Shown here piece after piece: positions 1 to 36,883 of a stretch of 36,883 bases of DNA. The DNA is from an uncultured Opitutaceae bacterium (lineage in GTDB: Bacteria > Verrucomicrobiota > Verrucomicrobiia > Opitutales > Opitutaceae). The stretch spans positions 1 through 36,883 of the forward strand of contig CALFNN010000033.1 of assembly GCA_937902925.1 (NCBI GenBank), written 5' to 3'. Both the position numbers and the translations under genes were made by a program. The notes below the pieces were generated by a model. The model searched no databases. It saw nothing but the letters and a program-made list of their open reading frames with translations, and was not told the origin of the DNA. Positions within the stretch are counted from its first letter, which is position 1, and each line of letters opens with the position of its first letter.

Positions 1-104
1 CCGCGCGCGGTTTTCTTTGGCGCGGTGCGCGCCGCGCCACCGCGGGCGGACGTCACCCGCTCGGCCGCCACCCGTGGCTGTCACCGGGCAGCGGAGCATG
101 GCCT
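1..104. other. Left-edge intergenic region, no gene seen
   Basis: No convincing coding frame is present. The window opens with a G+C-only palindromic decamer followed by a T-rich run (positions 11-18), which could be the 3' half of an intrinsic terminator for a gene lying to the left; the other half would be outside the window. A second hairpin is possible at 19-38 (7-bp arms 19-25 and 32-38, 6-nt loop), but no T-run follows it. Nothing else is recognisable before the PadR1 operator region. Confidence 0.4.
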
Positions 105-162
105 CTCCTAGATGTCCTACAGGAAAAGGCTTGACGGCCTCCTTTCCTAGAACATCTAGGAG
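105..162 (+). promoter_or_regulatory. Operator-like inverted repeat and likely promoter of PadR1
   Basis: The arms CTCCTAGATGT (105-115) and ACATCTAGGAG (152-162) are perfect reverse complements. They extend to 15 nt (105-119 and 148-162) with one mismatch. A TTGACG hexamer that could be a -35 box lies between them at 131-136; no good -10 is evident. The half-sites contain ATGT and ACAT, the core seen in several characterised PadR operators. The right arm contains the AGGAG that would serve as ribosome binding site for the ATG at 168. A bound regulator could therefore block the promoter, and an RNA hairpin could hide the ribosome binding site. Autoregulation by PadR1 is an inference from position and family habit. 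Confidence 0.65.
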
Positions 163-167
163 AGCCC

Positions 168-500
168 ATGGCCAAGGAACCACCCGATCTCCTGCAGGGC
201 ACGCTCGACCTGCTCATCCTCAAATCGCTCCAGCACGAGCCGATGCACGGCTTCGGCATTTCGGTCCGCATCCGCCAGATGTCGGACGAGGTGCTGCAGG
301 TGGAGCAGGGCTCGCTCTATCCCGCGCTCTACCGCCTGGAGGACCAGGGCTGGATCAAGGCGGAGTGGGGTGTCTCGGACAACAACCGGAAGGCGAAGTT
401 TTACTCGCTCACCGCCGCCGGCCGCAGGCAGCTCGACGCCGAGACCGCCAACTGGAACCAGGTCTCCGCCGCGATCAACCTCGTGCTGAAGGGCGCGTGA
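168..500 (+). CDS. PadR-family transcriptional regulator (PadR1, ADOP-associated type)
   Basis: A 110-residue winged-helix DNA-binding protein, the usual length for the short PadR subfamily found next to ADOP permeases. The N-terminus contains DLLQGTLDLLILKSL, the first helix and helix-turn-helix start, then MHGFGI. The wing region carries GSLYPALYRLEDQGWI, the most conserved PadR stretch, followed by NRKAKFYSLTAAGRRQL. PadR proteins dimerise through a C-terminal helix and repress nearby transporter genes until a ligand or partner releases them. The ATG at 168 is preceded by AGGAG at 159-163 and gives the family's normal start. The P1 permease begins 51 nt after the stop. It is closely similar to PadR2 at 12618-12956, but the two upstream palindromes differ, so the regulators probably recognise different sites. 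The signal sensed is unknown. Confidence 0.93.
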   Translation: MAKEPPDLLQGTLDLLILKSLQHEPMHGFGISVRIRQMSDEVLQVEQGSLYPALYRLEDQGWIKAEWGVSDNNRKAKFYSLTAAGRRQLDAETANWNQVSAAINLVLKGA

Positions 501-551
501 GCGGTGCGCTGGTGTGACGTGTGGCATGTGACGAGTGACGAGCGCTGAACC
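501..551 (+). repeat. Short intergenic repeat between PadR1 and P1
   Basis: The gap contains an 18-mer, GACGTGTGGCATGTGACG, at 516-533. It recurs with a single-base deletion at 3159-3175, in the gap between P1 and P2. A tandem TGACGAG follows at 530-542. This looks like a degraded copy of a dispersed intergenic element. No strong ribosome binding site for P1 is visible. Confidence 0.45.
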
Positions 552-3155
552 ATGAGTCTGCTCCGAAAATTTTGCGCGCTGTTTCGCCGGGAAAGACTCG
601 ACGCCGAGATGAGCGAGGAGATGCGCGCGCATCTCGAACTGCAGGCGGCGGAAAACGAGAAGCGCGGGATGTCGGCCGACGACGCGCGCTACGCCGCACG
701 GCGGGAGTTTGGCGGCGTGGAGCAGATCAAGGAGCGCGCCCGCGATGAGCGCGGCTGGGTTTGGCTGGAGCAGACGATGCAGGATCTTCGCTACGCGGCG
801 GGCGCGTTGCGGCGGAATCCGGTCTTTTCGCTCACGGCGGTGCTTACGCTCGTGCTGGGGCTGGGCTCGACGACGACGATCTTCACGCTCGTCGACGCGA
901 TCCTCTGGCGGCCGCTGCCCTGGGCGGAGCCGCAGCGGTTGGTGGCGGGTGAGCAGTTGCTGACCGGGCAGACCTTGCGTGCCTGGGCGGAGGCGCAGCA
1001 GGTGGTGGAGCACATCGAGACCCACATGCAGGGGACCCTGACTTTGAGCGGCGAGGGCGAGGCGATGATTGTTTTGAAGGAAGCGGTGTCGCCCGGGATG
1101 TTCGATCTGCTCGGCCGCCGGCCGGCGCTGGGGCGCGGCTTCGAGGTGGCCGACGCGGAGGAGGGAAATCAATTTGTCGTGATGCTGAGCGATGCCTTTT
1201 GGCGGCAGCGCTTCGGCGGCGACCCGGCGGTGGTGGGGCGAAAACTCACGCTCGACGAGCATGCCTACACGGTGATTGGCGTGATGCCGCGGGGCTTTGG
1301 CCATGTGCCGAGCGCGATGGTCTGGATTCCGCTGCTGCGCCCAACCACCGAGACGGCGATGCAGCAGAGCGTCCAAATCAACGCGCGGCTGCGAACCGGG
1401 GTGGACCTCGCGGCGGCGCAGGCGGCGGTGACAGCGCTGAACGCCCGACTCGACCAGAGCTATCCACTGCCGCGCAAGTGGAGCATGCGACTGAGGACGA
1501 TGGATGAACCGTTGGTGGTCCCCGGCGGGCGTCAGATGCTGCTGCTGACCTTCGGTGCGGTCACGTTCGTCCTGCTGATCGCGTGCGCCAACGTCGCCAA
1601 CCTGCTGCTCGTGCGGGCGACGGCGCGGCAGCGGGAGTTCGCCGTGCGGAGCGCGCTCGGCGCAGGCAGCGGGCGATTAATCCGTCAGGTGCTCACGGAA
1701 AGTCTCGTGCTGGTCGTGCTGGGTGCGGCCGGTGGTTTGTTGGTGGCGCAGTGGGCGGTGCAGGCGATCTGGCGGCTCGCGCCGCGCGAATTTACCTTTC
1801 TCACGATCAACGAAGTGCGCGTCGACTGGCGCGTGGGGGTCTTCACGCTCGTGCTGGTCGGGCTCGCGGCGGTCGTGTGCGGACTGATCCCGGCGTTACG
1901 CGCGTCGCGCTTCGACGCGAACCAATCGCTCAACGCTTCGACGCGCACCGCCACGGGCTCGCGGCGGCAACGCCGGTGGCAGCAAGGTTTGGTCGTGGCG
2001 CAGACGGCGCTGGCGTTTGTGCTGCTGGTGGGTGCGGGGTTGTTGTTGCGCGGGTTTGTGCGGTTCAGCGCGGTTTCGCCCGGCTTCGAAATCCGCCATC
2101 TGGCCGCGCTCACGCTCAACCTGCCGGAGAAACGCTATCCTTCCGCGGCCCAGCGGCGGGAATTCTACGAACGACTGCGCGAGCGCGTGGCGGCGCTGCC
2201 CGGTGTGACCGCGACGACGCTCGCGAGCGCCTTGCCCCCGCCGCGGAGCAGTTCCACGCCTGGCGCCGAAGTCGAACTTGAGGGGCGGGCGCCGCAAGCG
2301 CTGGGCGCATCGGAGAATCCTTCGACCAGCTTTGTCGCGGATGACTATTTTCGAGTCATGCGGATTCCTCTCGTGCGCGGCCGCACCTTCGGGTTGCAGG
2401 ATGCGCCGGGAGGCCCTCCGGCGATCATCGTCAGCGACCGGATGGCCCGCCGCTTCTGGCCGGACGCGGATCCGATCGGTCAGCGCGTGCGTTTCGACGC
2501 ACACCAGGCGTGGATGACGGTCGTCGGCGTCGCGGGCAGCGTGAAGGCGGTGAGTTTGAACAACGAGAACAGCAGCCTCGAATACTACCGGTCGATGCGG
2601 CAGGAGGGCTATGGCGCCGGGGCAAACGTGGTGGTGCGCACGGCGGCCGATCCGGAGCGACTGGGGCCGGCGATCCGCCGCGAGGTGGCCGCGCTCGATC
2701 CGAAGCTGGCGGTCGGAAATTATTTCACGATCGAGTCGGCGATGGCGCGGCCGTTTGCGATCCCCCAGTTCTGCCTCAGGCTGATGCTGGGCTTCGCGGG
2801 TGTGGCGCTCGTGCTGGCGGCGGTCGGACTCTACGGCGTGATGTCCTACACCGTGGCGCAGCGCACGCCGGAGATCGGCGTGCGCATCGCCCTGGGTGGC
2901 GGGGCCGGTGACATCGTAGCGCTGGTGGCGCGGCGCGGTCTGGCGCTGACGGGGATCGGGCTGGCGATCGGAATCGCGGCCGGGCTCGGGCTCACGCGGT
3001 TTTTGCAGACGATGCTGTTCGAAATCTCCCCGCTCGATCCGGCGACGTTTGGCGGCGTCGCGGCGATCCTCGGTGTCGTCGGGGTGCTGGCCTGCTGGCT
3101 CCCGGCGCGTCGCGCCGCGAAGGTGGATCCGATGATCGCGCTGCGCGCGGAGTGA
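552..3155 (+). CDS. ADOP-family duplicated ABC permease P1 (MacB/FtsX type)
   Basis: An 867-residue inner-membrane permease. Residues 1-70 form the charged ADOP prefix (RLDAEMSEEMRAHLELQAAE, then FGGVEQIKERARDER). The first membrane helix spans about 91-112. A MacB-like periplasmic domain follows to about 325. The first FtsX module starts near 328 with LLIACANVANLLLVRA, then REFAVRSALGAG. A second periplasmic domain and a second FtsX module follow (AAVGLYGVMSYTVAQRTPEI near the C-terminus), ending in LPARRAAKVDPMIALRAE. MacB-type permeases transmit force across the membrane (mechanotransmission) to efflux or secretion partners using a separate or fused ATPase. No ATPase is seen here, hence 'orphan'. 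Substrate unknown. The ATG at 552 gives the standard prefix. Expected to be cotranscribed with PadR1. Confidence 0.92.
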   Translation: MSLLRKFCALFRRERLDAEMSEEMRAHLELQAAENEKRGMSADDARYAARREFGGVEQIKERARDERGWVWLEQTMQDLRYAAGALRRNPVFSLTAVLTLVLGLGSTTTIFTLVDAILWRPLPWAEPQRLVAGEQLLTGQTLRAWAEAQQVVEHIETHMQGTLTLSGEGEAMIVLKEAVSPGMFDLLGRRPALGRGFEVADAEEGNQFVVMLSDAFWRQRFGGDPAVVGRKLTLDEHAYTVIGVMPRGFGHVPSAMVWIPLLRPTTETAMQQSVQINARLRTGVDLAAAQAAVTALNARLDQSYPLPRKWSMRLRTMDEPLVVPGGRQMLLLTFGAVTFVLLIACANVANLLLVRATARQREFAVRSALGAGSGRLIRQVLTESLVLVVLGAAGGLLVAQWAVQAIWRLAPREFTFLTINEVRVDWRVGVFTLVLVGLAAVVCGLIPALRASRFDANQSLNASTRTATGSRRQRRWQQGLVVAQTALAFVLLVGAGLLLRGFVRFSAVSPGFEIRHLAALTLNLPEKRYPSAAQRREFYERLRERVAALPGVTATTLASALPPPRSSSTPGAEVELEGRAPQALGASENPSTSFVADDYFRVMRIPLVRGRTFGLQDAPGGPPAIIVSDRMARRFWPDADPIGQRVRFDAHQAWMTVVGVAGSVKAVSLNNENSSLEYYRSMRQEGYGAGANVVVRTAADPERLGPAIRREVAALDPKLAVGNYFTIESAMARPFAIPQFCLRLMLGFAGVALVLAAVGLYGVMSYTVAQRTPEIGVRIALGGGAGDIVALVARRGLALTGIGLAIGIAAGLGLTRFLQTMLFEISPLDPATFGGVAAILGVVGVLACWLPARRAAKVDPMIALRAE

Positions 3156-3187
3156 TCAGACGTGTGCATGTGACGGTCGACAAGAAA
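3156..3187 (+). repeat. Short intergenic repeat between P1 and P2
   Basis: Positions 3159-3175 carry GACGTGTGCATGTGACG, the same motif as at 516-533 minus one G. It occupies most of the 32-nt gap. The matching motif ahead of two consecutive ADOP genes suggests that the gene was duplicated together with its upstream spacer. Confidence 0.4.
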
Positions 3188-5920
3188 ATGAAACTCTTCC
3201 GAAAATTCCGCGCCTTCTTCCGCAAGGAAAAACTCGACGCCGAGATGAGCGAGGAGATGCGCGCGCATCTCGAGTTGCAGGCGACGGAGAATCAAAAGCG
3301 CGGCATGTCGGCGGACGAGGCGCGCTACGCTGCGCAGCGGGCGTTTGGCGGCGTGGAGCAGATCAAGGAGCGCGCGCGCGACGAACGTCGCCGGGGCTGG
3401 CTCTGGCTCGACCAGTTGACGCAGGATCTGCATTACGCGTGGCGGCAGTTTCAGCAGGCGCCTGGCTTCGTCGCCGTCGCGATGCTGAGTCTTTCACTGG
3501 GGATCGGCGCTACGACGGCGCTGTTCAGTGTGGTCAACGAGGCCCTGTTCAAGCCGCTGCCCGTCCCGCATGCGCGTGAGCTCGTGCGTTTCACGTGGGC
3601 AGGCAACCTGGGTCAGATCGACAGTTCGTTTTCGGACGTGGTGGGCGACGGACCCTCCCATTGGACGGGTGCGAGTTTCTCTTTCTTCACCGCGCAACGC
3701 TTTCAGGAGCAGGATCGTCTATTGCAGTCGCTCTTCGTGTTCACCTCGATCGGCGGGCATACGATCGTCGCTGACGGACAGGCGGAGGAGGCAGGCACGG
3801 GCGACTACGTTTCGGCTGGCTACTTCGAAGGGCTGGGCGTGCGGGTCTCGCTCGGCCGCGCGCTGGGCGTGGCGGACGATCGCGCGGACGCCCCGCTGGC
3901 CGTTGTGCTTTCGGATGCCTACTGGCGGCGGCGTTTTGGCGGCGATCCGGCGGTGATCGGGAAGACGATTCTCGTGAACTTGAACCCGGCAACAATCGTC
4001 GGCGTGGCGCCCGCGGAGTTTCGGGGCGTCGGAGCTTTCGGACGGAAGGCGGCCCTATTCCTGCCGCTGGCGAGCGTCGAACGCATCAATCCCGGAGCAT
4101 TCGACCTGACTGCTCGCCCCGGCTTCCGCTGGGTGTTTGGCGTCATGGGCCGCCTGCGGCCCGGAGTCAGCGCGACCAAGGTAGAGGCGGAATTCGCGGC
4201 GACTTTTCAGCGGAGCATCGTCGACAACGCCCGACTTTCCGGCGCGCAGCATGTTTGGGCGGAGGGTCTGCCCCCGGATTTTCCGCGGCTGAAATTGAGG
4301 CCGGGCAGCAACGGCGGCGAGTTCGTCGTGCTTCGCGCGGGAGGCGAGCTGGCGGTGTTGGCGGCGCTGGCGGGCACGATGCTGCTTATCGCATGCACCA
4401 ATGTCGCGAACCTCCTGCTCGCGCGGGGCGCGGCCCGCCGCCGCGAAATTGCCGTGCGCCTTGCACTCGGGGCCGGGCGCGCGCGACTCTTGCGGCAATT
4501 GCTGACCGAGGCTCTGCTGCTGGCGGGCGGTGGCGGAGCGCTCGGGGGGCTTTTCGCGTGGTGGGGCGGCGACGCGCTCGCGGCGATGTCCCGCTTCAGC
4601 TCGGTGGGGCACATCGAGCCGGATTGGCGCGTTTTCGGATTTGCGGTCGTGGCGTCGACCCTCACCGGCGTCCTGTTTGGGCTGGTGCCCGCGCAGCGGG
4701 CGACGCGGATCGACCTTAATGTCGAGTTCCAGGGAGGGCCGCGGACGACGGGCAGCCGTTCCGCGCTGCGGCTGGGCAAGACCTTGATGATGGTGCAGGT
4801 GGCGCTTTCGTTTGTCGTCCTCGTCGGCGCCGGACTCTTTGCCGCCACGCTGCGCAATCTGCGCGCCGTCGATGTCGGGTTTCCGCGCGAGCGCTTGTGG
4901 GTGTTTGAACTTGCCGCCAATTCCGCCGGGTATCGGGGCGAGCGTGCCGCGGCGCTGTTCGAACGGGTGGCAGCCGGCCTTCATGAGTTGCCGGGCACGC
5001 AGACGGTCGCGGTTTCCACTTTTCCGCTCGTCGCCGGGCAGGGCACCATCAACGGCGGAAGGATCGATGGCACCCCGGCGGGAAGCAGCGTCTCCGTTGC
5101 CGTGAACGAAGTCGGCGGCGATTTCTTCGCCACTTTCGATCTGCCCACGGTCGAGGGACGGACGTTTACGGCGCGGGACGATTCGAGCGCGCCGAAGGTC
5201 GCCGTCGTCAATCGCGCGCTCGTGGAAACGATTTTCGGCCACGAAAGCCCGCTCGGCCGCCGGATCCGCTTTGCGAACACGGTGGCGACGGTCGTGGGCG
5301 TGGTGCGTGACGTGAAATACGACAAGGTGCGCGAGGCAGTGCCGGCGACCATCTATTTGTCGTTGGGGCAAGGCACCGGCGGACGCGCATCGTTCGCGGT
5401 GCGGTCGGCCGCGGCACCGGCGGTGCTCGCCTCCGGCATTCGTCGCGTGGTGCACGGAATCGAGCCGAACCTGCCCGTGCTGGATCTGCGCACCCAGGAC
5501 GAGCAGATCGAGCGTCTCTTTGGAACCGAGCGGATGTTCTCCCGGCTTTCGATCCTTGTTGGCGGCGTCGCACTCTTGCTCGTCTCGGTCGGGCTCTACG
5601 GACTGATGGCCTACGCCGTGGCCCGGCGCACCGGCGAAATCGGTGTGCGCATGGCGCTGGGAGCATTGCCCGGCCGCGTGTTCGCGATGATCGTGCGCGA
5701 GTCGCTCGCGTTCGTCGCAGCCGGTCTCGTCGTCGGAGTTGCGACGGCATGGGCCGCGACGCGCCTGATCGCCAGCCTGCTCTTCGGCCTGACGCCGACC
5801 GATCCCCTGACTTACTGCGGCGTGGCGCTGCTCCTCGGGTTCGTCGCATTGCTGGCAATCTGGCTGCCCGCGCGCCGCGCGGCGAAGGTCGATCCGATGG
5901 TGGCGCTGCGGGCGGAGTGA
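3188..5920 (+). CDS. ADOP-family duplicated ABC permease P2
   Basis: A 910-residue permease. The reading frame stays open upstream to 3152, overlapping P1, but the ATG at 3188 gives MKLFRKFRAFFRKEKLDAEM, matching the prefix start of its paralogues, so it was chosen. The prefix is type A (HLELQATENQKRGMSADEAR; FGGVEQIKERARDER). First membrane helix about 92-115. The first FtsX module is near 388-450 (LLIACTNVANLLLARGAARR), and the C-terminal module ends LPARRAAKVDPMVALRAE. At the DNA level, 3266-3367 is almost identical to 6111-6212 in P3, after which the two genes diverge sharply. Second in the PadR1 block. No clear ribosome binding site. Confidence 0.91.
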   Translation: MKLFRKFRAFFRKEKLDAEMSEEMRAHLELQATENQKRGMSADEARYAAQRAFGGVEQIKERARDERRRGWLWLDQLTQDLHYAWRQFQQAPGFVAVAMLSLSLGIGATTALFSVVNEALFKPLPVPHARELVRFTWAGNLGQIDSSFSDVVGDGPSHWTGASFSFFTAQRFQEQDRLLQSLFVFTSIGGHTIVADGQAEEAGTGDYVSAGYFEGLGVRVSLGRALGVADDRADAPLAVVLSDAYWRRRFGGDPAVIGKTILVNLNPATIVGVAPAEFRGVGAFGRKAALFLPLASVERINPGAFDLTARPGFRWVFGVMGRLRPGVSATKVEAEFAATFQRSIVDNARLSGAQHVWAEGLPPDFPRLKLRPGSNGGEFVVLRAGGELAVLAALAGTMLLIACTNVANLLLARGAARRREIAVRLALGAGRARLLRQLLTEALLLAGGGGALGGLFAWWGGDALAAMSRFSSVGHIEPDWRVFGFAVVASTLTGVLFGLVPAQRATRIDLNVEFQGGPRTTGSRSALRLGKTLMMVQVALSFVVLVGAGLFAATLRNLRAVDVGFPRERLWVFELAANSAGYRGERAAALFERVAAGLHELPGTQTVAVSTFPLVAGQGTINGGRIDGTPAGSSVSVAVNEVGGDFFATFDLPTVEGRTFTARDDSSAPKVAVVNRALVETIFGHESPLGRRIRFANTVATVVGVVRDVKYDKVREAVPATIYLSLGQGTGGRASFAVRSAAAPAVLASGIRRVVHGIEPNLPVLDLRTQDEQIERLFGTERMFSRLSILVGGVALLLVSVGLYGLMAYAVARRTGEIGVRMALGALPGRVFAMIVRESLAFVAAGLVVGVATAWAATRLIASLLFGLTPTDPLTYCGVALLLGFVALLAIWLPARRAAKVDPMVALRAE

Positions 5921-5928
5921 ATCCCATG

Positions 5929-6028
5929 AATCGTTCTCTTTCTCTTAATCGTTCTCGTAGTCGGTCTGAAATTCGCTGCACCAATTCCGAACGAGAGAAC
6001 GAGAACGATTAAGAGAACGAGAACGATT
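5929..6028. repeat. 100-bp intergenic palindromic element, copy 1
   Basis: Arms at 5929-5958 and 5999-6028 are reverse complements over 30 nt with one mismatch, separated by a 40-nt loop. Each arm contains the unit ATCGTTCTC twice (or its complement), so the arms are also internally repetitive. A homologous element with partly conserved loop sequence occurs at 15831-15928. The right arm ends 4 nt before the P3 ATG. An RNA hairpin of this size could stabilise the upstream P2 message and limit translation of P3. No protein is encoded, and the short spacing rules out an insertion sequence here. Confidence 0.85.
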
Positions 6029-6032
6029 GGCT

Positions 6033-8723
6033 ATGAACCCACTCCGCCAACTCCGCGCGCTGTTTCGCAGGGGAAAACTCGACGCCGAGATGTCCGAGGA
6101 GATGCGGACGCATCTCGAGTTGCAGGCGACGGAGAATCAAAAGTGCGGCATGTCGGCGGACGAGGCGCGCTATGCGGCGCAGCGGGCTTTCGGCGGCGTG
6201 GAGCAGATCAAGGAACGGGCTCGCGATGTGCGTGGTTGGCGCTGGCTCGAGGAATTTTTCCAGGACTTGCGGCATGGCGCGCGGCTGCTGCGCCGGAATC
6301 CCGGGTTCGCGGCAGTCGTGGCGTTCACGCTGGCGCTGGGCATCGGCGTCAACACCGCCGTCTTCAGCTTCTACGGCGCGGTCGTCTTGAAGCCGCTCGC
6401 CGTCCGTGCGCCGGAGCAGGTCGTGCGCCTCGTGACCTGGGAGCGCGACCGCTGGAACGATGCCTTCGCCTATGCGGAGTTCGAGGATGTCGCGGCGCGT
6501 GCGAAGTCTTTCTCCGCGGTCATCGCCACGTCCCCGCAACAGCTCATGCAGGCGGTGAAACCCGGCACAGATGCGACCGCGCCGGAGACGATGGCCGTGC
6601 GGCTGGTCTCCCCGAATTATTTCAGTGCGCTCGGCGTCGTGCCCTTTCTCGGTCGCGCGCTTGGGCCGGACGATGCCACGGCGTGCGTGCTGAGCTACGA
6701 GTCGTGGCAGCGGCGTTTCAACGCCGATCCAGCGGTCATCGGGCAGACGCTGCGGCTGCAGAACGCGGTGGTGGCGATCGTCGGCGTCGCGCCGAGAGCG
6801 TTTGCCGGCACGGGGCGGCCGGCGCCGGTGCCCGATCTTTGGGTGCCGCTCGCACGGCAACCGGCGCTCCTGCCGACGGTCGACTGGCTGCACGATCCGG
6901 CGTCGCGTTCGTGGCAGATCCTCGCGCGCCGCCGGTCGGGCGTGACGCTCGAACAAGCCGATGCCGAACTCGATGTGCTCGGCCACACTTGGCCACAGCC
7001 CGACGGGAAGGCGATCCGACTCGCCGCGCGGAAGGCGACGCTGTTCGAGGTGGATTATCCTGAATTCAAGGCGGTCTGCGCCGTCCTGATGGCGGCGGTG
7101 GCGATGGTCCTGGTGATCGCGGGCGTGAACGTCGTGAACCTGCTCGCGGCGCGCAACACGGCGCGCACACACGAGCTCGCGATGCGGCGGGCGCTGGGCG
7201 CGGGGCGTTACCGGCTGGTGCGGCAGCTTTGCACCGAGAGCATCCTGCTCGGGCTGCTCGGCGGGGCGGGCGGACTGGCGCTGTCGGGCTGGGCGTGCGA
7301 GTTCATCAACGCGGGGATCGGCGGGATGGTGCAGAGACTTTCCGGCGGCGCCGTGAGCGTGGCGCTGGATGTTGCGCCCGACTGGCACGTGCTGGTCTAT
7401 GCAATCGGCGTGTCGGTGTTCACCGGCGTGGCGGTGGCGGTCTGGCCGGCGCTGCGCGCGACGGGCGGAAGCCTGGAGGCGCAGTTGAAACTCGCGGCGG
7501 GTGGGGTCGGCGCGGGCGGCGGCGGAACGTGGCGCCGGCGCAATCTCCTGCTCACGGTCCAGGTTGCGGCATGCCTGCTGTTACTGGCCGGCGCAGGGCT
7601 GCTGTTCCGCGGCGCGTCCCACGCGTTGAGCACCGATCCCGGCTTCGACGCGAAAAACGTTTTCCTGCTGCGGATCAATCCCGACACGGCCGCGCCCAAT
7701 CCCGCCGCGCACGTGGCGCTCCTGCACGCGGTGGCCGCCCGGGTCGCGGCGCTGCCCGAGGTGGACCGGCTGGCGTGGTCGGAGCGCGCGCCCTACATGG
7801 GGCATGGCATCTCCCCGTTTCTGACCGATGAAGGGCGGTGGGTGAACGGTTGCGTGATAAATCGCGGCACGGCCAGCTATCTGAAAACCCTCGGCATTCC
7901 GCTGGTCGCCGGCCGTTCGTTTTCCAAGCAGGAGGAGGAAACGGGCGCGCCGGTGATGATCGTCAGCCAGTCGGCGGCGCGCCGGCTCTGGCCCGGCCGC
8001 GATCCGCTCGGCCGCCGGCTCGTCTACCCCAAGAAAAATCGCGATGGCAGCCGCGACAGCTACACGGTGATCGGGATTGCGCAGGATGCGCGGCTGACCC
8101 TCCTGTCCCAAGTCGACGCCATCGATTTGTTTTTCCCTCGGGCCATCTCGGCTGACGGGCTGTTCCTCGTGCATACGCGCACGCCGCCGCCGGCGGCCTT
8201 CCAGTCGACGTTCGCGGCGTTGCGGGGACTCGACCCGACGCTGCCGTCGCAATCGCTGATCCTGAGCATGGAGGAGGGGCCGATGCAGTTCCAGCGGCTC
8301 TGGGCTGCGGCGCCGGCGGTGTTCGCCTCGCTCGTCGGCGCGATTGCGCTGGTGCTCGCGTCGGTGGGAATTTACGGCGTCGTGTCGTTTCTGGTGGCGC
8401 GGCGCACGCGCGAGATCGGCGTGCACCTGGCGCTCGGCGCGCAGCAGAGCGACATCATCCGGCTCGTGCTGCGGCAGACGCTGCGGCCGGTGGGGTGGGG
8501 TGCCGCCATCGGGCTCGCCGGCGCGGTGGGCTTTTCGGTTTTGATCACGCGGCTCGTGCTCAACCCTGAAATCCCCGACCTGACCTATGGCGCCGGCGCG
8601 TTTCCCTCGGCGACGCTCCTTGGTGTGCTGGCGCTGCTGCTGGGCGTGATTCTCCTCGCAGCGTTCATCCCCGCGCGCCGCGCCGCGCAGGTCGATCCCG
8701 TGATTGCGCTGCGGGCGGAATAG
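6033..8723 (+). CDS. ADOP-family duplicated ABC permease P3
   Basis: An 896-residue permease starting MNPLRQLRALFRRGKLDAEM; an in-frame TTG at 6027 lies inside the upstream palindrome and is less likely. The prefix is type A (THLELQATENQKCGMSADEA). First membrane helix about 91-113. The first FtsX module is near 349-410 (VIAGVNVVNLLAARNTARTH, then ELAMRRALGAGRYRLVRQL). The canonical ACANVAN signature is altered to AGVNVVN, so this module has drifted from the consensus. The C-terminal module carries SVGIYGVVSFLVARRTREIG and ends FIPARRAAQVDPVIALRAE. The stop codon TAG (8721-8723) overlaps a GTG that could start P4. Confidence 0.91.
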   Translation: MNPLRQLRALFRRGKLDAEMSEEMRTHLELQATENQKCGMSADEARYAAQRAFGGVEQIKERARDVRGWRWLEEFFQDLRHGARLLRRNPGFAAVVAFTLALGIGVNTAVFSFYGAVVLKPLAVRAPEQVVRLVTWERDRWNDAFAYAEFEDVAARAKSFSAVIATSPQQLMQAVKPGTDATAPETMAVRLVSPNYFSALGVVPFLGRALGPDDATACVLSYESWQRRFNADPAVIGQTLRLQNAVVAIVGVAPRAFAGTGRPAPVPDLWVPLARQPALLPTVDWLHDPASRSWQILARRRSGVTLEQADAELDVLGHTWPQPDGKAIRLAARKATLFEVDYPEFKAVCAVLMAAVAMVLVIAGVNVVNLLAARNTARTHELAMRRALGAGRYRLVRQLCTESILLGLLGGAGGLALSGWACEFINAGIGGMVQRLSGGAVSVALDVAPDWHVLVYAIGVSVFTGVAVAVWPALRATGGSLEAQLKLAAGGVGAGGGGTWRRRNLLLTVQVAACLLLLAGAGLLFRGASHALSTDPGFDAKNVFLLRINPDTAAPNPAAHVALLHAVAARVAALPEVDRLAWSERAPYMGHGISPFLTDEGRWVNGCVINRGTASYLKTLGIPLVAGRSFSKQEEETGAPVMIVSQSAARRLWPGRDPLGRRLVYPKKNRDGSRDSYTVIGIAQDARLTLLSQVDAIDLFFPRAISADGLFLVHTRTPPPAAFQSTFAALRGLDPTLPSQSLILSMEEGPMQFQRLWAAAPAVFASLVGAIALVLASVGIYGVVSFLVARRTREIGVHLALGAQQSDIIRLVLRQTLRPVGWGAAIGLAGAVGFSVLITRLVLNPEIPDLTYGAGAFPSATLLGVLALLLGVILLAAFIPARRAAQVDPVIALRAE

Positions 8724-8737
8724 TGCAGCGTCCCGCG

Positions 8738-11224
8738 ATGCCCCACGAAGAGTCCGGTTCGTCCCGCGCGCCGGCGCCGGCGGAATCCACCCCGCGCAGC
8801 CGGCTCTGGCTCGAGCAGCTCGGCCAGGATGTCGGCTATGCGTTCCGCCAATTGTCCAAGGCGCCCGGTTTCGCGGCGACGGTGATCATCACGCTCGGCC
8901 TCGGCATCGGCGCGTGCACGGTCGTGTTCACGGCGGTCAACTCGACCCTGCTGCATCCGCTCGCGGGCGAGGCCGTGGACCGCGAAGTGATCATCCACGA
9001 GACGCAGCCGCCCCAGCGGCCACAGATGCAGGTGTCGCCGCCGATGTTCCTGGACCTGCAACGCGAGGCGAAGTCCTTCGAGTATGTCGCGGCGTGGGCC
9101 GCGGTGAGCTACACGATCCAGACGGACGCCGAGCCGCTGCAACTGCGCGGGGCGGCGATTTCGCCTGCCACGATGACGAGTTGGAGCACGGCGCCGGCGT
9201 TGGGCCGGAATTTCACGCCGGAGGAGTTCGCGCGGAACGAACACGTCATCATGCTCGGATATGCGCTCTGGCAGCGCGCCTTTGGCGGGGCGAAGGACGT
9301 GATCAGCCGGACCATCACGCTCGACGGCACGCCCTACGCGGTGGTCGGGGTGATCTCGCCGCGGTTCGCCCGTTACGGCAGCGACCTCGAATATTTTCTG
9401 CCCCTGGATCTGGGCGTGCCCGGTCCCGATGCCCGCCGTGCGCACTACTTGCAGACGATGGGCAAGCTGAAGCGCGGCGTCTCGGTCGCGCAGGCGCAGG
9501 CGGAGCTGAGCGTCATCGCCGCCAACGCCGCCCGGGAATACCCGGACACGAACAAGGGGATGGGCGTGCTCGTCCGCGACCTCGGGGCCTACATCAACCG
9601 GAGCCTCGCGCCGATGCTGGCGATCCTGCTCGGCGCCGTCGGCTGCGTGCTGTTCATCGCCTGCGCCAACGTCGCGAACCTGCTCCTCGCCCGCGCGACC
9701 GTCCGGCAGCGTGAGATCTCGATTCGCGCGGCGCTCGGCGCCAGCCGCGGGCGGCTCATCCGGCAACTGCTCGCGGAGAGCGTGCTGCTCGCCGGACTCG
9801 GCGGCGGGTTCGGCATCCTCCTCGCGCAACTCGGTCTGCGTTTCATCCGCGTGTATGGGCCGTCGGCGGGCACGGACATGGCACGGCTGGCCTACATCGA
9901 ACTCGATCCCACCGTGCTGGCTTTCACGCTCGGGTTCAGCCTGCTGACGGGCGTGGTCTTCGGCCTCGCGCCGGCGTGGCTGGGTTCGCGCGTCGATCTG
10001 AACGAGATGCTCAAGCAGGGCTCGCGGGGTAGTTCCGAGGCGGGGATGCGCGGCGGACTGCGCCGCGTGCTGGTGGTCATGGAGGTTGCGCTCGCCCTGG
10101 TGCTGCTCGCCGGCGCGGGGCTGCTGTTGCGGAGCTTCGACCGTCTCGCGCGGGTCGATCCGGGATTCGCGTCCGAGCGCGTGGCGACGATGCAAATTCT
10201 GCTGAGTGGGCGCAAATACGGCACGCCCGAGCAACGCCAGCAATTCACCACGGGCTTGCTGGAACGGATCCGCGCGATGCCCGGCGTGGAAGCGGCAGGA
10301 CTCGCGAACCTCACGCCGTTCAACACGCCCGGTCCATTAAACTTTGCCATCGCCGGACGGCCGCCGTCCAACCAGCCGCCGGCCGCCATTCCGTATATCG
10401 TGACGGCGCAGTATTTCAACGCGATGGGCATCCGCGTCGTCCAAGGGCGCGGGTTCGACGAGCGCGACGGCGTTTCCGGTCCGCCGGTGTTCGTTGTCAA
10501 CGAGTCGCTGGTCCGGCAGTATTTCCCCCACGACAATCCGCTCGGGCAGACGATCGCGCTCACCTTCGGCAAGAATGCGGGGCCGACGGGCGAGATCGTC
10601 GGGGTGGTCGGCGATGTCATGCAGGGCACGCCGGGTGAGCCGCCGGTGCCGCAATTTTATCTGCCGTGGGCCGTGCTGCCCGGGGGCGGGATGAACGTGA
10701 TGGTGCGCACCGCCGGCGACCCCGCCGCGGCGCTGCCGGCGTTGAAGGCTCAAGTCCACGCCCTCGATCGCGACCTCCCGGTCGCCGTGGCCCGGCCGCT
10801 GCAAGGCCTGATGGACGACAAGCTGGCGCGGCCGCACTTCATGCTCGTTCTGCTTGGCACCTACGGCCTGATCGCGCTGCTCATCGCCGCCGTGGGCATC
10901 TATGCGGTGATGGCCTATTCCGTCAGCCAGCGCACCACGGAGTTCGGCATCCGGATGGCGCTTGGGGCCAGCCGGCGCGACGTGCTGCGGCAGGTGTTGC
11001 GCCAGGGCATGATCGTGGTGGGGACGGGCATGATCATCGGACTGGGGGTCGCGCTCGCGGTGGGTCAGATCGTGCAATCGCTGCTCTTTGACATGAGTGC
11101 GCGCGACCCGGTGACCCTGGCGGCAATTTGCGCGTTGTTGTTCATCGTGTCGCTGGCCGCGTGTCTGCTGCCCGCGCGCCGCGCCACGATGGTTGACCCC
11201 ATCGTGGCGTTGCGGTGCGAGTGA
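8738..11224 (+). CDS. ADOP-like duplicated ABC permease P4 lacking the prefix domain
   Basis: An 828-residue permease from the ATG at 8738. The frame is open from a GTG at 8723 that overlaps the P3 stop, so translational coupling is possible and the start is uncertain. The usual 70-residue prefix is missing, replaced by about 20 residues rich in Pro, Ala and Ser. The linker normally following the prefix remains (SRLWLEQLGQDVGYAFRQLS). First membrane helix about 45-68. The first FtsX module is near 285-350 (LFIACANVANLLLARATVRQ; REISIRAALGASRGRLIRQL). The C-terminus carries AVGIYAVMAYSVSQRTTEFG and ends LPARRATMVDPIVALRCE. It appears to be an intact transporter that has lost or never had the putative regulatory prefix. 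Last permease of block 1. Confidence 0.89.
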   Translation: MPHEESGSSRAPAPAESTPRSRLWLEQLGQDVGYAFRQLSKAPGFAATVIITLGLGIGACTVVFTAVNSTLLHPLAGEAVDREVIIHETQPPQRPQMQVSPPMFLDLQREAKSFEYVAAWAAVSYTIQTDAEPLQLRGAAISPATMTSWSTAPALGRNFTPEEFARNEHVIMLGYALWQRAFGGAKDVISRTITLDGTPYAVVGVISPRFARYGSDLEYFLPLDLGVPGPDARRAHYLQTMGKLKRGVSVAQAQAELSVIAANAAREYPDTNKGMGVLVRDLGAYINRSLAPMLAILLGAVGCVLFIACANVANLLLARATVRQREISIRAALGASRGRLIRQLLAESVLLAGLGGGFGILLAQLGLRFIRVYGPSAGTDMARLAYIELDPTVLAFTLGFSLLTGVVFGLAPAWLGSRVDLNEMLKQGSRGSSEAGMRGGLRRVLVVMEVALALVLLAGAGLLLRSFDRLARVDPGFASERVATMQILLSGRKYGTPEQRQQFTTGLLERIRAMPGVEAAGLANLTPFNTPGPLNFAIAGRPPSNQPPAAIPYIVTAQYFNAMGIRVVQGRGFDERDGVSGPPVFVVNESLVRQYFPHDNPLGQTIALTFGKNAGPTGEIVGVVGDVMQGTPGEPPVPQFYLPWAVLPGGGMNVMVRTAGDPAAALPALKAQVHALDRDLPVAVARPLQGLMDDKLARPHFMLVLLGTYGLIALLIAAVGIYAVMAYSVSQRTTEFGIRMALGASRRDVLRQVLRQGMIVVGTGMIIGLGVALAVGQIVQSLLFDMSARDPVTLAAICALLFIVSLAACLLPARRATMVDPIVALRCE

Positions 11225-11289
11225 CGGCATCGCGCTGGAGCATCGCCTCGCGAGATTTTACGAACGACGATTTGCCACCCCGACACCCG
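11225..11289. other. Gap between P4 and the serine hydrolase
   Basis: This 65-nt spacer shows no terminator, no palindrome and no recognisable promoter. The hydrolase may therefore be read from the same transcript as P1-P4. A GTG at 11215 overlaps the P4 stop and is in frame with the hydrolase, but starting there would add 25 non-hydrophobic residues ahead of the signal peptide. Confidence 0.35.
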
Positions 11290-12510
11290 ATGAAAATTCC
11301 CCGTTTTCTCCCGCCGCTTGCATTTCTTGTGACGGTCGCGCCGCCGATCGCGCGCTCCCAGCCGGCGAGGGCGGCGCTTGACCGCGAGCTGAGCGCGGCG
11401 GTCGAGCACCACGACGTTCCCGGCGTCGTCGCGATGGCGATCGCTCGCAACGGCGTGCTCTACGAAGGGGCCTTCGGTGCGGCGGAGGCGGGCGCCGGGC
11501 GCGCGATGAAGACCGACGCGATCTTCCGGATTGCGTCGATGACGAAGCCCATGACGTCGGTGGCCTTGATGCAGCTCGTCGAGGCGGGGAAAGTTTCCCT
11601 CGACGATCCGGCCGCGAAATATCTGCCCGCGCTGGCCAACCCGATGGTGATCGAGTCGTTCGATCCCGTCACCGGCGTCTACAAGGTTCGGCCGGCGAAG
11701 ACCATTATCACGGTGCGGCACCTGGCGACGCACACCTCCGGGCTCGGCTACGCATTCACCAGCGCGATCGTCCGCGACTTCAAGCCGCGCGATGGCGACA
11801 AGTTCACCGCGGGTCCGCTGCTCTTCGAGCCGGGCACGCAGTGGATCTACGGCACCGGCGTCGACATGATCGGGCGGCTCGTGGAGTCGGTGTCGGGCCA
11901 GTCGCTCGAGGCGCTGTTTCAGGAAAAGATTTTCGGGCCGCTCGGGATGAACGACACGTCCTACAACGTGCCCGAGGCCAAGCAGGGCCGGCTCGTGAAC
12001 GTCTTTCATCGCGATGCCAGCGGCGCGCTCGTGGAGGATTCGCGGCAGCCGCCGCGCGTCGTGACGCATTTCGGCGGCGGCGGCGGGCTTTACTCGACGG
12101 TGGCGGACTACTCGCGGTTCATGCGGATGATCCTCAACGGCGGCGAACTGAACGGCGCGCGGATTCTCTCGCGCGACACCGTGGCGCTGATGGAGCAAAA
12201 CCAGATCGGTGCCGTCGGCGTGCGCGCCGTGAAAACCGCGCAGCCGGAGCGGAGCAGCGATTTCACCTTCGTGGCGGACGGGCGCGACAAGTGGGGCATC
12301 GGCTTCATGATCACCGCGGACAGCGTGCCCGGCAAACGCGCGGCCGGCAGCCTGAGCTGGGGTGGCATCGACAACACCTATTTTTGGATCGACCCGGCGC
12401 GCGGCGTGGCGGGGGTCATCATGATGCAGTTCCTGCCGTTTGCGGACGCGAAGGCGCTGGGCGTTTACGACACGTTCGAGCGCGGCGTTTATCGTCTGAC
12501 TGGACCCTGA
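11290..12510 (+). CDS. Secreted serine hydrolase, class C beta-lactamase / penicillin-binding-like family
   Basis: A 406-residue exported enzyme. Starting at the ATG at 11290 gives the signal peptide MKIPRFLPPLAFLVTVAPPI, with probable cleavage near residue 23. The nucleophile motif SxxK is SMTK at 83-86 (FRIASMTKPMTS). The second motif tyrosine is probably Y187 in WIYGTGVDMIGRLV. The third motif region is probably WGGIDNTYFWIDP at 357-369, in place of the KTG of true beta-lactamases. This combination is typical of family VIII-type esterases and peptidases in the PF00144 family, so activity on beta-lactams should not be assumed. Likely periplasmic or extracytoplasmic. It sits between block 1 and the PadR2 operator, same strand as the permeases; a shared role in export or detoxification is only a guess. 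Confidence 0.9.
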   Translation: MKIPRFLPPLAFLVTVAPPIARSQPARAALDRELSAAVEHHDVPGVVAMAIARNGVLYEGAFGAAEAGAGRAMKTDAIFRIASMTKPMTSVALMQLVEAGKVSLDDPAAKYLPALANPMVIESFDPVTGVYKVRPAKTIITVRHLATHTSGLGYAFTSAIVRDFKPRDGDKFTAGPLLFEPGTQWIYGTGVDMIGRLVESVSGQSLEALFQEKIFGPLGMNDTSYNVPEAKQGRLVNVFHRDASGALVEDSRQPPRVVTHFGGGGGLYSTVADYSRFMRMILNGGELNGARILSRDTVALMEQNQIGAVGVRAVKTAQPERSSDFTFVADGRDKWGIGFMITADSVPGKRAAGSLSWGGIDNTYFWIDPARGVAGVIMMQFLPFADAKALGVYDTFERGVYRLTGP

Positions 12511-12549
12511 GGTGGGGAGGGCGGCGGCGGGCATTGTCGGATGATACTC

Positions 12550-12595
12550 CCCTTGACATCCGATGGGAGTCGTGATTCCCATCGGACGTCAAGGG
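12550..12595 (+). promoter_or_regulatory. Operator-like inverted repeat and likely promoter of PadR2
   Basis: Arms CCCTTGACATCCGATGGGA (12550-12568) and TCCCATCGGACGTCAAGGG (12577-12595) match as reverse complements at 18 of 19 positions, with an 8-nt centre that is itself partly symmetrical. The left arm contains TTGACA at 12553-12558, a consensus -35 hexamer. The sequence 17 nt downstream (TTCCCA) is a poor -10, so the exact promoter is uncertain. The element ends 22 nt before the PadR2 ATG. It shares only the CTTGAC core and architecture with the palindrome upstream of PadR1, which suggests two separate recognition specificities. Confidence 0.7.
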
Positions 12596-12617
12596 AAGCG
12601 AACCTCCGATCACGACC

Positions 12618-12956
12618 ATGGCCAAAAACGATTTTCAAACCGACCTGCTGCAGGGGACGCTCGACATGCTGATCCTGCGCGTGCTGAACCGCGGCGAGAT
12701 GCACGGGTGGGGGATCGCCGACCGGATCGAGCAGCTTTCCAAGAAAGTGCTGAGCGTGGGCGAGGGTTCGCTCTACCCGGCGCTCTACCGGCTCCAGGAC
12801 CAAGGGTGGATCGAGTCGGAGTGGGGCGTTTCCGACCACAACCGGAAGGCGAAATTCTACCGGCTGACGAAGGCGGGCAAGAAGCAGCTCGAGGTCGAGC
12901 AGGAGACGTGGGACCGGCTGACGCTGGCGATCGGCGAGATCATGAAGTCGGCGTGA
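12618..12956 (+). CDS. PadR-family transcriptional regulator (PadR2, ADOP-associated type)
   Basis: A 112-residue winged-helix regulator, close paralogue of PadR1. Shared landmarks are DLLQGTLDMLILRVLNRGEM, HGWGIADRIEQLSKKVLS, GSLYPALYRLQDQGWIESEW, and NRKAKFYRLTKAGKKQLEVE. The second helix and recognition segment differ from PadR1 at many positions (for example DRIEQLSKKVLSVGE versus VRIRQMSDEVLQVEQ), consistent with a different operator. The C-terminal helix for dimerisation is about 88-112. The start at 12618 lacks a strong ribosome binding site. It heads the block P5-P7 and is expected to repress its own promoter. Effector unknown. Confidence 0.93.
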   Translation: MAKNDFQTDLLQGTLDMLILRVLNRGEMHGWGIADRIEQLSKKVLSVGEGSLYPALYRLQDQGWIESEWGVSDHNRKAKFYRLTKAGKKQLEVEQETWDRLTLAIGEIMKSA

Positions 12957-12972
12957 AAACCACGAACCTTGC

Positions 12973-13050
12973 AACGCGGAGGACGCGAAGAGCGCCGAGA
13001 AAAGAATAACCAATTACCGATCACTCCGCGATCTCCGCGCCCTCCGCGTT
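12973..13050. repeat. Imperfect inverted repeat between PadR2 and P5
   Basis: Arms at 12973-12999 and 13024-13050 are reverse complements at 23 of 27 positions, around a 24-nt A+T-richer centre. Each arm is built from CGCGGAG-like units, giving a strongly purine-biased left arm and pyrimidine-biased right arm. It ends 13 nt before the P5 ATG. It differs in sequence from the 5929 and 15831 elements but occupies the same kind of site and probably has a similar effect on mRNA folding. Confidence 0.7.
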
Positions 13051-13063
13051 TCAAACCAGCCCC

Positions 13064-15820
13064 ATGAGTCCGCTCCGCAAACTTCGTGCGCTCTTCCGCA
13101 AAGAAAAACTCGACGCCGAGATGTCCGAGGAGATGCGGCTGCATCTCGAGCAGCGGACGCGGGAGAATATCGCGAGTGGCATGGCGCCGGAAGACGCGCG
13201 TTACGCGGCGCTGCGGAAATTCGGCGGAGTGGAGCAGGCGAAGGAACGCGCTCGCGAGCAGCGGGGGTGGATGTGGCTGGAGCAAATCGGGCAGGATCTC
13301 CGTTTCGCGGTGCGAATGCTGTGGAAAACGCCGGGCTTCACGGTCACCGCGGTGCTGACGCTGGCGCTTGGGATCGGGGTGAACGCGGCCTTGTTTGCGA
13401 TCTACGACTTCGCGGCCCTGCGGCCGTTGCCGAGCCGGGAGCCGGATGAATTGGTGGAGTTGCGCGCACGCGAAAGCAAGGTGTCCGGCGGGATCGACCC
13501 GCGGTTTTCCTACCTGGACTACCTCGACTACTGCGCCGGCACGAAGGCATTTTCCTCCATCGCCGCGGTGCGGTCGAACCTGGTGCGCCTGCCCGACGGG
13601 CTTGCGTCGGAAACCGGGTCGCCGTTGGAATCCGGACCGGGCATCGTCGAGGTGCAGGCGGTTTCGGGAAATTATTTCTCCACCCTGGGCGCGGAGATGG
13701 CGCTCGGCCGCGATTTCCTGCCCGAGGAAGCGGGCGCGCATGCCGGCCTGCCTGTCATGGTGGTGAGCTATCTGTTTTGGCAGACCCACCTCCACGGCGA
13801 CCCCAACGTGCTGGGCCGGACGTTGACGGCGCTGGATCGCCGCGGCACCGGCCGCAGCGTCTGCACGATCGTCGGGGTGACGGCGCCGGATTTTGTCGGA
13901 CAGAAGCCGGTGCCGCCGGCGGGTTGGATTCCGCTGACGGCGAATCCCGCGGCGCTCGGCGACCGGAAGCAGCCGTTCGTCTCGCTGATCGGACGGATGC
14001 GCGTGGGGGTTTCGCCGGCGCAAGCCTCGACGGATCTCAGTTTGATCGCCGAACGACTCGGCCAGCTCTATCCCCAGGAGCGACGCGCGGCTTGGGTTGC
14101 CCTGACGCCGGGGATGAGGGTGACCGACGTCGCGATGAATCCGCAGTTCGCGCTGGCCATGTCGCCGGTGCTGATCGGTTTCGCGCTGGTGCTCGTGATT
14201 GCCTGCCTGAACGTGGCGAACCTGCTGCTCGCGCGCGGGCTCGCCCGGCAACACGAGATCGGCGTGCGGTTGGTCCTCGGGGCGGGCCGCGGGCGGATCG
14301 TGCGGCAGTTGTTCGTGGAGAATTTCCTGCTGTGCGTGCTGGGCACGGGCGCCGCGCTGCTATTCGCGGTCTGGATGCTGCAGGCTTTCAAGCCCGTGGT
14401 CATGTCGATGCTTTCGGGTGAAATCGAGGTGCGGAATTCCCTGGCGATGGTCGACCTCAGCCTCGACCGGCGCATCGTTGGGTTCGGTGCGCTGCTGGCG
14501 GCGATCGCGGGCCTGACGGCGGGATTGATGCCGGCACTGCACTCGGTGCGGCGCGACGGAATCTTCGCGCTGAAGCACGACGGCTCGGCGTTCGGCCGCA
14601 GGATGACACCGTCGCGCGTGCGCAACCTGCTGCTCGTCGGCCAGGTCGCCGTCTGCCTGACCATGCTGGCGGTTTCGGGGATCATGACCGGCAGGCTCCT
14701 GCAGGCGCGCCGCGGCGAAGCGGGGTTTTCCACCGACAATGTCTATCAGGTGGGACCCGCCGCCTTGGGCCCGGTCGGAACCATGTGGTCCAGCGATCCG
14801 CTCGGGGCCGTGGAAACGCTGCGTTCACTTCCCGGCGTGGCCTCGGCGGCGGTGGTGGCCGCGACGCCGCTGCGCAAACCGGGGGGCAATGTCAGCTCGC
14901 TGCTCGTGAAAGTGGCCGGGGGAAGCCCGGACAAGATCAGCTACAATCGGATTTCGGCAGGATTCTTCGAAACGTTCGGCGTGTCCGTGCAGCGCGGCCG
15001 GGGCTTCACGCCGCGCGAGGTCGCGCTCGGCGCATCGGTCGTGGTCGTGAGCGAGGCCGCGGCGCAGTGGCTGTGGCCGGGGCGGGAGGCGGTGGGGCAG
15101 TTCCTGGCGGTCGATGCCGGGACACTGGATCGCGCCGGCGGCGCCGGAGGCGTCAAGTCGAACCAAAATTACCGGGACTGCGAGGTCATCGGGGTGGTGC
15201 GCGACATCAAGAGCAACTGGTCGGAGGACGGCGAGCCGCGGTTGTTGTGGTTTCCGCTGCCGGCGACGGGCGCCACCGGGAGCATCTTTGTGCGGTTGCA
15301 GGTGGATTCCCCCGGAGCCTTGCGTGCCATCGAACGCGCGACGAACGAAGCCGGGCTGCCCGTGCAGTTCCAGGAAAGACTGGCGGCGATCGTCGACCGG
15401 GGACTGACCCCGTTCCGGGCGTTTGCGGGATTGAGCGCGGCGCTCAGCGGCTTGGCGCTCGTGCTGGCGACGGTCGGACTCTACGGCGTGATGTCGTTCG
15501 GGGTGAACCAGCGGGTGAGGGAAATCGGCGTGCGTCTGGCCCTCGGCGCGACGGCGGGGCGCGTGACCGGGTTGTTCGTGCGCCAGGGCATGAGGCTCGT
15601 AACGTCGGGCGTGGTGATCGGACTCGCCGGCGGCGCGGCCTTCGCGGTGCTGCTCAAAAAGGCGCTGCCCGGCGCACGCTTTGTCAGCGACGTGGCATTT
15701 TGCTGCGAAGTGTTCGCAGTCGTGACGCTGTTTTTGGCGGTCGTGGCGCTGATCGGTTGCTGGCTGCCGGCGCGACGGGCGGCGAAGGTCGATCCGATGG
15801 TGGCGCTGAGAGCGGAGTGA
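13064..15820 (+). CDS. ADOP-family duplicated ABC permease P5
   Basis: A 918-residue permease, the longest here. The prefix is type B (KLDAEMSEEMRLHLEQRTRE; FGGVEQAKERAREQRG). First membrane helix about 91-113. The first FtsX module is near 366-435 (VIACLNVANLLLARGLARQH; EIGVRLVLGAGRGRIVRQLF). The second periplasmic domain contains a Gly/Ala-rich insertion near residues 686-700 (DAGTLDRAGGAGGVKSNQNY) not seen in the paralogues, which accounts for part of the extra length. The C-terminal module has ATVGLYGVMSFGVNQRVREI and ends LPARRAAKVDPMVALRAE. First permease under PadR2. Confidence 0.91.
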   Translation: MSPLRKLRALFRKEKLDAEMSEEMRLHLEQRTRENIASGMAPEDARYAALRKFGGVEQAKERAREQRGWMWLEQIGQDLRFAVRMLWKTPGFTVTAVLTLALGIGVNAALFAIYDFAALRPLPSREPDELVELRARESKVSGGIDPRFSYLDYLDYCAGTKAFSSIAAVRSNLVRLPDGLASETGSPLESGPGIVEVQAVSGNYFSTLGAEMALGRDFLPEEAGAHAGLPVMVVSYLFWQTHLHGDPNVLGRTLTALDRRGTGRSVCTIVGVTAPDFVGQKPVPPAGWIPLTANPAALGDRKQPFVSLIGRMRVGVSPAQASTDLSLIAERLGQLYPQERRAAWVALTPGMRVTDVAMNPQFALAMSPVLIGFALVLVIACLNVANLLLARGLARQHEIGVRLVLGAGRGRIVRQLFVENFLLCVLGTGAALLFAVWMLQAFKPVVMSMLSGEIEVRNSLAMVDLSLDRRIVGFGALLAAIAGLTAGLMPALHSVRRDGIFALKHDGSAFGRRMTPSRVRNLLLVGQVAVCLTMLAVSGIMTGRLLQARRGEAGFSTDNVYQVGPAALGPVGTMWSSDPLGAVETLRSLPGVASAAVVAATPLRKPGGNVSSLLVKVAGGSPDKISYNRISAGFFETFGVSVQRGRGFTPREVALGASVVVVSEAAAQWLWPGREAVGQFLAVDAGTLDRAGGAGGVKSNQNYRDCEVIGVVRDIKSNWSEDGEPRLLWFPLPATGATGSIFVRLQVDSPGALRAIERATNEAGLPVQFQERLAAIVDRGLTPFRAFAGLSAALSGLALVLATVGLYGVMSFGVNQRVREIGVRLALGATAGRVTGLFVRQGMRLVTSGVVIGLAGGAAFAVLLKKALPGARFVSDVAFCCEVFAVVTLFLAVVALIGCWLPARRAAKVDPMVALRAE

Positions 15821-15830
15821 GGACCAATGC

Positions 15831-15928
15831 ATCGTTCTCGTTCTCTTAATCGTTCTCGTAATCGGCCTGAAATCCTCCGCTCCCTTTTCAAACGAGAGAA
15901 CGAGAAAGATTAAGAGAACGAGAACGAT
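15831..15928. repeat. Intergenic palindromic element, copy 2
   Basis: Arms 15831-15859 and 15900-15928 are reverse complements at 28 of 29 positions, with a 40-nt loop. Arms and parts of the loop (TCGG, CTGAAAT) match the copy at 5929-6028, so the two are one family. It fills the gap between P5 and P6 and ends 10 nt before the P6 ATG. Conserved stems with variable loops favour a structural role in DNA or RNA over a coding one. Confidence 0.85.
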
Positions 15929-15938
15929 TTCCTAGAAG

Positions 15939-18530
15939 ATGAAACTGCTCCGAAAACTTCGCGCGCTGCTCCGCAGGGGAAAAATCGAGGCCGAGATGTC
16001 CGAGGAGATGCGGCTGCACCTGGAGCGGCGGACGGAGGAGAATGTCGCGGCTGGCATGCCGGCGGATGAGGCGCGCTACGCGGCGCTGCGAAAATTCGGC
16101 GGCGTGGAGCAGGCGAAGGAGTTGGCACGCGACCAACGGCCGTGGCGCTGGAGCGACGAGGTGGTGCAGGACGTGCGCTACGGCCTGCGGCAACTCGGGC
16201 GGAATCCGGGATTCACGACTATCACGGTGTTGACGCTCGCACTCGGGATCGGTGCGAACACCGCGATGTTCAGCGTGGTCAACGCGGTCCTGTTGCGCCC
16301 ACTGCCGTATCGCGATCCGGACCGGCTGATGATGCTCGACGAAAAGTGGCAGCCCCGCTTCTCGCATTTCGAGGCGACGGTCAGGGATGTGCTCGCCTGG
16401 CAGGAACAGAGCCGCAGCTTCGCGGCGCTCGCGATGTATGGGAATGCGACGTTCAACCTGACCGGCGACGACCGGCCCGAACGGCTGACGGGTGCCCGCG
16501 TGGGCACCAATCTGCCCGCGCTCCTGGGCGTCGAGCCGGCACTCGGCCGCGGCTTCGCGCCCGAGGAAGCCGCCCCGGGCAAGGACAACGTGGTGCTGTT
16601 GAGCGATCGGCTGTGGCGGCGGCGCTTTGGTGGCGACTCGCGCGTCCTCGGCACCGCCATCCGGCTCAATGGTGCGAGCTACACCGTCATCGGAGTCATG
16701 CCGGCTTCGTTCGATTTCCCCTCGGGCGCCGAGCTCTGGAAGCCGATGGGAATCTCCGATCGGGACTTGACGACCGGGCACTTCGTGTGGGCCGTCGCGC
16801 GCCTGCAACCGGGGGTGACGCCCGCACAGGCGCAGGCCGAACTCGACGCGATCCTGCAGGGAGTGCAGCCGAAATACGTGTGGAGCGCCAACGTCGTCCC
16901 GCTCCCGGAATATTTCGTGGGCGACGTGCGGCTGGCGCTCATGCTGCTGCTCGGCGCGGCCGGCCTCGTGTTGCTGATCGCGTGCTCGAATGTCACCAAT
17001 CTGCTGCTGATGCGGGCGGCGGTGCGGCGAAACGAGATTCTGCTAAGGGCCTCGCTCGGCGCGAGCCGCGATCGCATTGTGCGGCAATTGCTAACGGAAA
17101 CGCTGCTGCTAGCGTTACTCGGCGGTTGCGGCGGTCTGGTGCTCGCGTTTGGTGCGATGCAGTTCGTGAAGTCGCTTCACCTCGCCGGCATCCCGCGGCT
17201 CGAACAGGCGTCGCTGGATTATCCCGTGCTGCTGCTCACGCTGATCGTCTCGACACTCACCGGGTTGCTCTTCGGCCTCGTGCCTGCCTTCCGGCTCTCA
17301 CGCGAAGATTTTGCCGGGGGGCTGAAGACGAGGAACGGCATCGGCGCGACGGCCGCGCGACCGTGGATGCGCCATGCGCTCGTCGTCTCCGAGCTGGCGC
17401 TGGCGCTCGTGCTGCTGACCGGCGCGGGGCTGCTGCTGAAAAGTTTTTCACGGCTCAACGCCGTGCCGCGTGGGTTCAATCCCGAGAGCGTCCTGACCGC
17501 GAAAGTCGGGCTGCCGGCCGCCGGCTACAACGAGCCCGCGCGGCAGACGCAGTTCGTGGAACGATTGCTCGAGGGCTTGCGCACTGCGCCGGAGGTGCGC
17601 GCGGTCGCGGTCTCGACGGGCCTGCCCTTCGCGAACGCGGACGATGCCGGCATCGCGTTCGACGGTCGCGACGCCGGTTCGCCGCTCGTGGGCACCACGG
17701 CCAACTATTACCGCGTGAGCCCCGCCTATCTCGCCGCGCTGCAAATTCCCCTAAGCCGCGGGCGCCTTTTCACCGAGGCCGATATCGCCGGGCGGCCACC
17801 GGTTGTCTTGATCAATGAGACGATGGCGCGCCGGTTTTTCCCCGACGTCGATCCGATCGGGCGGAAGCTGGACATCGGCGGGCCGACCTACATGCGGGAA
17901 ATCGTCGGTGTCGTCGGCGACGTGAAGCAGGCCGGCTTGAAAACACCGCCGGCTCCGCAGGTCTACGAGCCGTTCGCGCAGAAGCCGGGGCGTTCCTTCA
18001 ACATCGTCGTGCGCGGCACGGGCGATCCCGCGCGCCTCGCCGAAACGATCCGCCGGTCCGTGCTGGCCCTCGACGCCAATCTGCCGGTCTCCGATGTCCG
18101 GACGATGAGCGATCGCGTCGAGGATGCGCTGACGCGCGACTGGTTTTCCGTCTTTCTGCTAGGGCTGTTCGCCGCGCTGGCGCTCGTGCTGACGGCGGTC
18201 GGCATCTACGGCGTGATCGCTTATTCGGTCACACAACGCACGCGCGAGATCGGCATCCGGCTCGCGCTCGGCGCCACTCCACGCGGCATCCTGCAACTCG
18301 TGGTCGGGCAAAGCCTGCGCGTGGTGGCCATCGGGCTCGCGATGGGGCTGGTCGCGGCCCTGGCGCTGTCGCGCGTGTTCGGCAGCCTGCTCTACAATGT
18401 GGCCCCGCGCGATCCGATCACGTTTGCCGCGGTGCCGCTGCTCCTGCTCGGGGTTGCGCTGATGGCGACGTTTCTTCCCGCCCGTCGCGCCGTGCGCGTC
18501 GACCCCCTCGAGACGCTTCGCGCTGAATGA
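15939..18530 (+). CDS. ADOP-family duplicated ABC permease P6
   Basis: An 863-residue permease. The prefix is type B (KIEAEMSEEMRLHLERRTEE; NVAAGMPADEARYAALRKFG). First membrane helix about 91-113, followed by the first periplasmic domain with FAPEEAAPGKDNVVLLSDRL. The first FtsX module is near 335-405 (LLIACSNVTNLLLMRAAVRR; SLGASRDRIVRQLLTETLLL). The C-terminal module has TAVGIYGVIAYSVTQRTREI and ends LPARRAVRVDPLETLRAE. P7 starts only 4 nt after its stop, so P6 and P7 are almost certainly cotranslated. Among the permeases here this one looks closest to a textbook ADOP in length and motifs. Confidence 0.92.
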   Translation: MKLLRKLRALLRRGKIEAEMSEEMRLHLERRTEENVAAGMPADEARYAALRKFGGVEQAKELARDQRPWRWSDEVVQDVRYGLRQLGRNPGFTTITVLTLALGIGANTAMFSVVNAVLLRPLPYRDPDRLMMLDEKWQPRFSHFEATVRDVLAWQEQSRSFAALAMYGNATFNLTGDDRPERLTGARVGTNLPALLGVEPALGRGFAPEEAAPGKDNVVLLSDRLWRRRFGGDSRVLGTAIRLNGASYTVIGVMPASFDFPSGAELWKPMGISDRDLTTGHFVWAVARLQPGVTPAQAQAELDAILQGVQPKYVWSANVVPLPEYFVGDVRLALMLLLGAAGLVLLIACSNVTNLLLMRAAVRRNEILLRASLGASRDRIVRQLLTETLLLALLGGCGGLVLAFGAMQFVKSLHLAGIPRLEQASLDYPVLLLTLIVSTLTGLLFGLVPAFRLSREDFAGGLKTRNGIGATAARPWMRHALVVSELALALVLLTGAGLLLKSFSRLNAVPRGFNPESVLTAKVGLPAAGYNEPARQTQFVERLLEGLRTAPEVRAVAVSTGLPFANADDAGIAFDGRDAGSPLVGTTANYYRVSPAYLAALQIPLSRGRLFTEADIAGRPPVVLINETMARRFFPDVDPIGRKLDIGGPTYMREIVGVVGDVKQAGLKTPPAPQVYEPFAQKPGRSFNIVVRGTGDPARLAETIRRSVLALDANLPVSDVRTMSDRVEDALTRDWFSVFLLGLFAALALVLTAVGIYGVIAYSVTQRTREIGIRLALGATPRGILQLVVGQSLRVVAIGLAMGLVAALALSRVFGSLLYNVAPRDPITFAAVPLLLLGVALMATFLPARRAVRVDPLETLRAE

Positions 18531-18534
18531 TCAC

Positions 18535-21162
18535 ATGAAACGCCTTTTCGCCCGACTGGGTTCGTTGTTCCGCAAATCGAAACTCGAGGCCGAGATGTCC
18601 GAGGAGATGCGGCTGCACCTGGAGCGACGCACGGAGGAGAATGTTGCGAGTGGGATGTCGTCGTCGGACGCGCGCTTCGCGGCGCTGCGAAAATTCGGCG
18701 GCGTGGAGCAGGCCAAGGAGCGTGCGCGCGAGCAGCGGGGTGGAATGTGGCTCGAGCACCTCGTGCGCGACACGCGGCACGGCTGGCGGATGATCGTGAA
18801 GGCGCCGCTGCTCTCAGGGGTGATTGTGCTTTCGCTCGGCATCGGCGTGGGAGTCAATGCCGTGATCTTCTCGTGGATCCGCAGCCTCGTCTTCCGGCCG
18901 ATCCCGGGGGTCGCGGACGCGACGCGATTCCACCTCGTCGAGCCGAAGACCGACGCCGGGTCCTATCCCGGTGCGTCGTGGACCGAGTATCGCGACCTGC
19001 GCGAGCGGCTGCGGGCGTTCGACGGGCTGCTGGCGTTCAAGATGCTCCCGCTGAATCTCGGCGAGCCGGGCCGCGAGGAACGGGTCTACGCGCAGCTCGT
19101 GTCGGGCAATTATTTTTCCGCGCTTGGGCTGCGGCCGGCCGCCGGACGGTTTCTGCGCGACGACGAAACGGCGCGGCCGGGCGGGGCGGCCGTGGTCGTG
19201 ATCTCGCACAATTTCTGGCGGACGCATTTCGACGGCAGGCCGGACCTGCTCGGACGAAAGCTCAGGCTCAACGGGCAGTTGCTGACGATCGTCGGCGTCG
19301 CTCCCGAGGGATTCCTCGGCACGGTCACGGGACTGGATTTCGACCTGTGGGCGCCGGCGACGCTGGCGCCGGTGTTGTTGACGGGATCGAGCGAACTCGA
19401 GGCGCGCGACACCCGCGGCTACTCGGTGATGGGCACGCTCCGGGCCGGCGCAACGCTGGCGCAGGCGCAGACCGAACTCGACGCGACCATGAAGGCGCTG
19501 GCGGCGGGGTTCCCGGCGAGCAACGCGAACGTCGGCGCGGAATTGCTGCCGTTCTGGCGGTCGCCGCGCGGCGCCGCGCGCCTTCTGCTCGGGGCGCTCG
19601 CCGTGCTGCAAGGGTTCATGCTGCTGGTGTTGCTCGTCGTCTGCGCGAACGCCGCGAACCTCCTCCTCGCGCGTTCGACGACGCGCCGGCGCGAGATCGG
19701 CGTCCGGCTCGCGCTTGGTGCCCGGCCGCTCCAGATTCTGCGCCTGCTGCTGGTGGAGAGTGTCCTCCTCGGCGTCGGGGCGTCGATGCTCGGCGGATTG
19801 CTGGCGGTCTGGGGCACGACGGCGGTCCGTGCGGTTCCGCTGCCCGGCGTGTTTCCCTTCCGGTTCGAGACGGGACTTGAGGCGGGCGGTCTGGCGTTCA
19901 CGGCATTGCTGGGCATCGGGTGCGCGATCGTGTTCGGCCTCGCCCCGGCGGTCCAGGCGGCGCGGGTGGACTCGCAGCTCGCGCTGCGCGCCGCGAAGAC
20001 GCCGGCCGGCCGGCGCGGATTTCGCAACGTGCTGGTGGCCGTCGAGGTCGCGCTGGCGTTGTTCGTCCTCGTCGTCGCGGCGCTGTTTCTCCGGAATTTT
20101 CTCGAGACGCGCACCGCCGATCCCGGTTTCCGGGCGGACGGCGTGCTGCTGGCCGCCTACGACCGGAGCAGCGCGGGCTACGACAAGGCGGCCGGCGTCG
20201 CGCTGACCGACGAGCTTCTGCGGCGGCTGCGGGCGACGCCGGGAGTGGAGGCGGCGGCCGTGGCGTCGTGGGTGCCGCTGGATTTTCACGCGATGCCGCT
20301 CGGGGCGTTCAAGATCGATGGGCGCGAGCGCAGCGACGGCGGACTGGAGCGGTCGATCACCTACACCGTCACGCCCGGCTATTTCGACCTGATGAAGATC
20401 CCGCTGGTGGCGGGGCATGATTTCGATCCGCTGGCGGACACGGCGCACGGACCGCAGGTGGTCGTCAACGAGGAGTTCGCCCGTCGCTTTTTCCCGGGGA
20501 TTTCGCCGCTCGGTCACCGGATCGGAGGAAAACCGCCGGGGTATGAAGTCGTCGGCGTGGTGCGCAACGCGCTCTACGAGACGTTCGGCGAGCCGGTGAA
20601 ACCGATGATGTATTTTTCGTATCGCGACCGGTTCAACCCCGCCGGCCAGATCCATGTGCGCACGCACGACGCGGAGGCGGCGTTTGCGCCCGAATTGCGC
20701 CGCGTCGTCCGCGGCATCGACCCGGCGTTTGTGCTCAACGACGTGCGCACGCTGACGGAGCACGTGGACAAGAACCTGTTCTTCCGGAAGATTCCGGCCC
20801 GGCTCTTCGCGGTGCTCGGGCCGCTGATCCTGCTGCTGGCGGCGGTCGGCATCTATGCCGTGGTCGCCTATGCGGTGGCGCAGCGGACAGCGGAGATCGG
20901 CGTGCGACTCGCCTTGGGCGCCTCGACCGGCCGCGTCGTGCGCGAGATCGTGGGGGAGAGCATGAAAGTGGTTTGTTACGGTGCGGTGCCGGCGTGGCTG
21001 GTGTCGGTCGTGGTGATGCTGCACCTGCGCGGCGGCGTCCTGAACCTGATGATCCTGCTCGGGGTGCCGGGTGCGCTGTTGGGCGTGGCGTGGCTTGCCG
21101 CGTGGCTGCCCGCACGCCGGGCGGCGCGCGTCGATCCGGTCGTGGCGCTGAGGGCGGAGTGA
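18535..21162 (+). CDS. ADOP-family duplicated ABC permease P7
   Basis: An 875-residue permease. The prefix is type B (KLEAEMSEEMRLHLERRTEE; NVASGMSSSDARFAALRKFG). The first membrane helix (about 91-112) reads LLSGVIVLSLGIGVGVNAVI, somewhat diverged from its paralogues. The first FtsX module is near 358-425 (VVCANAANLLLARSTTRRRE; IGVRLALGARPLQILRLLLV). The C-terminal module has AAVGIYAVVAYAVAQRTAEI and ends LPARRAARVDPVVALRAE. It is the last gene that clearly belongs to the PadR2 block; a 262-nt gap follows. Confidence 0.91.
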   Translation: MKRLFARLGSLFRKSKLEAEMSEEMRLHLERRTEENVASGMSSSDARFAALRKFGGVEQAKERAREQRGGMWLEHLVRDTRHGWRMIVKAPLLSGVIVLSLGIGVGVNAVIFSWIRSLVFRPIPGVADATRFHLVEPKTDAGSYPGASWTEYRDLRERLRAFDGLLAFKMLPLNLGEPGREERVYAQLVSGNYFSALGLRPAAGRFLRDDETARPGGAAVVVISHNFWRTHFDGRPDLLGRKLRLNGQLLTIVGVAPEGFLGTVTGLDFDLWAPATLAPVLLTGSSELEARDTRGYSVMGTLRAGATLAQAQTELDATMKALAAGFPASNANVGAELLPFWRSPRGAARLLLGALAVLQGFMLLVLLVVCANAANLLLARSTTRRREIGVRLALGARPLQILRLLLVESVLLGVGASMLGGLLAVWGTTAVRAVPLPGVFPFRFETGLEAGGLAFTALLGIGCAIVFGLAPAVQAARVDSQLALRAAKTPAGRRGFRNVLVAVEVALALFVLVVAALFLRNFLETRTADPGFRADGVLLAAYDRSSAGYDKAAGVALTDELLRRLRATPGVEAAAVASWVPLDFHAMPLGAFKIDGRERSDGGLERSITYTVTPGYFDLMKIPLVAGHDFDPLADTAHGPQVVVNEEFARRFFPGISPLGHRIGGKPPGYEVVGVVRNALYETFGEPVKPMMYFSYRDRFNPAGQIHVRTHDAEAAFAPELRRVVRGIDPAFVLNDVRTLTEHVDKNLFFRKIPARLFAVLGPLILLLAAVGIYAVVAYAVAQRTAEIGVRLALGASTGRVVREIVGESMKVVCYGAVPAWLVSVVVMLHLRGGVLNLMILLGVPGALLGVAWLAAWLPARRAARVDPVVALRAE

Positions 21163-21424
21163 CATGGGGATGGGACATGCCACGGGCCCCGCGACCCGCT
21201 CCCAAAGAAGATGGGCTCGCGGATCGGCTGAGCGTCGCATGGCGGGCGGATCGCGACGGGGACGGCTCCGGGGCCACGGCGCCCGGCTCGCCGGCAACGG
21301 CTGCGCAGCGTTGAACAATTTCCGCGAAGCGGCGGGGCGGGGAACGGCGTAGAGTCGCCGCGTCGTCCTTCCCAACCAATCGGCGCGAGCCACCACCGTC
21401 CTTGTTGCCCTGACGAGTGCCGTC
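21163..21424. other. Intergenic region between P7 and the NTF2-like gene
   Basis: No convincing gene is present; short open frames here have no recognisable domain. A modest hairpin can form from CCGCGA (21189-21194) with TCGCGG (21217-21222) plus an inner CCC/GGG, without a T-run, so it is not a clear terminator. The last 72 nt (21353-21424) are open in frame with the following gene and would encode a basic then hydrophobic stretch. They contain no ATG, GTG or TTG in that frame. Confidence 0.4.
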
Positions 21425-21880
21425 ATGGTCGTGGCGCTGGCGTTGTATTTTGCAACCGGGAGCGCGGGTCGGGCGGAACGGCAGGATGCGGCCGGCAGGC
21501 AGGACGTGCTCGCCGCCTACGACGGAATGATCGCGGCCGCCGAGGCGCTCAACGTCGATGAACTTTACCGCCAGGTCCTCGACAATGATCAGGGTGCGCT
21601 GGCCGTCAACGGCCAGCTCATCCTCACGCGCGCGGCCGCCCTCGAGCGGACGCGCGCCAATTTTCGCAACCTCACCCGCGTCAAGTATCGCGTCGCCGAG
21701 CGGCATGTCACGATGCTGGGCGCCGACGTCGCGGTGCTGGTCGCGACCGGCACCAGCCAGGCCGACGTGGCGGACGGCCGGAGTTTTTCCACCGACTTCG
21801 TGCACACGGTGGTCTTCGTGCGGCGCGATGGCGCGTGGCGCGTGATTCATTCGCACCAATCGACCCCCGTGCCGCGCTGA
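21425..21880 (+). CDS. NTF2-like / SnoaL-like (DUF4440-type) protein with N-terminal hydrophobic segment
   Basis: A 151-residue protein. Residues 1-14 are hydrophobic (MVVALALYFATGSAG), then a cone-shaped NTF2-like fold is suggested by ILAAY-like helices (QDVLAAYDGMIAAAEALNVD), the central strands, and the C-terminal pair VHTVVFVRRDGAWRVIHSHQ, characteristic of the DUF4440/SnoaL group. Members of this superfamily are small-molecule-binding proteins or enzymes of very varied function, so no reaction is assigned. The hydrophobic N-terminus suggests export or membrane anchoring. Upstream in-frame codons extend the hydrophobic segment (TTVLVALTSAVMVVALALYF) and a CTG at 21410 could start it, so the annotated start may be too short. 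It lies between P7 and P8 on the same strand. Confidence 0.7.
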   Translation: MVVALALYFATGSAGRAERQDAAGRQDVLAAYDGMIAAAEALNVDELYRQVLDNDQGALAVNGQLILTRAAALERTRANFRNLTRVKYRVAERHVTMLGADVAVLVATGTSQADVADGRSFSTDFVHTVVFVRRDGAWRVIHSHQSTPVPR

Positions 21881-22221
21881 CCACGCACCGCGGGTGGCCG
21901 GCTTCCCCGTGAAAAGTCTCGTTCGAAAACTCCGCATCCGTTGGCAGGCGATAAGTGGCGATTGTGCGTCCGTCCCACTTCGGGGATTCGCGCATTCCGA
22001 ATCCGATGGCGATTCGGGGACTGCGGCGCGTGCGGAAAAAGGCGCTTCGTCGCAACTCGTTCGCCGGCTGCGGCATCGTGCGCAGCCGGCAGATTGGAAC
22101 GCGCAGTGCTGACTTGATTCCCGTTCTCCACGGCCCAACGGCGCCCGCGCCGTTCACCACTCCTCCGCAATCTTCGCGCCGCTGACGCGCCCAACGCCGG
22201 CGGCCCGGTCCGTGCCAGAAC
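21881..22221. other. 341-nt intergenic region with two perfect hairpins
   Basis: No protein gene is supported. Two perfect inverted repeats are visible. CCGAATC at 21997-22003 pairs with GATTCGG at 22011-22017 (7-nt loop). GCCGGCTGCG at 22063-22072 pairs with CGCAGCCGGC at 22081-22090 (8-nt loop). Neither is followed by a T-run, so they are not obvious intrinsic terminators. The region is long for this compact array and may hold the promoter for P8, an untranslated leader or a small RNA. No clear -35/-10 pair was found. Confidence 0.4.
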
Positions 22222-24639
22222 ATGAACGATCTCAAATTCGCCTTCCGGCAGCTCGCCAAGTCCCCCGGCTTCACCGCGGTCGTCGTCCTCTCGCTCGCGC
22301 TGGGCATCGGCGCCAACGCCACCGTGCTCTGCTGGCTGCGCAACTTCGTGCTGCGTCCGCTGCCGGGCGTTGTCCGTCAGGAGGAGATTGTCGTCCTCCT
22401 CTCGAATCAGGGCGGCGGCAACGTGTCCGTCCCCGATCTCGCGGATTTCGCCGCGCAGCCCCGCGTGTTTGCCGGTGCCGCGGCCTCGCAGACGACCACC
22501 GCGGCGCTCACGACGGGAAAATCCATCACGTGGATCGAGGGTCAGGTGGTCAGCGCGGATTTTTTCAACCTGCTCGGCGTGCAACCGCTGCTTGGCCGCA
22601 CCTTCCTGGCGGAGGAGGACCGGCAGCCGGGCGGCAACCCCGTGCTCGTGATCGGCGAGAGTCTCTGGCGGCGGCAGTTCGGCGCCGATGCCGGCATCGT
22701 GGGCCGGGTCATCGAATTGAACCGGCACCACTTCACGATCGTCGGCGTGGTGCCGGCGGTGTTCCACGGGACGATGACGCCGTCGGTCTTCGATTTCTGG
22801 GCGCCGCTCTCGATGGTTTACGAGGTGCGCGGCCAGGCGCTGTCGACGACCAGGCGCGACGTGCGGGGCTGGCATGATTTCGCGCGGTTGCTGCCGGGCG
22901 TGAGTGTCGGGCAGGCGCAGGCCGCCGTCGCCGCGCTCAACCCGGGCCTCGCGACGACCTACCCGAAGACGAACCGCGACATTCACCACCGCGTGCTGCC
23001 GTATTCGCAATGCCCGTGGGGTTCGCAGGCCCTGATGGGTCCGGTCCTGCGGCTGCTGCTCGCCGTGAGCGTCGGCGTGCTGCTGATCGTCGCCGCCAAC
23101 GTCGCGAACCTGCTGCTCGCGCGAGCGACGAGCCGGCGCAAGGAGATCGCCATCCGGCTGGCGGCCGGCGCCGGCCGCGGGCGGCTCATCCGCCAGCTCC
23201 TGACCGAGAGCCTGCTGCTGGCGGTGCTGGGCGGGCTCGGCGGCGCGCTGCTCGCGAGTTGGGCGATCGATGGCATTCCTTGTTTCCTGCCCAAGCTGCC
23301 AGCCGGGGTGTCGGTCGCGTTTTCCCTCGACGCTGAAACGCTGGGCCTGACGTTGCTGCTCACCCTCGCCACCGGTCTCGGGTTCGGCCTGTTGCCGGCC
23401 TGGCAGACGACGCGCGTGAACCTGAACGAGACGCTGAAGCAAAGCGGCCGCTCCTCGGCCGCCGGTGCGTCGCAACACCGGCTGCGCCACGGCCTCGTGA
23501 TCGCCGAGGTCGCGCTCGCGCTGGTGTTGCTCATCGGCGCCGGTCTCTGCCTCAAGGGGCTGGAAAAGGCGCGGCAGGTCGACCTCGGGATCGATCCCGG
23601 CCACGTGCTGCTCGGGCGGCTGCAGATTGGCATGAACGGCTACACTCCGGAGACGGGAAAGCGTTTCTACGACGACCTGCGGCGGCAACTGGCGGCGCAG
23701 CCCGGCGTCGAGGAGGTCGCCCTCGCGAGCTGGTTTCCCCTCGGGCTTTCCGGTTGCAAGGGCTGGAACGCCGACGTCGAGGGCTACGTGCGACCGGCGG
23801 ACGAGGACCTCACCTACGAATATGCCGTCGTTTCGCCGCGATATTTTGCGACGCTGGCGATCCCGTTGCTGGCCGGGCGCGATTTCACCGACGCCGACGA
23901 CGCGGGCGCGCCGACGGTGGCAGTCGTCAACGAGGCGTTCGCCCGGCGTTTCTGGCCGGGGCAGGACCCGCTTGGCCGCCGTTTCCGCACCGGCAGCATC
24001 TGGCGCACCATCGTCGGCGTCGCCAAGACCGGAAAATACAACCAGCTCAACGAAGCCCCGCGGTGTTTTTTCTACGTGCCGTATCAGCAGGGCGTGCCCG
24101 ACCTGGACCTCAACGTGTGCGTCCGCACCACGGGCGATCCGGCCGCGTTCGCCGGTTCGCTCACCCGCACCGTGCACGAGCTCGATCCCGGCGTGGGTCT
24201 GCTGCGCGTCGGGCCGTTCACCGACTCGATCCTCGCGACCTTTGTCCAGCGCCTCGCCGCCGGGCTGCTCGCGCTGCTCGGCGCCGTCGCGCTCGTGCTC
24301 GCGGCGATGGGCGTTTACGCGGTGATGGCGTATGCCGTCAGCCAGCGCACGCAGGAGTTCGGTGTGCGGATGGCGCTCGGCGCCACGCCGCGCGACGTGC
24401 TGGCGCAGGTCATCCGCCAGGGAATCGCGCTGGCGGCGGCCGGGGTCGTGGCCGGGCTCGCACTGGCTCTCGGGGTGACGCGCCTGCTGGCGGGGTTTCT
24501 CTATGGGGTGAGCCCCTTCGACCCGCTGACGTTCGCGGGCGTTCCGGTCGTGCTCGCCCTCATCGCCGTGCTGGCGTGCTACATCCCCGCCCGCCGCGCG
24601 ACCCGCGTCAACCCGATCGAGGCGCTGCGCGCGGAGTGA
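22222..24639 (+). CDS. Duplicated MacB/FtsX-type ABC permease P8 without ADOP prefix
   Basis: An 805-residue permease that starts directly at the juxtamembrane segment, MNDLKFAFRQLAKSPGFTAV, with the first membrane helix at about 17-38. It lacks the roughly 70-residue prefix of P1-P3 and P5-P7. The first FtsX module is near 278-345 (IVAANVANLLLARATSRRKE; IAIRLAAGAGRGRLIRQLLT). The C-terminal module has AAMGVYAVMAYAVSQRTQEF and ends IPARRATRVNPIEALRAE, with Asn replacing the usual Asp in VDP. P9 shares the same opening and the VNP variant, so P8 and P9 form their own subgroup. Probably transcribed separately from P7 given the long gap. Confidence 0.9.
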   Translation: MNDLKFAFRQLAKSPGFTAVVVLSLALGIGANATVLCWLRNFVLRPLPGVVRQEEIVVLLSNQGGGNVSVPDLADFAAQPRVFAGAAASQTTTAALTTGKSITWIEGQVVSADFFNLLGVQPLLGRTFLAEEDRQPGGNPVLVIGESLWRRQFGADAGIVGRVIELNRHHFTIVGVVPAVFHGTMTPSVFDFWAPLSMVYEVRGQALSTTRRDVRGWHDFARLLPGVSVGQAQAAVAALNPGLATTYPKTNRDIHHRVLPYSQCPWGSQALMGPVLRLLLAVSVGVLLIVAANVANLLLARATSRRKEIAIRLAAGAGRGRLIRQLLTESLLLAVLGGLGGALLASWAIDGIPCFLPKLPAGVSVAFSLDAETLGLTLLLTLATGLGFGLLPAWQTTRVNLNETLKQSGRSSAAGASQHRLRHGLVIAEVALALVLLIGAGLCLKGLEKARQVDLGIDPGHVLLGRLQIGMNGYTPETGKRFYDDLRRQLAAQPGVEEVALASWFPLGLSGCKGWNADVEGYVRPADEDLTYEYAVVSPRYFATLAIPLLAGRDFTDADDAGAPTVAVVNEAFARRFWPGQDPLGRRFRTGSIWRTIVGVAKTGKYNQLNEAPRCFFYVPYQQGVPDLDLNVCVRTTGDPAAFAGSLTRTVHELDPGVGLLRVGPFTDSILATFVQRLAAGLLALLGAVALVLAAMGVYAVMAYAVSQRTQEFGVRMALGATPRDVLAQVIRQGIALAAAGVVAGLALALGVTRLLAGFLYGVSPFDPLTFAGVPVVLALIAVLACYIPARRATRVNPIEALRAE

Positions 24640-24685
24640 CACCGACCACTTACCTTCTCTCCGCGCGACCCGCTTCAACCAACTC

Positions 24686-24694
24686 AAAAGGAGA
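24686..24694 (+). promoter_or_regulatory. Strong Shine-Dalgarno sequence
   Basis: AAAAGGAGA lies 8 nt before the ATG at 24703. It stands out because most other genes in this window show no clear ribosome binding site, and it supports the chosen start of the small downstream gene and efficient translation of it. Confidence 0.7.
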
Positions 24695-24702
24695 ACACCA
24701 TC

Positions 24703-25038
24703 ATGCGCATCCTCGCCATCGAAAGGGAACTGCCGATGCCGGTTCATCAGAACTTGCACGACCTGCTGCACGAGGAGGCGGCGGTCGTGTGGGAGCTGCA
24801 GAAACAGGGCATCGTCCGCGACATCTGGTTCACCACCGCCGACCGGCGGGCGGTCATCATGCTCGAATGCCCCGGCGCGCCCGCGGCGCGGGAGCACCTC
24901 AACGCGCTGCCGTTGGTGCGGACGGGGCTGATCGATTTCATGCTGCTCGAGCTGACGGCCTACGACGGCTTCGAGCGCCTCTTCGCCGGCGGTCTCGAGG
25001 CCGCCGAACTCCGGCACGAGGAGCCGCCGGAGTATTGA
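24703..25038 (+). CDS. Muconolactone isomerase-like (dimeric ferredoxin-like fold) small protein
   Basis: A 111-residue cytoplasmic protein. The sequence MRILAIERELP, then a helix with HEEAAVVWELQKQGIVRDIW, a strand with RRAVIMLECPG, a helix, and NALPLVRTGLIDFMLLELTA with YDGFERLF at the end, matches a family of about 95-110 residues resembling muconolactone delta-isomerase. This family is often mislabelled 'superoxide dismutase' in databases. The fold is a dimeric alpha/beta barrel; the true activity of these stand-alone members is not established. It sits between P8 and P9 with a strong ribosome binding site, and likely lies on a transcript with both. Confidence 0.75.
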   Translation: MRILAIERELPMPVHQNLHDLLHEEAAVVWELQKQGIVRDIWFTTADRRAVIMLECPGAPAAREHLNALPLVRTGLIDFMLLELTAYDGFERLFAGGLEAAELRHEEPPEY

Positions 25039-25078
25039 AGGAAGTGCCGAGATCGCATGACCCGCCCGATTGCCTCAT

Positions 25079-27430
25079 ATGAACGACCTTCGCCACGCCC
25101 TCCGCCAGCTCGCGAAAACGCCGGGCTTCACCATTCTCGCCGTGCTCTCGCTCGCCGTGGGCATCGGCATCAACACCACGATCTTTTCCGCGATGGACGC
25201 CGCGTTTCTCCGGCCGCTGCCGGTGAAGGATCCCGACGAGATCGTGAAGTTCGAGCGCCCGATGCTGTCGCTTATGGAATACGCACAGGTCCGCGCCGAG
25301 TTGACGTCGCTCCCGGCCTTGCTCGCCTCGACTCGCCGCAATCTGCTGCTGACGGGTCAGGAGCAGACGGAACTGGTCGCGGGCCGGGCGGTTTCGAGCA
25401 ACTACTTCACGACCCTCGGCGTTGCTGCGGCGCAAGGGCGGCTTTTTTCCGAGCGCAGCGCGGACCTGGCCAATCCGATCGTTGTGATGAGCGACGCGCT
25501 GTGGCAGCGGCGCTTCGGCAGCGATCCGAAGCTTGTCGGCCGGTCGATCGCGTTGAATGGGTTGCCCGTGACCGTGGTTGGCATCGCGCCGCGTGGTTTC
25601 ACCGGCGAAGAGCGGCTGCCGCCGACCGACCTGTGGTATCCGATCCAGTCGCGGCCGCGTGATTTTGCGCCGACCCAGCGGGTCTTCCTGCTGACGGGCC
25701 GGCTGCGCGAGGGTTTGACGCCGGAGCAGGCACGGGTCGAGGCCGCGACGATTTTTGCGCGACCGGAGTGGCAGGACCTCGGCGTCAACCGCCTCGGCGA
25801 GCGCGTCCGCCTCGTCTCGGAGCAGGAGTCGCGGATGGATCACGGTGGCCGGTTGACGTATCTCATGGGCCCCGTGGTCGGGCTCGTGCTGCTCGTCGCC
25901 TGCGCGAATGTCTCGTGCCTGCTGCTCGGGCGCTACGAGGAGCGCCGGCGCGAGATCGCGGTGCGGCTCGCGCTTGGGGCGGGCCGCTGGCGCGTGATGC
26001 GTTATCTCCTCGCCGAGGCGCTGCTCCTTTCGTTTGTCGGCGGCGCGCTTGGGCTGCTGTTCACAAGCTGGGGGCTCGGCGTGGTCCCGACGATCCTGCC
26101 GCCGATGCTTGCCTCGTGGGCTCCCGAAATGAGCATCGATGGACGCGTGCTTGGCCTGACCGCTGGATTGTCCGTGGTTGCGACGCTCGCGTTCGGCCTC
26201 GTGCCGGCCTGGAGGGCATCGCGCGTCGATGTCTCGACCATGCTGAAGTCGGACAGCGTGCATCTCGGCAAAACGCCGAGTCGCAACGTCCTCGTCGTCG
26301 TGCAGGTGATGGTCGCGGTGGTGTTCCTGGGAATCGCCGCGCTGTTCGTGCGCGGCTTCCTGGCCGGCGCCGGGCGCGATCTTGGTTTTACCGAGCGAAA
26401 TATTCTGTTCACCTATCTGGTGCCCGAGCGCCGGATGCCGCGGGAACTCTCGTCCGTGCTCGACGAAGTCCGGCAGACGGTTGCGGCGCTGCCGGGCGTG
26501 CGGTCGGTCACGCTGGCCAGCAGCGTCGTCGGCGGGCGACCCATCCCGCTGCTGACGCCGGAGGATCAGAAGGCGGGCAACGCTGCCGGCCGGCCGCTGC
26601 CCTGCAATCTCGTCGATCCCGGCTACTTTGCGACCCTCGGGATTCCCCTGCTGCAGGGGCGCGATTTCACGACGCACGACAACGAGGCGGGCGGGCGCGT
26701 GGCGATCGTGAGCGAGTCGATGGCGAAGCGACTCTGGCCGGGCGAGCGCGCCGTGGGGCAGACGCTGTTTGCCGGCCGTGGCGAATTGCAGCCGCGCGAG
26801 GTCGTCGGCGTGGTGCGGGATGTGGCGGATCTGAGCGAGCGCCAGACGACCGATCCGCTGTATTATCTGCCGATGCGCCAGGAGCGGTTCGGCGACCTGA
26901 TCCTGATCGTGAAAACCAAGACGGCGCCGGCCGAGTTCGCGGGCCCGGTGCGCGCGGCGCTGAAGCGGATGGATGCGTCGCTGAGCACGTTCCTGTTCGA
27001 CACGATCGGCGGCCGGTTGCGCGTGGTGCTGCTGCCACAGTGGTTCGCGGCGTGGCTGGGTGGCGTGCTCGGCGGGCTGGCGTTCGTGCTCGCGATCAGC
27101 GGGCTCTACGGCGTGGTGTCCTACGCGGTGTCCCGGCGCACGCGGGAGATCGGCATCCGGATCGCGCTCGGGGCCGCGCCGCGCGACGCCGTGTGGCTGG
27201 TGCTGCGGCAGGGCGCGCTCCTCGCGCTGATCGGCGTGGGCCTGGGCCTGCCGCTGGCGGTGGGCGTGGGCGTCGTGGCGCGGAACGGATTGTATGGGAT
27301 CAGCGCGACCGATCCCGTGGCGCTGGCGGGTGCCGCCCTGCTGGTGGTCGCGGTGGCCGCACTCGCGAGCTGGATTCCCGCGCGCCGGGCGGCCGGCGTG
27401 AACCCGGTGGAGGCGTTGCGTGCGGAGTGA
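25079..27430 (+). CDS. Duplicated MacB/FtsX-type ABC permease P9 without ADOP prefix
   Basis: A 783-residue permease, the shortest of the nine. It begins MNDLRHALRQLAKTPGFTIL from the ATG at 25079; an in-frame TTG at 25070 adds three residues. The nearest good ribosome binding site (AAGGAAG, 25038-25044) is correctly spaced for an out-of-frame ATG at 25057, not for this start, so initiation here is unusual or the short upstream frame is translated as a leader. First membrane helix about 17-38. The first FtsX module is near 262-325 (VACANVSCLLLGRYEERRRE; IAVRLALGAGRWRVMRYLLA). The C-terminal module has SGLYGVVSYAVSRRTREIGI and ends IPARRAAGVNPVEALRAE. It converges on the rhamnosidase with only 9 nt between stop codons. 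Confidence 0.9.
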   Translation: MNDLRHALRQLAKTPGFTILAVLSLAVGIGINTTIFSAMDAAFLRPLPVKDPDEIVKFERPMLSLMEYAQVRAELTSLPALLASTRRNLLLTGQEQTELVAGRAVSSNYFTTLGVAAAQGRLFSERSADLANPIVVMSDALWQRRFGSDPKLVGRSIALNGLPVTVVGIAPRGFTGEERLPPTDLWYPIQSRPRDFAPTQRVFLLTGRLREGLTPEQARVEAATIFARPEWQDLGVNRLGERVRLVSEQESRMDHGGRLTYLMGPVVGLVLLVACANVSCLLLGRYEERRREIAVRLALGAGRWRVMRYLLAEALLLSFVGGALGLLFTSWGLGVVPTILPPMLASWAPEMSIDGRVLGLTAGLSVVATLAFGLVPAWRASRVDVSTMLKSDSVHLGKTPSRNVLVVVQVMVAVVFLGIAALFVRGFLAGAGRDLGFTERNILFTYLVPERRMPRELSSVLDEVRQTVAALPGVRSVTLASSVVGGRPIPLLTPEDQKAGNAAGRPLPCNLVDPGYFATLGIPLLQGRDFTTHDNEAGGRVAIVSESMAKRLWPGERAVGQTLFAGRGELQPREVVGVVRDVADLSERQTTDPLYYLPMRQERFGDLILIVKTKTAPAEFAGPVRAALKRMDASLSTFLFDTIGGRLRVVLLPQWFAAWLGGVLGGLAFVLAISGLYGVVSYAVSRRTREIGIRIALGAAPRDAVWLVLRQGALLALIGVGLGLPLAVGVGVVARNGLYGISATDPVALAGAALLVVAVAALASWIPARRAAGVNPVEALRAE

Positions 27431-27439
27431 GTCGAACGG

Positions 27440-30166
27440 TCAGTTTGGCGCCGGCGCGGAGAACTGGTAACTACCCGCCGGCACCGTGAATGTCACGCGG
27501 CCGCCAGCGACGCGCGCATCGGTCATGCCGGCGAGTTCGGTGAGCGGACGCCCGCCTTCCGTCACGGTGTCGGCGGCCCCGAACGGCAGCGTGACGCTGG
27601 CACTCGTGTTCGCCGGAACGGTCACCATGAGGTCGAAGCGGCCGTTCGCGATTTTCCAGTCCGAGGCGGCGACCCCGTAGGGCGTCTCGACGCTGGCCTT
27701 CGCGGACGTCAGGCCGCCGCCCGGCGTCGGTGCGACGCGAAAGCGTTTCCAGCCGGGCGCATCCTCCGCGGGTTGGAGGCCGGCGATGGTATCGTAGAAC
27801 CAGCCGACGACGGAACCGTAGGCATAGTGGTTGAAGGAGTTCATGCCCTCGGAATTGAAGCCCTTGTCGGGCGTCCAGCTGTCCCAGCGTTCCCAGACCG
27901 TGGTCGCGCCGTTCTTGATGCTGAACAGCCAGCCGGGATAAGTTTCCTGCAGGAGGATTTGGTAGGCGAGGTCCGCGCGGCCGATCTCGGTGAGCACGGG
28001 CATCAGGAGCGGCGTGCCGAGAAAACCGGTGGACAGGTGGTTGTTCTTCGCCGCGATGGTCCGCAGGAGCTGCGCGATCACTTTTTTCCGCAGGGTGTCG
28101 GGCACGAGATCGAAGCCGAGCGCGAGGAGGTAGGCGGTTTGCTCGTCGCTCAGCATCCGGCCGTCGTCGGCGATGAACTCGTGGCGGAAGGCGGCCTTGA
28201 TTTTCGCGAGGAGGGCGTGGTCGCGCAGGGCGGCCTCGGTGCGGCCGAGCTCGGCGGCAGTGCGGCCGGCGATGTCGGTGACGCGGGCGAAGTAAGCGGT
28301 CGCGATCAGCACGTAGGGCGTCGGCCCCTCGCGGGTCGGGCTCCCGGGCGCGAGCCAGTCGCCGTAGCTGGTCTTGCTGCGACGGATGCCGTCGGGCCAG
28401 TCGCGCGCCTGCGCCTCGACCCAGCGCTGCATGGAATCGAAATTCTCCTCGAGCAATTGCCGGTCTCCCGTGTGCTCCCACGTGACGTAGGGCACGATGA
28501 CCGCGGCATCGCCCCAGCCGGCGCTGCCGTAGCGGAGACCGATGTCGGGGGCGACGTCGGCGAAGCCGCTGGCGCCGCCGCGTTCGTCGCGAAAGCTGTC
28601 CCGCACCGCCGCGAGCCACTGCCGGTAGAACGTGCCGCTGGCGAAATTGTAGTTGGCCGTGTGGCTGAACACCTGCGCGTCGCCCGTCCAGCCGAGCCGT
28701 TCGTCCCGCTGCGGGCAATCGGTCGGCACGTCGAGGAAGTTGCCCTTCTGCCCCCAGAGCGTGTTCGCATAGAGTTTGTTCAGGAGCGGATTCGAGCATT
28801 CGAAATATCCGATGCGCGACAGGTCGGAGTGCGCCACGATGCCGGTGATGGCGTCGTCGTCGGGCTGGCCGACCCCGCTGAGCTCGACGTAGCGAAAACC
28901 GAAAAACGTAAAACGCGGCTCCCAGGTTTCGACGCCCGCGCCGCGCGCGATGTAGGTGGCGGTCGCGTGCGCGGTGCGGAGGTTCTTCGTGTAGATCGTG
29001 CCGTCGGCGTCGAGCATCTCGGCGAATCGCACGGTGACCTCGGTGCCGGCGGAGGCGCGGGCCTTGAGCCGCACCCACCCGACCATGTTCTGGCCGAGGT
29101 CGTAGAGGAAGACGCCCGGCTTCACCTCGCGGCGCGACACCGGCTTGAGTTCCTCGGTGCGGCGGACCGGTGGCGCGAAATGCGCCGTCATGATCGCGGA
29201 CGACCCGCCCTGCACCTGCACCGGCTGCCACGCCCACGTCGAGCCCGACGGCTGGCACCAGTTGGGATCGTCGCGGCGGGCGTCGAAGGTCTCTCCATAG
29301 TAAATGCCCTGCGCGACGATCGGCCCCGCGGCGCGGCGCCAGTCCTTGTCCGTCGACACCACGGTCGTCGCGCCCGCGGCGTCGGTGAGCTCGAGAAACG
29401 CGGACACGAGCGGCTCGGTGCCGTATTGGGTGCCGCGCATGAGCGTGCCGCTGAACCAGCCGTCGGCGAGGATGAGGCCGAGGGCGTTCCGGCCGGGCTG
29501 CACCTGCGCGGTGACGTCGTAGGCGACATAGAAGACGCGTTTGCGGTAGTCGGGCCAGCCGGGGAGGAAGTAGTCGTGGCCGACCTTGCGGCCGTTGAGC
29601 CACGGCTCGACGAGGCCAAACGCGGAGAGGTAGAGGCGCGCCTTCACAGGCTTCGCGGCAACGTCGAACTCGCCGCGGAAATAGCGCGCACCGGGCGCGG
29701 TGTCGCGCGCGACCGCGGCGCCATCGCCGAGCCAGAGGGCGGTCGCTGGCCACGCGGTGCCGAGCAGGCCGGTCTCGAACGCCGCCGGCGCGCTCCAGTC
29801 GCTGACCGGGTTGCGTTCATCCCAGACGCGGACCTGCCATTCGTAGCGCGTCTTCGGCTTCGGGGCGAAGCCGGCCACGGAGACCCACTGCGATTGATCG
29901 GAGGCGATGCGGGGCGTCTCGATGGGATTGCCGGCCGCCCGGCCGCTGGCGCCGAGTTCCGTGACGCGGAGCTGATACGCGGTCTGCCGCGCGCCACGCC
30001 CCGGCGCGTCGAGCCGCCAGGAAAAACGGGGCGCCGGCGTGTCGACGACCATCGGCTCCACGAGGCCCTCGCACGTCAGGTGCGAGACGCCGAGGCCGGG
30101 CGAGCCGGCGGCGGAGAGTGAGACGATGCCGATGAAGCACATGATCAGGGGTGGGAGCGTGCGCAT
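27440..30166 (-). CDS. Secreted alpha-L-rhamnosidase, glycoside hydrolase family 78
   Basis: A 908-residue exported enzyme that removes terminal alpha-L-rhamnose from plant or microbial glycans such as pectin side chains. The signal peptide is about residues 1-20 (MRTLPPLIMCFIGIVSLSAA). The N-terminal beta domains include the opening Fn3-like part (LTCEGLVEPMVVDTPAPRFS). The (alpha/alpha)6 catalytic barrel carries CPQRDERLGWTGDAQVFSHT, in which E489 is the likely general acid and D496 a conserved partner. E759 in TTVWERWDSW is the likely base. This spacing agrees with characterised GH78 enzymes. A C-terminal beta-sandwich ends the protein. Length is normal for the family. Its expression is probably independent of the permease array, since it is on the opposite strand. 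Confidence 0.94.
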   Translation of the reverse strand: MRTLPPLIMCFIGIVSLSAAGSPGLGVSHLTCEGLVEPMVVDTPAPRFSWRLDAPGRGARQTAYQLRVTELGASGRAAGNPIETPRIASDQSQWVSVAGFAPKPKTRYEWQVRVWDERNPVSDWSAPAAFETGLLGTAWPATALWLGDGAAVARDTAPGARYFRGEFDVAAKPVKARLYLSAFGLVEPWLNGRKVGHDYFLPGWPDYRKRVFYVAYDVTAQVQPGRNALGLILADGWFSGTLMRGTQYGTEPLVSAFLELTDAAGATTVVSTDKDWRRAAGPIVAQGIYYGETFDARRDDPNWCQPSGSTWAWQPVQVQGGSSAIMTAHFAPPVRRTEELKPVSRREVKPGVFLYDLGQNMVGWVRLKARASAGTEVTVRFAEMLDADGTIYTKNLRTAHATATYIARGAGVETWEPRFTFFGFRYVELSGVGQPDDDAITGIVAHSDLSRIGYFECSNPLLNKLYANTLWGQKGNFLDVPTDCPQRDERLGWTGDAQVFSHTANYNFASGTFYRQWLAAVRDSFRDERGGASGFADVAPDIGLRYGSAGWGDAAVIVPYVTWEHTGDRQLLEENFDSMQRWVEAQARDWPDGIRRSKTSYGDWLAPGSPTREGPTPYVLIATAYFARVTDIAGRTAAELGRTEAALRDHALLAKIKAAFRHEFIADDGRMLSDEQTAYLLALGFDLVPDTLRKKVIAQLLRTIAAKNNHLSTGFLGTPLLMPVLTEIGRADLAYQILLQETYPGWLFSIKNGATTVWERWDSWTPDKGFNSEGMNSFNHYAYGSVVGWFYDTIAGLQPAEDAPGWKRFRVAPTPGGGLTSAKASVETPYGVAASDWKIANGRFDLMVTVPANTSASVTLPFGAADTVTEGGRPLTELAGMTDARVAGGRVTFTVPAGSYQFSAPAPN

Positions 30167-30271
30167 GAGGGGTAATCTAGCCGGTCGGGGCCGGGCGCGA
30201 GGGTTCTGCCGTCGGTCCGTCAGAGGCAGTTTGACGGAATTCGTGAAAATGCCGCTGGCGCCGGCAACGGT
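30167..30271. other. Spacer between kinase stop and rhamnosidase start
   Basis: This 105-nt region lies downstream of the minus-strand kinase and upstream of the rhamnosidase. A perfect 6-bp inverted repeat, CCGTCA (30217-30222) and TGACGG (30232-30237), with a 9-nt loop, lies 51-71 nt upstream of the rhamnosidase start and could be a regulator site for it. The candidate kinase terminator at 30246-30266 is listed separately. No clear promoter hexamers were found. Confidence 0.35.
30246..30266 (-). terminator. Possible weak intrinsic terminator of the hybrid kinase gene
   Basis: On the minus strand, TGCCG (30266-30262) and CGGCA (30254-30250) form a 5-bp stem with a 7-nt loop, followed directly by TTTT (30249-30246). 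It begins 5 nt after the kinase stop codon. The stem is short and the T-run is minimal, so termination may be partial. Confidence 0.35.
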
Positions 30272-33200
30272 TCACGCGACCGGCACGGGATGCAGCGCGC
30301 GATGCACCGCGTGGCCGAGCTCGTCGGTCGTGAACGGCTTGGCGAGCAATTCCACCTGGCCGAGCTCGTCGAGCGCCTCGGGCGAGATCTTCGAAAAGTA
30401 ACCCGACATGATCACGACGGGCAGGGCGGGGTAGCGCTTGCGCATCGCGGCCGCGAGCTCGGTGCCCTGGATGCCGGGCATGGTCTGGTCGGTGAGCAAC
30501 AGGTGGCAGTCGGCCGACTCGGCGGTCATCGCCGCGAGGCAGTGCTCGCCGGAACCGAAGACCGCCGTCCGGTAGCCGCGGCTTTCGAGCACGAGCTTCG
30601 TGCAGCTGCCGACAATCTCCTCGTCGTCGACCACACACACCATCTGGCCGCGACCGCGCGGCGCGGCGGTGGAATCGGCGGTGATGTGCTGGTCCTCGGG
30701 GCTGACGGTCGGCAGGTAGACGTGAAAGGTCGCCCCGGAACCGGGCGTGCTGTCGACCGCGATGGCGCCGCGATGCGCGCGGACGATGCCGTGCACGACG
30801 GCGAGCCCGAGCCCGGTGCCCTCGCGGGTGTTTTTCGTGGTGAAGAACGGATCGAAAATCCGCCGGCGCGTGGCCTCGTCCATTCCGTGGCCGGTGTCGC
30901 TCACGGAGAGGCGGGCGTAGAGGCCGGTCGGCACGCCGCCGAGCGCGGCGGCTTCCCCGTCGCCGAGTTCGGCCGCGGCGAGTTCGATCTTCAGCGTGCC
31001 CCCGTGCTGCCGCATGGCATGGGCGGCGTTGGAGCCGAGGTTCAGGATCACCTGGTGGATCTGGGTGGCGTCGCCGAGCACGTGGCCGGCGTCGGGGGCG
31101 CACTTCAGCTCGATGGTGATCATCGCGGGCAGGGTGGCGCGCAGGAAACGGCGGGCCTCCTCGATCACGAGCACGAGGTCGAGCGGGCCGTGCTCGACGC
31201 CGGTCGACTGCCGGCCGAACGTGAGGATCTGCTCGACGAGTTCGCGGGCGCGCAGGCTGGCGTTGCGGGCCTCGGTGAGGCACTGGTGGGCGGGATGGTC
31301 GGCGGGCAGCGAGTCGGCGGCCAGTTCATGGTAGCCGATGATGCCCGTGAGCAGATTGTTGAAATCGTGCGCGATCCCGCCGGCGAGCGTGCCGAGCGTT
31401 TCCATCTTCTGCGCCTGGAACAATTGCATCTCGAGGTGGTGCCGCGCCTCCTCGCTTTCATGCTGGATGGTGATGTCCTGCATCGCGCCGTGGAGCCGGA
31501 CCGGGCGGCCCTGCACGAGGTCGGCCTCGCCGAGCACGCGCACCCAGATGCTCCGGGAGCGGGCCGTGGTCAGCGGCAGCTTGAGATCGATGGGGGTGCC
31601 CCTGGCCCGCGCCTCGCGCAGGGCGCCGCGCAGCGTTTCGCGGGCCTCGGGCGGATAGAACTCCAGCGTCGAGGCCACGGTGGGCTGAAACGTTTCGTCG
31701 ACGTCATGGATGTGGCGGAGCCCGACGGACCACGTGAGGTGCGAAGTCTCGAGGTCGAGTTCCCAGCCGCCGATCAGGGCGAGGCGGCTGACTTGATCGG
31801 AGATGTTCTCGACCTGGCGGAGGCGCTGCTCGAGTTGCTTGCGCACCGTCATGTCCGCGTGGGTGCCGGCCATCCGGAGCGGGCGGCCGTCGGGGGCGCG
31901 GCTGACGACCTTGCCGCGGTCGAGGATCCACCGCCACTCGCCGCTCTTGGCGCGCATGCGCAGCTCGTGCCGGTAGAACGGCGTCCGCTGCGCGAAATGC
32001 TCCTCCACGGCCGCCTCGTTCGCGGCGAGGTCGTCGGGGTGCGCGAGTTGTTTCCAGCCCTCGACAGTGCCGTCGATCTCCGCCGGTTCGTAGCCGAGCA
32101 TGTGCGCCCAGCGCGCGTCGTGAAACATGAAGCCGGTCTCGATGTTCCAGTCCCACACCGAGTCGTTGGAGCCCTCGACCGCGAGCTGCCAGCGCTGCTC
32201 GGCGAGCTCGAGCGCCTGCTGCATGTTTTTTTCGGCGGTGATGTCGCGATTGAGGCCGACGAGCCGGACGACGCGGCCGTCGGCGTCGCGTTGCAGGCAG
32301 CCGTGCGCCTCGATGTGCCGGACCGAGCCGTCCGGGCGCACGATGCGAAACTCGGCGTCGTAGACGGGCTGCTCACCCGCGATGACGCGCCGGACCAGCT
32401 CGTGGGTCGAGGCGCGGTCGTCGGGATGGAGGATGCTCCGCCAGATGTCGCGCGAGCCGTCGAAGTCCTCCCGCTGCACGCCGTAGATTTCGAACATCCG
32501 GTCGTCCCACACGAGGTGGTTGGTGGCGGCATCGAGTTCCCAGACGCCGTAGTTCGACGACCGCAGTGCGAGCCGGAGGCGCTCGTTGAGCGCGTTCATC
32601 TCGTGGGCGGCCTCGCGCTCGGTGGTGACATCGCGCTCGGTGCCGGTGATCCGCACCGGCTGGCCCGCCGGATCGCGCTGCACGATCGCCCGCGATTGCA
32701 GGTGGCGCACGGCGCCGTCGCTGGCGCGGACGATGCGGAATTCCTGCTCATACTCGTTCGCCCCGAGGAGCGCGACGCGGAAGGCGCCGATCGCCCGCTC
32801 GCGGTCCTCCGGGTGGAGGTGGCGGGTCCAGTCCTCGGGCGTGCCGCCGAACTGGTCGCGGCCCAGGCCGTAGATCTCCAGCGTGCGGTCGTCCCACGAA
32901 CCCTTGTTCGCCACCGCGTCCCATTCCCACACGCCGAGCGCGGCGGCGCGGGTGGCGAGGCGGAGGCGCTGGTTGAGCGCCTGCTGGCGCTGGGCGGTGG
33001 CGTGCGACTCGGTGACATCCGAGTGAATCGAGATGAAATTCACGACCCGGCCGGCGGCATCGCGCACCGGCTGGATTTCCGCAACCTGCCAGAAGGCCCG
33101 GCCATCCTTGGCGTAATTGAGGATCTCGACCCGGCAGGACTCGCCGCGCGCGCCGGCCTCCCGGATTCGCCTGATCGCGGCCGGATCGGTGCCGGCGCCT

Positions 33201-34324
33201 TGCAGCAGGGCGCCGGGTTTCCGGCCCAGGATGTCCGCGAGGGTGTGGCCCGTCATCCGCTCGAACGCGGCATTGACCCATTCGATCCGGCCTGTCGCAT
33301 CGGTGACGGTGACGCCGTTGGTGGTGTGATGGGCCACGAGCGCGAGGCGCGCGTTGGATTCCGCGGCGGCGCGGAGGCTGCGGTTGACTTCCTCCAGTTC
33401 GCGGGTGCGCAGGCCCACGGTCTCCTGTAACTGCGCGGCCTGTTCCTGCAGCCGCGCCGTCAGGAGCTGGCCGGCTTGCTCGGCGCCCGCGCGCCGGCGG
33501 TCGAGCCCGGCGGCCGTCTCGAGCGAAGTCAGGGCAAACGCGAAGCCGGCGAGCACGAGCGCGACGACCAGCAGCGGCACGCCGCCGGGAAGGTCGATCA
33601 GGTTGGCTCGCACCAGCACGGCCAGGGCTGCGCTGAAAATAAACGGCGCGACCGCCGCGCCGAGAAACAGCCGTCGCGCCAGCACCGCCGCCGGGCTCGA
33701 ATCGAACAGCAGCTGGACGTGACGATCGGTCGGGCGGGCGAGGAGCACGCCGATGCCGAGCGCCATCAACGCGGCCGCCGGCAGGGGCGCGACGCTGAGC
33801 GGTCTCGCGCCGCCCGCGTGGGTGAAGCCGACGGCGAGGATCGCGCCGCCGGCCACCGCGGTGACCGCCGCGGCCAGCCAGGCGGGCGCGGTCCACCCGG
33901 CGTGATCGCGGGAGCGCCGCCGGCCCAGGCCGAGCAGGGCGAGGGCAATGGCGCCGAGCGCCAGCGAAGTGTGCAACCATCGCCGGTCCAGCCCGGATGG
34001 CGCCGACTGGTGAAACATCGCGTCGCGCAGACCGAGGTTCACTGCAAAGAGATTCTCGAGCAGGCCACCCGCGGCGAGCGCCAGCACAACCGCCGCGCAA
34101 ACCGCTCCCGCCCGACCGGTTCGTCCGCCGGTCTGGAGCCATAAGGAAGCTCCCGCCAGCATCAGGCACAGGGCGGTCGTGCCCGCCATCGGCTGCCGGG
34201 TCAGTCCGGCCCAGAGAGGCCAGTCGACTCCCGTCATCCGGCCGGCGAGGGCGGCCAGGCCAAGCGCGCCGGCGAGGAGGCCGGCCCAGCCGGCGGAGCG
34301 GCGCAGTTTTTCATCGAGCGACAT
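30272..34324 (-). CDS. Membrane-bound hybrid sensor histidine kinase with multiple PAS domains and C-terminal receiver
   Basis: A 1350-residue hybrid kinase from the ATG at 34324, giving MSLDEKLRRSAGW just ahead of the first membrane helix; the frame is open to 34459, but that extension looks unlike protein. Residues 1 to about 260 form roughly seven to eight membrane helices. A coiled-coil (LQEQAAQLQETVGLRTRELE) leads into five PAS/PAC domains between about 310 and 960 (for example GVTVTDATGRIEWVNAAFER; LHPEDRERAIGAF; LHPDDRA). The HisKA domain has H986 in GGIAHDFNNLL. The ATPase domain has N-box QVILNLGSNAAHAM, G1 SDTGHGMDE and G2 GTGLGLAVVHG. The receiver has VVDDEEIV, phosphoacceptor D1279 in LLTDQTMPG, and LAKPFT. 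No separate response regulator is adjacent, so its output is unknown. Confidence 0.93.
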   Translation of the reverse strand: MSLDEKLRRSAGWAGLLAGALGLAALAGRMTGVDWPLWAGLTRQPMAGTTALCLMLAGASLWLQTGGRTGRAGAVCAAVVLALAAGGLLENLFAVNLGLRDAMFHQSAPSGLDRRWLHTSLALGAIALALLGLGRRRSRDHAGWTAPAWLAAAVTAVAGGAILAVGFTHAGGARPLSVAPLPAAALMALGIGVLLARPTDRHVQLLFDSSPAAVLARRLFLGAAVAPFIFSAALAVLVRANLIDLPGGVPLLVVALVLAGFAFALTSLETAAGLDRRRAGAEQAGQLLTARLQEQAAQLQETVGLRTRELEEVNRSLRAAAESNARLALVAHHTTNGVTVTDATGRIEWVNAAFERMTGHTLADILGRKPGALLQGAGTDPAAIRRIREAGARGESCRVEILNYAKDGRAFWQVAEIQPVRDAAGRVVNFISIHSDVTESHATAQRQQALNQRLRLATRAAALGVWEWDAVANKGSWDDRTLEIYGLGRDQFGGTPEDWTRHLHPEDRERAIGAFRVALLGANEYEQEFRIVRASDGAVRHLQSRAIVQRDPAGQPVRITGTERDVTTEREAAHEMNALNERLRLALRSSNYGVWELDAATNHLVWDDRMFEIYGVQREDFDGSRDIWRSILHPDDRASTHELVRRVIAGEQPVYDAEFRIVRPDGSVRHIEAHGCLQRDADGRVVRLVGLNRDITAEKNMQQALELAEQRWQLAVEGSNDSVWDWNIETGFMFHDARWAHMLGYEPAEIDGTVEGWKQLAHPDDLAANEAAVEEHFAQRTPFYRHELRMRAKSGEWRWILDRGKVVSRAPDGRPLRMAGTHADMTVRKQLEQRLRQVENISDQVSRLALIGGWELDLETSHLTWSVGLRHIHDVDETFQPTVASTLEFYPPEARETLRGALREARARGTPIDLKLPLTTARSRSIWVRVLGEADLVQGRPVRLHGAMQDITIQHESEEARHHLEMQLFQAQKMETLGTLAGGIAHDFNNLLTGIIGYHELAADSLPADHPAHQCLTEARNASLRARELVEQILTFGRQSTGVEHGPLDLVLVIEEARRFLRATLPAMITIELKCAPDAGHVLGDATQIHQVILNLGSNAAHAMRQHGGTLKIELAAAELGDGEAAALGGVPTGLYARLSVSDTGHGMDEATRRRIFDPFFTTKNTREGTGLGLAVVHGIVRAHRGAIAVDSTPGSGATFHVYLPTVSPEDQHITADSTAAPRGRGQMVCVVDDEEIVGSCTKLVLESRGYRTAVFGSGEHCLAAMTAESADCHLLLTDQTMPGIQGTELAAAMRKRYPALPVVIMSGYFSKISPEALDELGQVELLAKPFTTDELGHAVHRALHPVPVA

Positions 34325-34518
34325 GCTGGTTTTGAAGATCGAGCGTGGGCGCACGGTTGCACCGGGGCAATTGTGAATGAACGCGCCACGCGGCGACGCG
34401 GGGAGACGCCGCCCGCGCGCCATTTTCTGAGGAGAAGACCCCCCGCGGTTTTTGCACAAGCCGCCTCAAGTTTCCGCGTGCGCGCCGATAAGAAAACACG
34501 ATCCGTCCGCCCACACTC
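34325..34518. promoter_or_regulatory. Divergent intergenic region between hybrid kinase and TonB-like gene
   Basis: This 194-nt region must hold promoters for the minus-strand kinase and the plus-strand TonB-like gene. A T-run with TTGCAC at about 34451-34460 and GATAAG near 34488 are the only promoter-like elements, and their spacing does not fit a standard sigma-70 pair. No palindromic operator of note was found. Neither downstream gene has a strong ribosome binding site. Confidence 0.35.
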
Positions 34519-34857
34519 ATGAATAAATTGCTCAAACTGACCCTGATTGGCCTGTTGGTCGTGTCGCCCGCCTTTGCCGACTCGAAATCCGAGCCGCCGG
34601 TGCCGGTGCGCACGGTCGCTCCCGACTATCCCGACGAACTGCGGCGGGAAGGCATCTCCGGCGTGGTCATGGTCAAGTGCACGATCGACGAGCAGGGCAA
34701 CGTCACCGACGTCGAGGTCGAGAAATCCACCAACGGCGCCTTCGAGAAACCGGCGCTCGCCGCGCTGAAGAAATGGCGTTTCAAGCCCGCCCGCCAGGAC
34801 GGGAATCCCGTTTCCATGAAGGTTTCGATCCCGATCAAGTTTGTTAACGAAAGCTAG
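34519..34857 (+). CDS. Secreted TonB C-terminal domain protein
   Basis: A 112-residue protein. Residues 1-21 are a typical signal peptide (MNKLLKLTLIGLLVVSPAFA, cleavage before DSKSE). The rest is a lone TonB C-terminal domain: PDYPDELRREGISGVVMVKC, then TIDEQGNVTDVEVEKSTN, and the closing FEKPALAALKKWRFKPARQD. Classical TonB has an N-terminal membrane anchor and a proline-rich spacer; both are absent, so this protein is probably free in the periplasm. Such short proteins are common in Bacteroidota and Verrucomicrobiota and their role is unclear. They may bind outer-membrane receptors or be unrelated to energy coupling. No ExbB/ExbD genes are in the window. The chemoreceptor follows 36 nt downstream on the same strand. 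Confidence 0.85.
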   Translation: MNKLLKLTLIGLLVVSPAFADSKSEPPVPVRTVAPDYPDELRREGISGVVMVKCTIDEQGNVTDVEVEKSTNGAFEKPALAALKKWRFKPARQDGNPVSMKVSIPIKFVNES

Positions 34858-34868
34858 TTCCGCCCGGC

Positions 34869-34893
34869 GGCGGTTTGTCTGCCGCCTTCTCTC
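34869..34893 (+). terminator. Possible weak terminator or hairpin after the TonB-like gene
   Basis: GGCGG (34869-34873) and CCGCC (34882-34886) form a 5-bp stem with an 8-nt loop, followed by a pyrimidine run TTCTCTC. The weak tail and the chemoreceptor start immediately after it argue that it attenuates transcription at most. Confidence 0.25.
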
Positions 34894-36883
34894 ATGACGC
34901 TGCAAAACCTCACCATCGGCAAAAAAATCACTCTCGGCTTCGGGTTGCTGTTCACGCTGCTCGCCATCGTTGCGGTCCTCGCCTACACCGCGCTCGGCGG
35001 CGCGGGGCGGCGCCTGACGCTCTTTGCCGGCAGCGCGCAGGAAACCTACGCCGCCGCCTCGCTCGAGTCGTCGATGCAGGCGTTGAAGCTGCAGGTGAAC
35101 GAGTTCCTCGCGACCGGTTCCGCCGAGAGCATCGCCGCGTGCGAGGCCGCGAAGAAGGCGCTCGACGCCGACCTCGACAGCGCCGCCCAGCTCATCGTCG
35201 ACCCGGAGCGCGCCGCGGAGATCGCCAAGGCCCGCGAGCTGCTCGCCGCCTACCAGTCCGCCTTCACCGACCTCGTGGCCAACCACAAGGCGGCCGTCGC
35301 GACCGAGAGCGGCGTGCTCGACCCGCAGGCCAGGCTGATTTCCGACGGGCTGCAACAGATGCTGAGCCAGGCGAAGACGCAGGGCGACATGAACGCCGCC
35401 TTCCAGATTTCCAACGGCCTGAAGGCCTTCTTCGAGTGCACCAGCCTCGTCAACGGCTTCCTCCTCGCGTCCGACACCGTCAAGGCCACCGCCGCAACCG
35501 AGGCGTTGAAGGTCACCGTCGCCCAGATCCAGGTGATGCAAAAGGACCAGGCGGAGATGGAAAAACTCGACGCCACGCTCAAGGATGCGGCCAAGACCAG
35601 CCTGCTCGCGTCGCTGCTCACCGCGACCACCTCCTACAACAAGGGCTTTGCCGACATCGTCGCCGACCGCCAGGCCCGCGACAAGATTCTCGCCGAGCGC
35701 ATCAATAAATTCGCGCCCGAGTTCACCGCCACGATCGGCAAGGTGAAGGGCTCGCTGCACGATTTCCAGAGCGACATCGCCGCCCGCACCGCCGCCGAGC
35801 AGCAGCGCAACGAGATCATCGTGTCCGTCGTCACCGGCATCGGCATCGTCCTCGGCATCGTGTTCGCGTGGCTCATCACGCGCAGCGTCAACCACGGGAT
35901 CACCGGGGTCGCCGCGCGCCTCGCCACCGAGTCCGACAAGGCCGCCGTGTCCGCCGCCCAGGTTGCCGAGGCCAGCCACTCCATGGCGCAGGGCGCCACG
36001 CAGCAGGCCTCCTCGCTCGAGGAAACCAGCTCCTCCCTCCACGAGATGGCGAGCATGACCGCGCGCAATTCCGAGAACGCCCAGAACGCGAAGACCCTCG
36101 CCAACCAGACGCGCACGACCGCCGACGCGGGCGCCGCCGACATGGAGCAGATGAAGTCCGCCATGGGCGCGATCAAGGGCTCGAGCGTCGAGATTTCGAA
36201 GATCATCAAGACGATCGACGAGATCGCGTTCCAGACGAACATCCTCGCGCTCAACGCCGCGGTCGAGGCCGCCCGCGCGGGCGAGGCCGGGCTCGGCTTC
36301 GCCGTCGTCGCCGACGAGGTGCGCAACCTCGCCCAGCGCTGCGCCGGCGCCGCGCGCGAGACCGCCGACAAGATTTCCGCGTCCACCGAGAAGAGCGAGC
36401 AGGGCGTGCGCATCAGCGAGAAGATGGCCGTCAACCTCGCCGCGATCGTCGAGAAGACGCGGCTGCTCGACGAGCGCATCGCCGAGATCGCGCAGTCGTC
36501 GCACGAGCAGAGCGAGGGCATCAACCAGCTCAACGCCGCCGTCACGAGCATGGACAAGATCACGCAGGACAACGCCGCGCTCTCGCAGCAGTCCGCCGCG
36601 GCCTCGGAGGAATTCAAGAGCCAGGCTGCGCAGGTGCGCCTGGCGGTGACGGAGCTCATGCGCATGGCGCGCGGCGACGACGACACGACGACCGCGCCGG
36701 CCGCCGCGACGACCGCGCCAACCCGCGCTCGCCCGACGCGCACCGCCGCCACCGTGCGACCCGGCACCAACGGCCAAGTCGCCCGCAACGGCCACGGCAC
36801 GAACGGTCATGGCTCGAACGGCCACGGATCGAACGGCCACGGCACCAACGGACATTCCTCCAACGGCCACTCTCGCAGCGGCC
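34894..36883 (+). CDS. Methyl-accepting chemotaxis protein, partial at right edge
   Basis: At least 663 residues; no stop is reached before the window ends. Residues 12-33 form TM1 ([20 protein letters not shown]). The ligand-binding region is about 35-305, predicted all-helical. TM2 is about 307-330 ([20 protein letters not shown]). A standard HAMP domain is not obvious. The signalling hairpin has its tip around 441-483 ([37 protein letters not shown]), the segment that binds CheA and CheW. Flanking helices hold probable methylation Glu/Gln residues ([18 protein letters not shown]). After residue 590 a Thr/Ala/Pro/Arg linker leads into six five-residue NGH-type repeats. No che genes are visible; they may lie to the right. 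Confidence 0.92.
36787..36876 (+). repeat. Tandem 15-bp coding repeat in the chemoreceptor tail
   Basis: Six consecutive 15-nt units encode [25 protein letters not shown] and NGHSR. The third codon positions vary (AAC GGC CAC versus AAC GGT CAT), so protein-level selection or ageing of the repeat is visible. The array may continue beyond the window. The resulting tail is rich in Asn, Gly and His and should be unstructured. Confidence 0.85.

Follow-up and report, generated by a model that had tools for sequence, protein, structure and literature searches.

Gene-less hairpins between ADOP genes of an Opitutaceae bacterium are probably non-autonomous elements served by S23 proteins

What are the two 100-bp palindromes that lie between ADOP permease genes of an uncultured Opitutaceae bacterium, and what has spread them? 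The window analysed here (36,883 nt; contig C33 of a host genome that is 6.0 Mb and 95% complete) holds both (Table 1). Copy 1 (5929-6028) has 30-nt arms with one mismatch around a 40-nt loop, exactly the geometry given in the initial annotation. Copy 2 (15830-15929) has 29-nt arms (15831-15859 and 15900-15928), likewise with one mismatch and a 40-nt loop. The arms are arrays of hexads (e.g. TCGTTC, TCTTAA) with the consensus TCNTNN and not of the 9-mer ATCGTTCTC that had been read as the repeat unit. Four arm matches were found in the window, compared to 0 in 100 dinucleotide shuffles. As plus-strand RNA, copy 1 is predicted to fold at -48.7 kcal/mol (z -6.2) and copy 2 at -48.2 kcal/mol (z -7.6), and the stability of either element was reached by 0 of 200 shuffles. 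The two hairpins are real and far beyond chance. No Rfam family was found in the window at gathering score; the sole listed match, mir-2238, scored 21 bits relative to a gathering score of 52.2, and an Rfam identity for the hairpins was rejected.

Table 1. Positions of the two hairpin elements and of the ADOP permease genes on either side of them.
Feature	Position	Strand	Detail or basis
Copy 1, left arm	5929..5958	+	hexads AATCGT TCTCTT TCTCTT AATCGT TCTCGT
Copy 1, loop, 40 nt, no gene	5959..5998	+	30/40 identical to copy 2 loop
Copy 1, right arm	5999..6028	-	30 nt, shared in full with the left-hand arm of the S23 gene-bearing element at C70:366397 of the host genome
Copy 2, left arm	15830..15859	+	inverted-repeat and arm matches
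Copy 2, loop, 40 nt, no gene	15860..15899	+	loop comparison
Copy 2, right arm	15900..15929	-	inverted-repeat and arm matches
ADOP permease gene 5' of copy 1	3164..5920	+	TIGR03434, 818 bits
ADOP permease gene 3' of copy 1	6033..8723	+	TIGR03434, 685 bits
ADOP permease gene 5' of copy 2	13064..15820	+	TIGR03434, 644 bits
ADOP permease gene 3' of copy 2	15939..18530	+	TIGR03434, 947 bits

The two copies occupy equivalent gaps, as had been noted from the sequence alone; each lies between two ADOP genes (TIGR03434) of the same direction. At copy 1 the upstream TGA stop is 8 nt before the arm and the next ATG is 4 nt past it. At the three other junctions where ADOP-like genes directly adjoin, the called gaps are -4, -1 and +4 nt, compared to 112 and 118 nt where an element is present, suggesting that about 100 nt were added to almost closed gaps. 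Because the loops are identical at 30 of 40 positions, the two copies are close kin. The same identity would be expected if the pair had arisen by duplication inside the ADOP array only. However, nine ADOP-like proteins of the window are 31-41% identical to one another, which is too divergent for a recent block duplication, and many further copies are present elsewhere in the host genome. When 3 mismatches are allowed, 12 host sites match the 30-nt arm; the 16-nt arm end with at most 1 mismatch matches 32, and the reversed-pattern control has none. The initial annotation, which spoke of two copies in its title, had named a find of only those two in a genome-wide arm search as the result that would count against it, and this did not occur. 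Array duplication is refuted by the wide dispersal together with the low ADOP identity, and we give it practically no weight.

Two other inverted repeats were seen in the window. A unit-built hairpin of a different family from the element at 5929-6028 lies at 12969-13054, flanked by an ADOP gene and the gene of a PadR regulator (TIGR03433); its 31-nt arms are 84% complementary and built of units like ACGCGGAGG. At 12547-12598, upstream of the PadR gene, there is a 25-nt inverted repeat (88% complementary, 2-nt spacer) that lacks repeat units.

Dispersal of the family extends beyond the host. The 16-nt arm end was present in 24 of 56 relatives, with a maximum of 63 sites per genome (control: one match overall), in agreement with the tentative mention of similar Opitutaceae repeats in the initial annotation. 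Arm-site counts per genome are complete and positions were available for part of the sites; 40 loci were taken from four genomes only (G023, G017, G029 and G024) and are biased to sites with both arms listed. In 37 of the 40, the strongest inverted repeat was a gene-less pair of the hexad family, 52-110 bp from arm to arm, and in the other three (L138, L156, L169) it was a different repeat. When genes were called with a codon model, 1 of 47 elements lay in coding sequence compared to 684 of 813 random windows, a placement result that rests on the model and its training on seven window genes plus miaB. Calling by longest ORF put more than half of the element in ORFs in 32 of 47 cases (random 785 of 813), with false genes in the G+C-rich DNA. 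This dispersal points to movement of the short copies, for which no site exactly empty of the element was recovered. By eye, target-site duplications seemed clear at C69, C70 and copy 1, but over 46 elements they did not exceed chance (mean 1.43 vs 1.27 shuffled, p=0.23). The C69 element (G000:C69; L015 1622-1712), a member of the hexad family, falls exactly at a break in methionine synthase: the match to metH (TIGR02082) runs to position 336 in the preceding gene and resumes from 339 in the following one, and MetH seems to be split into two genes there.

One copy in the host carries a gene between its arms. At C70:366397-366883 an arm pair spans 487 bp, and its left arm is identical over 30/30 nt to the right arm of copy 1. 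The protein encoded by this full-length member matches PF05635 (69.6 bits vs a cut-off of 33.8, 3.1e-19) and also TIGR02436, families labelled '23S rRNA-intervening sequence protein' and 'four helix bundle protein'; we refer to it as S23. To our knowledge PF05635 has long been recognized from rRNA inserts without a known function, and we know of no catalytic activity of S23. At least two structures of the family have been solved (2gsc, 2rld). The host S23 matches one of them, XCC0516 (2gsc; E 7.5e-8), which is a pentamer of four-helix bundles (PMC4990558), and the best matches of an AlphaFold model of the host S23 (pLDDT 83) were 2gsc and 2rld. The model also resembles Avd, both by itself and as part of the DGR ribonucleoprotein (4dwl, 8ub7 and others), with TM 0.64-0.69 and weak E values of 0.02-0.2; homology between Avd and PF05635 has already been published (PMC10053308). 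The S23 protein of Coxiella is seemingly not produced, according to the account in PMC4990558.

The S23 copy of the hexad type has a constant address in the Opitutaceae. In nine genomes, judged by sequence, it lies between miaB (TIGR01574 in the host, 459 bits, cut-off 355) and a gene that has no NCBIfam match and looks like that of a small membrane protein. The S23 proteins of the eight other miaB-site genomes are 63-72% identical to that of the host, and S23 at this site is under purifying selection (pN 0.20, pS 0.77; pN<pS in 36 of 36 pairs), with synonymous sites near saturation. Of the 80 named loci, 36 have miaB next to S23, and all but one of these 36 belong to the 37 best matches. One fixed place by miaB argues that this copy is inherited and is not hopping.

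The presence of this S23 subtype, defined by a 180-bit cut chosen in the present analysis, was associated with the number of short copies. Among 37 family genomes including the host, the eight with the subtype had a median of 45.5 arm sites compared to 1 in the 29 without it (p=0.0006, kinship ignored). Similarly, within one genus of 21 genomes, those with the subtype had 63, 42, 34 and 19 arm sites relative to a median of 2 in the 17 without (p=0.0035, kinship ignored). Four genomes of this genus had the complete S23 element in the miaB gap, and five had, judged by eye, a remnant there (an arm plus the last S23 bases). Genomes with the remnant had 0, 0, 0, 0 and 1 arm sites, although two of them are only 69 and 80% complete. 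The arms of the S23 element best matched the short copies of their own genome in all three genomes tested, with a small margin in one. Arm-rich family genomes that lack the subtype were also found (G017 with 43 sites, G030 with 26, G027 with 23 and G005 with 21), as was one in the 21-genome genus (G250, 48 sites), and one genome (G035) had the subtype and 0 arm sites. Ten of the other 12 genomes of the genus had, by eye, hairpins of other units in the miaB gap. In one Opitutaceae genus (L174-L187) this gap holds several unit families across species and resembles a hot spot.

Inverted arms built of short units are the usual setting of S23 genes. In the host, each of the five PF05635 matches is flanked in this way, with units that differ from one match to the next; one of the five scores under the curated cut-off. 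An arm score of at least 12 was reached at 47 of 62 S23 loci drawn from the host's own genome, its relatives and the phylum, compared to 6 of 244 windows shifted within those loci and 10 of 246 pairs of arms from different loci (highest score 60); the remaining 15 of 62 have no arms at that score. Arms were present in 17 of 20 further, mostly weaker family members (mock maximum 11 of 40) and at 75 of 78 S23 loci on named genome contigs (mock 7/280). The latter set comprised 78 of 80 loci, L258 and L273 being left out for short flanks, and three of its loci duplicate loci of the 20-locus set (L239=L111, L235=L112, L229=L113). On plasmids, arms were found at 12 of 12 loci (mock maximum 11 of 24) in records hand-picked for taxon spread from 39 that matched: nine from Cyanobacteriota and the others from Gemmatimonadota, Pseudomonadota and Bacteroidota. 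These plasmid S23 genes lie, for example, between cas6 and cas4, between cas10 and a cmr3-family gene, or between annotated ribonucleotide reductase subunit genes, and the cyanobacterial ones have arm units of 7 or 8 nt. One of the loci, in Azospirillum lipoferum, is inside a 23S rRNA gene (RF02541, 1090 bits) and has heptad arms of the same kind.

Two further arrays of heptads were recorded. On a plasmid of Anabaena sp. 90 (L312 300-660), a very long GGTGACA/GGGAACA array lies 5' of an S23 gene between cas6 and cas4. In the window, a lone arm of GTGAC heptads at 512-542 precedes the first ADOP gene, and the same unit builds the arms of another host S23 gene (C34:34978); the host has five sites with this unit including 512-542, plus the two arms of that gene.

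The length of the unit follows the version of the protein. A 6-nt unit dominated at 79 of 81 loci in the host-S23 clade (76 of 78 without the three duplicates), and a 7-nt unit did so at 52 of the 58 arm-bearing S23 loci outside it; these counts, like the tree, omit loci without arms scoring at least 12 (3 of 84 in the host clade and 18 of 76 others). On a tree of 139 rows, unit-length labels required 6 changes compared to 47.3 when shuffled, with 0 of 200 shuffles as low, the tree having few columns and many weak forks, being built by a quick method and including loci reoriented by HMM score (11 of 160). The hexad is conserved as T, C and T at positions 1, 2 and 4 (92%, 92% and 95%), and its fit to TCNTNN is 0.95 compared to 0.61 for shuffled arms, where the phase was picked for best fit in both. 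TCNTNN hexads were found in records labelled Verrucomicrobiota, Kiritimatiellota, Lentisphaerota, Planctomycetota, Chlamydiota, Thermodesulfobacteriota and Myxococcota. The tie between unit length and S23 clade is what would be expected if S23 recognises the unit array, and is not proof of binding. On this comparison of sequences, it suggests that S23 recognises and helps to maintain the repeats.

Could the hairpin instead serve the host? It might act in mRNA processing or stabilising or as a terminator and be spread by recombination, S23 being a passenger gene in one copy. The strong RNA fold, the tight stop/start fit (8 and 4 nt at copy 1) and the 27 codirectional gaps among 42 elements with both neighbours called are consistent with such a role. 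However, elements also occupy 7 convergent and 8 divergent gaps, and compensation between the arms gave no clear signal within genomes. In the 21 of 43 elements that could be set in register, paired arm changes between genomes were strongly in excess (25 vs 9.3 shuffled), but within genomes there were 25 vs 21.1 shuffled, with 52 of 1000 shuffles as high. A passenger would explain neither the S23 genes between such arms in several phyla nor a unit length that follows the S23 clade. We consider a regulatory hairpin an improbable account of the family.

A second candidate is a REPIN moved by a TnpA-REP transposase (RAYT) encoded elsewhere, which would make the S23 link a bystander effect. REPINs share the plan of inverted, intergenic doublets in many copies (PMC3116915), and some Y1_Tnp match was present in 43 of 56 relatives. 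However, PF01797 had no match in the host genome (95% complete, 32 arm sites) or in G017 (43 arm sites), and across 37 genomes arm number was not correlated with Y1 number (Spearman 0.15, p=0.37). The GTAG/CGTC tag was found at 3 of 90 arm feet compared to 50 of 450 random 14-mers, and the arms are about 30 nt, unlike the mostly 6-9 bp stems described for GTAG repeats (PMC3733652). RAYT was rejected on the lack of a PF01797 match in the host, and we regard this candidate as very unlikely. The initial annotation had proposed a REP- or MITE-like element mobilised by a factor elsewhere and a search for TnpA-REP. Its REP- or MITE-like character stands, and so does the factor elsewhere, in the form of the same-armed miaB copy that encodes S23 (PF05635); TnpA-REP as that factor does not.

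The resemblance to Avd raises a third alternative, a retroelement whose hairpin RNA would be the template of a host reverse transcriptase, with S23 in the role of the DGR accessory protein. Both the model comparison (TM 0.64-0.69, weak E) and the published homology (PMC10053308) agree with this, and the host genome does contain one RVT_1 match. Set against it, 8 of the 10 family genomes that have 20 or more arm sites lack RVT_1, and among these eight is one assembled as a single contig with 49 sites; RVT_1 (PF00078) was the one reverse transcriptase family covered by the search. A retroelement therefore seems to us an unlikely explanation. The only RVT_1 match of the host lies at G000:C104:198229-198801, and a GTGAC-heptad site is situated about 1.1 kb away at 199876. 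Because TnpA-REP and RVT_1 are each absent from some element-rich genomes, spread appears to need neither of them in every host, barring a loss of the genes after the spread.

We favour, with a probability of roughly 0.7, the reading that the 100-bp elements are gene-less, non-autonomous 'S23 hairpin elements' for which S23 serves in trans instead of a transposase. The sequences themselves show their membership through common arms, the hairpin architecture, the dispersal, the position between genes, the inheritance of the miaB copy and the tie between unit length and clade; the inverted arms are built of short units of the length typical of the S23 clade. What we infer beyond this is the binding of S23 to the arms, its need for spread, the insertion step and the processing of RNA. 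Each gene-less copy is two inverted arms of TCNTNN hexads flanking a loop. One full-length relative in the host has the gene of the presumed cognate S23 where the others have their short loop, and its position behind miaB is constant and inherited. The S23 ring may recognise the unit array of its own arms, as hairpin RNA or as single-stranded DNA, and may assist host enzymes in copying hairpins or inserting them between closely spaced genes. For the gene-less copies it would act in trans, much as RAYTs are proposed to do for REPINs. To name S23 and general host enzymes as the spreading agents is an economical guess. In transcripts, the hairpin is probably an RNase III substrate like the S23-encoding 23S rRNA insert (PMC4990558); by analogy with that insert and from the predicted fold, the long stem could be cut in this way.

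Several known systems resemble the family in part. The 23S rRNA intervening sequences (IVS) with an S23 ORF in Coxiella burnetii and Leptospira likewise have stem-forming inverted ends around the ORF; in Coxiella the stem is 28 bp long, and GACAGAT heptamers are repeated in tandem ahead of the S23 gene (PMC4990558). In contrast, the window family lies between protein genes, has hexad units, and most of its copies are gene-less and dispersed. It does not have the 23S rRNA location of a strict IVS, the Rfam search of the window being negative and the copies being between protein genes. Mobility of the IVS had already been suspected, the ORF being seen as one component of it (PMC4990558, citing Ralph and McClelland 1993). 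Given the heptad arms in Azospirillum and the stem and heptamers in Coxiella, the rRNA insert and the dispersed hairpins look like one class.

Like REPIN/RAYT systems, the family combines many gene-less inverted doublets, dispersed in extragenic space, with one stable, same-ended gene per type (PMC3116915, PMC8266576), but its protein is S23 and not an HUH/Y1 transposase, and its hexad-array arms have no GTAG/CGTC tag. Like MITEs it has terminal inverted repeats, no coding capacity and a longer gene-bearing relative, but that same-ended relative encodes S23 and not a transposase, and target-site duplication was not above chance. O. terrae is a member of the Opitutaceae. Its genome is reported to be rich in GTAG REPs, described as mostly short, tagged stems that are often within genes there (PMC3733652), and these are other elements than the hexad hairpins. 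The STRR of cyanobacteria are 7-bp repeats that form intergenic hairpins, e.g. between hupS and hupL, and their function was given as unknown (PMC2670836). They resemble the S23 arms in being heptad arrays that form intergenic hairpins, and arms of S23 genes on cyanobacterial plasmids have units of similar length, but the units of the window family are 6 nt and not 7 bp. The STRR passages of PMC2670836 make no link to S23. In the open-licence literature we found no paper in which S23 genes outside rRNA are connected with inverted arms made of units, or with gene-less hairpins dispersed in a genome.

A broader proposal, which we put forward tentatively and hold to be somewhat more doubtful than not, is that S23 proteins are sequence-reading rings with a fixed unit per clade (6 nt, TCNTNN, or mostly about 7 nt). 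They would define one class of mobile hairpins, including the rRNA IVS, the Opitutaceae hairpins and perhaps STRR, that spreads without a dedicated transposase or reverse transcriptase. The tie between unit length and clade gives PF05635 proteins a concrete candidate ligand. It recasts a genome-wide repeat of these bacteria as a population served by a protein that is not a transposase, and several repeat families that have so far been unlinked, rRNA inserts included, may be joined.
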